DNA of 64,000 nucleotides from Leucobacter soli (GTDB lineage: Bacteria; Actinomycetota; Actinomycetes; Actinomycetales; Microbacteriaceae): assembly GCF_910593785.1 (NCBI RefSeq), contig NZ_CAJVAP010000016.1:1-64000 (forward strand), read 5' to 3'. The notes below the pieces were generated by a model. The model searched no databases. It saw only the letters and a program-made list of their open reading frames with translations, and had not been told where the DNA came from. Position 1 is the first letter of the stretch, and each line of letters begins with the position of its first letter. Below, piece after piece: positions 1 to 64,000 of this stretch. A program made the position numbers and the translations under genes.

Positions 1-218
1 GGCGCAGACGGAGCCGACAAGCGCGGGTGTGGGCGGGCAGACGCGGGCGGAGGCATGGCGGGCAAGCACACGCGGAGCGGACAAGTGCAGGCGGAGCCGG
101 CGCGCCAGGACGGATCAGCTCGCGGCCTCCAGCGCCGCTGCAGGCCCGCACGGGCGTCTCGGCGGGGACGCCGATCCGTCTCTCCCGCTGAGCACGGCGT
201 GCGGCCGGCTCAGGCAGC
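1..218. other. Non-coding edge stretch with short imperfect repeats
   Basis: I see no convincing gene here. The open frames across it are Arg/Pro/Ala-rich GC-driven frames. A unit of the form GGAGCSGACAAGYGCRGG occurs near 10-27 and again near 75-92, giving the stretch a mildly repetitive look. It may belong to a gene or intergenic region extending left of the window. Confidence 0.4.
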
Positions 219-230
219 TCAGCCTGCCTG
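211..230 (-). terminator. Hairpin at the stop codon of the aminotransferase
   Basis: CAGGCAG (211-217) and CTGCCTG (224-230) form a 7-bp inverted repeat with a 6-nt loop, overlapping the TGA stop of the aminotransferase gene. There is no clear U-tract, so intrinsic termination is likely but not certain. Confidence 0.4.
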
Positions 231-1379
231 GAAGCGGAGGATCCGCTCGAGCGCCTCGGCGACGGCCGCCTCGCCCGCCGCGTAGGAGAGCCGGATGGCG
301 CGGTCGCCGGCCACGGGGTCGAAGTCGACGCCCGGAACGACGGCGACGTCGGCCTGCTCCAGGAGGGCGCGGGCGTACTGCGTCGCGCCGCCGTGGCGCT
401 CGAGCTGCGGCCCGAGCTCCGAGTAGTAGTAGAACGCCCCGTCGCTCGGCGCCGCGGTCCCCCAGTCGAGGGCGGGCGCGGCGTCCAGGATCAGCGCCCG
501 GGCGCGCGCGAAGCCTTCGACGACGGCGTCGCGCTCGGCGTACGTCTCGGGGGTGAAGGCGTTCATCGCGAGTTCTTGCGCGGGGGCCGGGGGCGAGAGC
601 GCGAAGTTGGAGGCGAGCGCCTCGAACGGGGCGACGAGCGCCGGCGGCAGAATCGCCCAGCCGAGCCGCCACCCGGTCATTCCCCAGTACTTCGAGAACG
701 AGTTGATGACGATCGCCTCGGGGTCGAGTTCGACGGCGGAGACGCCGCGCGGGTCGGGGTCGCCGGGCTGCGGGAAGGTGATCCCGTGGTAGATCTCGTC
801 GCTGATGAGCCGGGTACCGCGGGCACGGCACCAGTCGGCGAGGGCTGCGAGCTCGGCCCGGCCGAGCATGGTGCCGGTCGGATTCGCGGGCGACGCGATG
901 ATGAGGCCGGCCAGCTCGCCGTGTTCGGCGACCGCGGCGTCGAGGAGTGCGGGTGTCGGCTGGTAGCGCGTCTCGACACCGGTCGGGATCTCCACGACCT
1001 GCACCCCGAGCGCGGCGAGAATGTTCCGGTAGGCCGGGTAGCCGGGGCTCGCGAGCGCGACGCGGTCTCCCGGGTCGAACGCCGCGAGGAACACGAGCTG
1101 GAACGCGCCGGACGAGCCGGTCGTGACGGCCACGGTCCCGGGGTCGACGTCGACGCCGTACCACGCGCGGTAGTGTCCGGCGATCGCCTCCCGCAGCGGC
1201 GTCGTGCCGAGGGGACCGGTGTAGCCGGCGGGCTTCAGCGTGCCCGGGACGGGGCGCGCGCTCGGTTCACCCGCGCACAGCGAGACCACGTCGTGGCCTG
1301 CCAGCCGTCGACGGGCGATCTCGTCGGTGATGCTCATCACCTGGAACGCGGGTACGTGCGAACGCTTCGAGGGCTTCAT
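219..1379 (-). CDS. Pyridoxal-phosphate-dependent aminotransferase, class I
   Basis: This cytosolic fold-type I aminotransferase of 386 residues most resembles the aspartate/aromatic aminotransferase (AspC/AAT-I gamma) group. The fold landmarks are in order: SPANPTG with Asn166, SDEIY with Asp194 (binds the PLP pyridine nitrogen) and Tyr197, and SFSKYWGMTGWRLGW with the Schiff-base Lys230 and phosphate-binding Arg238. A late AIRLSYA supplies the likely carboxylate-binding Arg. Length is normal. The ATG at 1379 sits close to a TAGCGT -10-like box, so the mRNA may be nearly leaderless; an internal Met (residue 15) is a possible alternative start. The nuclease-helicase gene lies 52 bp upstream on the same strand. 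The substrate cannot be read from sequence; aspartate, alanine or aromatic amino acids are all possible. Confidence 0.9.
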   Translation of the reverse strand: MKPSKRSHVPAFQVMSITDEIARRRLAGHDVVSLCAGEPSARPVPGTLKPAGYTGPLGTTPLREAIAGHYRAWYGVDVDPGTVAVTTGSSGAFQLVFLAAFDPGDRVALASPGYPAYRNILAALGVQVVEIPTGVETRYQPTPALLDAAVAEHGELAGLIIASPANPTGTMLGRAELAALADWCRARGTRLISDEIYHGITFPQPGDPDPRGVSAVELDPEAIVINSFSKYWGMTGWRLGWAILPPALVAPFEALASNFALSPPAPAQELAMNAFTPETYAERDAVVEGFARARALILDAAPALDWGTAAPSDGAFYYYSELGPQLERHGGATQYARALLEQADVAVVPGVDFDPVAGDRAIRLSYAAGEAAVAEALERILRFQAG

Positions 1380-1431
1380 GGGACCTACGCTATCCGTTCG
1401 CCGTTCGCGCCGCGCCCGGGCGCGGGCGCCC

Positions 1432-4400
1432 TCATGCCGCTCGCGTTCCGCGCTCGGTGAGCCGGAGGTAGCCGCTCAGCGCGGCGACGCCCTCGGAGGT
1501 GCTGGGGAGGCCCTGGCCGAGGCGGGTGGACGAGACGAGGTGCGCGGCCCATTGCGCCCGACTGATCGCCACGTTCAACCGGTTGCGCATGAGGAGGAAC
1601 TCGAGCCCGCGCGGTACGTCGTCGGCGCTCGAGGCCGCGAGCGTGACTATGGCGATCGCGGCCTCCTGGCCCTGGAACTTGTCGACGGTGCCGACGCGTA
1701 TCCCCTCGAGGCCTGCGGCAATCAGAGCCTCCGCGACGCATTCGACCTGGGCGTTGTACGGGGCGACGACGATGACGTCCTCGGAACCCAGCGCACGCGG
1801 CGCTTCTCCGGGTTCGTGGAGCGTACCCGAGAGCGACGCACGTGCGATCCTCACCACTTCGGCGGCCTCCTCGACCGAGCTGGTGGAGTTGCCGAAGTGC
1901 TCGACCGCGTGCCAGACGAGGCCCGCCGCTCCCGCGCCGTCGACCTCGCGCAGTTCGGCCGTGGTATGGGTGTGCAGGCGCCCCTCGTAGGAGAGCTCGG
2001 AGACGACGTCGGCGAGCTCGGTGCGCATGCGCCGTGTCTCTGCGAGGAAGTAGCCGGCGCTCTCGGGGAGGGTGTCGTGCTCGCCGAGCAGCCAGCCGAG
2101 CGCGGAGGTGTCGACCGGTTCCGGGTGCGAGCCCTGGGAGACCTGGGGCAGCTGCTGCGGGTCCCCGAGCAGCAGCAGGCGTTCCGCCGCGACGGATGCG
2201 GCGATCGTCGGCGCCAGCGAGAACTGCCCGGCCTCGTCGATCACCAGGAGGTCGAGGCTCTTGCGCGCCACCCTGGCCGGGTTGGCGAAGTCCCAGGCGG
2301 TGCCGCCGATGACTGCGCCGCGGCCTGCCTGGCGGTGCCCGTGCATGAAGGCATCGTGCCCGTTGGGGCGCAGCACGGTGTACCCGGGCAGCGGTGCGCC
2401 CGGGTCGAGTCGGCCGCCCTGCGGCACCTTGCCCGCCCGTGCGGGGTCGAGGCCGGCGCTGATGACGCCCTCGAGCACGTTTTCGACGACCTTGTGCGAC
2501 TGCGCCACGATGCCGATGCGCCAGCCGTCCCGTTCCACGAGGGTGCGGATCACTCGAGCGGCGAGGTAGGTCTTGCCGGTGCCGGGCGGGCCCTGCACGG
2601 CGAGCGCGGATCGATGCAGACCGCGCAGGGACGCGACGACGGCCCCGATCGTCCGATGGTCCTCAGCACCGTCCGCTGCGGCGAGCGCTTCGGCGGACCC
2701 GGGATCCACGAGGGGAGCTCCGCCCACCAGTCTCGGCGGCACGCGTCGCATGATGTCGACGACGGGGTCGGCTGGGAAGTGCCCCTGATCGAGCGCAGCG
2801 GCGAGCTCCCGGCCCCACTCCTCGATGGCCTGCTTCTGGGCACCGGGGCGCGGCGGCGGACCGGGGGTCAGCGCGACGGGCAGTCGTCCGTACTCGGGAA
2901 GGTCGTCCGATCGGGTCTCCTCGATCGTGACACCGTCGTCGTGGAGCTCGAGGATCTTCACCAGCATCGCGCCCCGCGCTCCCGGTGCGGCACCCCGCTG
3001 CGGCCCGAAGGGCGGCGGATAGTCGTAGGCCAGGTAGACATCTCCGCCCTCCTTGAGCGAGCTGCCCGGCGCGATGCCGCCCCGCAGCCTGAGTCTGCGC
3101 CGGTGCTTCCGCTGCCGCCCCACGGGCGCCTGCCAGTCCTCCTCGACCTCGCTCTTCTCGGCGTCCACGACCATCACGTCGCGCGTGTCCGCCCAATCCT
3201 CTATCGGGTCGATGAGCCGCGCGTAGTGCGCCCACCAGAAGGACTTCTGCTCCCGCTCGTAGTAGTCGATCGCGCTCCCGGCGAGCGCGGCGGCGCGGCG
3301 GTCGCGCGGATCGGAGGCCAGACTCGCGTGCCTGGCGAGCGCCGTGGCGACGGCGCTGAGTTCGAGCTCGGGGCCGCCCTCGTCCTCCCGGCCGGATCCG
3401 GTGCGCGTTCCGAGCTCGGCCGCATCGGCGTGCGCATCGGTACCCGGCTCGACGCCGTGCTCAGCGGCGATGCGGAGCAGCCAGTCCCGCAGGCGCAGCG
3501 TCGACACGCAGTCGTACCGGTTGTAGTCCGCGATCGCTTCGAGCCGGGCGCGCCCCTCCGCCCGCGTCGACTCGTCCCCCGAGCCCAGCGCCGCGCTCGC
3601 CTCCGCGTATTCCGTGATCGACTGGTCGCCGCTCGTGACCCCGCTCTGGTCGCGCAGCTCGTCGCCCATGTAGAGCGGTTCGAGCTTCTTGATCGAGTAG
3701 GAGCGCGAGCCGATCCGCAGCGCGCGCCGCACGATCGGGTACAGGTCGACCAGCACGTGCTCGCGCAGCAGCTGATCGACCTCGGCCTCGCCCACGCCGT
3801 GCCGCGCCGCGATCGAGAGCAGATGCGTGCGCTCGTACGCGGCGTAGTGGTAGATGCGCATCCCGGGGTGGCGCCGGCGACGATCGGCGACGAATGCGAG
3901 GAACTCCTCGAGCGCACGTCGCTCGGCGTCGAGATCGTGCGCCCAGATCGGGGTGAAGCGCTCGGTCGCATCGACCATGCCGAAGAGGTAGTCGAGGCCC
4001 CAGCGCGCGCTCCCCTCCTCCCCGGGCTCGCGGTAGAGCGGGTCGCCCTCGAAGTCGAAGAACAGGTCGCCCGGATCCGGCTTCGGGATCGCTGCGAGCG
4101 CGCCGGGATCAGCGACCCGCACCGGCGGCGCTTCACCGGGTACGGCGCCGACCTGCAGCGTCGCCTGCCAAGCCAGCCGCTCGAGCACCGCTCGCCCGAT
4201 CCCCTCGACCTGGATGTCCCCCGAGCCGATCGCCGGTAGCGCCTCTGCGACCGCGTCGATCGTCTGCAGCCCGGCGGCGAGGAGCCGATCCCGCTGCACT
4301 CCGCGGATCCCAGCGATGAGCAGGGGGTCCCGCGTGCGCTCGACTTCGGGCGCGCAGACCTCGCACCGCCCGCACGCGGTGATGTCGGCAGCCCCCCAGG

Positions 4401-5133
4401 CCACCGGTGCCGCGCTCTCGCGGCGGCCGTCGGCGCCGACCGCGCGCGCACGATCCAGCAGGATCTCGTGCAGCCGGCTCCGCCGAGCCCGGAACACCGG
4501 GGAGATGTCGGCCAGCCGGTGCGTCGAGCGTGCGCCGTCGCCGAGGATCAGCACGGCCTCGGAAGCGACCGGGATGCCGACCCGTTCGAGCTGCTCGGCG
4601 TATGCCGCGAGCTGCATGAGCGCCGTCACTTTCACCCGGCGCGCGAGCTTCGTGTCCTGGACCTCGTACTCCCCGGATTCGGTGCGGCGCAGGAAGTCCG
4701 CGAATCCCACGAAGGCGAGGGCCGGATCCCCTGCCTCCGGATCCTCCGGGCGCTGCGCGACGTCGAAGAACGTGGCCTGGAAGACGATCCCGGCCCCGCC
4801 CAGCAGTGCGGTGCGCGTGAGCTCGGCCACCTCGTCCAGCGCCACGGCGCTCATCGACGCGGGCCGCGGGATCTCGACGACGCCACCGGCTCTGCCCGAG
4901 GCCCCCTCGCCGTAGGATTCGCGGTACGCCGCCAGCACGCGCTCCTCGTGCGCGTCGCCCAGCCGCGCGGCGCGTTCGAGCATCGCGTCGTCGTCCGCCG
5001 GCACCTCGACGTCGCGTCCGAGCTTCGCGTCGACCCGGCGCAGGAACGCGAACTCGCAGGTGCTCGCTGCGGTCAGGTCGCTTGCGCTCGTGACGATCCG
5101 CACGCCGCCGCCATCGGCCTCCTGTACGAACAT
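1432..5133 (-). CDS. TM0106-type RecB-like nuclease fused to superfamily 1 helicase
   Basis: This 1,233-residue multidomain DNA enzyme has three catalytic parts. First is a RecB/Cas4-like PD-(D/E)xK nuclease (about residues 15-265), with GFADF near 143 and the YEVQDTKLA core near 156-164, followed by a CxxC (CGRCEVC) near 254-260. Second is an RNase H-like exonuclease (about 350-560), with DFEGDPL near 360, the AYE motif, VDLYP and the late YNRYD. Third is a C-terminal SF1 helicase with Walker A GPPGTGKT near 848-855, Walker B DEAGQFSL and a QGQEA motif. The family ('TM0106 family RecB-like putative nuclease') is widespread in actinobacteria, but its biological role is not established; DNA repair or defence is inference. 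It stands alone, with a 15-bp tandem repeat just upstream of its start. Confidence 0.9.
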   Translation of the reverse strand: MFVQEADGGGVRIVTSASDLTAASTCEFAFLRRVDAKLGRDVEVPADDDAMLERAARLGDAHEERVLAAYRESYGEGASGRAGGVVEIPRPASMSAVALDEVAELTRTALLGGAGIVFQATFFDVAQRPEDPEAGDPALAFVGFADFLRRTESGEYEVQDTKLARRVKVTALMQLAAYAEQLERVGIPVASEAVLILGDGARSTHRLADISPVFRARRSRLHEILLDRARAVGADGRRESAAPVAWGAADITACGRCEVCAPEVERTRDPLLIAGIRGVQRDRLLAAGLQTIDAVAEALPAIGSGDIQVEGIGRAVLERLAWQATLQVGAVPGEAPPVRVADPGALAAIPKPDPGDLFFDFEGDPLYREPGEEGSARWGLDYLFGMVDATERFTPIWAHDLDAERRALEEFLAFVADRRRRHPGMRIYHYAAYERTHLLSIAARHGVGEAEVDQLLREHVLVDLYPIVRRALRIGSRSYSIKKLEPLYMGDELRDQSGVTSGDQSITEYAEASAALGSGDESTRAEGRARLEAIADYNRYDCVSTLRLRDWLLRIAAEHGVEPGTDAHADAAELGTRTGSGREDEGGPELELSAVATALARHASLASDPRDRRAAALAGSAIDYYEREQKSFWWAHYARLIDPIEDWADTRDVMVVDAEKSEVEEDWQAPVGRQRKHRRRLRLRGGIAPGSSLKEGGDVYLAYDYPPPFGPQRGAAPGARGAMLVKILELHDDGVTIEETRSDDLPEYGRLPVALTPGPPPRPGAQKQAIEEWGRELAAALDQGHFPADPVVDIMRRVPPRLVGGAPLVDPGSAEALAAADGAEDHRTIGAVVASLRGLHRSALAVQGPPGTGKTYLAARVIRTLVERDGWRIGIVAQSHKVVENVLEGVISAGLDPARAGKVPQGGRLDPGAPLPGYTVLRPNGHDAFMHGHRQAGRGAVIGGTAWDFANPARVARKSLDLLVIDEAGQFSLAPTIAASVAAERLLLLGDPQQLPQVSQGSHPEPVDTSALGWLLGEHDTLPESAGYFLAETRRMRTELADVVSELSYEGRLHTHTTAELREVDGAGAAGLVWHAVEHFGNSTSSVEEAAEVVRIARASLSGTLHEPGEAPRALGSEDVIVVAPYNAQVECVAEALIAAGLEGIRVGTVDKFQGQEAAIAIVTLAASSADDVPRGLEFLLMRNRLNVAISRAQWAAHLVSSTRLGQGLPSTSEGVAALSGYLRLTERGTRAA

Positions 5134-5220
5134 GCGCGTCCCTTCGGATCGATCGGGTGGGTATCTGAGACGACGCTATCCCGCACCTCCGACAAACGCG
5201 CCGCGACGGTCCGCGTTCTC

Positions 5221-5310
5221 ACCGCGTGCACCCTCACCGCGTGCACCCTCACTGCAGGCACCGTCACTGCACGCACCGTCACTGCACGCACCGCCGCGGT
5301 CGGCGCCCTC
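5221..5310. repeat. 15-bp tandem repeat, about six units
   Basis: Consecutive 15-mers start at 5221, 5236, 5251, 5266, 5281 and 5296. The first two are identical (ACCGCGTGCACCCTC), the next three are close variants such as ACTGCACGCACCGTC, and the sixth is degenerate. The array fills most of the gap between the nuclease-helicase start and the hydrolase stop, and just reaches the hydrolase stop codon. The period is a multiple of three, but I see no gene using it. Confidence 0.85.
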
Positions 5311-7009
5311 ACTCCGCCGGAGCGGAGTCCAGGTCGTCGAGCCGCAGTTCGGCGAGATGCGCGGCGAGCGCCTCCGTGTCGGACTCGTCCCACGCCGGCG
5401 GCGGCAGGATCTCGGCCCAGGCGCGCACCGGCGCCTGCCCGAACTCGTGCCCCTGGCCGTCGGGAATCCCGGAGGCGAGCTGGTCCACCGCCAGCTGGAG
5501 CACGGTGACGACCGGGATCCAGATCATCTGGTCCGGCACTCCGGGCCCGCGCTCGCCGGAGAGGAACTCCGGCCGCTCGAACACGGCACCGAAGTCGAGC
5601 CACGTCACCGGATCGTTGGCGTGCTGCAGGTAGCCGACTCTCGGGGCCGCCCACTCCCCGGCTCCCGGCCATTCGGCGCCGTCCGCCGAGAAGCGCACGG
5701 TATCGCCCGCGGCGTGCACCGGCAGCGACACCGGCGAACCGGCATCCCGATCCTCCGTGAACCGCTGCCAGAGCACGTTGTTCGCGGTGGGGCCCACCCA
5801 CAGCGCGCCGTCGGTGCGCGTCGCCAGATCCTGCGCGCCCGCGAACGCGCCTTCGCTGCCGAACGACCCGAGGCTCTCGCCGCTGACCAGGAGCTTCGGC
5901 CGCGCGTCCTCCGGCAGCTGCGACCAGCGCGCGTAGACGGCGTCGAACAGGGCCTGGCCGGCCTGCCGTGGCCGGTCGCCGTCCACCAGGAACGACATCC
6001 AGCTCGGCAGGTACGAGTACTGCACGCTGACCGTCGCGGTGCTGCCGCGCCAGAGGTACTCGAGGGCGCGGGCCTGGTTCTCGTTGACCCAGCCGCGCCC
6101 GGTGCCGGTCGCGACGTTGAGGACGGCGCGCTCGAACGCTCCCGTGCGCTCGAGCTCGGCGACCGCCTGCGCGACCTGCGCGTCGAGGTCCTGATGTTCG
6201 GGGCCGGATCCGATGTAGACGCGGATCGGCTGCGCGGGTATGAAGTACGGCCCGAAATCGTTGCGAGCACCCGTCTGCGAGAGGAACCCTCCGATCTCCT
6301 CACGCGTCGGCGTATTCGCGATGAAGACGCGCCCCTGCCTGCCGAGCGATTCCCAGCTCACGGCGGATCCGGGCCCGCCCGAGACCTCCGCCAGCTCGGG
6401 CGCCGGCACATCGGTGCTGAACTCGTCGTTGATCGCCAGGTACGTCGCGTCGAGCGTCTCGGCGACGCGACCCACCATGACGCCGTTCACGAGCGCGTAG
6501 GCGGCCCAGACGGCGAGGACCGTCCCGAGCGCGACGGCGACCTTGAGCGGCAGCACGCGCGCGATGAGCCTTCCGAGCCGGCGGCCGCCGCCGCGGATCC
6601 CCCGCGCGATGATCAGGAGCGCACCGAACGCGACGAGCGCGACAGCCGTCGCCAGCACCGGGTCCGAGGCGGGTGCCGGGTCGAGCCCGATCTGCTCGCG
6701 CTGCGCCTGCTGCCAGCCGTGCGCGAGCCACAGGAGCACCGCGGATCCGGCGATCGAGACGATGAGCAGCGCACGCCGGGCGAGACGCTCGTGCTCCGGG
6801 GTGAGGCGCGCGCCCGCGCTGCGCAGTGCCCACGACGCCGCTGAGCCGAGCCCGTAGGCCAGGAGCCCCGCGACGGCGCAGAGCAGGCCCTGGAAGAGCG
6901 GTCCGCGCGGCAGCAGCGACGGGGTGAGCGCGAGCCAGGCGCCGACGAGGGCTGCAGCAGCAGGCACCGACGGCAGGCGGTACGGGCGCAGGATCGGTGG
7001 GGCGCTCAT
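5309..7009 (-). CDS. Membrane-anchored alpha/beta hydrolase (Abhydrolase_9 type)
   Basis: This 566-residue integral membrane protein has an N-terminal half with about five hydrophobic helices (near residues 16-30, 39-60, 79-97, 118-136 and 155-178). A C-terminal hydrolase domain carries the nucleophile elbow GESLG (Ser379). The layout matches the actinobacterial Abhydrolase_9_N/Abhydrolase_9 architecture, in which the hydrolase is thought to face the outside; I recall no proven substrate. I chose the ATG at 7009 because it has GGAG about 9 nt upstream and begins the hydrophobic region. A longer open frame runs to 7156 but adds only an unlikely basic segment. The neighbour upstream is the divergent helicase gene. 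The stop overlaps the last unit of the tandem repeat. Confidence 0.85.
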   Translation of the reverse strand: MSAPPILRPYRLPSVPAAAALVGAWLALTPSLLPRGPLFQGLLCAVAGLLAYGLGSAASWALRSAGARLTPEHERLARRALLIVSIAGSAVLLWLAHGWQQAQREQIGLDPAPASDPVLATAVALVAFGALLIIARGIRGGGRRLGRLIARVLPLKVAVALGTVLAVWAAYALVNGVMVGRVAETLDATYLAINDEFSTDVPAPELAEVSGGPGSAVSWESLGRQGRVFIANTPTREEIGGFLSQTGARNDFGPYFIPAQPIRVYIGSGPEHQDLDAQVAQAVAELERTGAFERAVLNVATGTGRGWVNENQARALEYLWRGSTATVSVQYSYLPSWMSFLVDGDRPRQAGQALFDAVYARWSQLPEDARPKLLVSGESLGSFGSEGAFAGAQDLATRTDGALWVGPTANNVLWQRFTEDRDAGSPVSLPVHAAGDTVRFSADGAEWPGAGEWAAPRVGYLQHANDPVTWLDFGAVFERPEFLSGERGPGVPDQMIWIPVVTVLQLAVDQLASGIPDGQGHEFGQAPVRAWAEILPPPAWDESDTEALAAHLAELRLDDLDSAPAE

Positions 7010-7397
7010 CTGACTGCTCCGACTCCAGTAGTTCGGGAAGGATCGCCGGAGACCCCGGGTGCAACGATGGTACCGGTGATCGCCGGCCGGGATCGGCAAC
7101 GACCGCAGGATCGGCACCGCCGCGCGGGATCGCAGAATCCGGAATCCGCACCGCATTCAGGATCCGCGCGGCCGTACCCGCTAAGCTGATCCCACGGGCC
7201 GTCGCCGGCCCCATCGTCGCCGACGTTCAGATGCCCGGGCCGCACTCCATGTGCGCACACCCGTGCGGCAGACCCTCTGCGGCGAAACGAAGCGCGATCC
7301 CGCGCATTCGCCGACCAGGCCCGGGGGCCGCGTCGGATCGCGCCGCGGTCCGGCGCCGAGCGCCGCCCGCGCCGCAACACGAAAGCACATCGCACAC

Positions 7398-9011
7398 GTG
7401 ACTGCACAGACCTTCGCCGATCTCGGCGTTCCCGCCCCCATCGCCCACGCGCTCGAGAAGAACGGCAAGACCGCGCCCTTCCCGATCCAGCGCGACACCC
7501 TCCCCGACACGCTCGCCGGGCGCGACGTGCTCGGCCGCGGCCGCACCGGCTCGGGCAAGACCATCGCGTTCGGCATCCCGCTCGTCGCGAACCTGGCCGG
7601 CGGCGAGGCCGGTATCGCCGCGCACGAGGCCGCCAAGAAGCGCCGCCCGAGCCGCCCCCGCGCGATCGTGCTGGCCCCGACCCGCGAGCTCGTCACCCAG
7701 ATCGCCGAGACCATCAAGATGCTCGCCGATCCCGCCGGCATCAAGGTCACCACCATCTTCGGCGGCGTGCCGCAACGCCGCCAGGAGGCTGCGCTCGAGG
7801 CCGGCGTCGACGTCGTGGTCGCCGCGCCCGGCCGCCTCGACGACCTCATGAAGCAGAGGCTCATCAGCCTCGACAGCGTCGAGATCACCGTGCTCGACGA
7901 GGCGGATCACATGGCCGACATGGGCTTCCTGCCCGTCGTCACGCGGATCCTGAACGCGACGCCGAAGCAGGGCCAGCGGCTGCTCTTCAGCGCGACCCTG
8001 GACAACGGGGTCGACAACATCGTGAAGAAGTACCTCCACAACCCGATCCTGCACTCGGTCGACAGCGCCGAGTCCCCCGTGCCGCAGCTCACGCATCACG
8101 TGTTCGAGGTCGCGAGCAAGGCCGGCAAGGACGCGCTGATCGAGGCGCTCGCCTCGGGCACCGAGCGCCGCATCTTCTTCACCCGCATGAAGCACCAGGC
8201 GAAGAAGCTCGCCAAGCAGCTGACCGCCGCGGGCATTCCTGCCGTCGAGCTGCAGGGCAACCTGTCGCAGAACGCGCGGGATCGCAACCTCGCCGAGTTC
8301 GTCTCGGGCGGGGCGAAGGTGCTCGTCGCGACGGACGTCGCCGCGCGCGGCGTGCACGTCGACGGCGTCGATCTGGTCGTGCACGTGGATCCGCCGGTCG
8401 AGCACAAGGCCTACCTGCACCGCTCCGGCCGCACCGCGCGCGCCGGCAACGAGGGCGACGTCGTGACGCTCGTGCTGCCCGAGCAGCGCGGCGAGATGCG
8501 CCAGATCATGCGCGCCGCGAAGATCCACGTCACCCCGCGCCCGGCCAGCCCGAAGGATGCCGAGGTGCTCGAGCTCATCGGCGAGGCGGCGCCGCGCGTC
8601 GATCCGAAGGAGACCGAGCGCAAGCGCGCTGCGGCTCACCTCGCCCAGCAGCGCGCCGCGGGGCACAACCCGGCCGGTGCCGGTCAGTCCCAGGGCGCGA
8701 ACGCGAAGCGCAAGCGGTCGCGCGGCGGCCGCAGCCGAACCGGCGGTCAGGGTCAGGGTCAAAGCCAGGGCCGCGGGCAGGATCAGAGCCGCGGGCAGGA
8801 TCAGGGCCGCTCGCAGCAGCGCCAGCAGGGCGCAGGATCAGCCCAGCCGCAGCGCTCAGGCGGCCGGCAGGGCCAGGGCCAGGGTCGATCGCAGCAGCAG
8901 GGCCAGGGGCAGGGCGGCCAGGGAGGTCAGGGCGGCGGCCAGCGCCGCGCCGGCCGTCGCGCCCAGAACCCGGGCGGAGCCGTCTACTCGACCAGCTCAC
9001 CCGGGCGCTGA
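7398..9011 (+). CDS. DEAD-box RNA helicase with Q/G-rich tail
   Basis: This ATP-dependent RNA helicase of about 537 residues probably acts in ribosome assembly or mRNA turnover. All core motifs are present: Q motif (FPIQRDTLP), motif I GRTGSGKT, PTRELVTQ, DEAD in LDEADHM, SAT, and the C-lobe VATDVAARGVHV and HRSGRTARAG. The last ~100 residues form a low-complexity tail of Gln, Gly, Arg and Ser with recurring GQGQ, QDQ and SQQ steps, typical of RNA-binding or condensate-forming extensions. The start is uncertain. I took the GTG at 7398 because the conserved helicase region begins right after it; the frame stays open to 7251 but with implausible residues. It is divergent from the hydrolase. Confidence 0.92.
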   Translation: MTAQTFADLGVPAPIAHALEKNGKTAPFPIQRDTLPDTLAGRDVLGRGRTGSGKTIAFGIPLVANLAGGEAGIAAHEAAKKRRPSRPRAIVLAPTRELVTQIAETIKMLADPAGIKVTTIFGGVPQRRQEAALEAGVDVVVAAPGRLDDLMKQRLISLDSVEITVLDEADHMADMGFLPVVTRILNATPKQGQRLLFSATLDNGVDNIVKKYLHNPILHSVDSAESPVPQLTHHVFEVASKAGKDALIEALASGTERRIFFTRMKHQAKKLAKQLTAAGIPAVELQGNLSQNARDRNLAEFVSGGAKVLVATDVAARGVHVDGVDLVVHVDPPVEHKAYLHRSGRTARAGNEGDVVTLVLPEQRGEMRQIMRAAKIHVTPRPASPKDAEVLELIGEAAPRVDPKETERKRAAAHLAQQRAAGHNPAGAGQSQGANAKRKRSRGGRSRTGGQGQGQSQGRGQDQSRGQDQGRSQQRQQGAGSAQPQRSGGRQGQGQGRSQQQGQGQGGQGGQGGGQRRAGRRAQNPGGAVYSTSSPGR

Positions 9012-9120
9012 GTCTCGTCTCGAGCCGCATCAGCGGCGACGTGCCGATCGGCCTGCTCCTCGGGCCGCTGGCGACGTACCTCATCGTGGCGATGCCGCCG
9101 CCGCTCCGACAACCGTCGGT

Positions 9121-9525
9121 TCAGAGCTCCGGGTCGAGCGCGACGCCGTCGACGTAGCGCCAGCGGCCCTCGGGCGAGCGCACGAAGCGGCTGCGCTCCC
9201 GTTGCACCAGACGCCCGCTCGGGCGGCGCGCGATCGCGGTGAAGGCGACCCACCCCTCCCGGTCGAAGGGGCCGCCGGCCTCGGTCGATTCGACGAGCAG
9301 GCGCCGCCAGTCGACCTCGGGATCGATGTCGAGCGATTCCGGCCGGGTACTCGGATCCCAGGAGTCGAGCAGGTAGGACTCGAGGCCGAACGCGAATGCG
9401 CTGTAGCGGGATCGCATGAGGCGCTCGGCCGTCGGCGCGGCCGCTCCCCCGTGGATCGGGCCGCAGCATTCGGCGTACGCGGCGCCGCGCTCGCACGGGC
9501 ACGGCTGCTCGGATCGAAGGCTCAT
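9121..9525 (-). CDS. YchJ-like (UPF0225) SEC-C-type zinc-motif protein
   Basis: This 134-residue protein starts with a Cys-rich zinc-binding motif (PCPCERGAAYAECCGPIH), followed by the YchJ signature ERLMRSRYSAFAFG and an NTF2-like C-terminal half (VAFTAIARR, GRWRYVDG). The family is common and small; its molecular role is unknown, although the N-terminal motif resembles the SecA-type SEC-C zinc finger. The ATG at 9525 places the Cys cluster at residues 9-22, as in relatives. No strong Shine-Dalgarno is visible, so it may be leaderless. It is convergent with the helicase and divergent from the small membrane protein at 9673. Confidence 0.88.
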   Translation of the reverse strand: MSLRSEQPCPCERGAAYAECCGPIHGGAAAPTAERLMRSRYSAFAFGLESYLLDSWDPSTRPESLDIDPEVDWRRLLVESTEAGGPFDREGWVAFTAIARRPSGRLVQRERSRFVRSPEGRWRYVDGVALDPEL

Positions 9526-9672
9526 GCGAACGACCCTACGGGACGGTTCGCGCGAACCCGCGGAACCGGGCAGAATAGGAGCAGCGCGCGGTGCACCCGC
9601 GCACGGCATTCGCGGTGCCGGTCGCGCACCATCCACCGCGCACCGCCCGGCCGCACACCTCAAGGAGCAGAC

Positions 9673-9903
9673 GTGAAGACCATCGCCCGCATCGCCACCG
9701 CCCTCGCCGCGGCCCTCGTCTCGGTGTTCGTCGCCGCACCGGCCCTCGCCTCCGAGGAGGGCGTGAAGTTCGACCCGACCGAGCAGTTCTCGCACGCCGG
9801 CGAGCCCCTGCAGGTCGGCGCGATCCTCATCGTCGGCTTCGTGCTGCTGATCGTCGTGCTGCTCCTCGCGCAGGCCATCAGCGCGCCCTTCGAGAAGAAG
9901 TAG
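9673..9903 (+). CDS. Small secreted/membrane protein, unknown function
   Basis: I do not recognise this 76-residue protein. It has a clear signal peptide (basic VKTIAR, then an Ala/Val-rich core ending AAPALAS), a short polar segment of about 20 residues, a strong transmembrane helix (GAILIVGFVLLIVVLLLAQAI) and a short basic end (EKK). It is therefore probably a single-span envelope protein with a tiny exported loop. The GTG start is supported by AAGGAG at 9662-9667, five nt upstream. It precedes the enoyl-CoA hydratase gene by only 3 nt, so the two are co-transcribed; a functional link is unknown. Confidence 0.8.
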   Translation: MKTIARIATALAAALVSVFVAAPALASEEGVKFDPTEQFSHAGEPLQVGAILIVGFVLLIVVLLLAQAISAPFEKK

Positions 9904-9906
9904 CCC

Positions 9907-10752
9907 GTGGCACTCGCCGAGCGGATCGCGGCGCTCGCCTGCGAGACGCTGGACCTCGAGGTCTCCGAGGAGATCCTGACGGTCACGATCAGCCGCCCGG
10001 AGGTCCTCAACGCCCTCTCGCCGGTGGTGATCGCCGAACTGCGCCGGGTCTTCGGCCCGCTGCGCTCGGAACTCGGCCGGGCCGACGAGACGGGACGCCC
10101 CGACTGGTCGATCCGCGGCGTCATCCTGACCGGTGCGGGAGAGAAGTCGTTCGTCGCCGGCGCGGACATCTCGGTGATGCGCGGCATGAGCCCGGCCGAA
10201 GCCGATGCCTATACCGCCGAGGCGCAGGAGCTGACGAGCTGGCTCGAGACCCTGCCCGTGCCCGTCGTCGCCGCAGTCAACGGCTTCGCCCTGGGCGGCG
10301 GCTGCGAGATCGCGATGTCCTGCGATTACATCTTCGCCGCCGAGACCGCGAGCTTCGGGCAGCCCGAGGTCGGGCTCGGCCTCATCCCGGGTTTCGGCGG
10401 CTGCGTCCGCCTGCAGCAGCTGGTGGGGGTCGCGGCCGCGCGGGAGCTGATCTTCACCGGCCGCCGGATCGATGCCGCCGAGGCGCTGCGCCTCGGGCTC
10501 GTCCTCCGCGTGCTGCCCGACCAGGCCGCGCTGCTGACGGCGGTCCGCGAGTCGCTGCGCCTCGTCGCGCGCCAGTCGGCCGTCGCCGTCGCCGCGGCGA
10601 AGCGCACGGTGCGGGCCGCGCAGGCGCTGCCGACCGACCAGGGTCTCGAGCTCGAGCGCTCGGCGTTCACCGCCTGCTTCGGCACGGAGGACATGGCAGA
10701 GGGAACGGCGGCGTTCGTGGAGAAGCGCCGCCCCGCGTTCACCGGCCGGTGA
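9907..10752 (+). CDS. Enoyl-CoA hydratase/isomerase family protein
   Basis: This 281-residue crotonase-fold enzyme acts on acyl-CoA thioesters, hydrating or isomerising the 2,3-double bond. The oxyanion-hole segments are AGADISVM and NGFALGGGCEIAMSCDY, and the catalytic-Glu region is QPEVGLGLIPGFGG, all as in hydratases of the EchA/PaaF group. The N-terminal region carries a Glu/Asp-rich strand and an insertion (LRSELGRADETGRP) before the first oxyanion segment, a little longer than the family's usual 260 residues. The start is GTG, 3 nt after the preceding stop. Substrate chain length cannot be told, and no other beta-oxidation gene is adjacent. Confidence 0.9.
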   Translation: MALAERIAALACETLDLEVSEEILTVTISRPEVLNALSPVVIAELRRVFGPLRSELGRADETGRPDWSIRGVILTGAGEKSFVAGADISVMRGMSPAEADAYTAEAQELTSWLETLPVPVVAAVNGFALGGGCEIAMSCDYIFAAETASFGQPEVGLGLIPGFGGCVRLQQLVGVAAARELIFTGRRIDAAEALRLGLVLRVLPDQAALLTAVRESLRLVARQSAVAVAAAKRTVRAAQALPTDQGLELERSAFTACFGTEDMAEGTAAFVEKRRPAFTGR

Positions 10753-10797
10753 CCGGAGCCGCATCGCCGACGCGAACGCGAGGCGCGGGCGGCGGCG

Positions 10798-12447
10798 TCA
10801 GCCCTGCTGCGAAGCCGTCACCGGATCGCGGACCACGCGGAACTGCGCCACCCGCGGATCCACCGCGCCGCGCACGTAGCCCGTGGGCGATCCTGCGACG
10901 GCCTGCAGGAACGAGACCGTCTCCTCGGTGATCTCCTCACCGGGGACGAGGTTCGGGATGCCGGGCGGATAGGCGGCGAGCGTGTCGGAGGAGACCCGGC
11001 CGACGGCCTCGGAAGCGGGCACGATCTCGCTCTCGCCGAAGAAGGCCGAGCGCGGGATCATGCGCAGCACGCCGGCGGCCGGCAGCGGCGGGAACCCGTT
11101 CTGATCGGCGACCCCACCCGCGGCCCGCAGCGCGTCGGCCTGATCGGCGACCGCCGTGAGCGCGTCCATGATCCGCTCGAGATCCGGGGTGGCGAGCGCG
11201 CCGATCACCGCGACGATGCTCGTCCCGGTCGACATCTCGAAGTAGACGTTGTGGTCGGCGATCAGACGGTCGCGCACCCAGTGGCCGCTCTGGCCGAGCG
11301 CGGAGACGTCTATCGGCACCCGCAACGGGTCGGTGGCGACGATGTCGGGGAACGCGTCGAAGCCGTCGCTGATCACGGAGAAGCGGGAGTCGGCGCGAAG
11401 CCGCTCGCGGAACTCCTCCGAGATCTTCACGGACTCGGAGATCTGCTCGCCGCCGTGCACGAGCGCGTGCCGCGCCGCATCCAGAGACCCCATCAGGATC
11501 GAGCTCGCCGAAGTCGAGGCGGTCATCGTGTAAGCGCGCTTCACGAGCGGTTCCAGGCGTTCCGCGAAGGGCCCCTCGCCGAGGTGCAGCATGGCGGACT
11601 GGGTGAGGGATCCTGCCAGCTTGTGCGTGCTCGAGATGACGAGGTCGCCCCCGAGCCGCGCCGGCGACTCCGGCAGGTCCGGGTGGAATCCGAAGTGCGC
11701 GCCCCAGGCGCCGTCGACGATGAGCGCGGCGTCGTAGGCGTGCGCCACGCGCGAGAGCCCGGCGACGTCGGCGGTGGAGCCGAAGTAGCTCGGCGAGACG
11801 ACGTAGACGCTCTGCACGGCCCGGCCGGCCTCGGCCTCGGCGCGCAGCGCCTCCTCGAGCATCTCGGGGGTGAGCCCGTGCGCGATGCCGTGTTGCTGGT
11901 CGACGTTCGGGTTCACGAAGGCCGGGATCAGCCCGGCGAGCAGCACGCCGTCGGTGAAGCTCGAGTGCGAGCTGCGCTGCATCAGCACCCGCTCGCCCAG
12001 CCCGCGCACGGCGAATGCCGCGGTGCGGTTGCCCTGCGATGCACCGTTGGTGAGCCACCAGGTCCGGCGGGCGCCCCACGCCTCGGCGGCGAGGGCGAGC
12101 GACTCGTTCAGCGGGGAATCGTCTCCGAGGTCGACGCCCTCGAGCATCAGCGGCACGTCGAGCTGCACCATGCGCTCGCCGTACACGTCGGCCAGGTGAT
12201 GGCCGCCGTGGTCCGCGGTGCCACCGTGCCCGGGCACCATGATCTGCAGTGGATGGGAATCGGCAAGGCCGGCCACCGCGTCGAGGTAGGGCGTGCGGCA
12301 CTGGGCATCGCTCTGCGGGCACTGCGCGTCCGTCTCGGAATCGCTGCTCCGCACGCCGCTGCGGATGGCGTGCCCCCGCAGCCCGGCGACGCGCGGTCCC
12401 GGCGCGAAGGCGTCTTGGTCGTTCTCTGTGCGTTCGACGTGGAGCAT
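10798..12447 (-). CDS. Orn/Lys/Arg decarboxylase-fold PLP enzyme (module 1)
   Basis: This 549-residue fold-type I PLP enzyme belongs to the major domain of ornithine/lysine/arginine decarboxylases, in the short form without an N-terminal wing domain. Key residues are the TNGASQGN glycine loop, His161 in RSSHSS (stacks on PLP), Asp245 in VDGAWGAHFG (binds pyridine N) and the Schiff-base Lys276 in SSTHKLAG, preceded by the His275 typical of true decarboxylases. A C-terminal AYPPGIPNLVPGE segment is also family-typical. The N-terminal 60 residues are low in conservation. Upstream and divergent is a LysR regulator. A paralogue with the same divergent arrangement lies at 47769-49424. A biodegradative or polyamine-forming amino-acid decarboxylase is likely; the substrate is unknown. 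Confidence 0.88.
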   Translation of the reverse strand: MLHVERTENDQDAFAPGPRVAGLRGHAIRSGVRSSDSETDAQCPQSDAQCRTPYLDAVAGLADSHPLQIMVPGHGGTADHGGHHLADVYGERMVQLDVPLMLEGVDLGDDSPLNESLALAAEAWGARRTWWLTNGASQGNRTAAFAVRGLGERVLMQRSSHSSFTDGVLLAGLIPAFVNPNVDQQHGIAHGLTPEMLEEALRAEAEAGRAVQSVYVVSPSYFGSTADVAGLSRVAHAYDAALIVDGAWGAHFGFHPDLPESPARLGGDLVISSTHKLAGSLTQSAMLHLGEGPFAERLEPLVKRAYTMTASTSASSILMGSLDAARHALVHGGEQISESVKISEEFRERLRADSRFSVISDGFDAFPDIVATDPLRVPIDVSALGQSGHWVRDRLIADHNVYFEMSTGTSIVAVIGALATPDLERIMDALTAVADQADALRAAGGVADQNGFPPLPAAGVLRMIPRSAFFGESEIVPASEAVGRVSSDTLAAYPPGIPNLVPGEEITEETVSFLQAVAGSPTGYVRGAVDPRVAQFRVVRDPVTASQQG

Positions 12448-12568
12448 TCATCTAGCGTCCCGTGGATCCCTCGCGAGGGGAATCCCGAAACCCCTCCTAC
12501 CCACCAGATGGCATATGGAACTAGGATGGGAATTCCTTGCTATGGGCTCCAGATGGAATGAGGCGAAG
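12448..12568. promoter_or_regulatory. Divergent control region of decarboxylase module 1
   Basis: This 121-bp region separates the decarboxylase (minus) and LysR (plus) genes. It contains the palindromes CATATG (12512-12517) and GGAATTCC (12529-12536), and a direct repeat CCAGATGG at 12504-12511 and 12549-12556. LysR regulators usually bind such divergent regions through T-N11-A boxes. Which of these elements is the operator cannot be decided by eye. Confidence 0.5.
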
Positions 12569-13516
12569 ATGCTCGACCCGAGACAGTTGCAGGCCCTCGC
12601 CGCAGTCGCCGCCGAGGGCTCCGTCGCCCGGGCGGCCAAACGGCTCGGCTGGAGCCAGCCGACCGTCGACTACCACCTCAAGGCCCTGGACCGTCTCGTG
12701 GGCAGCGCACTCACCATGCGGAGCGCCCGCGGCAGTGCGCTCACCTCCGCCGGAGCGCTGATGCTCGAGCGCGGCGACGAGATCCTCGCGCTCTCCGATC
12801 GCGCCCTCGCCGACGTCCGCGAGTTCGCGCAGGTCGGCCGTACGAGGCTCCGCTTCGGCTCCTTCCCCACCGCCGCCGCGCGCCTGCTGCCCGGCATCGC
12901 CGCGCGCCTCGCCGAAGTCGGCATCGAGCTCGACGTGATCCTCGAGGAGATCTCACCGCTCGTCGCCCGCGTGAACCAGCGCACGGTCGACGCCGCGCTC
13001 GTCTACACCGCCAGCGGCTACCCGCTGCAGTTCCGCACCGAGGTCCACACCACTCCGCTGCTCACCGACCCCCTCATGCTCGCGCTGCCCGCGAGCCATC
13101 CCGAGGCCGGGCGCCAGAGTTTCACCACCGAGGCGCTGCTCGATCTGAGCGAGGACCCGTGGGTCTTCAGCGCGACACCCGGCGACACCCTCGACGAGGT
13201 GGTCGTCGATGCCTTCACCGGCGAGGGCCGGCACTTCGACGCCGGGATCCGCACCGACGACTACGCCGTCGCCCTCGGCCTCGTCGCCGCCGGCCTCGGT
13301 GTGGCGCTCATCCCGCGCCTCGCCATCGGATCGGTCCCGGCGGGTGCGATCCTGCGCCCGATCACCGATCCGCGCTTCGCCCGCGAGATCCTGCTCGCAG
13401 CGCCCGCCACCCCCGGGGGCCCGCCGCCGGCCGTCCGCCAGCTCGCCGAGGCCGTCCGCCGCACCCTCAGCGCGTCGACCGAGCGCTCACCGACTTCGCT
13501 CTGGGATCCTCGGTGA
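12569..13516 (+). CDS. LysR-family transcriptional regulator (module 1)
   Basis: This 315-residue LysR-type regulator has an N-terminal winged helix-turn-helix (about residues 3-62; GSVARAAKRLGWSQPTVDYHLKALDRLVG) and a C-terminal substrate-binding-like effector domain (about 90-300; begins RLRFGSFPTAAARLLPGIAARL). The recognition helix reads PTVDYHLKALD rather than the usual PSVSRQIRRLE; the regulator of module 2 has the same unusual form. It probably controls the divergent decarboxylase-fold gene and perhaps the DHA2 exporter, with which it overlaps 50 bp tail to tail. The ATG at 12569 follows a GAGGCGAAG stretch and places the HTH correctly; the frame is open further upstream but not LysR-like. 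Confidence 0.9.
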   Translation: MLDPRQLQALAAVAAEGSVARAAKRLGWSQPTVDYHLKALDRLVGSALTMRSARGSALTSAGALMLERGDEILALSDRALADVREFAQVGRTRLRFGSFPTAAARLLPGIAARLAEVGIELDVILEEISPLVARVNQRTVDAALVYTASGYPLQFRTEVHTTPLLTDPLMLALPASHPEAGRQSFTTEALLDLSEDPWVFSATPGDTLDEVVVDAFTGEGRHFDAGIRTDDYAVALGLVAAGLGVALIPRLAIGSVPAGAILRPITDPRFAREILLAAPATPGGPPPAVRQLAEAVRRTLSASTERSPTSLWDPR

Positions 13517-14936
13517 CGAAGCAGGCGAGCACCGCACCGATCGTCGCCGCGGCGCCGGCCATCAGGAACGCCGCACGCGTGCCCGCAGCCAGCGCGTGCG
13601 CGTCGACCGCTTCGGGAGAACCCGCCACCGACGCCGAGACGAGCGTCATCACCGTGACGAACAGTGCCGTGCCAGCGGCACCCGCCACCTGCTGCACCGT
13701 CGAGATGGTCGCGCTGCCGTAGGAGGCGAGGCTGCCCGGAAGCGAGCCGAGCGACACCGAGAAGAGCGGCGTGAAGACGCCCGCGAGGCCCAGGCAGAGC
13801 ACCAGGTAGGTGACGACCACCTGCCAGATGCTCGTGGAGTCCGTGAACAGGCCCATGCCCCAGAGCGCGATCGCGGTCGCGATGGTGCCGGGCAGCAGCA
13901 CGAAGCGCGCGCCGCGCCGGTCGACGAGCCGGCCCACCCAGGGGCCGAGCAGGCCCATCAGCAGTCCGCCGGGCAGCAGCACGAGGCCGGACTCGAGGGT
14001 CTCGAATCCCAGCACGTTCTGCACGTAGATCGGCAGGAGGATCAGCGTGCCGAAGAGCGCGAGCGAGCTGAACGAGAACAGGATCGCCGCGAGCCGGAAC
14101 GGCAGGTAGGTGAAGGTGCGCAGATCGAGCAGCGCTCTGTCCTCCCGCTGCAGGACGATCTGGCGCCAGATGAACGCCGCGAGCGCGATCGCCCCGAGCA
14201 GCATCGGCCCCCACGGGGGCACACCGGAGCCGCCGTTGGCCTGCTCCCCGACCGCGCTCAGCCCGTAGACCAGGCCGCCGAAGCCGACGACGGAGAGCAG
14301 CACCGACAGGGCATCGATCGGAGCCACCCGCTGTTCGCCCACGTTCGGCAGGCGCAGCGCCCCGAGCAGCAGCGCGGTCGCGGCGATCGGCAGCATGAAG
14401 ATGAAGAGCCACCGCCAGCTGAGCCACTGCAGGATGAGCCCGGAGATGGTCGGCCCGAGCGCCGGCGCGACCGAGATCACGATCGCGATGCGCCCCATCA
14501 GGCGGCCGCGGATGCTCGCCGGGACGAGGGTGATCACGGTCGTCATCAGGAGCGGCATCATGATGGCGGTGCCGCCGGCCTGCACCACACGGCCGACGAC
14601 CAGGACGCCGAAGCCCGGCGCCACCGCCGAGATCAGCGTTCCCGCGGTGAAGAGGCTCATCGCGGTGAGGAAGAGGGTCCGGGTGCGCATGCGCCGGATC
14701 AGCATGCCGGTGATCGGGATCACGACGCTCATCGTCAGCAGGAACGCGGTGGTCAGCCACTGCCCGGCGGCGGCGGAGATCGAGAGATCCTCCATCAGGC
14801 GCGGCAGCGCGACCCCCATGACGGTCTCGTTGAGGATCACGACGAAGGCGCTCGTGAGGAGCAGCCAGATGGCGAGGCTCTCGCGCGGACCGAGGCTCCG
14901 CGCGCTGGGATCGGGCGACGGAGACTGTTCGAGCAT
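13467..14936 (-). CDS. DHA2-family MFS exporter (EmrB/QacA type)
   Basis: This 489-residue inner-membrane drug/proton antiporter has about 14 predicted transmembrane helices, as in the DHA2 (14-TMS) family. Visible signatures are the motif C-like stretch VAPALGPTISG followed by LSWRWLFIFMLP, the first-helix LNETVMGVALPRL (the D/E-containing motif of QacA/EmrB proteins) and GRLMGRIAIVI. The likely substrate is an organic cation or drug, or an amine produced nearby, but this cannot be read from sequence. The start ATG at 14936 precedes a short Pro/Ser-rich cytosolic end. The 3' end overlaps the LysR gene by 50 bp on the opposite strand, an antisense overlap that could couple their expression. 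Confidence 0.92.
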   Translation of the reverse strand: MLEQSPSPDPSARSLGPRESLAIWLLLTSAFVVILNETVMGVALPRLMEDLSISAAAGQWLTTAFLLTMSVVIPITGMLIRRMRTRTLFLTAMSLFTAGTLISAVAPGFGVLVVGRVVQAGGTAIMMPLLMTTVITLVPASIRGRLMGRIAIVISVAPALGPTISGLILQWLSWRWLFIFMLPIAATALLLGALRLPNVGEQRVAPIDALSVLLSVVGFGGLVYGLSAVGEQANGGSGVPPWGPMLLGAIALAAFIWRQIVLQREDRALLDLRTFTYLPFRLAAILFSFSSLALFGTLILLPIYVQNVLGFETLESGLVLLPGGLLMGLLGPWVGRLVDRRGARFVLLPGTIATAIALWGMGLFTDSTSIWQVVVTYLVLCLGLAGVFTPLFSVSLGSLPGSLASYGSATISTVQQVAGAAGTALFVTVMTLVSASVAGSPEAVDAHALAAGTRAAFLMAGAAATIGAVLACFVTEDPRAKSVSARSTR

Positions 14937-14969
14937 AAGAGGTCTAGCCTACCGGGTTCTCCGGACCCA

Positions 14970-14986
14970 GCGGCACGGCTTGCCGC
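14970..14986 (-). terminator. Hairpin after the amino-acid ABC operon
   Basis: GCGGCA (14970-14975) and TGCCGC (14981-14986) pair across a 5-nt loop, just downstream of the ATPase stop and before the DHA2 exporter gene. It lacks a U-run, so its role as a terminator is tentative. Confidence 0.35.
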
Positions 14987-15008
14987 ACGGCGGCCCGGGA
15001 TCGGCCGG

Positions 15009-15809
15009 TCAGGCGAAGGGATCGCGCACGCGTGCGAGGAAGGCTCGGGTCTCCTCGCGCTGCGGCGCATCGAAGACCTGCGCGGGCGGGCCCGATTCGA
15101 TGATCCGGCCATCCTTCAGATACACCACGCGGTCGGCGACGCGTCGCGCGAAACTCATCTCGTGCGTGGCCATGAGGATCGTGGAACCCTGGGTCTTGAG
15201 CTCGTGCACCAGATCGAGCACCTCGCCGACGAGCTGCGGATCGAGGGCGCTCGTGATCTCGTCGAGCAGCAGGAGTTCGGGATCGGTGGCGATGGCCCGG
15301 GCGATCGCCACGCGCTGCTGCTGGCCCCCCGAGAGGCGATCCGGGTACTCGCGCGCCTTGTCGCCGAGGCCGATCCTCTCGAGCAGCGCCATGCCGGTGC
15401 GCTCGGCCTCCGCCCTGGGGGTGCGGAACACCTTGCGCGCGGCGAGCGTCACGTTGTCGAGCACGCGCAGATGCGGGAACAGGTTGTAGTGCTGGAACAC
15501 GACGCCGATACGCGCCCGGATCGCGTCGGCGTCGACGCGCGGATCGGTGATGTCCTGCGTGTGCGGCTCGCCCTCCGTCGAACCCTCAGTCGAACGGGTG
15601 AGCAGGATCCTGCCGTCGTCGACCTGCTCGAGCAGGTTGATCGTCTTCAGCAGCGTCGACTTGCCCGAGCCCGAGGCCCCGATCAGCACGACGACCTCGT
15701 GCTTCGCCACCTCGAGGTCGATGCCGTCGAGCACGCTCTGCTCCCCGAAGCGCTTCACCACGCCTTCGATGCGCAGCACGGGCTCGGTGCGCTGATCCGC
15801 CCCGCTCAT
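15009..15809 (-). CDS. Polar amino-acid ABC transporter ATP-binding protein
   Basis: This 266-residue cytosolic ATPase energises amino-acid uptake together with the two upstream gene products. It has Walker A GASGSGKST, a Q-loop region FQHYNLFPHLRVLDN typical of the GlnQ/HisP group, the signature LSGGQQQRVAIARA, Walker B LLLLDEITSALDP and the H-loop ATHEM. An acidic insertion of about 20 residues (STEGSTEGEPHTQDITD) sits between Walker A and the Q-loop where GlnQ proteins usually have a short turn. The ATG at 15809 has GGGGGAG upstream and overlaps the permease stop by 4 nt, so translation is coupled. The longer open frame to 15899 is only permease sequence read in another frame. Confidence 0.93.
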   Translation of the reverse strand: MSGADQRTEPVLRIEGVVKRFGEQSVLDGIDLEVAKHEVVVLIGASGSGKSTLLKTINLLEQVDDGRILLTRSTEGSTEGEPHTQDITDPRVDADAIRARIGVVFQHYNLFPHLRVLDNVTLAARKVFRTPRAEAERTGMALLERIGLGDKAREYPDRLSGGQQQRVAIARAIATDPELLLLDEITSALDPQLVGEVLDLVHELKTQGSTILMATHEMSFARRVADRVVYLKDGRIIESGPPAQVFDAPQREETRAFLARVRDPFA

Positions 15810-16678
15810 ACGACTCCCCCGACCTGCTCGCGCCGCTGCGCCCGCGCCGACACCGCGTCGGTGATTCGGATGAAGGGCCAGGCGAGGATCACGAAGCACA
15901 GGCCCGCCACCACGTATGGCGTGAAGTTGAAGCTCGTGGCGACCTCGATCTGCGCGGCCCGCACGGCGTCGACGGCGCCGAGCACCGAGATGAGACCGAC
16001 ATCCTTCATCAGCGAGACGAAATCGTTCATGAGCGCCGGCGTCACCTTGCGCACCGCCTGCGGCATCACGATGAGGCGCAGCGTGCCGGCGTGGCTGAGG
16101 CCGAGCGAGCGCGCAGCCAAGCGCTGAGACGGGTGCACGGCCTCCATCCCCGCGCGCAGCACCTCGGACACGTAGGCCGAATAGCAGAGCACGAGCGCGA
16201 CGGTGCCCCAGACCTGCGCCGGCACCCGCCCGGTCAGACCGAGCGCGGGAATGCCGAACCCGATCAGGTAGAGCACGAGCAGCACAGGGATGCCGCGGAA
16301 GAGGTCCGTGTACCCGGCCGCCAGCAGGCGGAGCGGCGTGAACACGGCACCGCGCAGGGTGCGGGCGACCGCGAGCAGGGTGCTCAGGATCGCGACGCCG
16401 ATCGTCGCGAAGACGAGCACCTGGACGTTCAGCCAGAGACCCTCGAGCACGCGCGGGAACGAGGCGATCGCGACCTGCGGGTCGAAGAACGTCTCGCGCA
16501 CGCGCGCCCAGCCGGGGCTGTTCACGAGCACCAGCCAGATGACCGCGGCGAAGACGACGGTGCTGACCGCGCTGATCAGCACCGAGCGCCGACCCCGGGC
16601 GCGCCGGTAGGCGCGGCGTTCGAGCTCGATCTCGCTCGGCTCGAACGGACGCGCCGCGCGCGGCCCGGTGTCGGTCAC
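15806..16678 (-). CDS. Polar amino-acid ABC transporter permease
   Basis: This 290-residue HisMQ-type permease forms the membrane channel of the importer, probably as a homodimer because only one permease gene is present. After a charged cytosolic N-terminus (about 30 residues) come about five to six transmembrane helices. The EAA loop reads GMEAVHPSQRLAARSLGLSHAGTLRLIVMPQA, with an Ala-Arg-Ser-Leu-Gly core. FRGIPVLLVLYLIGFG is the family-typical segment before it. The stop overlaps the ATPase start by 4 nt, and the substrate-binding protein gene ends 13 bp upstream, so the three genes form one operon. Confidence 0.93.
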   Translation of the reverse strand: MTDTGPRAARPFEPSEIELERRAYRRARGRRSVLISAVSTVVFAAVIWLVLVNSPGWARVRETFFDPQVAIASFPRVLEGLWLNVQVLVFATIGVAILSTLLAVARTLRGAVFTPLRLLAAGYTDLFRGIPVLLVLYLIGFGIPALGLTGRVPAQVWGTVALVLCYSAYVSEVLRAGMEAVHPSQRLAARSLGLSHAGTLRLIVMPQAVRKVTPALMNDFVSLMKDVGLISVLGAVDAVRAAQIEVATSFNFTPYVVAGLCFVILAWPFIRITDAVSARAQRREQVGGVV

Positions 16679-16691
16679 TGATGCGTCGGAT

Positions 16692-17546
16692 CTACTGGAG
16701 GACCGGGGCGCCCTGGTCGGCGATCCACTCGGCGGCCAGCTGATCCAGCGTGCCGTTGTCGCGCAGGGCGTCGACCGCCGCCGAGACCGCCGCCGTCAGC
16801 GGCGAGTCCTTCGGCAGCACGAAGGCGAAGTCGTCCCCGCCCCGGCTCGACTGGAGCTGGCCGACGATCACGCCGTCGTCGAGCTGCGCGTCGCGCACGT
16901 AGAACGCGCCCGGCAGGTCGGTGACCATCGCATCGACCTGGTCGCCCTGCAGTGCGAGGACCAGGTCGTCGACGGAGTTGTAGATCTTCAGGTTGTCGGT
17001 CCCCAGCACCTCTTCGGCGACGGTCAACGACGTCGTGCCCGAGGCGACGCCGATCGTAGCGCCGGCCAGATCGGCCACGCTCGTGGCACCGGCCGCGGCG
17101 CTGCCGGCGTTCGCGACGATCGCCTGCGTGGTCGTGTAGTACGGGCTCGAGAAGTCGACGGCCTGCGCCCGCTCCTCGGTCACCGAGAACTGCTGGATGT
17201 TCAGGTCCCAGTCCTTCGGACCCGGTGCGATCGAGGCCTCGAACGCGGCGCCGACCCACACGACGTCCTCCTTCGCGAAGCCGAGCTCCTCGGCCACGGC
17301 GTAGGCGACGGCCGCTTCGAAGCCCTCACCGCTCGAGGGATCGTTGTCGATCACCCACGGCGCGTAGGCGGGCTCGCCGGTCGCGATCGTCAGGACGCCC
17401 GGGGTGATGGTCTCGAGTGCCGGGCCGTCGGAGGCGGCGGGCGTCTCGGGCTCGGCGTTCCCGCCGCCCGAGGTGCAGGCGGAGAGCGCGAGGAGAGCAG
17501 CGGCGCCTGCGGCGACCACTGCGCTGAAACGGGTGAGGCGGGACAT
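16692..17546 (-). CDS. Polar amino-acid ABC transporter substrate-binding lipoprotein
   Basis: This 284-residue extracellular receptor of the importer begins with a lipoprotein signal peptide; the lipobox LLALSAC places the lipidated cysteine at residue 24, followed by a Gly/Glu/Pro-rich linker. The SBP_bac_3 domain follows: LTIATGEPAYAPWV, GFEAAVAYAVAEELG, the hinge-like FSSPYYTTTQAIV, and GATIGVASGTTS. These match glutamine/cystine/glutamate receptors, but the ligand cannot be fixed. The ATG at 17546 has AAGGAG about 7 nt upstream. It is the first gene of the operon binding protein-permease-ATPase. Confidence 0.93.
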   Translation of the reverse strand: MSRLTRFSAVVAAGAAALLALSACTSGGGNAEPETPAASDGPALETITPGVLTIATGEPAYAPWVIDNDPSSGEGFEAAVAYAVAEELGFAKEDVVWVGAAFEASIAPGPKDWDLNIQQFSVTEERAQAVDFSSPYYTTTQAIVANAGSAAAGATSVADLAGATIGVASGTTSLTVAEEVLGTDNLKIYNSVDDLVLALQGDQVDAMVTDLPGAFYVRDAQLDDGVIVGQLQSSRGGDDFAFVLPKDSPLTAAVSAAVDALRDNGTLDQLAAEWIADQGAPVLQ

Positions 17547-17679
17547 GGATGCTCCTTGCAAGTCGGATTCTGGTCGCGCCCGGCGCCGGAGGCCGGGGCG
17601 GAGAGCCAGCCTCGATTCTAGCCCTCCGCGGTCTCGGGAAGATCTCGACGCGGTCGCGGCGCGGGCGTCGTGCACGGAC

Positions 17680-17739
17680 GGCCGGTTCAGGGGCGGGTCA
17701 GCGACGGTTCGGTGTCGGTTCAGGCCGGTTCAGGGGCGG
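17680..17739. repeat. 17-bp direct repeat at the end of the amidohydrolase gene
   Basis: GGCCGGTTCAGGGGCGG occurs at 17680-17696 and again at 17723-17739. The second copy carries the amidohydrolase stop codon (17730-17732) and its last codons. Further GGTTC steps lie between the copies. The duplication creates a spare copy of the gene's 3' end 43 bp downstream of it. Confidence 0.7.
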
Positions 17740-19031
17740 CGGAACCGCTCGACACCACCGACGATCGTGCGCGCGCACCGGCCAGCGCCATCCTCTACGA
17801 GGTCCGCGATCGCGTCATCCGAATCCACCGCGTCGATGTCGAAGAAGGCGAGATCCGCGATCGCCCCCACACCGAGCTGTCCGATGCGCTCCGCGCCGAC
17901 GTGCAGACCGAGCGCCGCCGCTCCCCCGAGCGTCGCCGCCCCGAGCAGCCGCTGGTGCAGATCGGCCTCGGCGTAGCCCTGGCGCCGGGCGACCCGGTAG
18001 AGCGCCCGGACGTCGGCCATCAGATCCAGCGACGGCGAGGATGAGAGCGAGTCGGTGCCGACGGCGATCGGGTTGCCCTCGCGCAGGTAGTCGGCCACGG
18101 GAGGCATGTCGAGCCCGATCACCTCGTTGGAGCGCGGGCAGAGCGCCACGCTCGAGCCCCGGGCGCGCAGGAGCGCCCGGTCCTCGGCGCTCACGTACAC
18201 GCCGTGCGCGATGTGGCAGTCGGGGCCGAGCACTCCCAGGTGGTCGACGAACTGCGTCGACGAGACCCCGATCCCGTGCGATCGCAGGGCGCGGAAGCTG
18301 TCGGCGCCGAGCTCGGGCCAGCCGCCGTGCCCGCCCGGGCCGCCGCCGGCGTAGCCGTCGATCCCGTCGAATGCGCGTTCCATGTGCGCCTCGGCGAGGT
18401 GGATGTGGAGTCGAAGCCCCTCTTCCCGCACGATGTCGGGGATCTCGAGGAGCGGCTGCACCTCGAGCGAATAGGGGGCGTGCGGCGAGACGCCGCCGCC
18501 GGGCGGACGGGGGATGTCGCGCAGCTGCGCGCGCACCGCCTCGCGTTCCTCTGGGGTCCAGTCGGCGTTGCTCTTGCCGTAGACCTCCCAGTAGGCGATC
18601 CCGTGCAGCCCGGCGTCGTGCAGTGCCGAGAGCGCGGCACGGTCCGTGACGACATCGGCGAGGGCGGTGACGCCCGCGGCGATCGATTTGGCGGCGCCGT
18701 CGGCGGCCGCCGCCGCCCAGGAGTGACCGGGCCGGTTGTAGACGGCGTCGAACGCCTGGCCCCAGTCCTCGAAGCCCGTGTAGTGCTTCGACGCCACCTC
18801 GTGCATGTGGGTGTACTGCAGGTGGGTGTGCGCGTTGACGAGGCCGGGGGTGATGACGCCGTCCCAGCGCTCCTCGGTGAAGGGCTCCCCGCGCTCCGCG
18901 AGGGCGGCGGTCACCCACCGGCGGTCGCCCACGTGCAGGATCCGGTCGCCGCGCACGGCGACGGCTCCGTCGGTGATGCGCGGGCTCGCGACCGGGAACA
19001 CATGGTCGGCGCTGTAGACGGTGATACTCAC
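17730..19031 (-). CDS. Amidohydrolase-superfamily deaminase/hydrolase
   Basis: This 433-residue metal-dependent hydrolase is of the TRZ/ATZ or nucleobase-deaminase type. Metal and catalytic motifs in order are NAHTHLQYTH (His68, His70), SPHAPYS, HIHLAEAH (the third metal His, then Glu as proton shuttle), the HGVY histidine and the metal Asp in GTDSLSSSPSLDL. N- and C-terminal strands form the usual beta-sandwich (GAVAVRGDRILHVG; GAIADLAFFDID). The likely chemistry is deamination or dechlorination of a purine, pyrimidine, triazine or adenosine-type substrate; which one is open. The start ATG at 19031 matches relatives. It is separated by 43 bp from the upstream amine oxidase gene on the same strand. 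Confidence 0.88.
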   Translation of the reverse strand: MSITVYSADHVFPVASPRITDGAVAVRGDRILHVGDRRWVTAALAERGEPFTEERWDGVITPGLVNAHTHLQYTHMHEVASKHYTGFEDWGQAFDAVYNRPGHSWAAAAADGAAKSIAAGVTALADVVTDRAALSALHDAGLHGIAYWEVYGKSNADWTPEEREAVRAQLRDIPRPPGGGVSPHAPYSLEVQPLLEIPDIVREEGLRLHIHLAEAHMERAFDGIDGYAGGGPGGHGGWPELGADSFRALRSHGIGVSSTQFVDHLGVLGPDCHIAHGVYVSAEDRALLRARGSSVALCPRSNEVIGLDMPPVADYLREGNPIAVGTDSLSSSPSLDLMADVRALYRVARRQGYAEADLHQRLLGAATLGGAAALGLHVGAERIGQLGVGAIADLAFFDIDAVDSDDAIADLVEDGAGRCARTIVGGVERFRRP

Positions 19032-19074
19032 ACGACGACTCTAATGGCGGCGCCGCGGAGAGGCGAGACGGGCG

Positions 19075-20559
19075 CTACGCCCAGATCCGGTCGATGGGCA
19101 GGGGGTCCCCGAGGATCCGCTCCGCGGCGCGGTGACCGGAGCAGAGGGCGGCGGTCACGGTCGCCGGATCCTCCTGCCAGGTCGCCTCCCCCGCCAGGTG
19201 CAGCACCCCACCGCCCAGCGCACCTCCGAACGCACCGCCCCGCGACTCTCCCAGCGGGGTGGCGAGCACCTCGTGGTCCTCCGGAACGGCGCCCACGGTC
19301 ATGTACGCGTAGGATCCGTGCGCGTACGCGTCGTCCTGCCAGCGCGTGACTCGCACGTGCTCGGGCTCGGGAATGTCTGGGCCGTAGATCTCGCGGAGCG
19401 CCTCCAGGACGGAGTCGGCGATCCGCTCGTCGCTCCAGCCGCGGATCTCGCGAGCGCACGCTCCCGCGGCGAAGGTGAGCAGCGTCGGCGTCCCGTGCAG
19501 CGGGGTGAGGTCGTACCAGGAATGCCACCACTCCGCAGCCGGGCCCTGCCTGCGGAACGCGTAGACGCCCTCGGCCCAGAACTTCTCGGGAAAGCGCAGG
19601 AACACCTTCTCGAACGCGTTCATCTCGAACCGGGCGAGCGCCCCGGCCACCGGCTCGGGCAGCGGCGGCTCGAAGACGAAGTCGTCCGACCGCAGCACGC
19701 CGACCGGCACGGTCACCAGAACGCGATCTGCCTCGAACGCGCCGCGATCCGTCTCGACGCTCACCCCGGCGCCCGTGCCCGTGCCCGCATCAGCGGCGGC
19801 ATCAGCACCTCCGCCGTCGCTATCACCAGCGCCGCCATCACCAGCCCCGGACCAGCGCACGCACGAGACCACGTGCTCCAGGCGCACGTCGAGGCCCTCG
19901 GCGAGCCGGGCCGGCAGTCGGTCGTACCCCTCGGGGAACACCACCTCGTCGCCTTCGACCGCGTCGTCGTCGAGGCCGTGCGCGTCGAGATCCCGCGCGT
20001 CCGCGCCGTACTGCTCCTCGCTCCGGTGGCGCAGGAACTCGCGCACGCGCGCCGCGCGCGCCGGCGCCCAGTCGAACCGCGAGAGCGCCGCGTCGATCGC
20101 CTCCTCGTACGACGTCGCGGGCGCGGAGGCCGCGATGACCTCGGCGAGCCGGTCGTCGAATGCGGCCACGTCGGCGATGAACGCGTCGGCATCCGCCTCG
20201 CTCAGCCGCTCGCCGTCCGGCCCGTAGTACGCGATCGGCCGGCCGCCGGCCTGGAAGCTGCCGACCGTGAACTCGACCATCGGCAGGCCGAATGCGCGCG
20301 CGGCCTCGTAGACCGGGCTCTCGGTGATGCCGTGTATCCACGACCCGCCGATATCGGTGATCCGGCCGCCCTCCCGCTCCGTGCGGAGCCGGCCGCCGAG
20401 GCGGTCCCGTGCCTCGAGCACGAGCACGCTGCGGCCCGCATCCGCCAGCAGGCGTGCGGCTGCGAGCCCGCTGACGCCCGCGCCGACCACCACCACGTCG
20501 TACCGCCGGTCCGCCGAGGCGCCCTCGCCGGCAGGATCCTGCGTCATCGTCCCGGTCAT
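19075..20559 (-). CDS. Flavin monoamine oxidase family FAD-dependent oxidoreductase
   Basis: This 494-residue FAD enzyme oxidises amines (MAO/polyamine-oxidase fold). The dinucleotide-binding motif is DVVVVGAGVSGLAAARLL (residues 21-38), followed by LEARDRLGGRLRTE, the substrate-region GGSWIHG, and the C-terminal FAD motif LHLAGEATWQEDPATVTAA with SGHRAAERIL. A Gly/Asp/Ala-only insertion of roughly 28 residues (about 238-265) interrupts the sequence between WSGAG and VSVETDRG; it is unlike the rest of the protein and is probably a disordered surface loop. The ATG at 20559 has GAGGAGG upstream. The amine substrate is unknown; the nearby decarboxylase and APC permease would fit polyamine or biogenic-amine metabolism, but that is inference. 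Confidence 0.9.
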   Translation of the reverse strand: MTGTMTQDPAGEGASADRRYDVVVVGAGVSGLAAARLLADAGRSVLVLEARDRLGGRLRTEREGGRITDIGGSWIHGITESPVYEAARAFGLPMVEFTVGSFQAGGRPIAYYGPDGERLSEADADAFIADVAAFDDRLAEVIAASAPATSYEEAIDAALSRFDWAPARAARVREFLRHRSEEQYGADARDLDAHGLDDDAVEGDEVVFPEGYDRLPARLAEGLDVRLEHVVSCVRWSGAGDGGAGDSDGGGADAAADAGTGTGAGVSVETDRGAFEADRVLVTVPVGVLRSDDFVFEPPLPEPVAGALARFEMNAFEKVFLRFPEKFWAEGVYAFRRQGPAAEWWHSWYDLTPLHGTPTLLTFAAGACAREIRGWSDERIADSVLEALREIYGPDIPEPEHVRVTRWQDDAYAHGSYAYMTVGAVPEDHEVLATPLGESRGGAFGGALGGGVLHLAGEATWQEDPATVTAALCSGHRAAERILGDPLPIDRIWA

Positions 20560-20688
20560 CGCCGCCTCCTCGGGGTCGTTCCCGGCACCATTATTCACCA
20601 GACCCCCGACACGGGCGTCGCATAACGATCTCGCCACGGCACCGATCCCCCGGGTCGATTCGCAGCGTCCCTCCCGTACGGTGTGGCC

Positions 20689-21576
20689 ATGACACGACGA
20701 CGGACCCTCGCCCCCGCGCTGCTCGCGGCGCTCCTGCTCGTCCCCCTCTCCGCGTGCGCGTCGTCCTCGGGCGACAGCGGCGGCGCCGACGGCATCGAGA
20801 TGATGGCCGGCTCCCCGATGAGCGCCGACGCGATCGGCGACGGCTCCTATGCGAGCGAGGACGCGCAGGTCGATGCGGCGGGGCGTTCGGTGATCCGGAC
20901 CGGCGACATCTCCATACGGGTGGCCGACCCGAACGCGGTCGCGGCCCAGGCCGCCGACGTCGCGAAGGACCTGGGCGGGCACGTCGCATCCCAGTCGATC
21001 GACCGCGGAGGCGACGGCTCCGGCGCCGGCGCGAGCCTGCAGCTGCGGGTGCCGGCGTCGCGCATCGACGAGGCGTTCGCCGCGCTCGCCGAGCTCGGCG
21101 ACGTCGTGTCCGAGAGCCGGAACACCACCGACGTCACCGCCGAGCACGTCGACCTGCGGGCTCGCGTCGCGGCGCTCGAGACTTCGGTCGAGCGGTTGAC
21201 GAAGCTGATGAGCGGCGCCGCCACCACGAGCGACCTGCTCGAGGCCGAGGCCGCGCTCTCCGAGCGTCAGCAGGAGCTCGACGGGCTCACCGCCCAGCTG
21301 ACCGCGCTCGAGGATCAGATCGACGAGGCCACGATCTGGGTGCAGCTGAGCTCGACGAGCACGCTGCCGGGCGGGCCCGCGAACTTCTGGGACGGTCTCG
21401 TCGCGGGCTGGCACTCCCTGGTCGCGGCCGGCGCAGGAGCCCTCGTCGGGCTTGGGATCCTGCTCCCCTGGCTCGCCCTCGTCGGCGCGGCCGCGCTGGT
21501 CGTCCTGCTGATCGTGCGCGCCGCGCGCCGGGGGAAGCGCGCCGTGCGCGGCACCGACGGCGACGCGGCCGCCTGA
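20689..21576 (+). CDS. DUF4349 lipoprotein
   Basis: This 295-residue envelope protein has a lipoprotein signal peptide (MTRRRTLAPA, hydrophobic core, lipobox VPLSAC with Cys23). A Ser/Gly-rich linker follows, then the DUF4349 domain (about 60-250; RSVIRTGDISIRVADP, LGGHVASQS, LRVPASRIDEAFAAL, TTDVTAEHVDLRARVAALE). Within it is a coiled-coil Glu/Leu-rich stretch (SDLLEAEAALSERQQELDGL). A transmembrane helix near the C-terminus precedes a basic end. The function of the family is unknown; it is common in Gram-positives. The ATG at 20689 gives the better signal peptide; a GTG lies 6 nt upstream. It is divergent from the amine oxidase and convergent with the APC permease. Confidence 0.9.
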   Translation: MTRRRTLAPALLAALLLVPLSACASSSGDSGGADGIEMMAGSPMSADAIGDGSYASEDAQVDAAGRSVIRTGDISIRVADPNAVAAQAADVAKDLGGHVASQSIDRGGDGSGAGASLQLRVPASRIDEAFAALAELGDVVSESRNTTDVTAEHVDLRARVAALETSVERLTKLMSGAATTSDLLEAEAALSERQQELDGLTAQLTALEDQIDEATIWVQLSSTSTLPGGPANFWDGLVAGWHSLVAAGAGALVGLGILLPWLALVGAAALVVLLIVRAARRGKRAVRGTDGDAAA

Positions 21577-21637
21577 TCGCCCGAACCGCGGCCCCCGTTC
21601 CGAGCCCGGCCGGGAACCGCGGTGCCCGGCCCGCGGC

Positions 21638-23182
21638 TCACTCGTCTGGGACGAGCACCGGCGTATCGCGGTTCAGGCTCTCCCGGCGGAAGTAGTGCTT
21701 CGAGTTCGGTCGCAGCCACCAGATCCCCATCAGCACGAAGCCCAGCAGGATCGCGCCGACACCGATGACGAAGGCGCCGCCGACGCCGAGCAGCACGGTC
21801 TCGCTGTAGTCCGTGCTCCACATGTCGATCGCGGACTGCACGAACGCGTAGCCGAGCAGCAGACCGCCGAGGAGGGGCAGGATGCCGCGCATCCAGAGGT
21901 TGCGCGCGCTATCGCGGAGCGTGCCCTTGAAGTACCAGACGCAGGCGAACGAAGTGATCGCGTAGTAGAGCGCTACCGCGAGCCCCATCGAGGTGAGTGA
22001 ATCCGCGAGCACGTCCTCCGAGATGATCGACATCGAGACGTAGTAGAGGATCGCCGCGACGCCCATGAGCGTGGTGGAGAACCACGGCGTCTTGAACTTC
22101 GGGTGCAGCTCGGCGAACTTCGCCGGCAGCGCCCGGTAGATCGCCATCGAGAGGGTGCCGCGGGCGGTCGGCAGGATCGTCGTCTGCGTCGACGAGGCGG
22201 CGGAGAGCATGACGCCGAGGATCAGGAACCAGCCCCACGGACCGAAGAGCACTCCGCTCAGCACCGAGAACACGTCGTCGAGGTTCTCCGGGTTGGTCAG
22301 CCCGAAGCCGGTGTCGCCGAAGCCGGCGAACATCATGACCGCGACCGATACGCCGACGTAGAGGATGATGAGCACGACGATGCTCGAGAGCGCTGCCCGG
22401 CCCGGGGTCTTGCGCGGGTTCTTCGTCTCCTCGTTGAGGGCGAGGCAGGTGTCCCAGCCCCAGTAGATGAAGAGCGCGAGCAGCACCGCTTCCATGAAGC
22501 CCGACCACGAGGTCAGCTCGGCCGGGTTGAACCAGTTCCAGTCGAACGCGACGGAATCTGCGACACCGCCGTTCAGCGCCTGCAGCAGGGCGAGACCGCC
22601 GAATAGCACCATCGCGAGGATCTGGATCGTCATCAGCACCATCTGCAGGCGCTCCCCCATCTGCACGCCGATCGTGCTGATGAAGGTCATGATCGCCATG
22701 AAGACGACGGCCGTGGCGACGACGATCACGCGGTTGTCGGCGAACTCGGTGTTGCCGAGCAGCAGCCAGAAGTACTTGCCGGTGATCTCGCCGACGTTGG
22801 CGAGGACCATGATCGCCGAGACCGCGACCGCCCAGCCGCCGATCCACCCGGTCACCGGGCCGAACGCCTTGGCGCCCCACACGAAGGTGGTGCCGCAGTC
22901 CGGCATCTCCCGGTTGAGCTCCTGATAGGCGAAGGCCGCGAAGATCATCGGGATGCAGGCGACGATGAAGACCAGCGGGGCCTGCGCGCCCACCGCGAGG
23001 ATCACGTAGCCGAGCGTGGCGGCGAGCGAGTAGAGGGGCGCCGTCGAGGCGAGGCCGATCACCGTCGAGCCGACCACGCCGAGGGCGCCGCTGCTGAGTC
23101 CCTTCTCGGCGCGGATCGCACCGGTCCCGGTCCCGGGCGCGCAGGGCGAACCGCCGCCGGTCGAAGGCTGTGTTGCTGTCAT
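21638..23182 (-). CDS. APC-family amino acid/polyamine permease
   Basis: This roughly 514-residue secondary transporter has about 12 transmembrane helices. The first helix region GALGVVGSTVIGLASTAPLYSLA and the later YQELNREMPDCGTTFVWGAKAFGP (the GxxY/F-WG segment) are characteristic of the APC superfamily (LeuT fold). It may import an amino acid or amine. A soluble Thr/Gly/Pro-rich N-terminus precedes the first helix. Two start codons, 23191 and 23182, are close; I prefer 23182 because GGAG lies about 10 nt upstream of it, whereas at 23191 the spacing is only a few nt. It is convergent with DUF4349. The flavin amine oxidase nearby makes an amine substrate attractive, but this is inference. 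Confidence 0.9.
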   Translation of the reverse strand: MTATQPSTGGGSPCAPGTGTGAIRAEKGLSSGALGVVGSTVIGLASTAPLYSLAATLGYVILAVGAQAPLVFIVACIPMIFAAFAYQELNREMPDCGTTFVWGAKAFGPVTGWIGGWAVAVSAIMVLANVGEITGKYFWLLLGNTEFADNRVIVVATAVVFMAIMTFISTIGVQMGERLQMVLMTIQILAMVLFGGLALLQALNGGVADSVAFDWNWFNPAELTSWSGFMEAVLLALFIYWGWDTCLALNEETKNPRKTPGRAALSSIVVLIILYVGVSVAVMMFAGFGDTGFGLTNPENLDDVFSVLSGVLFGPWGWFLILGVMLSAASSTQTTILPTARGTLSMAIYRALPAKFAELHPKFKTPWFSTTLMGVAAILYYVSMSIISEDVLADSLTSMGLAVALYYAITSFACVWYFKGTLRDSARNLWMRGILPLLGGLLLGYAFVQSAIDMWSTDYSETVLLGVGGAFVIGVGAILLGFVLMGIWWLRPNSKHYFRRESLNRDTPVLVPDE

Positions 23183-23310
23183 GGGGTTCATTCTCCACCA
23201 TTCCCGCCCGCCGAGGAGGGCGGTGTTCGCGTCACGATGCTCGCGAAGCATCACCGTATCGGGGCCGCGATTCCCGGGCGGCACCCGGGCGAGCCGCCTA
23301 TGCTGGCAGC

Positions 23311-23631
23311 ATGGCTGCATACGTCACCGAGGCCGACGCCGAGGCCGCCGGCTATACGATCGAGCATCACGCGGATCGGCACGAATTCGTCGTCGTCGAG
23401 GCGGATCGCGTCGTCGGCGTCGCCCACTACCGGCTGATCGGCGGGCAGGACGGTGCGATCGACTTCGACCACACGATGGTCATTCCGCGGCTCCGCGGCA
23501 CCGGGCTCTCCGAGATCCTCGCCCGTCGCGCCGTCACCGATGAGATCGTGCTCGGGCGGCACGTGCGCGCCTCGTGCTGGTTCATCGAGAAGTTCCTCGC
23601 TCAGCACCCGGATCTCAGGCCGGGCGCGTAG
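23311..23631 (+). CDS. Small GNAT-type N-acetyltransferase (YjdJ-like)
   Basis: This 106-residue minimal GNAT domain is of the GCN5-related 'CG' type (YjdJ/NATD1-like). The acetyl-CoA loop is MVIPRLRGTGLSEILARRAV, and the family-typical end is CWFIEKFLAQHPDL. The preceding strands HEFVVVEADRVVGVAHYRL and DGAIDFDHTMV complete the small fold. The acceptor substrate is unknown for this family. The ATG at 23311 follows a short GCTGGCAGC leader without a clear Shine-Dalgarno. It is divergent from the APC permease and convergent with the next gene, whose stop lies 12 bp away. Confidence 0.9.
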   Translation: MAAYVTEADAEAAGYTIEHHADRHEFVVVEADRVVGVAHYRLIGGQDGAIDFDHTMVIPRLRGTGLSEILARRAVTDEIVLGRHVRASCWFIEKFLAQHPDLRPGA

Positions 23632-23643
23632 CTCCTGCGCCCG

Positions 23644-24345
23644 CTACTTCCAGCGTTTCCGCTTCGGCTTCTCCACGGCCGCGCCGTCGTCGCCTTCCTC
23701 ACCCGCGCCGGTGAGGTCGGTTGAGCCCGCCGAGACGCCGGGTCTCCCCGCCTGCTGCTGCATCAGCTCGGTGAGATCCCGCTCGATGAACAGCTGGATC
23801 CGCTCATCCCGCGCGCGCCGGTACTCGGGGGTCGCGCCTCCGGCGTAGTACGGATGGGTGGCGCGCTCCTTCAGCGAGTCGCCGATCTCGTCCCAGGCCG
23901 CAGCACGGGCGCGTTCGGCCGTGCGCGCAAGGTACTCCGCGTCGGCGGCGCATGCGCGCAGCTCGTCGGCGACCCCTTCGTACACCTCCTGCCGGTGCCG
24001 AAGCGTGCGGTTGTCGTCGTTGCCGTACTCGGACTCGCTCCACGAGCTCCGGCCGGTGCTGCGGATCTCGTCCCGCACCCGCTCGATGTGCCGGGCGTCC
24101 CGCTCCCGCTCGCGCGCCAGTTCGTCGATGGCGTCCCGCACCATGTCGACGATCTGCTCCTCGTCGTAGTCCATTCGCCGTTTGAGCGCGTTCATGATGA
24201 TGGTGTTCTTCACCGTCATCCGCACGGCGACATCGGCGACGAGCATGCCCTGCTCGATGATCTCCTCGACCGGTGCGAGTTCCCGCTTGGGCAGGCGGCG
24301 GCGCGTCCGCGGGCGCGACTTGCGCTTGAACCAGTCGAAGGCCAC
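23644..24345 (-). CDS. Actinobacterial protein of unknown function, charged and helical
   Basis: I do not assign a function. The 233-residue protein is soluble and highly charged: a basic N-terminus (FKRKSRPRTRRRLPKR), an amphipathic helix EEIIEQGMLVADVAVRMTVKNTIIMNALKR, long Arg/Glu-rich helices that look coiled-coil (ELARERERDARHIERVRDEIR), then an acidic stretch and a basic tail (KPKRKRWK). I recall actinobacterial relatives of the helix region being deposited under the unsupported name 'asparagine synthase'; nothing here suggests that enzyme. The GTG start at 24345 has a strong GGGGGAGG upstream. It is divergent from the DUF488 gene, sharing a short control region with an inverted repeat. 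Confidence 0.75.
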   Translation of the reverse strand: MAFDWFKRKSRPRTRRRLPKRELAPVEEIIEQGMLVADVAVRMTVKNTIIMNALKRRMDYDEEQIVDMVRDAIDELARERERDARHIERVRDEIRSTGRSSWSESEYGNDDNRTLRHRQEVYEGVADELRACAADAEYLARTAERARAAAWDEIGDSLKERATHPYYAGGATPEYRRARDERIQLFIERDLTELMQQQAGRPGVSAGSTDLTGAGEEGDDGAAVEKPKRKRWK

Positions 24346-24368
24346 GGCCCCACCTCCCCCTCGCTGAA

Positions 24369-24383
24369 ATACCTTTCAAGTAT
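24369..24383. promoter_or_regulatory. Inverted repeat between divergent genes
   Basis: ATAC (24369-24372) and GTAT (24380-24383) flank CTTTCAA in an AT-rich patch in the 72-bp gap between the unknown gene (minus) and DUF488 (plus). The reverse strand reads TTGAAA here, a plausible -35 hexamer. This is a candidate operator/promoter for one or both genes. Confidence 0.35.
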
Positions 24384-24417
24384 CGCGTACAGCGCCCGGC
24401 GGTGGGAGACTGAAGTC

Positions 24418-24801
24418 ATGGAAGTCGCTATCAAGCGGATCTACGCGCCCGCGGAGCCGTCCGACGGGATGCGGGTGCTGGTGGATCGCCTCTGGCCGCG
24501 AGGCGTCTCGAAGGCCGACGCGCAGCTCGACCTCTGGGCCAAGGATGTCGCCCCGAGCCCGGCGCTGCGGACGGCCTGGCATCACGACCCGGACGGGCAC
24601 GAGCCGTCGCACTTCGCGGCGTTCGCCGCAGAGTACCGGGCCGAGCTCGGCGAGGAGCCCGCGCTCGCGTCCCTGCAGCAGCTCGCCGCCACCGCGCGCG
24701 AGCACGATCGGCTGACGCTGCTCTACGGAGCGAAGGACGAGCAGACCAACCACGCCGTGGTGCTGCGCGAGGCGCTGCTCGAGCTGCTCGGTACCGGCTG
24801 A
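24418..24801 (+). CDS. DUF488 family protein (YeaO-like)
   Basis: This 127-residue cytosolic protein belongs to DUF488. The signature motifs are KRIYAP, VLVDRLWPRGVSK, LWAKDVAPSPALRTAWHHDP and the final TLLYGAKDEQTNHAVVLREAL, which gives the ARxxxxNHA-like end typical of the family. The function is unproven; many members sit near stress or transport genes. Length matches relatives (115-130). The ATG at 24418 begins exactly at the conserved MEVAIKRIY. It is divergent from the charged unknown protein. Confidence 0.92.
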   Translation: MEVAIKRIYAPAEPSDGMRVLVDRLWPRGVSKADAQLDLWAKDVAPSPALRTAWHHDPDGHEPSHFAAFAAEYRAELGEEPALASLQQLAATAREHDRLTLLYGAKDEQTNHAVVLREALLELLGTG

Positions 24802-24922
24802 CCGGAGCCCGTCGCTCCGTGCCGGCCGATCCGCGCCGGCCGATCCGGCGCGGCAGATCCGGGCCCGCTGGTCGGTGCGTTGCCGCCACGATCCCGACCC
24901 CGCGATTCTTACGTCTCGATCC

Positions 24923-26413
24923 CTACACCACGAGTTCGTCGCGCAGGATCGCGCGCAGCGCGCGCACGGCCCGCTCGAACTCCTCGTCACCGCTCCGGCC
25001 CCCGGTCCCGATGACGAGGCCGAAGAGCTCTCCGCCCGGGCCGCGCCGCTGCCAGTAGGCGCTGAGCGGGATCGCGCCCAGATCCGCCGCATCCGAGGCC
25101 GCGAGCACCCGGCGTTCGAGCTCCGCGGCATCCCCCGCGCCCGCGCCCGGCCTCGCCTCGAGCTGCACGACCGCGTGCAGGCCACCGCTCATGGGTCGCA
25201 CCCGGGCACCCGGCAGCCCGTGCAGCAGCTCGAGGACGAGTTCGCGCCGCGCCGCGTACCGCCGCCGCATCCGTGCGGTGTGCCGCCGCAGCTCCCCGCT
25301 GCCGAGGTAGGCCGCGAGAGCGCTCTGCACCACCGCCGGCACCGGGCCGCCGAGGTCCGCGCGCACCGGTTCGATCCGGGCGCGCAGCCCGGCGGGGGCC
25401 AGGAGGAACCCCGCTGCGAGTGCCTGCGAGACCGTCTTCGAGAAGGTGCCGAGCAGCACCACCGATCCGTCGACCGGGTCGTCGAGCGCGGCGAGCGCCG
25501 GGAGCGGCGCACCCGTGTGCCGCAGCTCCGAGTCGTAGTCGTCCTCCACCACCACCACGCCGCTGCGCGCCGCCCAGTCCAGCAGCTGCCGGCGACGCGA
25601 GAGCGGCAGCGAGCCGCCGAGGGGGTACTGGTGGCTGGGCGTCACGATCACGAGGTCGAGGCCGCCTTCGGGACCGCTCTCGGGGAGCGCCCCGGTGTCG
25701 AGGCCCTGCGCGTCGACCGGCAGCGCGACGATCTCCGCGCCGTGCCCGATCGCGACGCGGCGCAGCGAAGGGTATCCGGGGTCCTCCACGCCCACCGTGA
25801 GGCGCTTCCCCCGCGTGCTGCCGAGCGCGGTCAGCAGCAGGGTCAGCCCCTCGCGCGCACCGGCCGTCACGATCACGTCCTCCGCCGACCGCGCGGTACC
25901 GCGCATGCGGCGCAGATGCTCGGCGATCTGCTCGCGCAGGGCGGGGTCGCCGAGCTCCGGCGCCTCGAGGTGGGCGCGCGCCACGGCCCCGCGCCAGGCG
26001 GCGCGCCAGGCCGGGGTGTCGACGGCGCTCGTGTCGGGGACGCCCGGCGCGAGCGGTCGGATCGCCGGGCGCGGTGCGGGCGGGGCCTGCCGGGCCGTCG
26101 CGAGCTGCGGCGCGCGGCGTCCGGTCGCCGGATCGGGCTGCTTCAGCTCGGGCTGGACGCGCGTGCCGCGCCCCTGGCCCGCGGCGAGGTAGCCCTCGGC
26201 GATCAGCTGCTCGTACGCGGCCACGACCACGCCTCGCGCGACCCCGAGTCGTCGCGCGAACTCGCGGGTCGCGGTCACCGGCTCCCCTGCGCGCAGCGCG
26301 CCGCGATCGATGGCCTCGCGGAGCGCACCGGCGAGCTGCGCCGGCAGCGGTTCGGGCGCGGCCCGATCCAGCACGATCGGCAGTTCGGCTGCCGCGCTCG
26401 GGTGATCCTGCAT
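24923..26413 (-). CDS. MocR/PdxR-type GntR regulator with aminotransferase domain
   Basis: This 496-residue chimeric regulator has an N-terminal GntR winged helix (about 20-85; PLPAQLAGALREAIDRGALRAGEPVTATREFARRLGV) joined by a Pro/Ala-rich linker to a fold-type I aminotransferase-like domain. PLP-site features remain: a VTAGAREGL loop, the VVVVEDDYDSELRH stretch with the conserved Asp and Tyr, and GTFSKTVSQALAAGF with the Schiff-base Lys. MocR proteins sense PLP or an amine/amino acid and control B6, GABA or transport genes; here no pdx or gab gene is adjacent. The target could be the MFS exporter gene 38 bp upstream on the same strand, or a distant gene. Confidence 0.92.
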   Translation of the reverse strand: MQDHPSAAAELPIVLDRAAPEPLPAQLAGALREAIDRGALRAGEPVTATREFARRLGVARGVVVAAYEQLIAEGYLAAGQGRGTRVQPELKQPDPATGRRAPQLATARQAPPAPRPAIRPLAPGVPDTSAVDTPAWRAAWRGAVARAHLEAPELGDPALREQIAEHLRRMRGTARSAEDVIVTAGAREGLTLLLTALGSTRGKRLTVGVEDPGYPSLRRVAIGHGAEIVALPVDAQGLDTGALPESGPEGGLDLVIVTPSHQYPLGGSLPLSRRRQLLDWAARSGVVVVEDDYDSELRHTGAPLPALAALDDPVDGSVVLLGTFSKTVSQALAAGFLLAPAGLRARIEPVRADLGGPVPAVVQSALAAYLGSGELRRHTARMRRRYAARRELVLELLHGLPGARVRPMSGGLHAVVQLEARPGAGAGDAAELERRVLAASDAADLGAIPLSAYWQRRGPGGELFGLVIGTGGRSGDEEFERAVRALRAILRDELVV

Positions 26414-26451
26414 GGGCCCATTCTGCCAGCGGCCGCTACCGCGTCACGGCA

Positions 26452-27795
26452 TCACGGCGTCGGACGCAGCGCGTCGTAGCGCTGGAAGCCGCGGGCGACC
26501 CGCAGCGCCACCAGCATCAGCACCACGATCACGAGGCCGCCGAGCAGCGCCGGCGCCCACAGCGCGATCAGCGTGGCGAGTGCGCCTGCGATCAGGTCGC
26601 CGACGCGCGGCCCCCCGGCCACGACGACGTAGAAGATGCCCTGCATCCGGCCGCGCACGTCGTCGGGGGCGGCGGCCTGCAGGATCGTCGTGCGGAACAC
26701 CGCACTGATGTTGTCGGCCGCACCGGCACCCGCGAGCGCGATGCCGGCCAGCACGAGCGCCGGCACGATCGTCCGATCGGCCGACCCCGTGGCACCGATC
26801 AATCGGCTCACCAGGAGCACGAGACCGAAGAGCGCGATGCAGGCGCCGTACACCGCGATCGCGAGCGTGACCGCCCTCCCCTGCCGTCGCACCTGGCCGA
26901 GCGGACCCGAGACGAGACTGCTGAGCAGCGCTCCGATCGCGAACGCCGCGGTCAGCAGGCCTACCGTGACCGCCCCGCCGCCGATCAGCAGCGCACCGAC
27001 CGCCGGGAACACGACGCGCGGCTGGCCGAGCGTCATCGCGATCAGGTCGAAGATGAAGGTCGCCCGGACGTTGGGAGCGCGGCGCAGGAATCGGAGGCTC
27101 TCCAGAACCGAGGCGAGCCCGGGCGCGGATCGACCGCCCTCCGGTCGCATCGACGGCAGGCCGAGTATCCCGACGAAGGCGCCGATGAAGAGCACGGCGT
27201 CGAGCAGGTAGGTCCAGGCGAAACCGACGGCGGCGACCAGCACGCCCGCGATCGCGGGGCCGAGCGTGATCGCGACCCCCATCGTGATGCCGGCGAGGGC
27301 CGCCGCCGCGGGCAGCAGTTGCACCGGCAGGAGACGAGGCTGGATCGCGCCGCGCGCCGTGCCCAGGATCGTGGCCGACGCCGCGTTCACGGCGGCGAGC
27401 GCGTAGTACGGCCAGGTGGCTTCGACCCCGAGGAACGCGATCGTCGTCATCGTGGCGATGCTCACCCAGGCGACGCACGCGGTGACGAGGGCGACGGTGC
27501 GCCGGTCGTAGCGGTCGGCGAGCGCGCCGCCGACGAAGCCCGAGAGGATCATGGGGCCGAGCGCCCAGAGCGCGACGAACGAGACCGCCAGCGTCGACTG
27601 CGTGAGCTCGTAGATGTGCAGGCCGACCGCGACGATCGTCACCTGCGCGCCGATCTGCGAGACGGAGGTCCCGAACCACAGGCGCGCGAACGCCGGGCTG
27701 TGCTTCAGCGGGGTCGTGTCGACGAGCAGGTCGCGGATCCTGCGTCGGGGCGATCCGCCCGATCCGGGCTCGTCGTCGTCTCCGCTCTCCTGCAC
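26452..27795 (-). CDS. MFS transporter (EntS/MFS_3 type)
   Basis: This 447-residue membrane protein has about 12 transmembrane helices, in the MFS_3 group (enterobactin-exporter-like and macrolide-efflux-like proteins). FARLWFGTSVSQIGAQVTIVAVGLHIYELTQS is a classic first-helix pattern, and GFVGGALADRYDRRTVALVT is motif A. A second motif A-like segment (LVSGPLGQVRRQGR) follows in the C-terminal half. It has an acidic Gly/Ser-rich cytosolic N-terminus and a short basic C-terminus. The start at 27795 is GTG; upstream Shine-Dalgarno support is weak. The substrate is unknown, and regulation by the neighbouring MocR protein is possible. Confidence 0.9.
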   Translation of the reverse strand: MQESGDDDEPGSGGSPRRRIRDLLVDTTPLKHSPAFARLWFGTSVSQIGAQVTIVAVGLHIYELTQSTLAVSFVALWALGPMILSGFVGGALADRYDRRTVALVTACVAWVSIATMTTIAFLGVEATWPYYALAAVNAASATILGTARGAIQPRLLPVQLLPAAAALAGITMGVAITLGPAIAGVLVAAVGFAWTYLLDAVLFIGAFVGILGLPSMRPEGGRSAPGLASVLESLRFLRRAPNVRATFIFDLIAMTLGQPRVVFPAVGALLIGGGAVTVGLLTAAFAIGALLSSLVSGPLGQVRRQGRAVTLAIAVYGACIALFGLVLLVSRLIGATGSADRTIVPALVLAGIALAGAGAADNISAVFRTTILQAAAPDDVRGRMQGIFYVVVAGGPRVGDLIAGALATLIALWAPALLGGLVIVVLMLVALRVARGFQRYDALRPTP

Positions 27796-27845
27796 TCTCG
27801 AACACTACACCCCGTCGTGCTCCCGGCGGATCGAGGCGCCTGCCG

Positions 27846-27901
27846 CCCGTCAGCGCTGCCCGCCTGTGCCACCCGCCTGCGCCACCCGTCAGCGCTGCCC
27901 G
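27846..27901. repeat. Short direct repeats between MFS and DUF3097 genes
   Basis: CCCGTCAGCGCTGCCCG is present at 27846-27862 and again at 27885-27901. Between them lie two copies of a GCCTGYGCCACCC unit, so the stretch is a compound degenerate repeat of about 13-39 bp periods. It lies in the 211-bp gap that must hold the divergent promoters. Confidence 0.65.
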
Positions 27902-28006
27902 TTTGCGCTGCCCGGTCGCGCCGCCGCAGCTCCGCGCGACCCGCCTCGCTCCTTCGTCGTATCCGCTTCCCCGGGTGCAGGCTCGCGGGACGGTAGCGTA
28001 GGAGGC

Positions 28007-28873
28007 GTGTGGGATGACCGATACGCGAACGACCCGATCGCCGCGATGAAGCCACGGCGCGGACCCGCGCAGCGCGAACGCGTGACCCTGACCCGGGGGC
28101 TCGTCCTCGAGCACAGCACGACGGAGTTCTGCGGGGCGGTCGTCGGCGTGCGCGAGGGCGTGGTGCAGCTCGAGGACTTCGGCGGCGCGCTGCGATCCTT
28201 CCCGTTGAGCGACGGGTTCCTGGTCGACGGCCGGCCGGTCGAGCTGGCGATGCCGACGCGCGCGCCGCAGAAGCGGGTGACCGCCTCGGGTTCCGTCGCG
28301 GTGGCGCCGCAGCGCGCCCGGGTGGCGATGCCGAGCCGCATCTTCGTCGAGGGCAAGCACGACGCCGAGCTCGTCGAGCAGGTCTGGGGCGACGACCTGC
28401 GCGTCGAGGGCGTCGTGGTCGAGCTGCTCGACGGCGCCGACAACCTGGAGCAGGTGCTCGCCGAGTTCGGCCCGGGACCGGGGCGCCGGGCGGGCGTGCT
28501 GCTCGATCACCTCGTCGCAGGCAGCAAGGAGACGAGGATCGCGGAGCGCGTGGCACGGGGTGCGGGCGGCGCCCACGTGCTGATCGTCGGGCACCCCTTC
28601 GTCGACATCTGGGCGGCGGTGAAGCCGGAGCGGCTCGGACTGCAGGCCTGGCCGGAGATCCCGCGCATGGTCGACGGCAGGCCGGTCGAGTGGAAGGCGG
28701 GCATCTGCCGGGCGCTCGGCTGGCCGGCCGATGAGCCGGCGGATATCGCCGACGCCTGGTCGCGGATCCGCGGCCGCGTGCGCTCGTACCGCGACCTCGA
28801 GCCGAGCCTGCTGGGCCGCGTCGAGCAGCTCATCGACTTCGTCACCGACCCGGAGCAGGGGTCCGCCGGATGA
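28007..28873 (+). CDS. DUF3097 domain protein (toprim-like, actinobacterial)
   Basis: This roughly 288-residue protein is of the actinobacterial DUF3097 family. Recognisable blocks are WDDRYANDP at the start, ARVAMPSRIFVEGKHDAELVEQVWGDDLR in the middle (a toprim-like core with Glu in FVEGKHDAE) and GVLLDHLVAGSKE (Asp), then LIVGHPFVDIWAAVKP and WKAGICRALGW. The role is unknown; conservation across Actinobacteria suggests housekeeping. The GTG at 28007 matches the family N-terminus, but its AGGAGG box ends only 1 nt before it, an unusual spacing. The stop overlaps the start of the next gene by 4 nt. Confidence 0.9.
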   Translation: MWDDRYANDPIAAMKPRRGPAQRERVTLTRGLVLEHSTTEFCGAVVGVREGVVQLEDFGGALRSFPLSDGFLVDGRPVELAMPTRAPQKRVTASGSVAVAPQRARVAMPSRIFVEGKHDAELVEQVWGDDLRVEGVVVELLDGADNLEQVLAEFGPGPGRRAGVLLDHLVAGSKETRIAERVARGAGGAHVLIVGHPFVDIWAAVKPERLGLQAWPEIPRMVDGRPVEWKAGICRALGWPADEPADIADAWSRIRGRVRSYRDLEPSLLGRVEQLIDFVTDPEQGSAG

Positions 28874-29253
28874 GCGAGCAGTCCTCACGCGCACCGCGCC
28901 CCTGGCCCCTCGCCCGCCTGGGCTACCTCTACGCGACGGCGGTCGGCTTCGTCTGGGGGTCGATCTGGAGCACGGGCGAGGTGCGCCGGGTCGGCGGCCT
29001 CTGGGTCTTCACCGGTATGCCGTCGTGGGCCTTCGGCCGGGGCGGCAGCTGCGTCGGATCCTGCTACCTGACCGATCGCAACACCGGTGAGGCTGTGCTG
29101 CGCCACGAGCGCGTGCACCGCGAGCAGTGGCGGCACTACGGCATGGCGCTGCCGATCCTCTATCTGCTGGCCGGCCGGGACCCGCTGCGCAACCGCTTCG
29201 AGATCGAGGCCGGTCTCGAGGACGGCGGCTACGTGCGCCCTCGCACGCGGTGA
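28870..29253 (+). CDS. Small membrane protein with HExxH motif
   Basis: I recognise no characterised homologue. The 127-residue protein has a hydrophobic N-terminal segment (about 16-34), a Gly/Trp-rich region with two cysteines (Cys61, Cys65), then HERVH (His79-Glu80-His83), the HExxH zinc-protease signature, directly followed by REQW. A second hydrophobic stretch (MALPILYLLAG, about 92-102) and Glu-rich EIEAGLED, which could supply a third ligand, complete it. It could be a minimal membrane metalloprotease or a fossil of one. Start and upstream stop overlap (ATGA), so it is translationally coupled to DUF3097. Confidence 0.8.
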   Translation: MSEQSSRAPRPWPLARLGYLYATAVGFVWGSIWSTGEVRRVGGLWVFTGMPSWAFGRGGSCVGSCYLTDRNTGEAVLRHERVHREQWRHYGMALPILYLLAGRDPLRNRFEIEAGLEDGGYVRPRTR

Positions 29254-29266
29254 ACACGCGGTGAAC
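29245..29266. repeat. 11-bp tandem duplication at a stop codon
   Basis: ACGCGGTGAAC is present twice without a gap (29245-29255 and 29256-29266). The first copy contains the TGA stop of the HExxH protein; the second repeats it downstream. Confidence 0.7.
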
Positions 29267-29310
29267 CGCCTCCGCCACCGTCACTCACAACGTCAGCGGA
29301 TAGGCGATCG

Positions 29311-29326
29311 AACGTAACAAGACGTT
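29311..29326. promoter_or_regulatory. Inverted repeat upstream of the peptide-transport operon
   Basis: AACGT (29311-29315), AACAAG, ACGTT (29322-29326) form a 5-bp inverted repeat in the AT-richest part of the 202-bp gap, and AACAAG recurs immediately after it (29327-29332). It is a candidate operator for the dpp-like operon starting at 29456; the regulator is not in the window. Confidence 0.35.
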
Positions 29327-29455
29327 AACAAGGTCGTCGCGCGCGCGACAGACTCCGAGGTTTCGGCGTAATCTCGCGATGACGTCCGTGCATCGCCGCC
29401 GCCGTCGCATTCCGCGCGCGGCGACTCCGCTCGCGCACGACCCGAGGGAGACCCC

Positions 29456-31051
29456 GTGACCGAGCCCGCCACCGACGCCCCGCCGAGCGGCGCGCCCGCA
29501 TATCGTCGGCGCAGCCGATCGGCCGGCAGGATCCTCATCGTCGTCGGCATCGTCGTCGTCGCCGCCGTCATCGCCGTGCTGGCGCTCGTGCTCAACCAGG
29601 GCGACGGCGACAGGTCGCAGCCCTCGGGCGGCGGCGCACCGGCTGCCGGCCCGAGCGAGCTCACGATCGGGCTGCAGCTCGAGCCGACGAACCTCGACAT
29701 CCGCAGCACCGGCGGCGTCGCACTCGACCAGATCCTGATCGACAACATCTACCAGGGCCTCGTCGGGCTCGCCCCCGGCTCGGTGTCGGACTTCGTGCCC
29801 GTGCTCGCCGAGGCGCTGCCCACCGTCTCCGACGACGGCCTGACCTACACGTTCACCCTGCGCGAGGGCGTGAGCTTCGGCTCGGGCAACGCGCTCGGCG
29901 CGCAGGACGTCGTCGACTCGCTGACCGCGACGCTCACCGAGGCCCTGCTCGGAGCACCGGCGGCGGTCTCGTCGCCCGACGAGCGCACCGTCGAGATCGC
30001 GCTCGAGCAGCCGAACAGCCAGCTCCTCTGGCACCTCGCGAACCGGCCGGGGCTCGTCTTCGAGACGGCCTACACCGGCGATCTTGCGAACACCGCGAAC
30101 GGCACCGGCCCCTACCTGCTCGAGGACTGGAAGCAGGGCGACAGCATCGCCTTCGTGAAGAACGCCGACTACTGGGGGGAGGCGCCCGCGCTCGACCGCG
30201 TGATCTGGCGCTACTTCACCGACGCCAACGCCGCGGTGAACGCCGCCGCCGAGGGCGACGTCGACGTGCTGGCTCCGGTCGCCTCGAGCCTCGTCGAGCA
30301 GCTCGAGGGCAATGCCGACTTCGCGCTCGAGCACGCCGACAGCACCGATGTCTTCACCCTCGCCTACAACTCGGCGAAGGCGCCGCTCGACGACGTGCGC
30401 GTGCGCACGGCGCTCTCGAAGGCCGTCGACGGCGACGCGATCATCGCCGCCTTCTACGGCGACGGCAAGGCGCTCGGCGGCCCGATCACCGACATCGAGC
30501 CGGCATACGAGGATCTCTCCTCCATCAACGCCTACGACCCGGAGGGCGCCGAGGCGCTGCTCGAGGAGGCCGGAGTCGAGGATCTGGAGCTCACGCTCAC
30601 CCTGCCCAACTTCTACCCCGCCGACGCCGCGAATCAGATCGTCTCCGACTTCCAGGCCATCGGCGTGACCCTCACGATCGACGAGGTGGAGTTCGCGACC
30701 TGGCTGAGCGACGTCTACTCGGCGCCCGAGGACGGCAGCCCCCGTGATTTCGACCTCAGCTACATCAACCACGCCGAGGCGAACGACTTCGTGAACTACG
30801 TGACCGAGGGCTACTACTTCGGCGCGGTGAACGCCGAGGCGAAGGCGCTCTTCGAGAGCTCCGTCGCCAGCACCGACCCGGCGGAGGCCGTCGACCTGGT
30901 GCGGCAGGCCGCCCGCGTCGTGGCGGAGGACGCCCCCGCGAAGTGGTTGATCAACTACACGCCGACCAACGCCATCGGCGTGCACGTCCACGGCTTCCCC
31001 GCGAGCAACACGAACTCGCGGATCAGCCTCGAGGGCGTCACGGTCGACTGA
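29456..31051 (+). CDS. Peptide ABC transporter substrate-binding protein (SBP_bac_5)
   Basis: This 531-residue DppA/OppA-type receptor is the first gene of a five-gene uptake operon. The mature part has the family blocks LTIGLQLEPTNLDI, LAEALPTVSDDGLTYTFTLREGVSFGSGNALGAQDVVDSL, GTGPYLLEDWKQGDSIAFVKNADYWG and TLAYNSAKAPLDDVRVRTALSKAVD. Unlike most Gram-positive receptors it has no lipobox cysteine: a basic patch (YRRRSRSAGR) is followed by one transmembrane helix (about 26-47), so it is probably membrane-anchored by an uncleaved N-terminal helix. The GTG at 29456 has GAGGGAG upstream. The ligand is probably a di- or oligopeptide, but nickel or other ligands are known in this family. Confidence 0.92.
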   Translation: MTEPATDAPPSGAPAYRRRSRSAGRILIVVGIVVVAAVIAVLALVLNQGDGDRSQPSGGGAPAAGPSELTIGLQLEPTNLDIRSTGGVALDQILIDNIYQGLVGLAPGSVSDFVPVLAEALPTVSDDGLTYTFTLREGVSFGSGNALGAQDVVDSLTATLTEALLGAPAAVSSPDERTVEIALEQPNSQLLWHLANRPGLVFETAYTGDLANTANGTGPYLLEDWKQGDSIAFVKNADYWGEAPALDRVIWRYFTDANAAVNAAAEGDVDVLAPVASSLVEQLEGNADFALEHADSTDVFTLAYNSAKAPLDDVRVRTALSKAVDGDAIIAAFYGDGKALGGPITDIEPAYEDLSSINAYDPEGAEALLEEAGVEDLELTLTLPNFYPADAANQIVSDFQAIGVTLTIDEVEFATWLSDVYSAPEDGSPRDFDLSYINHAEANDFVNYVTEGYYFGAVNAEAKALFESSVASTDPAEAVDLVRQAARVVAEDAPAKWLINYTPTNAIGVHVHGFPASNTNSRISLEGVTVD

Positions 31052-31127
31052 CGCGCGATCGCGCGGCTTCGGACCGACCTTCGGTGAGAAATCTGCACGG
31101 CGTCGGCGAAATTCTCGAAGAATAGCT

Positions 31128-31181
31128 GACGCTGTGCAGTTCTCTGACGCTGCGCAGACTCAGGACGCTGCGCAGGTGGAT
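31128..31181. repeat. Three phased 18-bp repeats
   Basis: GACGCTGTGCAG (31128-31139), GACGCTGCGCAG (31146-31157) and GACGCTGCGCAG (31164-31175) each begin exactly 18 bp apart, with variable 6-bp tails. The series runs straight into the hairpin at 31180. Confidence 0.8.
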
Positions 31182-31209
31182 CCTGCGATCCCCTTCGGGG
31201 TCGCAGGAT
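31180..31209 (+). terminator. Long hairpin inside the peptide-transport operon
   Basis: The left arm 31180-31193 and right arm 31197-31209 pair over 13 bp (ATCCTGCGA then CCCC), with one bulged T and a TTC loop. There is no U-tract after it. It lies between the receptor and permease genes, where partial terminators or RNA-stabilising stem-loops commonly set a receptor-rich stoichiometry. Confidence 0.6.
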
Positions 31210-31309
31210 GACGAGAGGAAGCCCCGCTCAGGAAGTCGCGGCGCGTTGCCGACGCCGGTTGACGGCAAGGAGTACCGCGCAGAATGCCGACGATAAGTAG
31301 GATCGAGGT

Positions 31310-32272
31310 GTGAGCCGCTTCCTCGCCATCCGGGCCGTGACGCTCACCGCGGGGCTCTTCCTGGCGAGCCTCATCATCTTCGCCGCGCTGCGCCTGCTGC
31401 CCGGCGATGTCGCGCAGGTCATCGGCGGCACGACCGCATCCCCGCAGCGGATCGCCGAGCTGCGCGCCCAGCTCGGCCTCGACCGGCCGATGCTCCTGCA
31501 GTACACCGATTGGATCGGCGGGATCTTCACCGGCGACCTCGGGCGCTCGATCGTCTCCGGCAGCCCGATCGCGGGCGAGCTCGCGCAGAAGGCCCAGGTC
31601 ACCGTCCCGCTGACGATCTACTCGCTGCTCATCGCGCTGCTCATCGCCCTCCCCCTCGGCATCCTCACCGCCTACCGGCGCGACGCGCTCGCGAGCCGGG
31701 CGCTCTCGGTCCTCGGGGTCGGCGCGGCGGCCGTGCCGATCGTCTGGGCCGGTCTGCTCGGCGCGATCGTGTTCTCCGGCTGGCTCGGCTGGCTGCCCGC
31801 GCAGGGCTTCCCGCGCGCCGGCTGGGCCGATCCGCTCGCCGCGCTCCGCGCCCTGACGCTGCCGGCCCTCACGATCGGGCTGCTCGTGGGGGCGATCCTC
31901 TTCCGCTTCGTGCGAAGCGCCACCCTCGGCGCGCTGCACGCCGAGCACGTGCGCACCGCGATGTCGCAGGGTCGCACCCGGCTCGGCGCCCTCGTGCGGC
32001 ACGGGCTCCCCGGGGTGGGCCTCTCGATCGTCTCCCTGCTCGGGCTGCAGCTCGCGGAGCTGCTCGTCGGCGCCGTGGTCGTCGAGCAGCTCTTCAACCT
32101 GCCCGGGCTCGGGCGGATGCTCGTGACCGATGTCGGCAATCGCGATCTGCTCAAGGTGCAGAGCACGCTCTTCGTGCTGACCGCCGTGATCCTGGTGCTC
32201 GGCGCGCTGATCGACGTGCTCCACCGGCTGATCGATCCGCGACTGCGGGTGGACGCGGAGGATGAGCGATGA
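31310..32272 (+). CDS. Peptide ABC transporter permease (DppB type)
   Basis: This 320-residue inner-membrane permease has about six transmembrane helices and forms a heterodimer with the next gene product. RLLPGDVAQVIGG at the N-terminus and LGLDRPMLLQYTDWIGGIFTGDLGRSI are classic DppB/OppB blocks. The coupling loop is AMSQGRTRLGALVRHGLPGVGLSIVSLLG, followed by VEQLFNLPGLGRMLVTDVGNRDL. The GTG at 31310 is preceded by TAGGA about 7 nt upstream. The stop overlaps the next start by 4 nt. Confidence 0.93.
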   Translation: MSRFLAIRAVTLTAGLFLASLIIFAALRLLPGDVAQVIGGTTASPQRIAELRAQLGLDRPMLLQYTDWIGGIFTGDLGRSIVSGSPIAGELAQKAQVTVPLTIYSLLIALLIALPLGILTAYRRDALASRALSVLGVGAAAVPIVWAGLLGAIVFSGWLGWLPAQGFPRAGWADPLAALRALTLPALTIGLLVGAILFRFVRSATLGALHAEHVRTAMSQGRTRLGALVRHGLPGVGLSIVSLLGLQLAELLVGAVVVEQLFNLPGLGRMLVTDVGNRDLLKVQSTLFVLTAVILVLGALIDVLHRLIDPRLRVDAEDER

Positions 32273-33258
32273 GTGACGACCGGGCGGAAGTCGGCGCGCG
32301 AGCGACGAACGGCACTCGAACGACGAGCAGCTGGGCGGATCGGCGCGGGCCTCTGCGCGTGCTCGCATCCGGCCCGCGAGGCGTCTACGCGCTGACCGTG
32401 ATCGGACTCGTGGTGGCGCTCTGCCTGCTCTCCTTCGTCTGGTTGCCCGCGGACCCGAACCACGCGAGCGCCTACAACGCCTGGCTGGCTCCCTCCGCCG
32501 AGCACTGGCTCGGCACCGACGGCAGCGGACGCGACATCGCCGCTCGCCTCATCGCCGGCAGCCGCGTCACCGTGCTCGTCGTGCTCGGCGCGGCCGTCGT
32601 CTCGGGAGCGATCGGGCTGCTCTTCGCGGTTCCGGCAGCCCTCGGCCCGCGCTGGCTGCGCGAGTCGCTCGCGATCCTCATCGACGTGCTCATCGCCTTC
32701 CCGACGCTGCTGCTCGCGATCATGCTCGCGGCGGTGTTCGGCGGCGGGCTCGCGATCGTGGTGGCAGCCGTGGGCATCGGCTACGGCGTCTCGATCGGGC
32801 GCGTCGTGCGCGCCGAGCTGCGCCAGATCGCGGCCGAGGACTACGTGCTCGCCTCGCGCGCCGCCGGCCTCGGGCGCGGCGCGATCCTGCGCACCCACCT
32901 GCTGCCGAACGTGGCTCCCGTGTTCACCGTGCAGCTCTCGCTCTCGATGGGACTCGCGATCCTCGCCGAGGCCGGCCTCAGCTACCTGGGATTCGGCGCC
33001 CCGCCCGGCATGCCCTCGTGGGGGCGCATGCTGGCCGAGACGCAAGGCTACATCTCCGTGCATCCCGAGGTCGTGCTGTGGCCGGGCCTCGCCATCACGC
33101 TGACCGTGCTCGCCTTCTACCTGCTCGGCGACGCGCTGCGGGAGGCGATGGATCCATCGCTCCGCACTCGCCGCGCGGGCGGAGCCGGTGGCGGCCCCGA
33201 GCCGATCACCGCGGTGCCCGGACCTGCGACGCCCGACGACACTGGAGCAGCGCGATGA
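32269..33258 (+). CDS. Peptide ABC transporter permease (DppC type)
   Basis: This 329-residue second permease subunit has about six helices. LGTDGSGRDIAARLIAGSRVTVLV is the conserved DppC block after the first helix, and the EAA loop reads SRAAGLGRGAILRTHLLPNVAPVFTVQ. The end LGFGAPPGMPSWGRMLAETQGY with LGDALREAMDP is also typical. A longer than usual Gly/Pro/Ala-rich cytosolic C-terminus follows. The ATG overlaps the DppB stop, and the gene's own stop overlaps the next start (ATGA), so the permease and ATPase genes are tightly coupled. Confidence 0.93.
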   Translation: MSDDRAEVGARATNGTRTTSSWADRRGPLRVLASGPRGVYALTVIGLVVALCLLSFVWLPADPNHASAYNAWLAPSAEHWLGTDGSGRDIAARLIAGSRVTVLVVLGAAVVSGAIGLLFAVPAALGPRWLRESLAILIDVLIAFPTLLLAIMLAAVFGGGLAIVVAAVGIGYGVSIGRVVRAELRQIAAEDYVLASRAAGLGRGAILRTHLLPNVAPVFTVQLSLSMGLAILAEAGLSYLGFGAPPGMPSWGRMLAETQGYISVHPEVVLWPGLAITLTVLAFYLLGDALREAMDPSLRTRRAGGAGGGPEPITAVPGPATPDDTGAAR

Positions 33259-34124
33259 CGGCCCCGCACCTCTTCGTCGACGACCTCTCGGTATCGATCG
33301 GCGGCAGCGAGCTGCTCCACGGTCTGAGCTTCGAGCTCGAGGCCGGCGCGCGCCTCGGACTGATCGGCGGCTCGGGATCGGGCAAGACGCTGACCGCCCT
33401 GGCGATCGCCGGGCTGCTGCCCGAGCACGCCGAGGTGACCGGGTCGGTCCGTCTCCGCTTCGACGACGGGCGCGTGCAGGAGCTCATCGATCTCGACGAC
33501 CGCGGGTTCGCGGCGCTGCGCGGCGACGTCATCGGCATGGTGTTCCAGGAGCCGAAGGCCGCGCTCAACCCGCTGCGCCGCCTGGGCCGGCAGATGACCG
33601 AGTCGCTCCACCTCCACTACTCGCTGACGCGCGCCGAGCGGCACGAGGCCGCGCTGCGCCTGGCCGCCCGGGTCGGGCTCGACGATCCCGCGCGGATCGT
33701 GCGCGCCTACCCGCACGAGGTCTCGGGCGGCCAGCGCCAGCGCGCCGCGATCGCCGCCGCCATCTCGGCCGGGCCCGGGCTGCTGCTCGCCGACGAGCCC
33801 ACCACGGCCCTCGACGTGACCGTGCAGCAGGGCGTGCTGCGGCTGTTCCGCGAGATCACCGAGAGCGACGACTGCTCGCTGCTCTTCATCACTCACAACC
33901 TGGCGGTGATGGCCGAGGTGGCGGATCGGGTGCTCGTTCTCGACGCCGGCCGCATCGTCGAGCAGGGCGCGGTCGCCGACATCCTCGCCGCGCCGACCCA
34001 TCCGGTGACGCGGGCGCTCATCGGGGCCGCGGCGTCCGAGGCCGCTCCGACCTCCGAGCATTCCTCCGGGTCTGCGGCCGGCCCGGCATTCGAGGGTCCT
34101 CCGGCCGCGGGAGCCGAACGATGA
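33255..34124 (+). CDS. Peptide ABC transporter ATP-binding protein (DppD type)
   Basis: This 289-residue ATPase subunit has Walker A IGGSGSGKT, Q-loop VFQEPKAALNPLRR, signature SGGQRQRAAIAAAIS, Walker B LLLADEPTTALD and H-loop ITHNLAVMAEV. It has the DppD/OppD-type C-terminal APTHPVTRALIGAA extension, which here lacks the usual Cys cluster and ends in a Ser/Gly/Pro-rich tail. It pairs with the DppF-type ATPase that follows. The ATG at 33255 is set by the 4-nt overlap with the previous stop. Confidence 0.93.
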   Translation: MTAPHLFVDDLSVSIGGSELLHGLSFELEAGARLGLIGGSGSGKTLTALAIAGLLPEHAEVTGSVRLRFDDGRVQELIDLDDRGFAALRGDVIGMVFQEPKAALNPLRRLGRQMTESLHLHYSLTRAERHEAALRLAARVGLDDPARIVRAYPHEVSGGQRQRAAIAAAISAGPGLLLADEPTTALDVTVQQGVLRLFREITESDDCSLLFITHNLAVMAEVADRVLVLDAGRIVEQGAVADILAAPTHPVTRALIGAAASEAAPTSEHSSGSAAGPAFEGPPAAGAER

Positions 34125-34957
34125 CCGCGGGATCGCCCCTCGTCGAGGCGAGCGGCCTCACGAAGCGCTACCGCGTTCCCCCGACGCGGCTGTTCCAGCG
34201 CGCGGGGACGACCACGGCCGTCGAGGGCGTCGATCTGACGGTGAGCCGGGGCGAGAGCGTGGCGATCGTCGGAGAATCCGGATCCGGCAAGTCGACCCTG
34301 CTGCGGCTGCTGCTGGGGCTCAGCCGCGCGACCTCGGGGTCGGTGCACTACATCGTGCGCACCGACGATCCGGCGCGGGCCGGCGATCCGGCATCCACGG
34401 AGACCCGCACCGTCGATCCCGCCCGCGACGACCTGCTCTGGCTGCGGCGGCGCGCCGGTATGGTCTTCCAGGATCCCTACTCCACATTCGACCCGCGACG
34501 CACGATCGGGCTGACGGTCGCCGAGCCGCTCGTGGCCACCGGGGCGGAGGGCGACCACCGGGCCGCCGTCGCCGAGATCCTCGCGCGCCTCGAGCTGCCC
34601 GCGGACACCGCCGACCGGTACCCGCACGAATTCTCGGGCGGACAGCGTCAGCGCATCGCTCTCGCACGCGCGCTCGTGCACCGGCCCGAGCTGCTGCTCG
34701 CCGACGAACCGGTCAGCGCCCTCGACGTGCTCGTGCGCGGCCGCCTGCTCGGCCTGCTCGCCGAACTGCGACGCGAGCTCGGCCTGACGCTCGTCACCGT
34801 GACGCACGATCTGGGCGTCGTGCCCCGGATCGCGGACCGTATCGTGGTGATGCGAGCCGGCCGCGTCGTCGAATCCGGACCGACCGCGCAGATCTTCGAG
34901 GCGCCCCGCGAGCGCTACACACGCGAACTGATCGCGGCACTCCCCCGCCTGCCGTAG
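34121..34957 (+). CDS. Peptide ABC transporter ATP-binding protein (DppF type)
   Basis: This 278-residue second ATPase of the importer has Walker A GESGSGKST, Q-loop MVFQDPYSTFDPRRTIG, signature FSGGQRQRIALARAL, Walker B LLLADEPVSALD and H-loop VTHDLGVV. The final APRERYTRELIAALP is characteristic of DppF/OppF. A 20-residue Asp/Pro/Thr-rich insertion (about residues 84-105) lies before the Q-loop. It is the last gene of the operon; a GC hairpin follows before the convergent rsrA gene. Confidence 0.93.
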   Translation: MTAGSPLVEASGLTKRYRVPPTRLFQRAGTTTAVEGVDLTVSRGESVAIVGESGSGKSTLLRLLLGLSRATSGSVHYIVRTDDPARAGDPASTETRTVDPARDDLLWLRRRAGMVFQDPYSTFDPRRTIGLTVAEPLVATGAEGDHRAAVAEILARLELPADTADRYPHEFSGGQRQRIALARALVHRPELLLADEPVSALDVLVRGRLLGLLAELRRELGLTLVTVTHDLGVVPRIADRIVVMRAGRVVESGPTAQIFEAPRERYTRELIAALPRLP

Positions 34958-34984
34958 CTTCGGGCGCGCCCGATCCGGCCCGGG

Positions 34985-35000
34985 CCGGGCAGTCGCCCGG
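34985..35000. terminator. GC hairpin between convergent dpp operon and rsrA
   Basis: CCGGGC (34985-34990) and GCCCGG (34995-35000) pair across AGTC. It partly overlaps a 14-bp perfect palindrome at 34975-34988 (CCGGCCCGGGCCGG). It probably ends transcription from both sides. Confidence 0.45.
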
Positions 35001-35005
35001 GGAGC

Positions 35006-35239
35006 TCAGTCGAGGTCGCGCAGCGAGCCGAGCACGGCATCGCGGAGCGACGGCGGCGCCGCGCCCTCGCACGCCCGCCGCACGGCGACCGTCAGCTTCT
35101 CGAACACCTGCTGCTCGTCGCGGCAGTCGCTGCACGTCTCCAGGTGCTCGCGGATCGGCGCGCAATCGGCATCGCACAGCTCGCCGCGGATCAGCTCCTC
35201 GAGATTGGCGCGGGCGTGCCCGCAATCGCATCCGCTCAT
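35006..35239 (-). CDS. rsrA: Mycothiol-system anti-sigma factor RsrA
   Basis: This 77-residue zinc-binding, redox-sensing anti-sigma factor (ZAS family) holds SigR inactive until its thiols are oxidised. The diagnostic HxxxCxxC motif is HLETCSDC (His32, Cys36, Cys39), and the N-terminal [17 protein letters not shown] supplies additional Cys, as in S. coelicolor RsrA. Length is slightly shorter than that protein (about 105 residues). The ATG at 35239 overlaps the sigR stop by 4 nt, giving coupled, stoichiometric synthesis. It is convergent with the peptide-transport operon. Confidence 0.93.
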
Positions 35240-35907
35240 TCCGCACTCCCTTCCTTCGCCGCTTTCGACGGGCCCTTCGACCGGCGCCCGGAGGTGCCAG
35301 ATCCACGAGCCGGCTCGGCGGCCGACGGCACGCCGAAGCCCTGCTCCCTGGCGTAGTCCCCCAGCGACTGGCGCAGGCGCGCCCGGCCGCGGTGCAGCCG
35401 GCTCATGACCGTGCCGATGGGCCGCTCGATGATGTCGGCGATCTCCTGATAGCTGAAGCCCTCGACGTCGGCCAGGTAGACGACCATGCGGAAGTCCTCG
35501 GGCAGGGCGTTCAGCGCATCGGTGACGACGGTCGCGGGCGTCCGGTCGATCGCCTCCGCCTCGGCGGAGCGCGAGGCCATCGCCGTCGTCGACTCCGCAC
35601 CGCCGAGCTGCCAGTCCTCGAGTTCGTCGACCGCGCCGAGGAACGGCTCCCGCTGCCGCTTCCGATAGGTGTTGATGTACGAGTTCGTGAGGATCCGGTA
35701 CAGCCACGCCTTGAGGTTGGTGCCCTCCGTGAAGCTGTCGAACGCGCTGAACGCCTTCGTGAAGGTCTCCTGCACCAGATCCTGTGCATCCTGAGGATTG
35801 CGCGTCATCTTCATGGCGGCGCCGTAGAGCTGATCGAGGAAGGGCAGCGCGTCGCGCGTGAAGCGCGCTTCGAGTTCGCGCGCGTCGCTGGTCTGGCTCC
35901 GAGTCAC
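35236..35907 (-). CDS. sigR: ECF sigma factor SigR/SigH (thiol-oxidative stress)
   Basis: This ECF sigma factor directs RNA polymerase to disulfide-stress genes (thioredoxin, mycothiol, proteases). The short form from the GTG at 35907 has 223 residues: region 2 ([22 protein letters not shown], then [24 protein letters not shown]) and region 4 ([30 protein letters not shown] and [15 protein letters not shown]). The last ~30 residues are basic and Ser/Lys-rich. The frame stays open to an ATG at 36108 with AGAGAGG 8 nt upstream, giving a 67-residue Arg-rich N-terminal extension and a long isoform; a SigR-type promoter lies just upstream. A TAGCAT -10-like box 8 nt before the GTG could yield a near-leaderless short mRNA. 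The stop overlaps rsrA. Confidence 0.93.
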
Positions 35908-36146
35908 AACACCCGATGCTACCGCGTCGCGCGGCGCAGACCTGCGGCGGCGTCCCCGGACCGGGTCGCTCCAGTGCGCGCGCGTGCGCGCCGGAGCGAC
36001 CCGGCGGCCCGCCACCGCATCGCGCACGGATCGCACAAAGAGCGGCGGCATCCCTCGGCCTGCCCGGATGGGAGCGCGCCCGCTCGCCTCCTGCATCGCC
36101 AACGCCATCGCACCGACCTCTCTCGAACCACTGCCGTAGAATCTTC

Positions 36147-36172
36147 AACCAGAGACACCAGACGTCTATTCC
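36147..36172 (-). promoter_or_regulatory. SigR-type promoter driving sigR (GGAAT-N18-GTT)
   Basis: Read on the minus strand, GGAAT (36172-36168) is separated by exactly 18 bp (36167-36150) from GTT (36149-36147). This matches the published SigR consensus GGAAT-N18-GTT. A transcript would start near 36140 and reach the upstream ATG at 36108 after about 32 nt. It implies positive autoregulation of sigR-rsrA. Confidence 0.75.
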
Positions 36173-36191
36173 AACGGAGGCGCCCTTTTCC

Positions 36192-37700
36192 ATGCTCGAA
36201 GCCAAACTCAACCACGGTCGCGACGACGAGGACCCGGCGGGCCAGGGCGAGAGCTTCGACGGCGGCGCACCGCCTTGGGCGGCGCCCGTCGCCGAGACGC
36301 GGATCGACGCGACCGTCTCGCTGCCGGGATCGAAGTCGCTGATGGGGCGCGAGTTGATCCTGAGCGCGCTCGCCGACGCTCCCGGCACCGTGCACGCTCC
36401 GCTGCACTCGCGGGACTCGCAGCTGATGATCGACGCACTGCAGGCGCTCGGCACCGGATTCGATCGGATCGAGGCCGAGGATGACGCACCCGAGGTGCTG
36501 CGGATCACGCCGGCCGAGGAGCTGATCGGGTCGACGACGATCGCCTGCGGGCTCGCCGGTACGGTGATGCGCTTCGTGCCTCCGGTGGCGGCGCTGGCCC
36601 TCGGACCGACGGCGTTCGACGGCGACCCCTACGCGCGGAAGCGCCCGATGCGACCGGTCCTCGACGCCCTGCGCGCGCTCGGCGCGGACATCTCGGACGA
36701 CGGTCGCGGCGCCCTGCCCTTCACCGTGCACGGCACCGGCTCGCTCCGCGGCGGCCGCGTGGAGCTCGACGCCTCGCTCTCGAGCCAGTTCGTCTCGGCC
36801 CTGCTGCTCTCCGCCGCCCGCTTCGAGGAGGGCGTGCACGTGGTGCACACGGGCGATCGCGTCCCGAGCCTGCCGCACATCGAGATGACGCTCGAGGCTC
36901 TGCGCGAGCGCGGCGTAGAGGCGGACTCCCCCGCTCCCGGCGAATGGCGCGTCTCGCCCGGTCCGATCCGTGCGCGCGACGTCGTGCTCGAGCCCGACCT
37001 CTCGAACGCGGCCCCCTTCCTCGCCGCGGCGATCGCCGCCGGCGGCAGCGTCACCGTGCCGCGCTGGCCTGCCGCGACCACGCAGGTGGGCGACCGGCTG
37101 CGAGAGCTCCTCCCCGCCTTCGGCGCGACGGTCGCGCTCGACGGCGACCGGCTGACGGTGACCGGCGACGGCGCGGTGCGCGGCGTCGAGCTGCACGTGC
37201 CCGAGGGCGGCGAGCTCGCGCCGACCCTCGTCGGGCTCGCGGCGATCGCGGCGCTGCCCGGCGCCGGCGGCGAGCCGGGGGCGACGAGCCGGATCACCGG
37301 CATTGGCCACATCCGGCATCACGAGACGGACCGGATCGCGGCGCTGGTCGCAGAGATCAACGGACTCGGCGGCGACGCGCACGAGCTCGAGGACGGCATC
37401 GAGATCCGCCCGGCGGAACTGCACGGCGGGACCTGGCGCGCCTACGCCGACCACCGCATGGCGACGACGGGAGCCCTCGTCGGGTTGCGCGTCGCGGGCG
37501 TGCAGGTCGACGACATCGGCACCACCGCGAAGACGCTGCCCGAGTTCCCCGAGCTGTGGGGGCGGATGCTCGGCGTCGCCCCGGCCGACGCGGCGCAGGG
37601 CGGCACCGGTACGCCGAGCTCATCGGGCGCTTCGATCGGCACGTCCCTTCCCGGGATGCTCACCCTGCCCGAGCCCCCGGACGGAACCCGCTGGGCATGA
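36192..37700 (+). CDS. aroA: 3-phosphoshikimate 1-carboxyvinyltransferase (EPSP synthase)
   Basis: This 502-residue cytosolic shikimate-pathway enzyme joins shikimate-3-phosphate and PEP. It is an inside-out alpha/beta barrel of two halves. Active-site segments are [19 protein letters not shown] (phosphate-binding Lys-Ser), [78 protein letters not shown] and the closing AYADHRMA. Both ends exceed the usual ~430 residues: a 40-residue acidic N-terminus and a Gly/Ser-rich tail after ELWGRML. ATG 36192 has GGAGG 11 nt upstream; TAGAAT at 36137-36142 is a likely -10. It is divergent from sigR, and its stop overlaps rsgA (ATGA). Confidence 0.95.
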
Positions 37701-38779
37701 GCGCGCGGGGCATGAACTGGCTGGACTCGGCCGACGACGACGAGGACGAGGACGGCCCGTACGCGGCGTATGCCGACCACGCCGTCCGCCAGCGCCCCAA
37801 CCCGAAGGCCAATCGGCCCCGCACCAAGCGCCGACCCGAGCACGCCGACGCCGTGACCGGGATGGTGACGGCGGTGGATCGCGGCCGGTACACCGCGCTC
37901 GTCGAGGCCGGCGCCGATCCCGAGGATCCGAGCGAGCGCTCGCTGCTGGCCGCCCGCGCCCGCGAGCTCCGCAGCACCGCGATCGTGATCGGCGACCGCG
38001 CCCAGCTGGTGGGCGACACGAGCGGCGACGAGGGCTCGCTCGCCCGCATCGTCGGGCTCGAGGAGCGCCGCACCGTGCTGCGGCGCAGCGCCGACGACAG
38101 CGACCGGCTCGAGCGGGTCATGGTGGCGAACGCCGACCAGATGCTGATCGTGATCGCCGCCGCGAACCCCGAACCCCGGGTGCGCCTGGTGGATCGCTAT
38201 CTCGTCGCCGCCTACGACGCCGGGATCCGGCCGCTGCTCTGCATCACCAAGGTGGACCTCGCCGACCCCGAACCGTTCCTCGGGCACTTCGCGGCGCTCG
38301 ACGTGCCCGTGTTCCGCTCGGCCCGCGGATCGGAGCCCCTCGCCGAGATCCGGGAATCGCTCGCCGGCCGGACAACGGTGTTCGTCGGGCACTCCGGCGT
38401 CGGCAAGTCGACGCTGATCAACGCGCTCGTGCCGGAGGCCGAACGCGAGACCGGCCGCGTCAACGAGGTCACCGGTCGGGGCCGCCACACCTCCTCCTCC
38501 TCAGTCGCTCTGCGCGCCGCGACGCCCGGCGCTGCGGGCGGTGATTCCGGCTGGGTCATCGACACTCCCGGCGTACGCTCGTTCGGTCTCGGCCATGTGA
38601 CGAGCGAGGGGATCCTGCGCGGTTTCACGGATCTCGCGGAGATCATCGAGGAGTGCCCCCGCGGCTGCACCCATCTCGAGGACGCGCCCGACTGCGAGCT
38701 CGACGCGGCGATCGCCGACGGACGCCTCGACGCGGCGGGAGCGCTCCGGGTCGATTCGCTGCGCCGGCTCCTCAAATAG
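37697..38779 (+). CDS. rsgA: Ribosome small-subunit-dependent GTPase A
   Basis: This 360-residue circularly permuted GTPase assists late maturation of the 30S subunit. After an acidic stretch and a basic one comes an OB-fold ([17 protein letters not shown]). The G-motifs follow in permuted order: G4 TKVDL, then G1 GHSGVGKST, then G3 [10 protein letters not shown]. The C-terminal zinc site has [14 protein letters not shown]. Between G1 and G3 is [16 protein letters not shown], the G2 region. The ATG overlaps the aroA stop by 4 nt; the aroA-rsgA pair next to sigR-rsrA is a conserved actinobacterial neighbourhood. Confidence 0.95.
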
Positions 38780-38865
38780 GCGGGAACGAGCGCGGGTTCG
38801 CACCGTCTCGCACGGCGGGCGATCGGGTGACCGAGCGCTTGCCCGAACCTCGCTAGGCTGGTGGG

Positions 38866-39339
38866 ATGACCGCACGTGTGATCCTCGAGCCCGGAACGCC
38901 AGCCCCCGATTTCGCCCTCCCGGACCAGTCCGGGGCGATCCGCAGCCTCGCAGAACTGCGCGGCGGCAAGGCGATCCTCTTCACCTACCCGGAGGCGATG
39001 ACCCCGGGCTGCACCACCGAGGCATGCGACTTCCGCGATTCGATCGCTCCGCTCGAGGCGGCCGGCTACACGGTGCTCGGGATCTCCCCCGACCAGCCCG
39101 AGCGGCAGGCGCGCTTCGCCGAGCGCGACGGCCTCACCTACCCGCTGCTCTCCGACCCCGATCACACCGTGCTCGAGGCCTACGGCGCCTGGGGGGAGAA
39201 GCAGAACTACGGTCGCACCTACATCGGCGTGATCCGTTCGACGTTCGTGATCGACGAGGCGGGCAGGATCGAGCACGCCCTCTACAACGTGAAGGCGACC
39301 GGGCACGTCGGGCGCGTGCGCAAACTGCTCGGCGTCTGA
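38866..39339 (+). CDS. bcp: Thioredoxin-dependent thiol peroxidase (Bcp/PrxQ)
   Basis: This 157-residue cytosolic peroxiredoxin reduces H2O2 and organic hydroperoxides using thioredoxin or mycoredoxin. The peroxidatic cysteine is in TPGCTTEACDF (Cys49) and the resolving cysteine five residues later (Cys54), the atypical two-Cys arrangement of PrxQ. KAILFTYPEAMTPG precedes the site; the usual Lys/Arg before AMTPG is a Glu here. The rest is standard (LGISPDQPERQARFAE, STFVIDEAGRIEHALYNVKATGH). It lies 86 bp after rsgA. I see no SigR promoter in front of it. Confidence 0.94.
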   Translation: MTARVILEPGTPAPDFALPDQSGAIRSLAELRGGKAILFTYPEAMTPGCTTEACDFRDSIAPLEAAGYTVLGISPDQPERQARFAERDGLTYPLLSDPDHTVLEAYGAWGEKQNYGRTYIGVIRSTFVIDEAGRIEHALYNVKATGHVGRVRKLLGV

Positions 39340-39393
39340 GCGGCCCGGCGGTTGCGCCTCGGGGTGACACCGGGGCGACAGCCTCGTGCCCTG

Positions 39394-39411
39394 CCTCGGA
39401 GACTCGCGAGG
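39394..39411. terminator. Small hairpin between convergent bcp and membrane-protein genes
   Basis: CCTCG (39394-39398) and CGAGG (39407-39411) pair across an 8-nt loop in the 73-bp convergent gap. The stem is weak and has no U-tract. Confidence 0.3.
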
Positions 39412-39412
39412 G

Positions 39413-39844
39413 TCACACCTCCGTGGTGGTGCCGTCCTCATCGGCCGCGGCCGTGTACTCGGGCCGCGCGGCGAGCGCCGAGAAGAAGCCGACGAAGGCC
39501 GCGATCACCAGCGACCAGCCGATCCACGAATCGGCGAGCCCGTACTGGAGGATCCCGGTCCCGGCGGCGAACATCAGCACGTGCAGCGTCAGCGCGGAAC
39601 CGCGCGCCCAGCTCGCCCGGGCGCGCAGGGCGCCGGTGAAGGTGACGGCGATCCAGACGATCGCGAGCAGCCCGCCGAGCAGTACGCTGACCCGCTGACC
39701 GGCTTCTTCGCCGTCAGCCGCGAAGAAGGCGACCCCCAGCGGGATCAGCGCGATCACGCCCGCCACGGTCTCGATTCCGAGCAGCGCGAGGAGGATCCCC
39801 CAGGCCCGTCGGGAGCGCAGCTGGCCGGCGGGAGAAGCGGTCAT
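39413..39844 (-). CDS. Small membrane protein, four predicted helices, unknown function
   Basis: I do not recognise this 143-residue integral membrane protein. Four hydrophobic segments are visible: near residues 15-40 (WGILLALLGIETVAGVIALI), 50-72 (VLLGGLLAIVWIAVTFTGAL), 80-98 and 105-125 (IGWSLVIAAFVGFFSALAA), and a short acidic tail ends TTTEV. The ATG at 39844 is supported by AGGAAAGG upstream; an in-frame TTG 27 nt earlier is less likely. It is divergent from the whiB gene and shares its control region, which contains a perfect inverted repeat. Confidence 0.8.
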   Translation of the reverse strand: MTASPAGQLRSRRAWGILLALLGIETVAGVIALIPLGVAFFAADGEEAGQRVSVLLGGLLAIVWIAVTFTGALRARASWARGSALTLHVLMFAAGTGILQYGLADSWIGWSLVIAAFVGFFSALAARPEYTAAADEDGTTTEV

Positions 39845-39891
39845 GACTGGGACCTTTCCTATAAGTGACAAAAAAACTATTGCCTTACGTA

Positions 39892-39908
39892 ATGTTTCAT
39901 GGAAACAT
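39892..39908. promoter_or_regulatory. Perfect inverted repeat in the whiB control region
   Basis: ATGTTTC (39892-39898) and GAAACAT (39902-39908) are perfect 7-bp arms around ATG. The element lies in an AT-rich island between the divergent membrane-protein and whiB genes, close to TTGCCT (39880-39885), a possible -35 for whiB. It is a strong candidate for a dimeric-regulator operator; it is not a LexA or Fur box that I recognise. Confidence 0.6.
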
Positions 39909-40034
39909 ATATTTCATCGAGTTTCGCGCACGCTGGTGTGAGCATGCTCAGCCACAACCAGTTGATCGCGCGAGATCAGGCTACCGGCCACCGGTGGGTT
40001 TTTCGCGCGCGCACGTGCACACAAGGAGGAACCC

Positions 40035-40283
40035 ATGGATTGGCGCGAACAGGCAGCCTGTCTCACCGTAGACCCCGAGCTCTTCTTCCCAGTCGGCAAC
40101 ACCGGCCCGGCGGTCGACCAGATCGAGCGAGCGAAGGCCGTCTGCGCCCGCTGCAAGGTGACCGAGATGTGCCTGCAGTACGCGATGGACACCGGCCAGG
40201 ATTCCGGCGTCTGGGGCGGCCTCAGCGAAGACGAGCGCCGCGCCCTGAAGCGCCGCGCCGCTCGCGCCCGCCGCGCTTCCTGA
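40035..40283 (+). CDS. WhiB-family iron-sulfur transcription regulator (WhiB1-like)
   Basis: This 82-residue [4Fe-4S] protein binds region 4 of the primary sigma factor and senses NO/oxygen. The four cluster cysteines are Cys9, Cys37, Cys40 and Cys46 (C-x27-C-x2-C-x5-C). The G(V/I)WGG turn is GVWGGLSEDERRALKRR, followed by a basic AT-hook-like end. MDWREQAACLTVDPELFFPVGN is near-identical in pattern to mycobacterial WhiB1, which is essential there. The ATG at 40035 has AAGGAGG 8 nt upstream. It has a long upstream region of about 190 bp and a strong terminator after it. Confidence 0.94.
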   Translation: MDWREQAACLTVDPELFFPVGNTGPAVDQIERAKAVCARCKVTEMCLQYAMDTGQDSGVWGGLSEDERRALKRRAARARRAS

Positions 40284-40300
40284 GCGCTCCGCGACGACGA

Positions 40301-40341
40301 GACGAGGGGCTCCGGATCATCATGATCCGGAGCCCCTCGTC
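40301..40341 (+). terminator. Strong hairpin terminator after whiB
   Basis: Two perfectly complementary 20-nt arms (40301-40320 and 40322-40341) are separated by one C, so the real loop opens a few pairs at the AT-rich centre. It starts 18 bp after the whiB stop. There is no long U-run, as is common in high-GC actinobacteria. Confidence 0.85.
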
Positions 40342-40452
40342 ATGCACACCCGCATCGCGCCCGGCCATCAGCCGAAGGTCATCGAGAACCTATGGCCGTA
40401 CGAATTACGGATCTGTCACGGGTACTCCCGCACCGAGCCATACACTCGCCGC

Positions 40453-43400
40453 ATGAAACAGCGGAAAACTGCGGTGGTCGCGCTGAGCGGGATACTCGCG
40501 ATCTCACTGGTCGTCGCGCTCGCTCCTTCGCTCGCACTCGCCGACGAACCCTCCCCTGAGGCACCTGCGGAACAGACGCCATCGCCGCCGACGCCCGCGG
40601 CCGAGGCGACACCGCAAGAGCCGGACACCGCGGCCGAGCAGTCTGAGCCGCGCCCGGAACCTCTGGAAGTGACGGCCGGCGGAGCCGAGACCGCGAAAGG
40701 CGGAGACCTGGTCTCCCTGTCGAAGCCGCTCACCGTGCGCGGGTCGAAGACCCTCGGCTCGTCGTGGTCGTCGGTGGCGATCACGACGCAGAAGTCGCTG
40801 CCCGACGCGCTGGCCGGCTCGGTGCTCGTCTCGGTGAAGGCATCCGGAGCGAAGAAGAGCGGCAGTGTGTCGATCCGGGCGAAGGGGTACACCGGAAGCG
40901 GCGCGGTGGTGGTGAGCTACAGGAAGACGGCGAGCGCGACCAATCTCTCGCTCGTGAAGGTCGGTCTCGGCGGCGCGATCCAGGTGCGTGCGAGCGCCGG
41001 CAGCCCGAAGGTCCTCGTCAAGGTGCTCGGCTGGGTTCCGACCACCTCGGCGCTGGTGGTGCCCGAGAAGGCGCCCCTGCTCGCGGCCGTCTCGGTGTCG
41101 AAGTCGACGAAGACGGTGAAGGTAGCCGGCATCTCCGGCATTCCCAAAGGAGCGGCCTCTGTCATCGTCGCCGTGCGGACCTCGAAGGCCAAGGCGGGCA
41201 CGCTGGCGCTCTCGACGCGCGGGGCGAGCAGGCCGGCGCGCGGCATCGGCTTCGCGACGGCCGGCCAGACCTCCTTCGCCGTCGTCACCCCGGATGCGTC
41301 GGGCCGGATCTCGCTGAGCGCGCTGAGCGGGAAGGCGAGCGTGCGACTCCAGGTGCTCGGCTGGAGTGCGGGGACGACCACGCTCGTCGCGCCCGCCCGG
41401 CCCACCGGCGGAAAGCTGTCGTCGACCTCGAAGAAGAAGATCACGATCGCAGGGACCAGCGGCATCCCGAAGTCGGCGAAAGCCGTGGCCGTGACGCTGA
41501 ACGCACCGAAGGGGTGGAGCGTCAAGATATGGGCGAACTCTCGCGGCACCGGCACGCCGCTCGTCTCCGCAGTCTCCACCGGGGCCGCGCAGCAGGTCTG
41601 GGTGCCGGTGCCGAAGGATCGCGCCATCGCCGTGCAGGCAAAGGCGCCGAAGACGAAGTCGAAGAAGAAGACCAATGCCGTCGCGACCACGATGTTCGGC
41701 GGGTACATCGATGCCGCCTCTGCCGATCAGATGCTCTCGATCACGCCGAAGGCCGGCACGCACCTGCTCTCCGCAGGCGACGTCCTGGCGGAGCGCGAAG
41801 GAGGGATCATCGATCTGGCGGCCAGTTCCGGCGGCGCCCAGGTGGGCGATCACCTCTTCGTCCGCTCGGCGCAGAGCGCCCCCTATCTCGGCCGCGTCGT
41901 CGCGAGCGAGGCGCTCGGCAACGGGAGGACGCGCGTCACGCTGCAGAGCATCAACTCGCTGTCGGAGTCGTTCGACGAGTACGACGCCCACTTCGCCGGC
42001 GAGATCGAGGACTCTCAGCAGGTGGCGAGCCCGGCAGCCTCCGGGAGCGTGGTGCCGGGGGCTTCCGCGATCCCGGGAATGCCCGGATCCATCGGCATGG
42101 ACTTCCTCGAATCCGAGCACTGGAACTGCGGTGGATCCGTCGACCCGCGTGAGATCATCTCCGTCGGCGTCGCCTATGAGGGATCCGTAAACCTCGACGT
42201 CAGTTTGTCCGGGCGCTCCATCGACTTCTCGTCGAAGGGCGCCATCTCGATCACCTTCACCTTCCTCGGCGGTGCCTCGGTCTCTTGCACGGTCTCCGGC
42301 GAGTTCCCGGGCGGCATCCCGATCCCGGGCACCGGACTGACGATAGAATTCGGTGGCGAGGGCGTCGTTCAGGTGAGCAATCCGAGCTCGGAAGATGGCG
42401 GATCCCTCTCCGTGACCGGTGGGATCCGCGCGTACACGGGTTTCTACTACATCGACGGGGAGAAGGGCGGGACCGGCACGGCGAACCCGTTCGCGGTCTT
42501 CCGCGCAGCCGACGATCGCGAGGCCACCGCTCAGCTCGACCTCGGGCTGACCACGTCGGTCACGATCGCCGATGTGCCGTTCGTTCCGGAGCCCTACGAG
42601 GTGGAAGCGGGCTTGACGACCGGCGTGAGCTTCAGGATGGAAGCGCCGTCGCCGAACGACGACCCCTACCACCGCACGCTGCGCGGCCCCCGCTGCATCG
42701 ATCTCACCGCCACGCCGTTCGTCAAGTTCGGAGCGAAGGTCGCCATCGTGCTCGCCCCCGACATCACGTTCGAGCTCGATCCGATCGAGGGCGATCCCAG
42801 GCTCCTCTACGCCGGCCCATGCATCGGCTACACCGGCACGGTCACGACCGTCATCTCGTGGCCCGAAGCGCCGACCGGCAGCTGTACCGCTGAGCATTGC
42901 GGCCTGGAACAGCGGATCGATCGCACGATGACCAAGACGCTGATCGGGCAGGCCGCCGACTTCGGCAGGTTCTACGACTGGACCTCGGGGCCCTGGGGAG
43001 CCCCGATCTCGCAGCCCTACACGTGGCAGTACTCCCAGAACGACTATGCGAAGTGGTCGCACGACCCGTGCTGGGCCGGTCTCGGCTGCGGCGAGATACT
43101 CTGCCAGGCCGAGACGACCTCCACCGGTACCGGTACCGTGGGTTGGAACCCCGACAACCCGACCGAGGCGTGGTTCCTCAACGGCTACGACTCGCCGAAC
43201 TTCGCCACCGACCGGGACGGCGTGCCCATCGGCACGGTTCCGCAGACCGTGAAGACGACACCGGTTTCAGGAGACGGCGGAACCTATTGCCCACCGGACA
43301 CCACGACCTCCGGCGTGAACCCGCAGATGTGGAGCACCGCGTACTTCGAAGGCGCGCTGAATCCTCTGCTGATCACACGCCCGACGATCAATCTGACCCT

Positions 43401-43482
43401 CACCGGCATGTACAGTCAATGGAGGCCAGAGCTCACCTACACGACGACGGTCAACCTCGTCCGCCACGAGTACCAGCGCTAA
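40453..43482 (+). CDS. Large secreted repeat protein, unknown function
   Basis: This 1,009-residue exported protein has a signal peptide (MKQRK, hydrophobic core, cleavage after ALA at about 30), then a Pro/Glu/Ala-rich linker to about residue 75. Three degenerate repeats follow (about 92-204, 209-314, 317-420). Each has a strand pattern like GxxGIPKGAxxV...GxxxLS and an xLxVLGW close to its end (VLGW at 191-194 and 301-304). The repeats resemble the actinobacterial surface module with 'TVPNLVTVP...VDVxGY' motifs, but are Lys/Ser-rich and diverged. Residues 420-520 and a beta-rich C-terminal half with about ten cysteines follow. There is no sortase motif or C-terminal membrane helix, so it is released or held non-covalently. 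Function unknown. Confidence 0.85.
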   Translation: MKQRKTAVVALSGILAISLVVALAPSLALADEPSPEAPAEQTPSPPTPAAEATPQEPDTAAEQSEPRPEPLEVTAGGAETAKGGDLVSLSKPLTVRGSKTLGSSWSSVAITTQKSLPDALAGSVLVSVKASGAKKSGSVSIRAKGYTGSGAVVVSYRKTASATNLSLVKVGLGGAIQVRASAGSPKVLVKVLGWVPTTSALVVPEKAPLLAAVSVSKSTKTVKVAGISGIPKGAASVIVAVRTSKAKAGTLALSTRGASRPARGIGFATAGQTSFAVVTPDASGRISLSALSGKASVRLQVLGWSAGTTTLVAPARPTGGKLSSTSKKKITIAGTSGIPKSAKAVAVTLNAPKGWSVKIWANSRGTGTPLVSAVSTGAAQQVWVPVPKDRAIAVQAKAPKTKSKKKTNAVATTMFGGYIDAASADQMLSITPKAGTHLLSAGDVLAEREGGIIDLAASSGGAQVGDHLFVRSAQSAPYLGRVVASEALGNGRTRVTLQSINSLSESFDEYDAHFAGEIEDSQQVASPAASGSVVPGASAIPGMPGSIGMDFLESEHWNCGGSVDPREIISVGVAYEGSVNLDVSLSGRSIDFSSKGAISITFTFLGGASVSCTVSGEFPGGIPIPGTGLTIEFGGEGVVQVSNPSSEDGGSLSVTGGIRAYTGFYYIDGEKGGTGTANPFAVFRAADDREATAQLDLGLTTSVTIADVPFVPEPYEVEAGLTTGVSFRMEAPSPNDDPYHRTLRGPRCIDLTATPFVKFGAKVAIVLAPDITFELDPIEGDPRLLYAGPCIGYTGTVTTVISWPEAPTGSCTAEHCGLEQRIDRTMTKTLIGQAADFGRFYDWTSGPWGAPISQPYTWQYSQNDYAKWSHDPCWAGLGCGEILCQAETTSTGTGTVGWNPDNPTEAWFLNGYDSPNFATDRDGVPIGTVPQTVKTTPVSGDGGTYCPPDTTTSGVNPQMWSTAYFEGALNPLLITRPTINLTLTGMYSQWRPELTYTTTVNLVRHEYQR

Positions 43483-43520
43483 GGCGTGTCTCGCAACGAC
43501 GAAGATCCACGAGACACGCC
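43483..43520. terminator. Bidirectional hairpin between secreted-protein gene and argG
   Basis: GGCGTGTCTCG (43483-43493) and its exact complement (43510-43520) form an 11-bp stem with a 16-nt loop, starting directly after the stop of the secreted protein. The argG stop is 11 bp beyond, so it can serve both convergent genes. Confidence 0.8.
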
Positions 43521-43530
43521 CTGGCGGCAT

Positions 43531-46741
<3,211 letters not shown>

Positions 46742-46776
46742 GCTGCCACTGTAGCGCGCCGCACGCGGAGGATCCC

Positions 46777-47694
46777 TCAGCCCGAGGAGCCGCCCTCGTC
46801 ACCGTCGTGAGTCCGCGCCTGGAGGATCCGACCGAGCCACCGCACGACCGCGGGTACGGGACCGCTCCGCGTCACGAACGACACCCGGCGCTCGCCCAGA
46901 TCCTGTGCGGCGGGCCGGAGTACGACGTCGAAGTCCGCGTCGACCGCGGCCTCCGTGGTGAGCGCGAAGCCCAGTCCCTCTGCCACCAGTCCGTGGATCA
47001 TGTACAGGTCGTCGGTCCGCATCAGCTCGCGGATCTCGCCGCCGACCGCCTGCGACGTCCGCTGCAGCACGCGGTCAGACGCCTCGTCCCCGCTCCGGCT
47101 GCAGACCCAGGCGACCTCGGAGAGGTCGGCGAAGTCGAGCTCCGCATGCTCCGCCCAGGGGCTCGATGCGGCGAGCATCACCCGGTACGGCTCCGACAGC
47201 AGCGGGTGCAGCGCGAGGTCGGGCGCATCGAACGCGGGCTCCGCCGAGGTGTCGTAGATGAGACCCGCGTCGACGTCCCCGTTGCGCAGGAGGCGCACCA
47301 CTTCCCTCGGTTCTGCTTCGATCGCTTCGATGCGGACCGGGCTTCGGCGCTGGAGCGCCGCGATCGCCGCCGGGAGGAGCCGGGATCCGAGCGAGGCGAA
47401 GGTGCCGATCCGCAGGGTCGCGAGGCCGGCATCTCGTCGCTCCACGAGGGAGCGCTCCGCCCGGTCGATGCGCGCCAGCACCGGCTCGATCTCATCGGCG
47501 AAGTACTCCCCCAACGGCGTGAGCCGTGCTCCGCCTCGGGCCCGTTCGACCAGCGCGGTTCCCAGATGCGCCTCCAGCGCGTTCAGGTGGTGGGTCACGG
47601 TCGGCACGCCGTAGCGGAGCGCCTCGGCCGCCCGGGTCAGGCTGCCGTTCTCGCGGATCGCGAGCAGGACGCGGAACTGCTGCAGGTTGAGCAT
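46777..47694 (-). CDS. LysR-family transcriptional regulator (module 2)
   Basis: This LysR-type regulator of about 305 residues has an N-terminal HTH (GSLTRAAEALRYGVPTVTHHLNALEAHLG) and an effector domain that begins TLRIGTFASLGSRLLPAAIAAL. Both the recognition helix (PTVTHHLNALE) and the effector start closely parallel the regulator at 12569-13516 (PTVDYHLKALD; RLRFGSFPTAAARLLPGIAARL), so the two are paralogues. It probably controls the divergent decarboxylase-fold gene at 47769. I prefer the ATG at 47694 (MLNLQQF) because LysR proteins start there; 47703 is the alternative. An inverted repeat CATAC-ATC-GTATG overlaps this start, suggesting negative autoregulation. Confidence 0.9.
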   Translation of the reverse strand: MLNLQQFRVLLAIRENGSLTRAAEALRYGVPTVTHHLNALEAHLGTALVERARGGARLTPLGEYFADEIEPVLARIDRAERSLVERRDAGLATLRIGTFASLGSRLLPAAIAALQRRSPVRIEAIEAEPREVVRLLRNGDVDAGLIYDTSAEPAFDAPDLALHPLLSEPYRVMLAASSPWAEHAELDFADLSEVAWVCSRSGDEASDRVLQRTSQAVGGEIRELMRTDDLYMIHGLVAEGLGFALTTEAAVDADFDVVLRPAAQDLGERRVSFVTRSGPVPAVVRWLGRILQARTHDGDEGGSSG

Positions 47695-47696
47695 GG

Positions 47697-47709
47697 CATA
47701 CATCGTATG
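47697..47709. promoter_or_regulatory. Inverted repeat over the LysR start, divergent region of module 2
   Basis: CATAC (47697-47701) and GTATG (47705-47709) flank ATC. GCATA (47696-47700) and TATGC (47714-47718) form a second, wider dyad. It is the only clearly AT-rich patch between the divergent LysR and decarboxylase genes. LysR proteins bind such T-N11-A-like dyads. Confidence 0.55.
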
Positions 47710-47768
47710 TCTATATGCACCAATTCCTGATATATCGGCGATGCCCCGCGCTCCCTACGCTGGGGATC

Positions 47769-49424
47769 ATGACCGTTCCCGCCGCAGCCGCAGCCGATGT
47801 CACCGATGCCACCGACGTCCGGATCACCGATGACCTCCTCTTCGCCGGACTCTCAGGAGCCGCCGGAGTAGCCGATGCCACCGACGTCGCCGAGCCGACG
47901 GGCGACGCCGAAATCCCCCCGCAGCAGTTCGAGGCGCCCTTCGCCGACGGGCTGCGGGCGCTCGCCGCGCACGACTGGCAGCGGATGCACGTGCCGGCCC
48001 ACCATGGCAGCGCCGAGAACGCGCCGGGAGTCTCCGGTCTCGTCGGCGCGGAGGGGCTGGCGATCGACTTCCCCATGCTCTTCAGCAACGTCGACCAGTC
48101 GACCTGGCGACTCGTCACCCCGGGACGGGTCACTCCGCTGATGCGCGCGCAGGAACTCGCCGCGGAGGCCTGGGGCGCGAGCCGCACCTGGTTCGTCACC
48201 ACTGGCGCCTCAGGATGCAACCACATCGCGACCACCGTCGTCCGAGGCCTCGGCGACGAATGCATCGTGCAGCGCAGCGTGCATTCCAGCGTGATCGACG
48301 GCATCACCCGCCTCGACCTCACTCCGCACTTCGTCCACGGCACCGTCGACACGGGTCTCGGAGCCGCGCACGGCGTGACCGCGTCGCAGGTCGAGGCGGC
48401 GCTCGCCGCCCACCCCGGCAGCGCGGCCGTCTACCTCGTATCCCCCAGCTACTTCGGCGCGGTGGCGGATATCGCCGCCATCGCCGACGTCGCGCACCGG
48501 CACGACGTGCCGCTCGTCGTGGACGAGGCCTGGGGCGCGCATTTCGGCCTGCACCCGGCGCTGCCGACGAACGCCGTGCGCCTCGGCGCCGACCTCGTGA
48601 TCTCGAGCACCCAGAAGGGTGCCGGCTCGCTCGCCCAATCGGCAATGCTGCAGCTCGGACACGGTGCGCAAGCGGAACGGCTCGAGGAGCTGGTCGATCG
48701 GGTCGTCCGCTCCTACCAGTCGACCAGCACCAGCTCGATCCTGCTCGCCTCGCTCGACGAGGCCCGCCGCCACCTCGTGACGCACCCGGAGATGATCGAG
48801 CGCGCGCTCGCGTCCGCGAGCCGGATCCGCGAGCTGGTGCGCGGCGACCGCAGGTTCCGGGACGCCACCCCCGACATCCTCGCGGTGCCTGACTCGATCG
48901 CGAACGATCCGTTCAAGATCGCGATCGACACGCGCGGCGCGGGCATCACGGGAGGCGACGCGCACCACCTGCTGCTCCGGGATCACCGGGTGTACTGCGA
49001 GCTCTCCACGCCCGCGGCGCTGCTGCTGCTCGTGGGAGCGACCTCCCCCGTCGACGTCGACCGGTTCTGGGGAGCGCTGCAGTCGCTGCCCGAGGCCGAG
49101 ACCGAGCCTGAGCGGCCCGTCTCGCTCCCCGCGAGCTGCGAGCGCGCGATGGGCCTCGGGGAGGCGTTCTTCAGTCCGGTCGAGTTCGTGCCGTACACCG
49201 CGGCCGTCGGCCGCGTCTCCGCGGATTCGCTCGCCGCCTACCCGCCCGGCGTGCCCAACGTGCTACCCGGCGAGACCCTGAGCGCGGAGGTCGTCGCGTT
49301 CCTGCGCGCGACGGCCGCCGCGCCATCCGGATACGTGCGCGGCGCGGCAGATCCCTCGCTCGACCAGTTCCGCGTCGTCGCGTCGACGCCGGCGCAACAA
49401 CGCTCCGCTACTTCCGCCCGGTGA
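47769..49424 (+). CDS. Orn/Lys/Arg decarboxylase-fold PLP enzyme (module 2)
   Basis: This 551-residue fold-type I PLP enzyme is a paralogue of the enzyme at 10798-12447. Matching landmarks are TTGASGCN, His172 in RSVHSS, Asp252 in VDEAWGAHFG and Lys283 in ISSTQKGAGSLAQSAML. The residue before the PLP lysine is Gln282, where module 1 and most Orn/Lys/Arg decarboxylases have His. The closing AYPPGVPNVLPGE is shared. The first ~50 residues are an Asp/Ala/Thr-rich, repetitive non-conserved stretch (VTDATDV and VADATDV), absent from module 1. The ATG at 47769 lies 75 bp from the LysR start. The 3' end overlaps the acyl-CoA dehydrogenase by 17 bp. The substrate is unknown and may differ from that of module 1. 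Confidence 0.88.
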   Translation: MTVPAAAAADVTDATDVRITDDLLFAGLSGAAGVADATDVAEPTGDAEIPPQQFEAPFADGLRALAAHDWQRMHVPAHHGSAENAPGVSGLVGAEGLAIDFPMLFSNVDQSTWRLVTPGRVTPLMRAQELAAEAWGASRTWFVTTGASGCNHIATTVVRGLGDECIVQRSVHSSVIDGITRLDLTPHFVHGTVDTGLGAAHGVTASQVEAALAAHPGSAAVYLVSPSYFGAVADIAAIADVAHRHDVPLVVDEAWGAHFGLHPALPTNAVRLGADLVISSTQKGAGSLAQSAMLQLGHGAQAERLEELVDRVVRSYQSTSTSSILLASLDEARRHLVTHPEMIERALASASRIRELVRGDRRFRDATPDILAVPDSIANDPFKIAIDTRGAGITGGDAHHLLLRDHRVYCELSTPAALLLLVGATSPVDVDRFWGALQSLPEAETEPERPVSLPASCERAMGLGEAFFSPVEFVPYTAAVGRVSADSLAAYPPGVPNVLPGETLSAEVVAFLRATAAAPSGYVRGAADPSLDQFRVVASTPAQQRSATSAR

Positions 49425-50574
49425 CGGCGCGCGCGACGATCTCGCGCATCACCTCGTTGGTGCCGCCGTAGATCCGGTGCACCCGCGCATCGAGGAACGC
49501 CCGGGCGATCGGGAACTCGGTGATGTAGCCGTAGCCGCCGTGCAACTGCACGCCCTGGTCGAGGATCTCCCACTCCCGCTCGGTGCACCAGAACTTGATC
49601 TTCGCCGCTTCGTCCGCAGTCAGCCCGCCCCGCTCGTAGAGCCGCATGGCGCGATCGACGAACGCCCACATCGCGTCGACGGCGGTCGCCATCTCAGCGA
49701 GGCGGAAGCGGGTGTTCTGGAAGTCGGCGATGGGCTGCCCGAAGGCCTCGCGATTCGCCGTGTACTCGAGGGTCCACTCGAGCGCTGCCTGACCGACGGC
49801 CGCGGCCACCGCGCCGATCGAGAGTCGTTCGAGCGGCAGATTCTCCATCAGCTGCACGAAGCCTCGGCCCTCGACGCCGCCGATCAGGTTCTCGTCGGGC
49901 ACGAATACGTCGCTGAAGCTGAGCTCGGCGGTGTCGTGCCCCTGGAACCCCATCTTGTGGAGCGTCCGGCTGTGGTCGAAACCGGCCATGCCGTCCTCGA
50001 CGATGATCAGGCTGAAGGCGTCGGGCCGATTGCCCTCGCCGGTCTTCACGAAGGTGACCACCATGTCGGCGGTCCTACCGCTCGAGATGAAGGTCTTCGC
50101 GCCGTTCACGAGGTACCCGCCGTCCACCTTCTTCGCGGTCGTCGAGACGGCGCGCAGGTCGCTGCCGGCGCCCGGCTCGGTCATGCCGAGCGCGCCGAGG
50201 ACCTCGCCGGTCGCCATGCGCGGGAGCCACTTCTGCTTCTGGGCGTCGGTGCCGAAACGCGCGATGTAGGGCACCGCCAGGTCATCCTGAATGCCGACCG
50301 CTCCGGCGAGCGACGAACCTGCGCCGACCCGCACCAGCTCCTCGTTCACGACGGAGCGGAAGCGGTAGTCCGTCAGCATGCCGGCGCCGCCGAACTCCTC
50401 GGGGACCGAGAGCCCGATGACGCCGTGCTCCCCCGCGAGCCGCATCGTCTCGCGGTCGACCTCGCCGGCTTCGTCCCACTGCTGCATCTTCTCGGTGGTG
50501 ACGTGGCGCTTGATGAACTCCTTCATCATGTCGCGGAACGCGTCATGATCCTCGTCGTAGACATCGCGTTGCAT
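49408..50574 (-). CDS. Acyl-CoA dehydrogenase
   Basis: This 388-residue FAD-dependent dehydrogenase introduces the alpha-beta double bond into acyl-CoA. Its blocks are LGALGMTEPGAGSDLRAV (FAD/substrate loop), NGAKTFISSGRTADMVV, REAFGQPIADFQNTRFRLAEMAT, QLHGGYGYITEFPIARAFLDARVHRIYGGTNEVMREIVAR. In the last block the residue before GT is Gly (YGGT) rather than the Glu of medium-chain enzymes (YEGT), so the base must come from elsewhere, as in isovaleryl- and long-chain-type enzymes. The ATG at 50574 has GGAAGG upstream. It follows the next dehydrogenase by 73 bp, on the same strand. Confidence 0.93.
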   Translation of the reverse strand: MQRDVYDEDHDAFRDMMKEFIKRHVTTEKMQQWDEAGEVDRETMRLAGEHGVIGLSVPEEFGGAGMLTDYRFRSVVNEELVRVGAGSSLAGAVGIQDDLAVPYIARFGTDAQKQKWLPRMATGEVLGALGMTEPGAGSDLRAVSTTAKKVDGGYLVNGAKTFISSGRTADMVVTFVKTGEGNRPDAFSLIIVEDGMAGFDHSRTLHKMGFQGHDTAELSFSDVFVPDENLIGGVEGRGFVQLMENLPLERLSIGAVAAAVGQAALEWTLEYTANREAFGQPIADFQNTRFRLAEMATAVDAMWAFVDRAMRLYERGGLTADEAAKIKFWCTEREWEILDQGVQLHGGYGYITEFPIARAFLDARVHRIYGGTNEVMREIVARAVTGRK

Positions 50575-50647
50575 CTCCGGCACCTTCCCTCTCCTGCCCC
50601 GCCCGCGTCGGGCGACGGCCCTCATGCTCGATTTCAGACTCCCACAC

Positions 50648-51883
50648 TCAGGCGAATGCCGAGAAGCCCGTGATCTCGCGCCCGATGATGAGCGCTTGAA
50701 CGGTCTCCGTCCCCTCGTAGGTGTGCAGCGCCTCGATGTCGGCGAAATGGCGGGCCACTCGGTTCTCGAGCAGGATCCCGTTGCCGCCGAGCAGGTCGCG
50801 CGCATCCGCAGCCATGGTCCGGGCCGCCCGGGTCGCCGTGTACTTGCCGAGCGAGGCGCCGGGTCCGCTCAGCTCCCCCGCCTCCTCGGCGCGCGTGAGC
50901 TGCATGAGCAGGGTCTGCAGGCTCGTGAGGCTCGAGAGCATCGCGGAGAGCCGGCTCTGCACGATCTGGGACGCGGCGAGCGGCCGACCGAACTGCACCC
51001 GCTGCTTCGCGTAGAGGACGGCGGTCTCGTAGACGGCCGTCGCCTGGCCGAGGGCGCTCCACGCGACGCCGAGCCGGGTCGCCTGGAGCACGCGAGCGGT
51101 ATCCTTGAAGCTGTTCGCCCTCGGCATCCGGGCCGAGGCGGGCACGCGCACGCCGTCGAGCTCGATGTGCGCCTGCCAGATCGCACGCAGCGAGATCTTC
51201 CCCTCGATCGTGGTCGCCCGGTAGCCGGGTGCGTCCTGCGGCACGAGGAACCCCTGCACCTGCCCGTCGTCGCCGCGCGCCCAGACCACGGCGACCCGGC
51301 CGACGCTGCCGGAGCCGATCCATTTCTTGTGCCCGTCGATCACGTATCCGGCGCCGTGCTCGTCGTCGACTGCTCGGGCGCGGGTCTCGAGGCTCACGGA
51401 GTCCGAACCGTGCGTGGGCTCCGTCAGCGCGAACGCGCCGAGCTCGGTGCCGTGGGCGAGCGGCGCGAGCCAGCGATCGCACTGCTCCTCCGATCCGCAC
51501 AGCGCGACGGAGCGGAGCGCCAGGCCGCCCTGCACCGCCACGATGGTCGCGATCGATCCGTCGCCGCGCGAGAGTTCCATCGTGGCAAGGCTCGCCGCCA
51601 GGAGGCTCTGCTCGGGGAAACCGGGCACGTCGACGCCGTCGCGCAGCAGGTCGAGCTCGCCGAGCCTGGCCGCGAGCTCCAGCGGGTAGTCGGCCCGATC
51701 CCAGTAGCCGTCGATCACCGGCCGCACCTCGTCCTGCACGAACGCGCGAGCGCGATCCCGATACGCGAGATCCTCGGCCGGCAGACCGCGGAACACGCCC
51801 GCGACGTCCGGATCCAGGGGCTCCCACAGCTCGTACTCAGGCTCGGCGGTCCCCTGCGGGGTGCGTTCGGGGGCTGCGGTCAT
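50648..51883 (-). CDS. Acyl-CoA dehydrogenase, glutaryl-CoA-dehydrogenase-like
   Basis: This 411-residue acyl-CoA dehydrogenase is of the glutaryl-CoA dehydrogenase-like group. ELGAFALTEPTHGSDSVSLETRA, DGHKKWIGSGSVG, AKQRVQFGRPLAASQIVQSRLS and LLGGNGILLENRVARHFADIEALHTYEGTETVQALIIGREITG give the fold, with the catalytic-Glu position filled (YEGT). It has a Pro/Thr-rich N-terminus of about 20 residues before the domain. It is the first gene of a two-gene set with the dehydrogenase at 49408-50574. Whether it truly acts on glutaryl-CoA cannot be told; no CoA ligase or electron-transfer flavoprotein gene is adjacent. Confidence 0.93.
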   Translation of the reverse strand: MTAAPERTPQGTAEPEYELWEPLDPDVAGVFRGLPAEDLAYRDRARAFVQDEVRPVIDGYWDRADYPLELAARLGELDLLRDGVDVPGFPEQSLLAASLATMELSRGDGSIATIVAVQGGLALRSVALCGSEEQCDRWLAPLAHGTELGAFALTEPTHGSDSVSLETRARAVDDEHGAGYVIDGHKKWIGSGSVGRVAVVWARGDDGQVQGFLVPQDAPGYRATTIEGKISLRAIWQAHIELDGVRVPASARMPRANSFKDTARVLQATRLGVAWSALGQATAVYETAVLYAKQRVQFGRPLAASQIVQSRLSAMLSSLTSLQTLLMQLTRAEEAGELSGPGASLGKYTATRAARTMAADARDLLGGNGILLENRVARHFADIEALHTYEGTETVQALIIGREITGFSAFA

Positions 51884-52141
51884 CGATGACTCCCTTCGGA
51901 TACGGCGGCGGCGCGACGATCATGCGATGGTCGCGTGACCGTCGCGCCGCGCCGTGGCGGCTGCGTTGCGCTCTCCGCCGATCGTGCACCCGCTACAGCC
52001 CGAAGGCAAGGGACTCGTAGCTTCTCCACAATGCAGCCCTCGATTCCGGCGGAGATCCGCCGGGCCCGGATCCCATCTCCGAGCCCGTGCTGAATACTTG
52101 CCGTACGACCAATACGGATCGCCAATAGTCAGGAGTCGTCC
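51884..52141. promoter_or_regulatory. Divergent region between dehydrogenases and alkylsulfatase
   Basis: This 258-bp gap holds both promoters. Close to the alkylsulfatase, CCGTA (52101-52105), CGACCAA, TACGG (52113-52117) form an inverted repeat, preceded by ATACTT and followed by GCCAATAGT. It is a likely operator or promoter core. AGGAG at 52131-52135 is the alkylsulfatase ribosome-binding site. Confidence 0.45.
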
Positions 52142-54019
52142 ATGTCGCATCCGCAAGCGAGCTCGTTCGTCCGCGCGGCCCATGCCCGCGCGCGCTCCAC
52201 GCTGCCCTTCGACGATACGCGAGATTTCGACGATGCGAATCGCGGGTTCATCGCGAGACCCGTGCACAACACGGTGCGTGCGGACGACGGGCGGGTCGTG
52301 TGGGACAACGACTCCTACGGATTCCTGGAGGGCGAGGCCCCGGACACCGTGCACCCGAGCCTCTGGCGCGTGTCGAAGCTCAATGCGATCGACGGGCTCT
52401 TCGAAGTCGTACCCGGGATCTATCAGGTTCGCGGCTTCGATCTCTCGAACCTCAGCATCGTCGAAGGAGACACCGGCATCGTCATCATCGATGCGCTGAC
52501 GACCAGGGAGCCCGCCGCCGCCGCGCTCGCCTGGTACCGCGAGCATCGCGGAGACCGCCCCGTGACGGCTGTGGTCTACACGCACTGCCATGTCGATCAC
52601 TTCGGCGGCGTGCTCGGCGTGACGGACCAGGCGGCGGTGGATCGCGGCGAGGTCAGGATCATCGCGCCGGAGGGCTTCACCGAGCACGCGGTCTCGGAGA
52701 ACGTCTACGCCGGTACGGCGATGGGCCGCCGCGCCGGCTACATGTACGGCGCGGCGCTCGAACGCGGGGTGGACGGCGGCGTGGGCTCGGGCCTCGGGCA
52801 GGCGCCCTCGACCGGCACCATCGGGCTGATCGTGCCCACCGACTTCATCACGCGGACCGGGCAGACGCTGACCGTCGACGGCGTGGAGATGGAGTTCCAG
52901 CTCGCTCCAGGGACCGAGGCCCCTGCCGAGATGCACATCTATCTGCCGCGCTTCCGCGCGCTCTGCATGGCCGAGAACGCGACGCACACGCTGCACAACC
53001 TGCTCACGCTGCGGGGCGCGCTGGTGCGCGACCCGCGCGGTTGGGCCGGCTACCTGACCGAGGCCATCGAGACCTTCGCCGAGCGCAGCGACGTGGTCTT
53101 CTCGCCGCACCATTGGCCGACCTGGGGCTCCGAGCGCATCCTCGAGTTCCTCTCGCTGCAGCGCGATCTCTACGCCTACCTGCACGATCAGACGCTCCGG
53201 ATGATCAACCAGGGCTACCAGGGGGCCGAGATCGCCGAAGAGATGCGGCTGCCGCCTGCCCTCGAGAACGCGTGGCACACCCGCGGCTACTACGGTTCGG
53301 TCAGCCACAACGTCAAGGCCGTCTACCAGCGGTACATGGGATGGTTCGACGGCAACCCCGCCCGGCTCTGGCCGCATCCGCCCGCCGAGCAGGCCGCGCG
53401 CTACGTCGAGGCGATGGGCGGCATCGATCGGGTCGTCGAGCTCGCACAGGCCGCGTACGACGCGGGGGACTACCGCTGGGCGGTGACGCTGCTCGACCAC
53501 GTGGTCTTCACCGACCGGGATCACGCGGCCGGTCGCGCGCTCTACGCCGACTCGCTCGAGCAGCTCGCGTTCGGCATCGAGAACGCGACCTGGCGCAACT
53601 TCTTCCTCTCCGGGGCGGCGGAGCTGCGGGGCGGAAACTTCGGATCCCCGACGAACGTGGATTCGCCCGAACTGCTCGGCCGGCTCTCGCCCGCCCAGAT
53701 CTTCGACTCGCTCGCGATCCGTGTGAACGGGCCGGAGGCGTGGGACGAACGGATAGTGCTCGACATCGCGCTGTCCGATCTCGACGAGACCCACCGTCTC
53801 TCGCTGCGCAACGGCGTGCTCATCCACCGCCGGCGGATCGACCGCGACGGCCCTGCCGACGCGACGATCCGAGCCGTGACGACGCTGCGCCTGCTCGCCC
53901 TGCTCGCGGGCGACGACGCCTCCCCCGGCATCGAGATCGCCGGCGACGCGCAGGTGCTCGGGCGGCTGTTCGCGGTGCTGGACGCCCCGGACCCGGCGTT
54001 CGACATCGTGCTGCCCTGA
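52142..54019 (+). CDS. Alkylsulfatase of the metallo-beta-lactamase fold (SdsA1/YjcS type)
   Basis: This 625-residue zinc enzyme hydrolyses primary alkyl sulfates such as SDS to alcohol and sulfate. The binuclear zinc motif is THCHVDHFGG (His148, His150, Asp152, His153), and later ligands include AENATHTLHN (Glu, His) and SPHHWPTWG. The dimerisation domain and the C-terminal SCP2-like domain (about 510-625; FDSLAIRVNGPEAWDERIVLDIAL) follow the usual order; length fits SdsA1. There is no Sec signal peptide, so the enzyme is probably cytosolic, unlike the periplasmic Pseudomonas enzymes. The ATG at 52142 has AGGAG about 6 nt upstream. Confidence 0.93.
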   Translation: MSHPQASSFVRAAHARARSTLPFDDTRDFDDANRGFIARPVHNTVRADDGRVVWDNDSYGFLEGEAPDTVHPSLWRVSKLNAIDGLFEVVPGIYQVRGFDLSNLSIVEGDTGIVIIDALTTREPAAAALAWYREHRGDRPVTAVVYTHCHVDHFGGVLGVTDQAAVDRGEVRIIAPEGFTEHAVSENVYAGTAMGRRAGYMYGAALERGVDGGVGSGLGQAPSTGTIGLIVPTDFITRTGQTLTVDGVEMEFQLAPGTEAPAEMHIYLPRFRALCMAENATHTLHNLLTLRGALVRDPRGWAGYLTEAIETFAERSDVVFSPHHWPTWGSERILEFLSLQRDLYAYLHDQTLRMINQGYQGAEIAEEMRLPPALENAWHTRGYYGSVSHNVKAVYQRYMGWFDGNPARLWPHPPAEQAARYVEAMGGIDRVVELAQAAYDAGDYRWAVTLLDHVVFTDRDHAAGRALYADSLEQLAFGIENATWRNFFLSGAAELRGGNFGSPTNVDSPELLGRLSPAQIFDSLAIRVNGPEAWDERIVLDIALSDLDETHRLSLRNGVLIHRRRIDRDGPADATIRAVTTLRLLALLAGDDASPGIEIAGDAQVLGRLFAVLDAPDPAFDIVLP

Positions 54020-54170
54020 CCACGGGGCCGGGTCCGCGTCCGCGTAACTCCACCGGCGCGTCGGATCCGCCCCCTCGGACGGCGGTCCCCATCTGCACGG
54101 GCAGGCAATCGCACTGATCGGGGGGTATCGTGGGAGGAGCCCCCAAATTGCCCCGACGAAGGATGCGATC

Positions 54171-56495
54171 ATGTCCCCCAAGCCGCTCCGCGACGACTTC
54201 TCAGACGCGGACATCGAGGTCACGAAGCCGAAGACCTACGCAGCCGGAATCGGGGGCGTCTTCCACTCGATGGAGCCGGCGATCACGCAGATGGGACTCG
54301 CCCGCACCGCGAAACTCATGACGAAGATCAACCACAAGGGCGGCTTCGACTGCATGAGCTGCGCGTGGCCCGACCCCGACCACCGCAAGATCGCCGAGTT
54401 CTGCGAGAACGGCGGCAAGGCGGTCACCTGGGAGGCCACTCCGCTCAAGGTCGAGCGCTCCTTCTGGCAGGAGCACACGATCTCGTCGCTCGAGGACAAG
54501 ACCGAGTACTGGCTCGGCATGCAGGGCCGCCTCATCGAGCCGCTCCACAAGGCGAAGGGCTCCGACCGCTACGAGCCCATCGGCTGGGATCGCGCGTACC
54601 AGATCATCGCGGATCACCTCAACGCGCTCGATCATCCCGATGAGGCCGCGTTCTACACGAGCGGCCGCGCCTCGAACGAGGCCGCGTTCCTCTACCAGCT
54701 CCTGGCGCGCGTCCTCGGCACCAACAACCTCCCCGACTGCTCCAACATGTGCCACGAATCGACCGGCACGGCGATGAGCTACAGCGTCGGGATCGGCAAG
54801 TCCACCATCGCCTACAACGACTTCGCGAAGTCCGACCTCATCATCGTCATGGGGCAGAACCCGGGCACCAACCACCCCCGCATGCTGACGGCCCTGCAGG
54901 AGGCGAAGGAGAACGGCGCCAGGATCGTCGCGGTGAACCCGCTGCCCGAGGCCGGCCTCATCGGCTACAAGGATCCGCAGCGCGTGCGCGGCTACCTCGG
55001 CAAGCCGACGGAGATCGCCGACGACTTCCTGCAGATCCGCCTCGGAGGCGATATGGCGCTGCTGCAGGCCGTGTCGAAGCGCGTGCTCGAGGCCGAGCAG
55101 CGCGCTCCCGGCACGGTGCTCGACCGCGCCTTCATCGACGAGCACTGCGACGGCTTCGACTCGTTCGAAGCGCACATCCTGCAGCTCGACGAGCGCGAGG
55201 TCGAGCAGGCCACCGCCCTGAGCCGGGCCGAGATCGACGCGCTCGCCGACGCCTACATCGCAGCTGACCGCGTGATCATCTGCTGGGCGATGGGCATCAC
55301 GCAGCACCGCAAGTCCGTCGACACCATCAAGGAGATCATCAACCTGCTGCTGCTGCGCGGCAACATCGGCAAGCCGGGGGCCGGCGCCTCGCCGATCCGC
55401 GGCCACTCGAACGTGCAGGGCGACCGCACGATGGGCGTGTGGGAGCAGATGCCCGACTCGTTCCTCGACGCGCTCGGCGAGGAGTTCGGCTTCGAGCCCC
55501 CGCGCAGCCACGGCCTCGACGCCGTGCACGGGATCCGAGCCCTCGATCGAGGCGAGGTCAAGGTGTGGATGGGCCTCGGCGGCAACCTGCTCGGAGCCAT
55601 CTCCGACACCAACCTCGCGGAGTCGGCGATGCGGAAGACGAAGCTCAGCGTGCAGCTCTCCACGAAGCTGAACCGTTCGCACGTGATCACCGGCGAGGAG
55701 GCCCTGATCCTGCCCGTTCTCGGTCGCACCGAGGTCGACATGCAGGCCGCCGGGCCGCAGTACGTGACGGTCGAGGACTCGGTCTGCGCCGTTCACGCTT
55801 CGCACGGCCAGATCGAACCCATCGCGTCGACGGTGCGCTCCGAGACCGCCGTCGTCGCCGGCATCGCCCACGCGACGTTCGGGGACCGCCACGGCATCGA
55901 CTGGCTCGCCATGATCGACGACTACGACGTGATCCGGGATCACATCTCCCGCGTCGTGCCCGGCTGCGAGGACTACAACGCGAAGACCCGCCAGCGCGAC
56001 GGTTTCGTGCTCCCGAACGGCCCGCGCGACGAGCGCCGCTTCGACACCGAGACCGGCAAGGCTCGGATCACGACGAACGAGCTCGAGCCGGTGCACTGCC
56101 CGCCGGGACGCCTGATCCTGCAGACCATGCGTTCGCACGACCAGTTCAACACGACCATCTACAGCCTCAACGATCGCTACCGCGGCATCAAGAAGGGGCG
56201 CTACGTCGTCTTCGTGCACCCGGACGACCTCGCCGATCTCGGACTGGAGGACGGGCAGAGCGTCGATATCTTCAGCGAGTGGAAGGACGAGCCGGATCGG
56301 GTGCTGCGCGGGTTCCGCGCAGTGGCCTACCCGACCGCGCGCGGATGCGCCGCGGCCTACTTCCCGGAGGCGAACGTGCTCGTGCCGCTCGACAGCACCG
56401 CGCTGGAGAGCAACACGCCCGCGTCGAAGGCCGTGATCGTGCGGCTCGAGCCCGCGTCGGTCCCCGCCGGGGTCGGCCGCCCCGTCGTCGTCTGA
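54171..56495 (+). CDS. FdhF/YdeP family molybdopterin oxidoreductase
   Basis: This 774-residue molybdenum (Mo-bisMGD) oxidoreductase belongs to the YdeP branch. An N-terminal GGFDCMSCAWPDP (Cys61, Cys64) replaces the four-Cys Fe-S motif of true formate dehydrogenases. FYTSGRASNEAAFLYQLLARVLGTNNLPDCSNMCHESTG is the cofactor-binding block. RGHSNVQGDRTMGVWEQ, GLGGNLLGAISDT and the C-terminal MopB_CT domain (QTMRSHDQFNTTIYSLNDRYRGI) follow. The substrate is unproven in the family; in E. coli it has been linked to acid resistance. The ATG at 54171 has AAGGA upstream. No fdhD or mo-cofactor gene is in the window. Confidence 0.94.
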   Translation: MSPKPLRDDFSDADIEVTKPKTYAAGIGGVFHSMEPAITQMGLARTAKLMTKINHKGGFDCMSCAWPDPDHRKIAEFCENGGKAVTWEATPLKVERSFWQEHTISSLEDKTEYWLGMQGRLIEPLHKAKGSDRYEPIGWDRAYQIIADHLNALDHPDEAAFYTSGRASNEAAFLYQLLARVLGTNNLPDCSNMCHESTGTAMSYSVGIGKSTIAYNDFAKSDLIIVMGQNPGTNHPRMLTALQEAKENGARIVAVNPLPEAGLIGYKDPQRVRGYLGKPTEIADDFLQIRLGGDMALLQAVSKRVLEAEQRAPGTVLDRAFIDEHCDGFDSFEAHILQLDEREVEQATALSRAEIDALADAYIAADRVIICWAMGITQHRKSVDTIKEIINLLLLRGNIGKPGAGASPIRGHSNVQGDRTMGVWEQMPDSFLDALGEEFGFEPPRSHGLDAVHGIRALDRGEVKVWMGLGGNLLGAISDTNLAESAMRKTKLSVQLSTKLNRSHVITGEEALILPVLGRTEVDMQAAGPQYVTVEDSVCAVHASHGQIEPIASTVRSETAVVAGIAHATFGDRHGIDWLAMIDDYDVIRDHISRVVPGCEDYNAKTRQRDGFVLPNGPRDERRFDTETGKARITTNELEPVHCPPGRLILQTMRSHDQFNTTIYSLNDRYRGIKKGRYVVFVHPDDLADLGLEDGQSVDIFSEWKDEPDRVLRGFRAVAYPTARGCAAAYFPEANVLVPLDSTALESNTPASKAVIVRLEPASVPAGVGRPVVV

Positions 56496-56538
56496 CGGAC
56501 CCGCGCCCGGGCGGGGTGCGGGGCACGGGAGCCGGGCG

Positions 56539-57627
56539 CTACTTCGCGACCCGCTTGCTCGCGCTCGTCTTGCTCAGCTTCACGTAGCCGGACTTCGTCC
56601 CGGTGACCGCGACCGTGATCCTCTTGCCCGCGTACTTCTTCGCGACCGTGTACGTCGACTTCGTCGCCCCGGGGATCTTCACTCCGTTCGCGTACCACCG
56701 GTAGCTGCGCTTCACGCCGGCGGGCTTCCAGGTGCCCGGCTTCGCCGTGAGCTTCTTCCCGACCTTCGCGGTGCCCGAGATGCGAGGCTTCGGCGCGGAG
56801 AGCGTGCCCTTCGCGATCGTCTTCGCCGCGCTGACGGCCGTCGCTGATTTGAGCCCTTCGGCCGCACCGAGCACCCGTGCGCTCAGCTGCTTCCCGGCAT
56901 CCGCCGCGACCGGTGTGTAGCTCGCCCGGGTCGCCCCGGGGATCGCCACCCCGTTGCGCAGCCACTGGATCAGATAGCTGTACTCGACCGCGGCCCCGTC
57001 TTCCTCCGCCGGCAGCCAGGCGCCGGGAGCCACCGTGAGCCGCTTGCCGACCTTCGCGGCGCCGGAGACCTTCGGCGCGCCCGCCCCCATGCACGATTCG
57101 TTCCCGTACGCGCAATGGAAGAACCCGGTGCCGGTGCTCGCGCTGAAGACTCCTGGATCTCGAGGATCCGCGGAGAGTCGCGTGCCGGCGCCCGACAGCC
57201 ACAGCGTCTGCTGCTCGGCCTCCCAGTCGTTGACATGCGCGTAGTGCGTCCAGTCGACGCTCAGGGTGTAGTGGCCGTCGGCCGCTCCGGCGAACGACCA
57301 GCGCAGTCGCTTGGTCGCGGCGTCCCAGGCGAGATCCGCCTGGGGATCGACGACCCCGATCAGCGTGTGCACGAAGATCTCGTATCGGGTCACCTCGTCG
57401 TCTGCGCCGAAGTCGCCGAACTCGATCAGATTCCCCTCGATGTCGTACGGCGGCGCCGACTTCGCGGGGAACTGGATCACGCCCGAGATCGTCACGCTCT
57501 CGTCCGCCTGCGCCGGCAGAGCGGCGCCGAAGCAGGCGAGCCCGACGCTCGCGAGCAGCGCGAGCACCGTTCGGAGCCGGGTACGGCCTCGAGGAGTGGA
57601 GACGTGTGAACCGCGCGAATCCGGCAT
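56539..57627 (-). CDS. Secreted protein with two actinobacterial Ig-like repeats
   Basis: This 362-residue exported protein has a signal peptide after a basic N-terminus (RGRTRLRT, core, cleavage about AQA at 41). A beta-rich domain (43-175) of unknown type contains one pair of nearby cysteines (Cys172, Cys179). Two Ig-like repeats follow at about 185-270 and 280-362, with the pattern GxAKVGKxLTxxPGxW, then Y-x-W-x-x-NGxxIPGAT and the AGKxxxxxV end. Such repeats are common on actinobacterial cell-surface proteins. The C-terminus is Lys/Ser-rich and has no anchor. The ATG at 57627 has GGGGGAACG upstream. It is convergent with the FdhF/YdeP gene. Confidence 0.88.
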   Translation of the reverse strand: MPDSRGSHVSTPRGRTRLRTVLALLASVGLACFGAALPAQADESVTISGVIQFPAKSAPPYDIEGNLIEFGDFGADDEVTRYEIFVHTLIGVVDPQADLAWDAATKRLRWSFAGAADGHYTLSVDWTHYAHVNDWEAEQQTLWLSGAGTRLSADPRDPGVFSASTGTGFFHCAYGNESCMGAGAPKVSGAAKVGKRLTVAPGAWLPAEEDGAAVEYSYLIQWLRNGVAIPGATRASYTPVAADAGKQLSARVLGAAEGLKSATAVSAAKTIAKGTLSAPKPRISGTAKVGKKLTAKPGTWKPAGVKRSYRWYANGVKIPGATKSTYTVAKKYAGKRITVAVTGTKSGYVKLSKTSASKRVAK

Positions 57628-58035
57628 CTGCGTTCCCCCTCGAACACCGGCGCATCAGGGACCGATGCGCCGCGAGGGTTCCCCGATGAGCCCCCGGCTG
57701 TTCACACCCTACGACTGCCGAGCCCGCGCCGCAATGGTGCGGCGGGTCCAGGAGTCTCGGTGGGCCTCGACGCCACCCGGTGCGACCCGGGAGCGAACCG
57801 GGCGGGCCCGGCCCGGTTCGGCTCGACGCTGCGGGGCGCGGCCCGGCCTGTCCGCACCGACGCACGCACCCGTTCCTGACGAGTAGCCCCGTATGCGACG
57901 AGTGGCCCCCGTATGCGCCGTGCATACGGGGGCCACTCGTCAGCAAGCCGCTCACTCGTCGCAGCGAGTGCGCCGAACACCGGGGGTTCCAGGCTTACGG
58001 CCTCTCGCCCGGTCGGCTCAGTTCGCCCGGTCGAC
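57628..58035. other. 408-bp gene-free region with strong hairpins
   Basis: No gene is supported. The left part holds the promoter of the secreted protein. The right part holds a long hairpin (57897-57941) with a duplicated left arm, and a small hairpin CACTCG-tcgcag-CGAGTG (57953-57970). A TCGGCTCAGTTCGCCCGGTCGACTC-like stretch precedes the metallo-hydrolase stop. Confidence 0.6.
57897..57941. terminator. Long perfect hairpin with tandem copy of its left arm
   Basis: The arms 57897-57916 and 57922-57941 are perfectly complementary over 20 bp around a GCCGT loop. A 19-nt near-copy of the left arm (GACGAGTAGCCCCGTATGC) sits directly before it at 57878-57896. It lies downstream of the mscR-metallo-hydrolase operon, whose transcript reads toward it, so it can act as a terminator; the extra arm could also pair with the right arm. 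Confidence 0.65.
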
Positions 58036-58662
58036 TCAGTGGCCCCGATCGATCCATTCCTGGCGGTGGGGGGCCTCCTCGCCGATGGTCGTCGTCGGGC
58101 CGTGCCCGGTGTGGACGACCGTCTCGGCGGGCAGCGTCAGCAGCCGATCCGTGATCGACGCGATGATCGTCGGGAAGTCGCTGTACGAGCGACCGGTCGC
58201 TCCCGGCCCGCCCTGGAACAGGGTGTCGCCGCTGAACACCGCGCCGAGCGCCGGCGCGACGAAGCACGTCGAACCCGGCGAATGCCCCGGCGTGTGCACC
58301 GCGGTGAGCGTCGTCCCGGCCACCTCGAAGGCATCGCCGTCCGCGATCTCCGCGTCGGGGGCCGTGTCGTGGACCGCATCCCAGAGCATGCGGTCCGCCG
58401 GGTTGATGTAGACGGGCGCATTCAGTCGGGCCGCCGCATCCCGCGCCGCACTGATGTGGTCGTCGTGGCCGTGGGTGAGCAGGATCGCGAGCGTGCGACG
58501 ATCCCCCACCGCGGCGGCGACGGCCGTCGCGTCATGCGCCGGGTCGATGACGATCACCTCGGAATCATCGCCGACGATCCAGACGTTGTTGTCGAGATCC
58601 CACGTGCCGCCGTCGAGCGAGAACGTGCCGTGCGTGACCAGGTTCTCGATCCGCGCGCTCAC
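58036..58662 (-). CDS. Metallo-beta-lactamase-fold hydrolase linked to mscR
   Basis: This 208-residue glyoxalase II-like hydrolase has zinc ligands in THGHDDH, the HTPGHSPGS histidine, the SGDTLF aspartate and a late [11 protein letters not shown]. Its gene starts (GTG at 58662) inside the stop of the dehydrogenase gene (4-nt overlap), an arrangement seen in other actinobacteria, e.g. next to mycobacterial mscR. The probable role is hydrolysis of the S-formylmycothiol made by MscR, or of another mycothiol thioester; this is inference from context. It is strongly expected to be co-transcribed with mscR. Confidence 0.92.
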
Positions 58663-59744
58663 AGGACGACCACCGAACGCAGGATGTTGCCGCCGGCCAT
58701 CTTGCCGAACGCCGCCTCTACGTCGCCCAGGCCGATCCGCTCGGTCACGAACCCGTCGAGATCCAACCGGCCAAGCTTGTACTGGTCGATGAGCATCTGG
58801 AAATCGCGGCTCGGCAGGCAGTCCCCGTACCAGGACGACTTCAGCGATCCGCCGCGTCCGAAGACGTCGAGCAGCGGCAGCTCGAGCTTCATGTCGGGGG
58901 TGGGCACGCCGACGAGCACCACACGGCCGGCCAGATCCCGCGCGTAGAACGCCTGCGTATAGGTCTCGGGGCGACCGACCGCGTCGATCACCACGTCGGC
59001 GCCGTTGCCGCCGGTCAGCTCCCGGATCGCCTCGACCGGATCCGTGCCGCGCGAGTTCACCGTGTGCGTCGCGCCGAAGCGCTTCGCCTGCTCCAGCTTC
59101 GCGTCGTCGATATCGACCGCCACGATCGTGGTCGCGCCGGCCAGCTGGGCGCCCGCGATCGCCGCCGTGCCCACACCTCCGCAGCCGATCACCGCGACCG
59201 ACTCGCCGCGCTTCACCTCGCCAGTGTTGATCGCCGCACCGATGCCGGCCATGATGCCGCAGCCGAGCAGGCCCACGGCCGCCGCGTCCGAATCCTCGTC
59301 GATCTTCGTGCACTGGCCGGCGGCGACGAGCGTCTTCTCCGCGAAGGACCCGATACCGAGCGCGGGCGAGAGCTCTGTGCCGTCCTCGAGCGTCATCTTC
59401 TGCGTCGCGTTGTGCGTCGCGAAGCAGTACTGGGGCTGGCCCTTGGCGCATGCGCGGCACTGCCCGCAGACCGCGCGCCAGTTCAGGATCACTCGATCCC
59501 CCACCGCGACCTCGGTCACGCCCTCGCCGACGACGGCGACCCGCGCCGTGGACTCGTGACCGAGCAGGAACGGGAACTCGTCGCTGATGCCGCCCTGCTG
59601 GTAGTGGTAGTCCGTATGGCACACGCCGCAGCTGAGGACGTCGACGACGACCTCGCCCGGCCCGGGCTCGGGCACGATGATCGTCTCGATCGTGGCGGGG
59701 GCGAACTTCTCTCGGACGACGACGCCCTGAACTCGATAGGCCAC
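58659..59744 (-). CDS. mscR: Mycothiol-dependent formaldehyde dehydrogenase (MscR)
   Basis: This 361-residue zinc alcohol dehydrogenase (class III-like) oxidises S-hydroxymethylmycothiol; the mycobacterial enzyme also reduces S-nitrosomycothiol. Catalytic zinc ligands are Cys39 ([12 protein letters not shown]) and the GHES His63; the structural zinc site has Cys93, 96, 99 and 107 ([15 protein letters not shown]). The Rossmann motif is [20 protein letters not shown]. Length and the N-terminal MxYRVQGVV-like start match mscR/adhE2 proteins. GTG 59744 has GAGAGGAG 8 nt upstream; the frame is open further upstream but without conservation. The 3' end overlaps the metallo-hydrolase (GTGA). Confidence 0.94.
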
Positions 59745-60008
59745 CTGTGGGCTCCTCTCAGACACCTGATTACGGTCGACGCGCGCGCGGGCGGGCGCCC
59801 GTGCACACTCCCTCCAGGCTATCGGTGTTCGGTAAATCAATCGAACGTCACGGTACAGAAATCGGGCTGCGCACCGCTCCGGATCCTTCTCGCGCGCTTT
59901 GCGACGCCGCATTACAGTCGCGATGACGAATTGCACTACCCGTCACATATAATCAATACGTATTCCTGGCATAAGCCAGTGTTTCATCTTCGGGGAGAAG
60001 GAACCTGC
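59745..60008. promoter_or_regulatory. Divergent control region: mscR and thioredoxin operons
   Basis: For the rightward operon, TATAAT (59948-59953) is a good -10 without a clear -35, and the palindrome AATACGTATT (59955-59964) spans the expected start site. CTGGC-ATAA-GCCAG (59966-59979) would form a small hairpin in the leader. For mscR, TTGATT and a TAG-type -10 are only weak candidates. I found no GGAAT-N18-GTT SigR promoter here. Confidence 0.5.
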
Positions 60009-60071
60009 ATGATCGAGCTTGACGCCCCACGCCGCAACACCGGCGCGGAGCCGATCGGCGCACGGCGATGA
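60009..60071 (+). CDS. Putative 20-residue leader peptide
   Basis: A very short frame, ATG (60009) to TGA (60069-60071), encodes MIELDAPRRNTGAEPIGARR. It has an excellent Shine-Dalgarno (AGAAGGA about 7 nt upstream), and its stop overlaps the thioredoxin start (ATGA), so ribosomes finishing it can reinitiate on the thioredoxin gene, which has no better site of its own. This looks like a translationally coupled leader; whether the peptide itself acts is unknown. It is basic, with no Cys or Trp run that would suggest classical attenuation. Confidence 0.55.
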   Translation: MIELDAPRRNTGAEPIGARR

Positions 60072-60499
60072 CTCCGACGCTCGCACTCGCGCTCATCGGC
60101 GCGCTCGTGGCGTTCGCCGCCCTGGCGGGGACCATCCTCGCGAATCGCACCGCCAGCGTCCGCGTGGAGGCCGCCGGCGAGCGGCTCGATCCCGAGGTGT
60201 TCGCGCCGCGGGACTTCGGCAGCAAGGGCACCGTGATCCAGTTCAGCACCGCCTACTGCACCCGGTGCCCGGGCACGGAGCGCATCATCACCGAATCCCT
60301 CGACGGCCGCCGCGGGGTCGAGTTCATCCACATCGACGTCACCGCGCGGCCGGAGCTCGCCTCGAGGTTCCGGCTGAATCAGACGCCGACGGTCCTGATC
60401 CTCGATCCTTCCGGCACCCCGCGCACCCGTCTGGCCGGGCCGCTCTCGCGGGAGACCCTGGCCTCGAGCATCGAGACGACGTTGGGAGCCCCGAGATGA
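60068..60499 (+). CDS. Membrane-anchored thioredoxin-family protein
   Basis: This 143-residue thioredoxin-fold protein has an uncleaved N-terminal transmembrane helix (about 4-25), so it is held at the membrane with the active site probably outside. The active site is Cys64-Thr-Arg-Cys67 in FSTAYCTRCPGTE, unlike the standard WCGPC. The cis-Pro is in NQTPTVLILD. EFIHIDVTARPELASRFRL supplies the thioredoxin core. It is coupled to a 20-residue leader (ATGA) and to DUF4395 (ATGA). A membrane-protein or lipoprotein thiol-disulfide exchange role is likely. Confidence 0.9.
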   Translation: MTPTLALALIGALVAFAALAGTILANRTASVRVEAAGERLDPEVFAPRDFGSKGTVIQFSTAYCTRCPGTERIITESLDGRRGVEFIHIDVTARPELASRFRLNQTPTVLILDPSGTPRTRLAGPLSRETLASSIETTLGAPR

Positions 60500-61044
60500 C
60501 CGAACCGCGAACCACCCAGACCTCCGATACGGCACCGGCTGGAACCGCGCCACCCGGAACCGTCGACCCGCGGCAGCCCCGCTTCGGAGCCGGCATCACC
60601 GCCGCGATCCTGCTGGTCGGCACCTTCCTCGCGCTCATCGGGACGTCGACGAACTCGACACTTGGATCGACCCCGATCTCCCTGCGCGTGCTGGATCCCG
60701 GCTTTCTCGTCCTCGCCATCGCCGCCGTGCTCTTCACCTGGTCCCTGGTGTCCGCCCGCACCCAACCGCTGACCGCGCTCTTCCGCCGAGCAGTCCGCCC
60801 CCGGCTCGCCGCACCTGACGAGTGGGAGGATGCCCGGCCGCCGCGGTTCGCGCAGGGCGTCGGGCTGTTCGTAGTCGGCGTCGGCCTGCTCCTGCACCTG
60901 GCCGGCGTCCCCTGGGCGCTCGTGGCGGCGGGCGCGGCCGCCTTCGTCGCAGCGTTCCTCAATGCGGCCTTCGGCTTCTGCCTGGGCTGCGAGATCTACC
61001 TGATCCTGGTGCGCATCGGGATCCTGCGCCCGACCCGGGCCTGA
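60496..61044 (+). CDS. DUF4395 membrane protein
   Basis: This 182-residue protein is of the actinobacterial DUF4395 family. After a Thr/Pro-rich N-terminus come about four transmembrane helices: GAGITAAILLVGTFLALIG, VLDPGFLVLAIAAVLFTW, then GVGLFVVGVGLLLHLAGVPWALVAAG and ending NAAFGFCLGCEIYLI. The last has the conserved CxxC (FCLGCE), usually found next to thioredoxin genes and thought to act in membrane thiol chemistry. The ATG overlaps the thioredoxin stop. Together with the upstream thioredoxin it is likely one redox unit. Confidence 0.92.
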   Translation: MTEPRTTQTSDTAPAGTAPPGTVDPRQPRFGAGITAAILLVGTFLALIGTSTNSTLGSTPISLRVLDPGFLVLAIAAVLFTWSLVSARTQPLTALFRRAVRPRLAAPDEWEDARPPRFAQGVGLFVVGVGLLLHLAGVPWALVAAGAAAFVAAFLNAAFGFCLGCEIYLILVRIGILRPTRA

Positions 61045-61089
61045 GCGGGAGCTGAGGCTCCGCCCCCGCACTCCGACCCGGCACGGCGG

Positions 61090-62931
61090 TCACCCGAGGA
61101 GTTCGGACAGCTCCAGCCAGCGATCCTCGAGTGCGGCGACCTCGTCCTCGAGCGCAGTGATCTTCACCATCTCGGCGTTCAGCAGCGCGTAGTCGGACTG
61201 GTCGAGCGCGGCAAGCCCGTCCCGCGCCTTCGCCGTGTCGCTCTGCAGTCGCTCCATCTTGCGCTCGACCGCGGCCAGCTCCTTCTCCGCGGCGCGCAGC
61301 TCCGCACCCGACAGCGCCGCCCTTGACAGTGCCGGCTCCGACAGCGCCGGCTGCGAGGCCCGGTGCGGCGCCGGAGACGCCGACGCCCGCCGCCCGCCAT
61401 CCGCCTTCACCCGATCCTGCGTCGCCCGCAGTTTCAGGTACTCGTCCACACCGCCGGGCAGGTGCCTGAGCCGCCGATCCAGGATCGCGTACTGCTGATC
61501 GGTCACCCGCTCGAGGAAGTACCGGTCGTGCGACACCACGATCAGCGTGCCGGGCCACGAGTCGAGCAGATCCTCGATCGCGGCGAGCATGTCGGTGTCG
61601 AGGTCGTTGGTGGGCTCGTCGAGGATCAGCACGTTCGGCTGATCCAGCAGGATCAGGAGCAGTTGCAGGCGTCGCTTCTGCCCGCCGGAAAGGTCCTTCA
61701 CCGGAGTCGAGAGCTGCGCGCTCGTGAACCCCATCCGCTCGAGCATCTGGCCCGGTGTGAGATCCTGCGCCTTCGATCCTGCACCGACTGTGAAGCTCGT
61801 GCGCAGCCGCCCGATGACGACGCGCACCGGGTCGTTCAGGTGCTCCTCGAGCTCGTCGAGCCGCTGCGTCAGCGTCGCGACCTTCACGGTCTTGCCGCGC
61901 TTCACGCTTCCGCTCGTCGGCTCCACCGTGCCGGCGATGAGCCCGAGCAGCGTCGACTTGCCGGCACCGTTCACGCCGAGGATGCCGGTGCGCTCGCCGG
62001 GCGCGAGCCGCCACTCGACATCGCGGAGGACCTCGCGCTCGCCGTATGCGACGCCGGCATCGAGCAGATTCACCACTTCCTTACCGAGCCGCGAGACCGC
62101 GAGCGACTTCAACTCGGTCGCGTTGCGGATCTCGGGCACGTCCTCGATCAGGACGTTCGCGGCGTCGATGCGGAACTTCGGCTTCGACGTGCGCGCCGGG
62201 GCCCCGCGGCGCAGCCAGGCGAGCTCCTTCCGGGCGAGATTCTGCCGCTTCTGCTCGATCGCGGCGGCCTGCCTGTCCCGCTCCACCCGCTGCAGGATGT
62301 ACGCCGCATACCCGCCCTCGAACGGTTCGACGATGCGGTCGTGCACCTCCCAGGTCGCAGTGCAGATCTCGTCGAGGAACCAGCGGTCGTGCGTCACGAC
62401 GAGGAGCGCCCCCTGGTTGGCGGGCCAGCGCCGCTTCAGATGCTCGGCGAGCCAGGCGATGGCCTCGACGTCGAGGTGGTTGGTCGGCTCGTCGAGCGCC
62501 AGCACGTCCCACTGCCCGGCGAGCAACCTCGCCAGCGCGACGCGGCGACGCTGGCCGCCGCTCAGCGACTCGACCTCGGCCTCCCAATCGAGATCGCCGG
62601 CCAGGCCCGCGATCACCTCGCGTACGCGGGCGTCGCCCGCCCATTCGTGCTCGGGCGCGTCTCCGACGATCGCACCGCCGACGGTCTCCCCCGGCTCGAA
62701 CCGGTCCTCCTGATCGAGCACGCCGATGGTGGTGCCGCTGCGCACCGTCACCTGCCCGCGATCCGGTTCACGCCGCCCGGCGAGCATGCCGAGCAGCGAC
62801 GACTTGCCGTCGCCGTTGCGGCCGACGATGCCGATCCGATCCCCTTCGGCGACGCCAAGGGTCACGGCGTCGAAGACGACCTTGGTCGGGACTTCGAGGT
62901 GCAGGGCTTCGGCCCCCAGGAGATGCGCCAT
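61090..62931 (-). CDS. ABC-F family ATPase (Uup-like)
   Basis: This 613-residue soluble twin-ATPase has no transmembrane segment. Two ABC domains have Walker A GRNGDGKSS and GVNGAGKST, signatures LSGGQRRRVALARLL and LSGGQKRRLQLLLIL, and Walker B LALDEPTNHLD and LILDEPTNDLD. The linker between them is Arg/Lys-rich (EQKRQNLARKELAWLRRG), and a C-terminal coiled coil (EKELAAVERKMERLQSDTAKARDGL) follows a Ser/Ala/Pro spacer. The coiled coil points to Uup, which acts on DNA or ribosome structures, rather than to an antibiotic-resistance ABC-F. It is convergent with the thioredoxin operon. Confidence 0.93.
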   Translation of the reverse strand: MAHLLGAEALHLEVPTKVVFDAVTLGVAEGDRIGIVGRNGDGKSSLLGMLAGRREPDRGQVTVRSGTTIGVLDQEDRFEPGETVGGAIVGDAPEHEWAGDARVREVIAGLAGDLDWEAEVESLSGGQRRRVALARLLAGQWDVLALDEPTNHLDVEAIAWLAEHLKRRWPANQGALLVVTHDRWFLDEICTATWEVHDRIVEPFEGGYAAYILQRVERDRQAAAIEQKRQNLARKELAWLRRGAPARTSKPKFRIDAANVLIEDVPEIRNATELKSLAVSRLGKEVVNLLDAGVAYGEREVLRDVEWRLAPGERTGILGVNGAGKSTLLGLIAGTVEPTSGSVKRGKTVKVATLTQRLDELEEHLNDPVRVVIGRLRTSFTVGAGSKAQDLTPGQMLERMGFTSAQLSTPVKDLSGGQKRRLQLLLILLDQPNVLILDEPTNDLDTDMLAAIEDLLDSWPGTLIVVSHDRYFLERVTDQQYAILDRRLRHLPGGVDEYLKLRATQDRVKADGGRRASASPAPHRASQPALSEPALSRAALSGAELRAAEKELAAVERKMERLQSDTAKARDGLAALDQSDYALLNAEMVKITALEDEVAALEDRWLELSELLG

Positions 62932-63143
62932 ATCCTCACGAGTCTACCGCGCTGCGACCCGTCGACTCGTCCCTGCCCGCACGCGGCCCGCCTCGGCCCC
63001 CGCAGCGCGCGCATGCACCGCCGAGTAGCCGCGTGAACCGGGTCCTTGCGGAAGATCGCACCCGACGGCGCCGGTCGCCCGGGCATGGTCGAGCGAACGG
63101 CCGGTCGGACGCCGCTCTGAGCGCTCGGCGACGTCCGCGCGCC

Positions 63144-63338
63144 TCAGACGCTGCAGCAGCTCCCGCCGCAGCACGCCCCGCCCGACTCCTGGTCGCCGAG
63201 CAGGTTCAGGATCTCCGCGCTCTCCGCGGATGCGGAACCGGCGGCGCCGAACCCGGCAAGAGCACCCTCGATGCCCGCATCGGGGTTCAGCTCGATTTCC
63301 GGCGCTTCACCGGCCGCAGCATGGGTCGTGTCACTCAT
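63144..63338 (-). CDS. Small Cys-rich-tailed protein, unknown function
   Basis: I do not recognise this 64-residue acidic protein. It is Ala/Glu/Gly-rich and ends in ACCGGSCCSV, four cysteines in two vicinal pairs within eight residues, a pattern suited to metal or copper binding or disulfide exchange. No signal peptide is present. The ATG at 63338 has GAGGAG about 6 nt upstream. It lies just downstream of a DsbA/FrnE-type gene on the same strand, 125 bp away, which hints at a redox connection. Confidence 0.7.
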   Translation of the reverse strand: MSDTTHAAAGEAPEIELNPDAGIEGALAGFGAAGSASAESAEILNLLGDQESGGACCGGSCCSV

Positions 63339-63463
63339 CGGGTCTCCTCGTCTCTCTGATCCATCTTCTCGCATCTCTCCTGACGTACCCCTGGCCGCAC
63401 GCGGTCGCTCGGCCACTTAGCCGTGCGTCAGCACGTCAGCGCGTCTGCGCCTCAGCGGCGGGA

Positions 63464-64000
63464 TCATTCGGATCCGCCCCCGCGCTGCAGTTCGATCACC
63501 TGGCCGAGCACGTCGGCGAACACCTCGGCGCTCTGCGCCCCGGGGACCGAGTACTTCTGCTCGAACAGGAAGAACGGCACGCCCTGCACGCCGAGCATGC
63601 GTGCCCGGGTGATGTCGCGGTCGACCGCCTCGCCCAGATCGTCGTCGTCGAAGGCGTCGCGCACCTCGTCGGGATCCAGCCCCACCTCCTCGCCGAGCGC
63701 GGCGAGGGTGTCCGGGTCGGACACCGTCCTGCCCTCGGCGAAGTATGCGCGGAACAACCGCTCCTGCATCTCCGACTGCAGCCCCTGCTCCTTCGCCAGG
63801 TGCAGCACCCGGTGCGCGCGGCGCGTGTTCGCATGGCGCAGGTTGCCGAAGTCGAACTCGATGCCCTCGCTCTCCGCCAGCCGGCTCATCTGCCCGAGCA
63901 TCTGCTCCACCTGCTCGGCCGGCATCCCCTTGCGCTTCGTCAGGAACTCGACCTCGCTGCCCGCGAAGTCGTCCGGCGTATCGGGTGCGAGCTCGTAGCT
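63464..64000 (-). CDS. DsbA/FrnE-type thiol-disulfide oxidoreductase, N-terminus cut off
   Basis: The gene runs off the right edge of the window; 178 C-terminal residues are visible. They match the FrnE/2-hydroxychromene-isomerase-like DsbA group: a helical insertion (FGNLRHANTRRAHRVLHLAKEQGLQSEMQERLFRAYFAEGR), then LGVQGVPFFLFEQKYSVPGAQSAEVF, where VPFFLF carries the cis-Pro. The N-terminal CxxC motif lies outside the window and cannot be checked. It is probably a cytosolic disulfide oxidoreductase or isomerase. The small Cys-tailed protein is its next gene. Confidence 0.88.
   Translation of the reverse strand, partial: SYELAPDTPDDFAGSEVEFLTKRKGMPAEQVEQMLGQMSRLAESEGIEFDFGNLRHANTRRAHRVLHLAKEQGLQSEMQERLFRAYFAEGRTVSDPDTLAALGEEVGLDPDEVRDAFDDDDLGEAVDRDITRARMLGVQGVPFFLFEQKYSVPGAQSAEVFADVLGQVIELQRGGGSE

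Follow-up and report, generated by a model that had tools for sequence, protein, structure and literature searches.

The sigR–rsrA operon of Leucobacter soli very probably carries two promoters that select two different start codons, the upstream of which would be controlled by SigR itself and would direct synthesis of a long SigR isoform of the SigR′ type. The isoform is of a known kind; it is accompanied here by a putatively leaderless short form. In the proposed scheme, the downstream promoter, p1, would be constantly active and produce a leaderless mRNA giving short SigR, which is kept inactive by RsrA. Under disulfide stress, oxidised RsrA would free SigR to transcribe the upstream promoter, p2 (GGAAT-N18-GTT), and because the leader of the p2 mRNA, approximately 30 nt long, contains a Shine–Dalgarno sequence, ribosomes would start at ATG 36108 and add 67 residues to SigR. 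The inner GTG 35907, which lacks a Shine–Dalgarno sequence, would be little used on this mRNA. If it behaves like Streptomyces SigR′, the long form would supply a burst of active sigma factor whose N-terminal tail makes it a short-lived Clp substrate. The boxes and the reading frame are present in the sequence, and in relatives they are conserved and lost together; from the sequence we infer promoter activity, leaderless initiation and production of the isoforms in Leucobacter, and the instability and Clp turnover of the long form would follow the Streptomyces precedent.

Two proposed start sites in the sigR–rsrA locus

The window, that is, the whole analysed stretch of 64,000 nucleotides, contains sigR and rsrA on the minus strand. 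The short SigR reading frame (223 aa, positions 35236–35907) starts at GTG 35907, and its stop overlaps the start of rsrA (35006–35239), which encodes a zinc anti-sigma factor. In profile searches, SigR matched TIGR02947 (SigH_actino) with 290 bits, above the cut-off of 251.55, and this match, together with the adjacent RsrA zinc anti-sigma gene, places it in the SigR/SigH orthologue group. RsrA scored 26.4 against Pfam zf-HC2 (cut-off 22.2) and 48 bits against TIGR03988 (antisig_RsrA), below the cut-off of 62.5.

The first-pass annotation had claimed a SigR-consensus promoter aimed at sigR, an ATG preceded by a ribosome-binding sequence, and a stop-free N-terminal addition, each of which was confirmed by direct reading. 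The SigR-type −35 box GGAAT (36168–36172, minus strand) is separated by an 18-nt spacer from the −10 box GTT (36147–36149, minus strand), and the p2 transcript is predicted to start near 36140. The Shine–Dalgarno sequence AGAGAGG (36117–36123, minus strand), which forms a duplex of −11.2 kcal/mol with the 16S tail, lies 8 nt 5′ of the ATG codon at 36108–36106. From this ATG, 67 stop-free codons (35908–36108, minus strand) lead to GTG 35907, and the open reading frame list gives a 290-aa frame ending at 35236. The layout is that of a SigR′-type gene, with a SigR-type promoter upstream of a probable housekeeping one and an in-frame upstream start that would create an N-terminal extension. As a separate observation, the p2 −35 box lies approximately 20 bp from the ATG of the divergent gene aroA (36192–37700, plus strand; interval 36168–36194), so the control regions of aroA and sigR must overlap.

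The first-pass annotation had omitted the second promoter, p1, which lies inside the last codons of the extension and would make the short form. Its −10 box, TAGCAT (35916–35921, minus strand), ends exactly 8 nt 5′ of GTG 35907, a start with a Shine–Dalgarno energy of −3.4 kcal/mol, which agrees with the leaderless-promoter pattern of a TANNNT ending 6–8 nt 5′ of a start that has no Shine–Dalgarno sequence. Because of this box position, p1 is probably a housekeeping promoter and short SigR is probably translated from a leaderless transcript. Across the 131 frame-0 loci of the two comparative sets described below, the median energy at the short start was −2.9 kcal/mol, compared with a background of −2.6 kcal/mol in 15-mers of sigR coding sequence. 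The long starts have strong Shine–Dalgarno sequences (median −11.3 kcal/mol; weaker than −7 in 5 of the 131), but they were selected for that strength. Lacking a Shine–Dalgarno sequence, the short start would hardly be usable on a leadered mRNA.

Within the genus, a TANNNT box shortly 5′ of an in-frame start was present at all 50 Leucobacter loci examined. These derive from 54 genomes searched, 51 of which gave a match, with a genome containing only fragments omitted. One genome yielded two equal-scoring sigR copies, of which a single copy was used; the two matches lie on two contigs (G018:C1:10308 and G018:C2:3587) and reflect either duplication or assembly redundancy.

The 2.87-Mb genome contains 28 matches to the strict GGAAT-N18-GTT pattern, many of them probably due to chance, and by arithmetic from this count approximately 0.002 would be expected on the sense strand in the 450 nt upstream of any given gene. 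With spacers of 17–19 nt, the window contains two matches against 0.74 expected. The open frame downstream of p2 was rejected as evidence when taken alone. Frame 0 of the p2-to-start intervals contains stops at 33 of 3,554 codons, a rate at which 67 codons would be stop-free about half the time in this GC-rich composition. Codon usage was equally unhelpful, the coding signal being weak: the window's extension has a log-odds score of −12, where the opening 201 nt of sigR score +44, the other sense frames −32 and −34, and the best of the antisense frames −4.8. Across 22 close pairs, substitutions at the three codon positions number 49, 30 and 59, a just mildly coding-like distribution. The even odds of the open frame and the poor codon usage, together with the variable length and sequence of the region among close relatives, also suit a reading in which p2 is real but the region 5′ of GTG 35907 is an untranslated leader, with all SigR short and the open frame fortuitous. 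Because the 67-codon frame is weak by itself, comparative tests of the frame carry the case beyond chance.

Start frame and promoter spacing in relatives

The first comparative set was assembled from 50 loci of the genus, 80 named loci and 28 further loci of the family, and removal of identical ones left 123 distinct loci, still including nine near-identical pairs (>95%). A strict p2 was defined as GGAAT-N17..19-GTT within 450 nt, and of the start codons lying 3′ of the predicted p2 transcript start and 5′ of the short start, the one with the strongest Shine–Dalgarno sequence was scored. Both a strict p2 and a p1 box were present at 80 loci; 37 loci, all from Leucobacter, had no p2, and 6 had p2 without a p1 box by the rule used. 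The scored start was in frame 0 at 62 of the 80 loci, all 62 being open to the short start, in frame 1 at 10 and in frame 2 at 7, and was absent at 1. The 18 exceptions comprise 12 Cellulomonas loci and L037, L086, L100, L117, L124 and L125, and three of the frame-0 cases are weak or trivial (L099 with 2 codons, L101 with 8 codons and L137 with a Shine–Dalgarno energy of −2.4). Within Leucobacter, 12 of the 13 loci with p2 are in frame 0; at the exception, L037, the box is N17-spaced and the Shine–Dalgarno-led start is out of frame, and the p2 arrangement there has probably decayed.

The later set consisted of 80 more family loci taken down the similarity ranking and thinned within genera (282 of the 299 family genomes gave a match). 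Of its 71 scored loci, 69 are in frame 0 and open, one (L172) is in frame 2 with an in-frame start nearly as strong as the one chosen, and one (L208) has no scored start; L171 repeats the record L087 of the first set, and without it the count becomes 68 of 70. Among the genera with a scored start, 27 of 28 are entirely in frame 0. Four of the nine unscored loci belong to one genus and lack a strict p2 but keep the 8-nt p1 gap described below; in three of these, LLDAP or LLSAP is encoded in frame from an upstream ATG, and two of the four have GGAAT-N18-CTT. The fourth, L222, has an extension start of the conserved type (MAQALLDAP-like) that, unlike in its three congeners, is out of frame with SigR, through either decay or a sequencing error. 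A wider search of the other five unscored loci found an 8-nt box farther upstream at three and none at two.

As a control, the 37 p2-less Leucobacter loci were scored over the 130 nt immediately 5′ of the short start, where frames 0, 1 and 2 were used 11, 15 and 11 times; start frames at these loci are random. Because the loci are related, the frame and layout counts are not independent and no p-value is attached to them. Most of the loci scored in the window's family show the layout, and the earlier claim of a SigR-autoregulated long isoform is favoured by this conservation of frame as the best reading of the locus.

The frame counts also bear on the possibility that ATG 36108 opens a leader reading frame that regulates sigR through attenuation or coupling, without a fused N terminus. 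A Shine–Dalgarno-led start shortly 3′ of a transcript start is a leader-peptide layout too, but such reading frames would terminate ahead of the gene and would have no need of a shared frame, whereas the frame-0 loci are stop-free to the short start in 62 of 62 and 69 of 69 cases; we regard this explanation as extremely improbable.

The spacing of p1 differs with the presence of p2. Where p2 is present, 8 nt separate the p1 box from the short start at 80 of 80 loci of the first set and at 71 of 71 scored loci of the later set, counted to the downstream codon where two adjacent start codons are possible. The 37 Leucobacter loci that lack p2 have gaps of 7 nt in 21 cases, 6 nt in 15 and 8 nt in 1. 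The fixed gap can be explained because gaining or losing 1 or 2 nt there would move the entire extension into another frame. A 6-nt gap also brings the TAG of the p1 box into frame as a stop, and in 15 of the 37 p2-less loci the first in-frame stop comes after 3 codons. A gap that is fixed with p2 and drifts without it would be the signature expected of a translated extension, and the p1 box would thus be an example of an overlapping reading frame fixing the spacing of a promoter.

An untranslated leader is therefore very unlikely to be the right account of the region. It leaves unexplained why Shine–Dalgarno-led starts fall in the SigR frame at nearly all later-set loci and Leucobacter p2 loci but in under a third of the controls, and why the p1 gap is constant solely where p2 is present, and it would require translation from a short start that a leadered mRNA could hardly use.

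The absence of p2 affects 37 of the 50 Leucobacter loci, and no degenerate p2 (some one-base variants of GGAAT, with GTT kept) was found within 300 nt of the core at these 37. On a SigR tree of 60 rows, 23 of which have p2, the p2 label needs 2 changes (1–3 over bootstraps) compared with approximately 18.5 when shuffled. So few changes point to a single loss of p2 in Leucobacter, or to a few losses, and the 37 p2-less loci are consequently not independent of one another. The p1 spacing appears to have drifted after this loss. Natural experiments are offered by related Leucobacter species, some of which keep the autoregulatory promoter and the extension and others of which lack them.

The predicted N-terminal extension

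The first-pass annotation had described an addition of 67 Arg-rich residues. These are present in the window, but they are atypical: at the 69 frame-0 loci of the later set, the extension has a median length of 24 aa (range 13–52), and the leader, counted from the predicted p2 start, has a median of 36 nt. At 67 aa, the window's extension is the longest of 131, exceeding the next by 15 residues, and with 22% Arg it is the most Arg-rich among the listed extensions of at least 30 residues. In close Leucobacter relatives, the extension ranges from 7 to 46 aa and its residues are little conserved. Residue conservation was accordingly set aside as evidence for the 67-aa extension, since position, frame and Shine–Dalgarno sequence are what persist in near relatives; the window seems to have retained these three while its residues drifted. 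The LDW or LGW found at the ends of many extensions was likewise discounted as protein conservation because these residues are dictated by the p1 box (TAGACTGG in frame).

Many extensions in the wider family start like (M/V)xxAVLERP. An AVLERP-like pattern, defined after both sets had been viewed, lies near the N terminus in 22 of 59 (first set) and 32 of 69 (later set) frame-0 extensions of at least 9 codons; it is absent from the shifted frames (+1 and +2), and approximately 1.6 and 1.9 occurrences are expected after residue shuffling. By eye, the motif is also present in Brevibacterium, in Kineosporia and, outside the order, in L254 (as LLERP). The window's own start, MALAMQEAS, can be loosely aligned to xSLAVLERP but fails the AVLERP-like pattern.

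The long isoform may also be made without being an unstable burst form, its tail instead altering RsrA binding, promoter choice or localisation, or being neutral in the genus. The little residue conservation in Leucobacter, the unusually long and basic tail in the window and the loss of p2 from most Leucobacter loci agree with this. We nevertheless consider it unlikely, because the recurrent N-terminal motif of the family would suit a terminal degron and because the Streptomyces homologue is unstable: the accessible parts of two papers give S. coelicolor SigR′ a half-life of about 10 min and describe its removal by proteases of its own regulon (PMC4921905, PMC5472188). If the long form is indeed short-lived, the extension motif would be a compact candidate degron.

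A broader model for the Microbacteriaceae and their neighbours, which we hold to be evenly poised between right and wrong, is that the 5′ end of the mRNA picks the isoform. Leaderless mRNA would give stable SigR and leadered stress mRNA would give SigR with an AVLERP-type degron, p1 lying inside the codons of the extension and its spacing being frozen until p2 is lost. The comparisons suggest that the two-isoform design arose long ago, is widely distributed and has its reading frame maintained, and that the positive-and-negative feedback design of Streptomyces SigR may be old and common in the Microbacteriaceae. In such genomes, a single annotated sigR start may omit one of two real starts.

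Two further features of these proteins were observed. A cysteine is located near residue 5–6 (ATC, TAC or TIC) in the extensions of L088, L089, L090, L199, L251 and L254, for which a redox role is imaginable, and in some SigR proteins of the Microbacteriaceae (L196, L217, L220 and L242) a long acidic segment separates the short start from the conserved core.

Known systems and other candidate SigR-type promoters

The first-pass annotation had presented the design as one found outside Streptomyces. This holds, since most family loci that were scored have the layout, but the design is not new as a kind: the title of Kim et al. 2009 reportedly extends the unstable long isoform to actinomycetes, and the same study is said to attribute an equivalent unstable long form to Mycobacterium smegmatis SigH. 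L254, from another order-level relative, has in-frame upstream sequence with LLERP.

The locus resembles that of S. coelicolor SigR′, as described in the sources consulted, in having an upstream promoter of the SigR-dependent type, an upstream ATG in frame, tens of additional N-terminal residues, a second promoter farther downstream from which the short form would be made, and a sigR–rsrA operon. The extension of about 55 residues quoted for S. coelicolor by the first-pass annotation agrees with the 55 (PMC4921905) or 58 (PMC5472188) extra residues given in those texts for the product of sigRp2. The short form differs: in Streptomyces, it is described as starting at GTC with an extensive ribosome-binding site, whereas in the window it starts at GTG without one, 8 nt 3′ of a TANNNT box. 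The Streptomyces extension sequences are not alike overall to those found here. Two Streptomyces-like loci used as positive controls, L251 and L252, show an ATG followed in frame by a GTC with a strong Shine–Dalgarno sequence, 55 and 65 codons apart, respectively, the spacing in L251 being equal to the published SigR′ extension size. L251 was classed as Streptomyces-like because of its GTC start and 9.2-Mb genome.

In C. glutamicum, the orthologous sigH–rshA operon also includes the anti-sigma factor, but it differs by having four housekeeping-type promoters upstream of sigH, a SigH-dependent one not being described in the accessible portion of the source (PMC3489674). M. tuberculosis sigE is likewise an ECF sigma gene whose N termini differ by promoter, having, in the part of the paper available, alternative promoters of which one is leaderless and one SigH-dependent; it is another sigma factor, and in this case the SigH-dependent promoter lies internally and yields shortened isoforms (PMC10027907).

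A literature search of titles and abstract openings, with Kim 2009 and Kim 2012 outside its scope, returned no leaderless short SigR of such a design, and a search for the Leucobacter sigR sigma factor returned nothing. The literature so surveyed contains no description of a leaderless short sigR form, of the spacing lock, of the N-terminal motif or of the disappearance of p2 in Leucobacter; these points may have been published earlier.

The 28 genomic GGAAT-N18-GTT sites were also inspected by scanning 10 open reading frames downstream of them. One site ends 99 nt 5′ of the strong Shine–Dalgarno start of a ClgR-like regulator gene (L277:1501-1949; G000:C2:45629), the ClgR-like match scoring 101 bits, below the model cut-off of 170. 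ClgR is a presumed activator of clp genes, and SigR control of clp genes through this clgR-like gene is possible. Control of ClgR by SigH is reported for C. glutamicum, yet a change in clgR could not be demonstrated, according to the accessible part of the source (PMC3489674). A second site ends 107 nt 5′ of the strong Shine–Dalgarno start of sigA, a principal-type sigma gene (L290:1501-2977; G000:C13:49394), and a third lies directly upstream of a SufS-like cysteine desulfurase gene (L293; G000:C14:8935; 474.9 bits, cut-off 475.1). In the proposed scheme, SigR-type promoters at the clgR-like, sigA and sufS-like genes would close a negative loop. The sites L279 and L284 were rejected as SigR promoters because they are palindromic (GGAATACC...GGGTAT-like) and are likely to be the operator of another regulator; the palindrome at L284 adjoins a protein resembling a heavy-metal-binding domain. 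Two matches to Clp_N are also present in an open frame of 904 aa in this genome.
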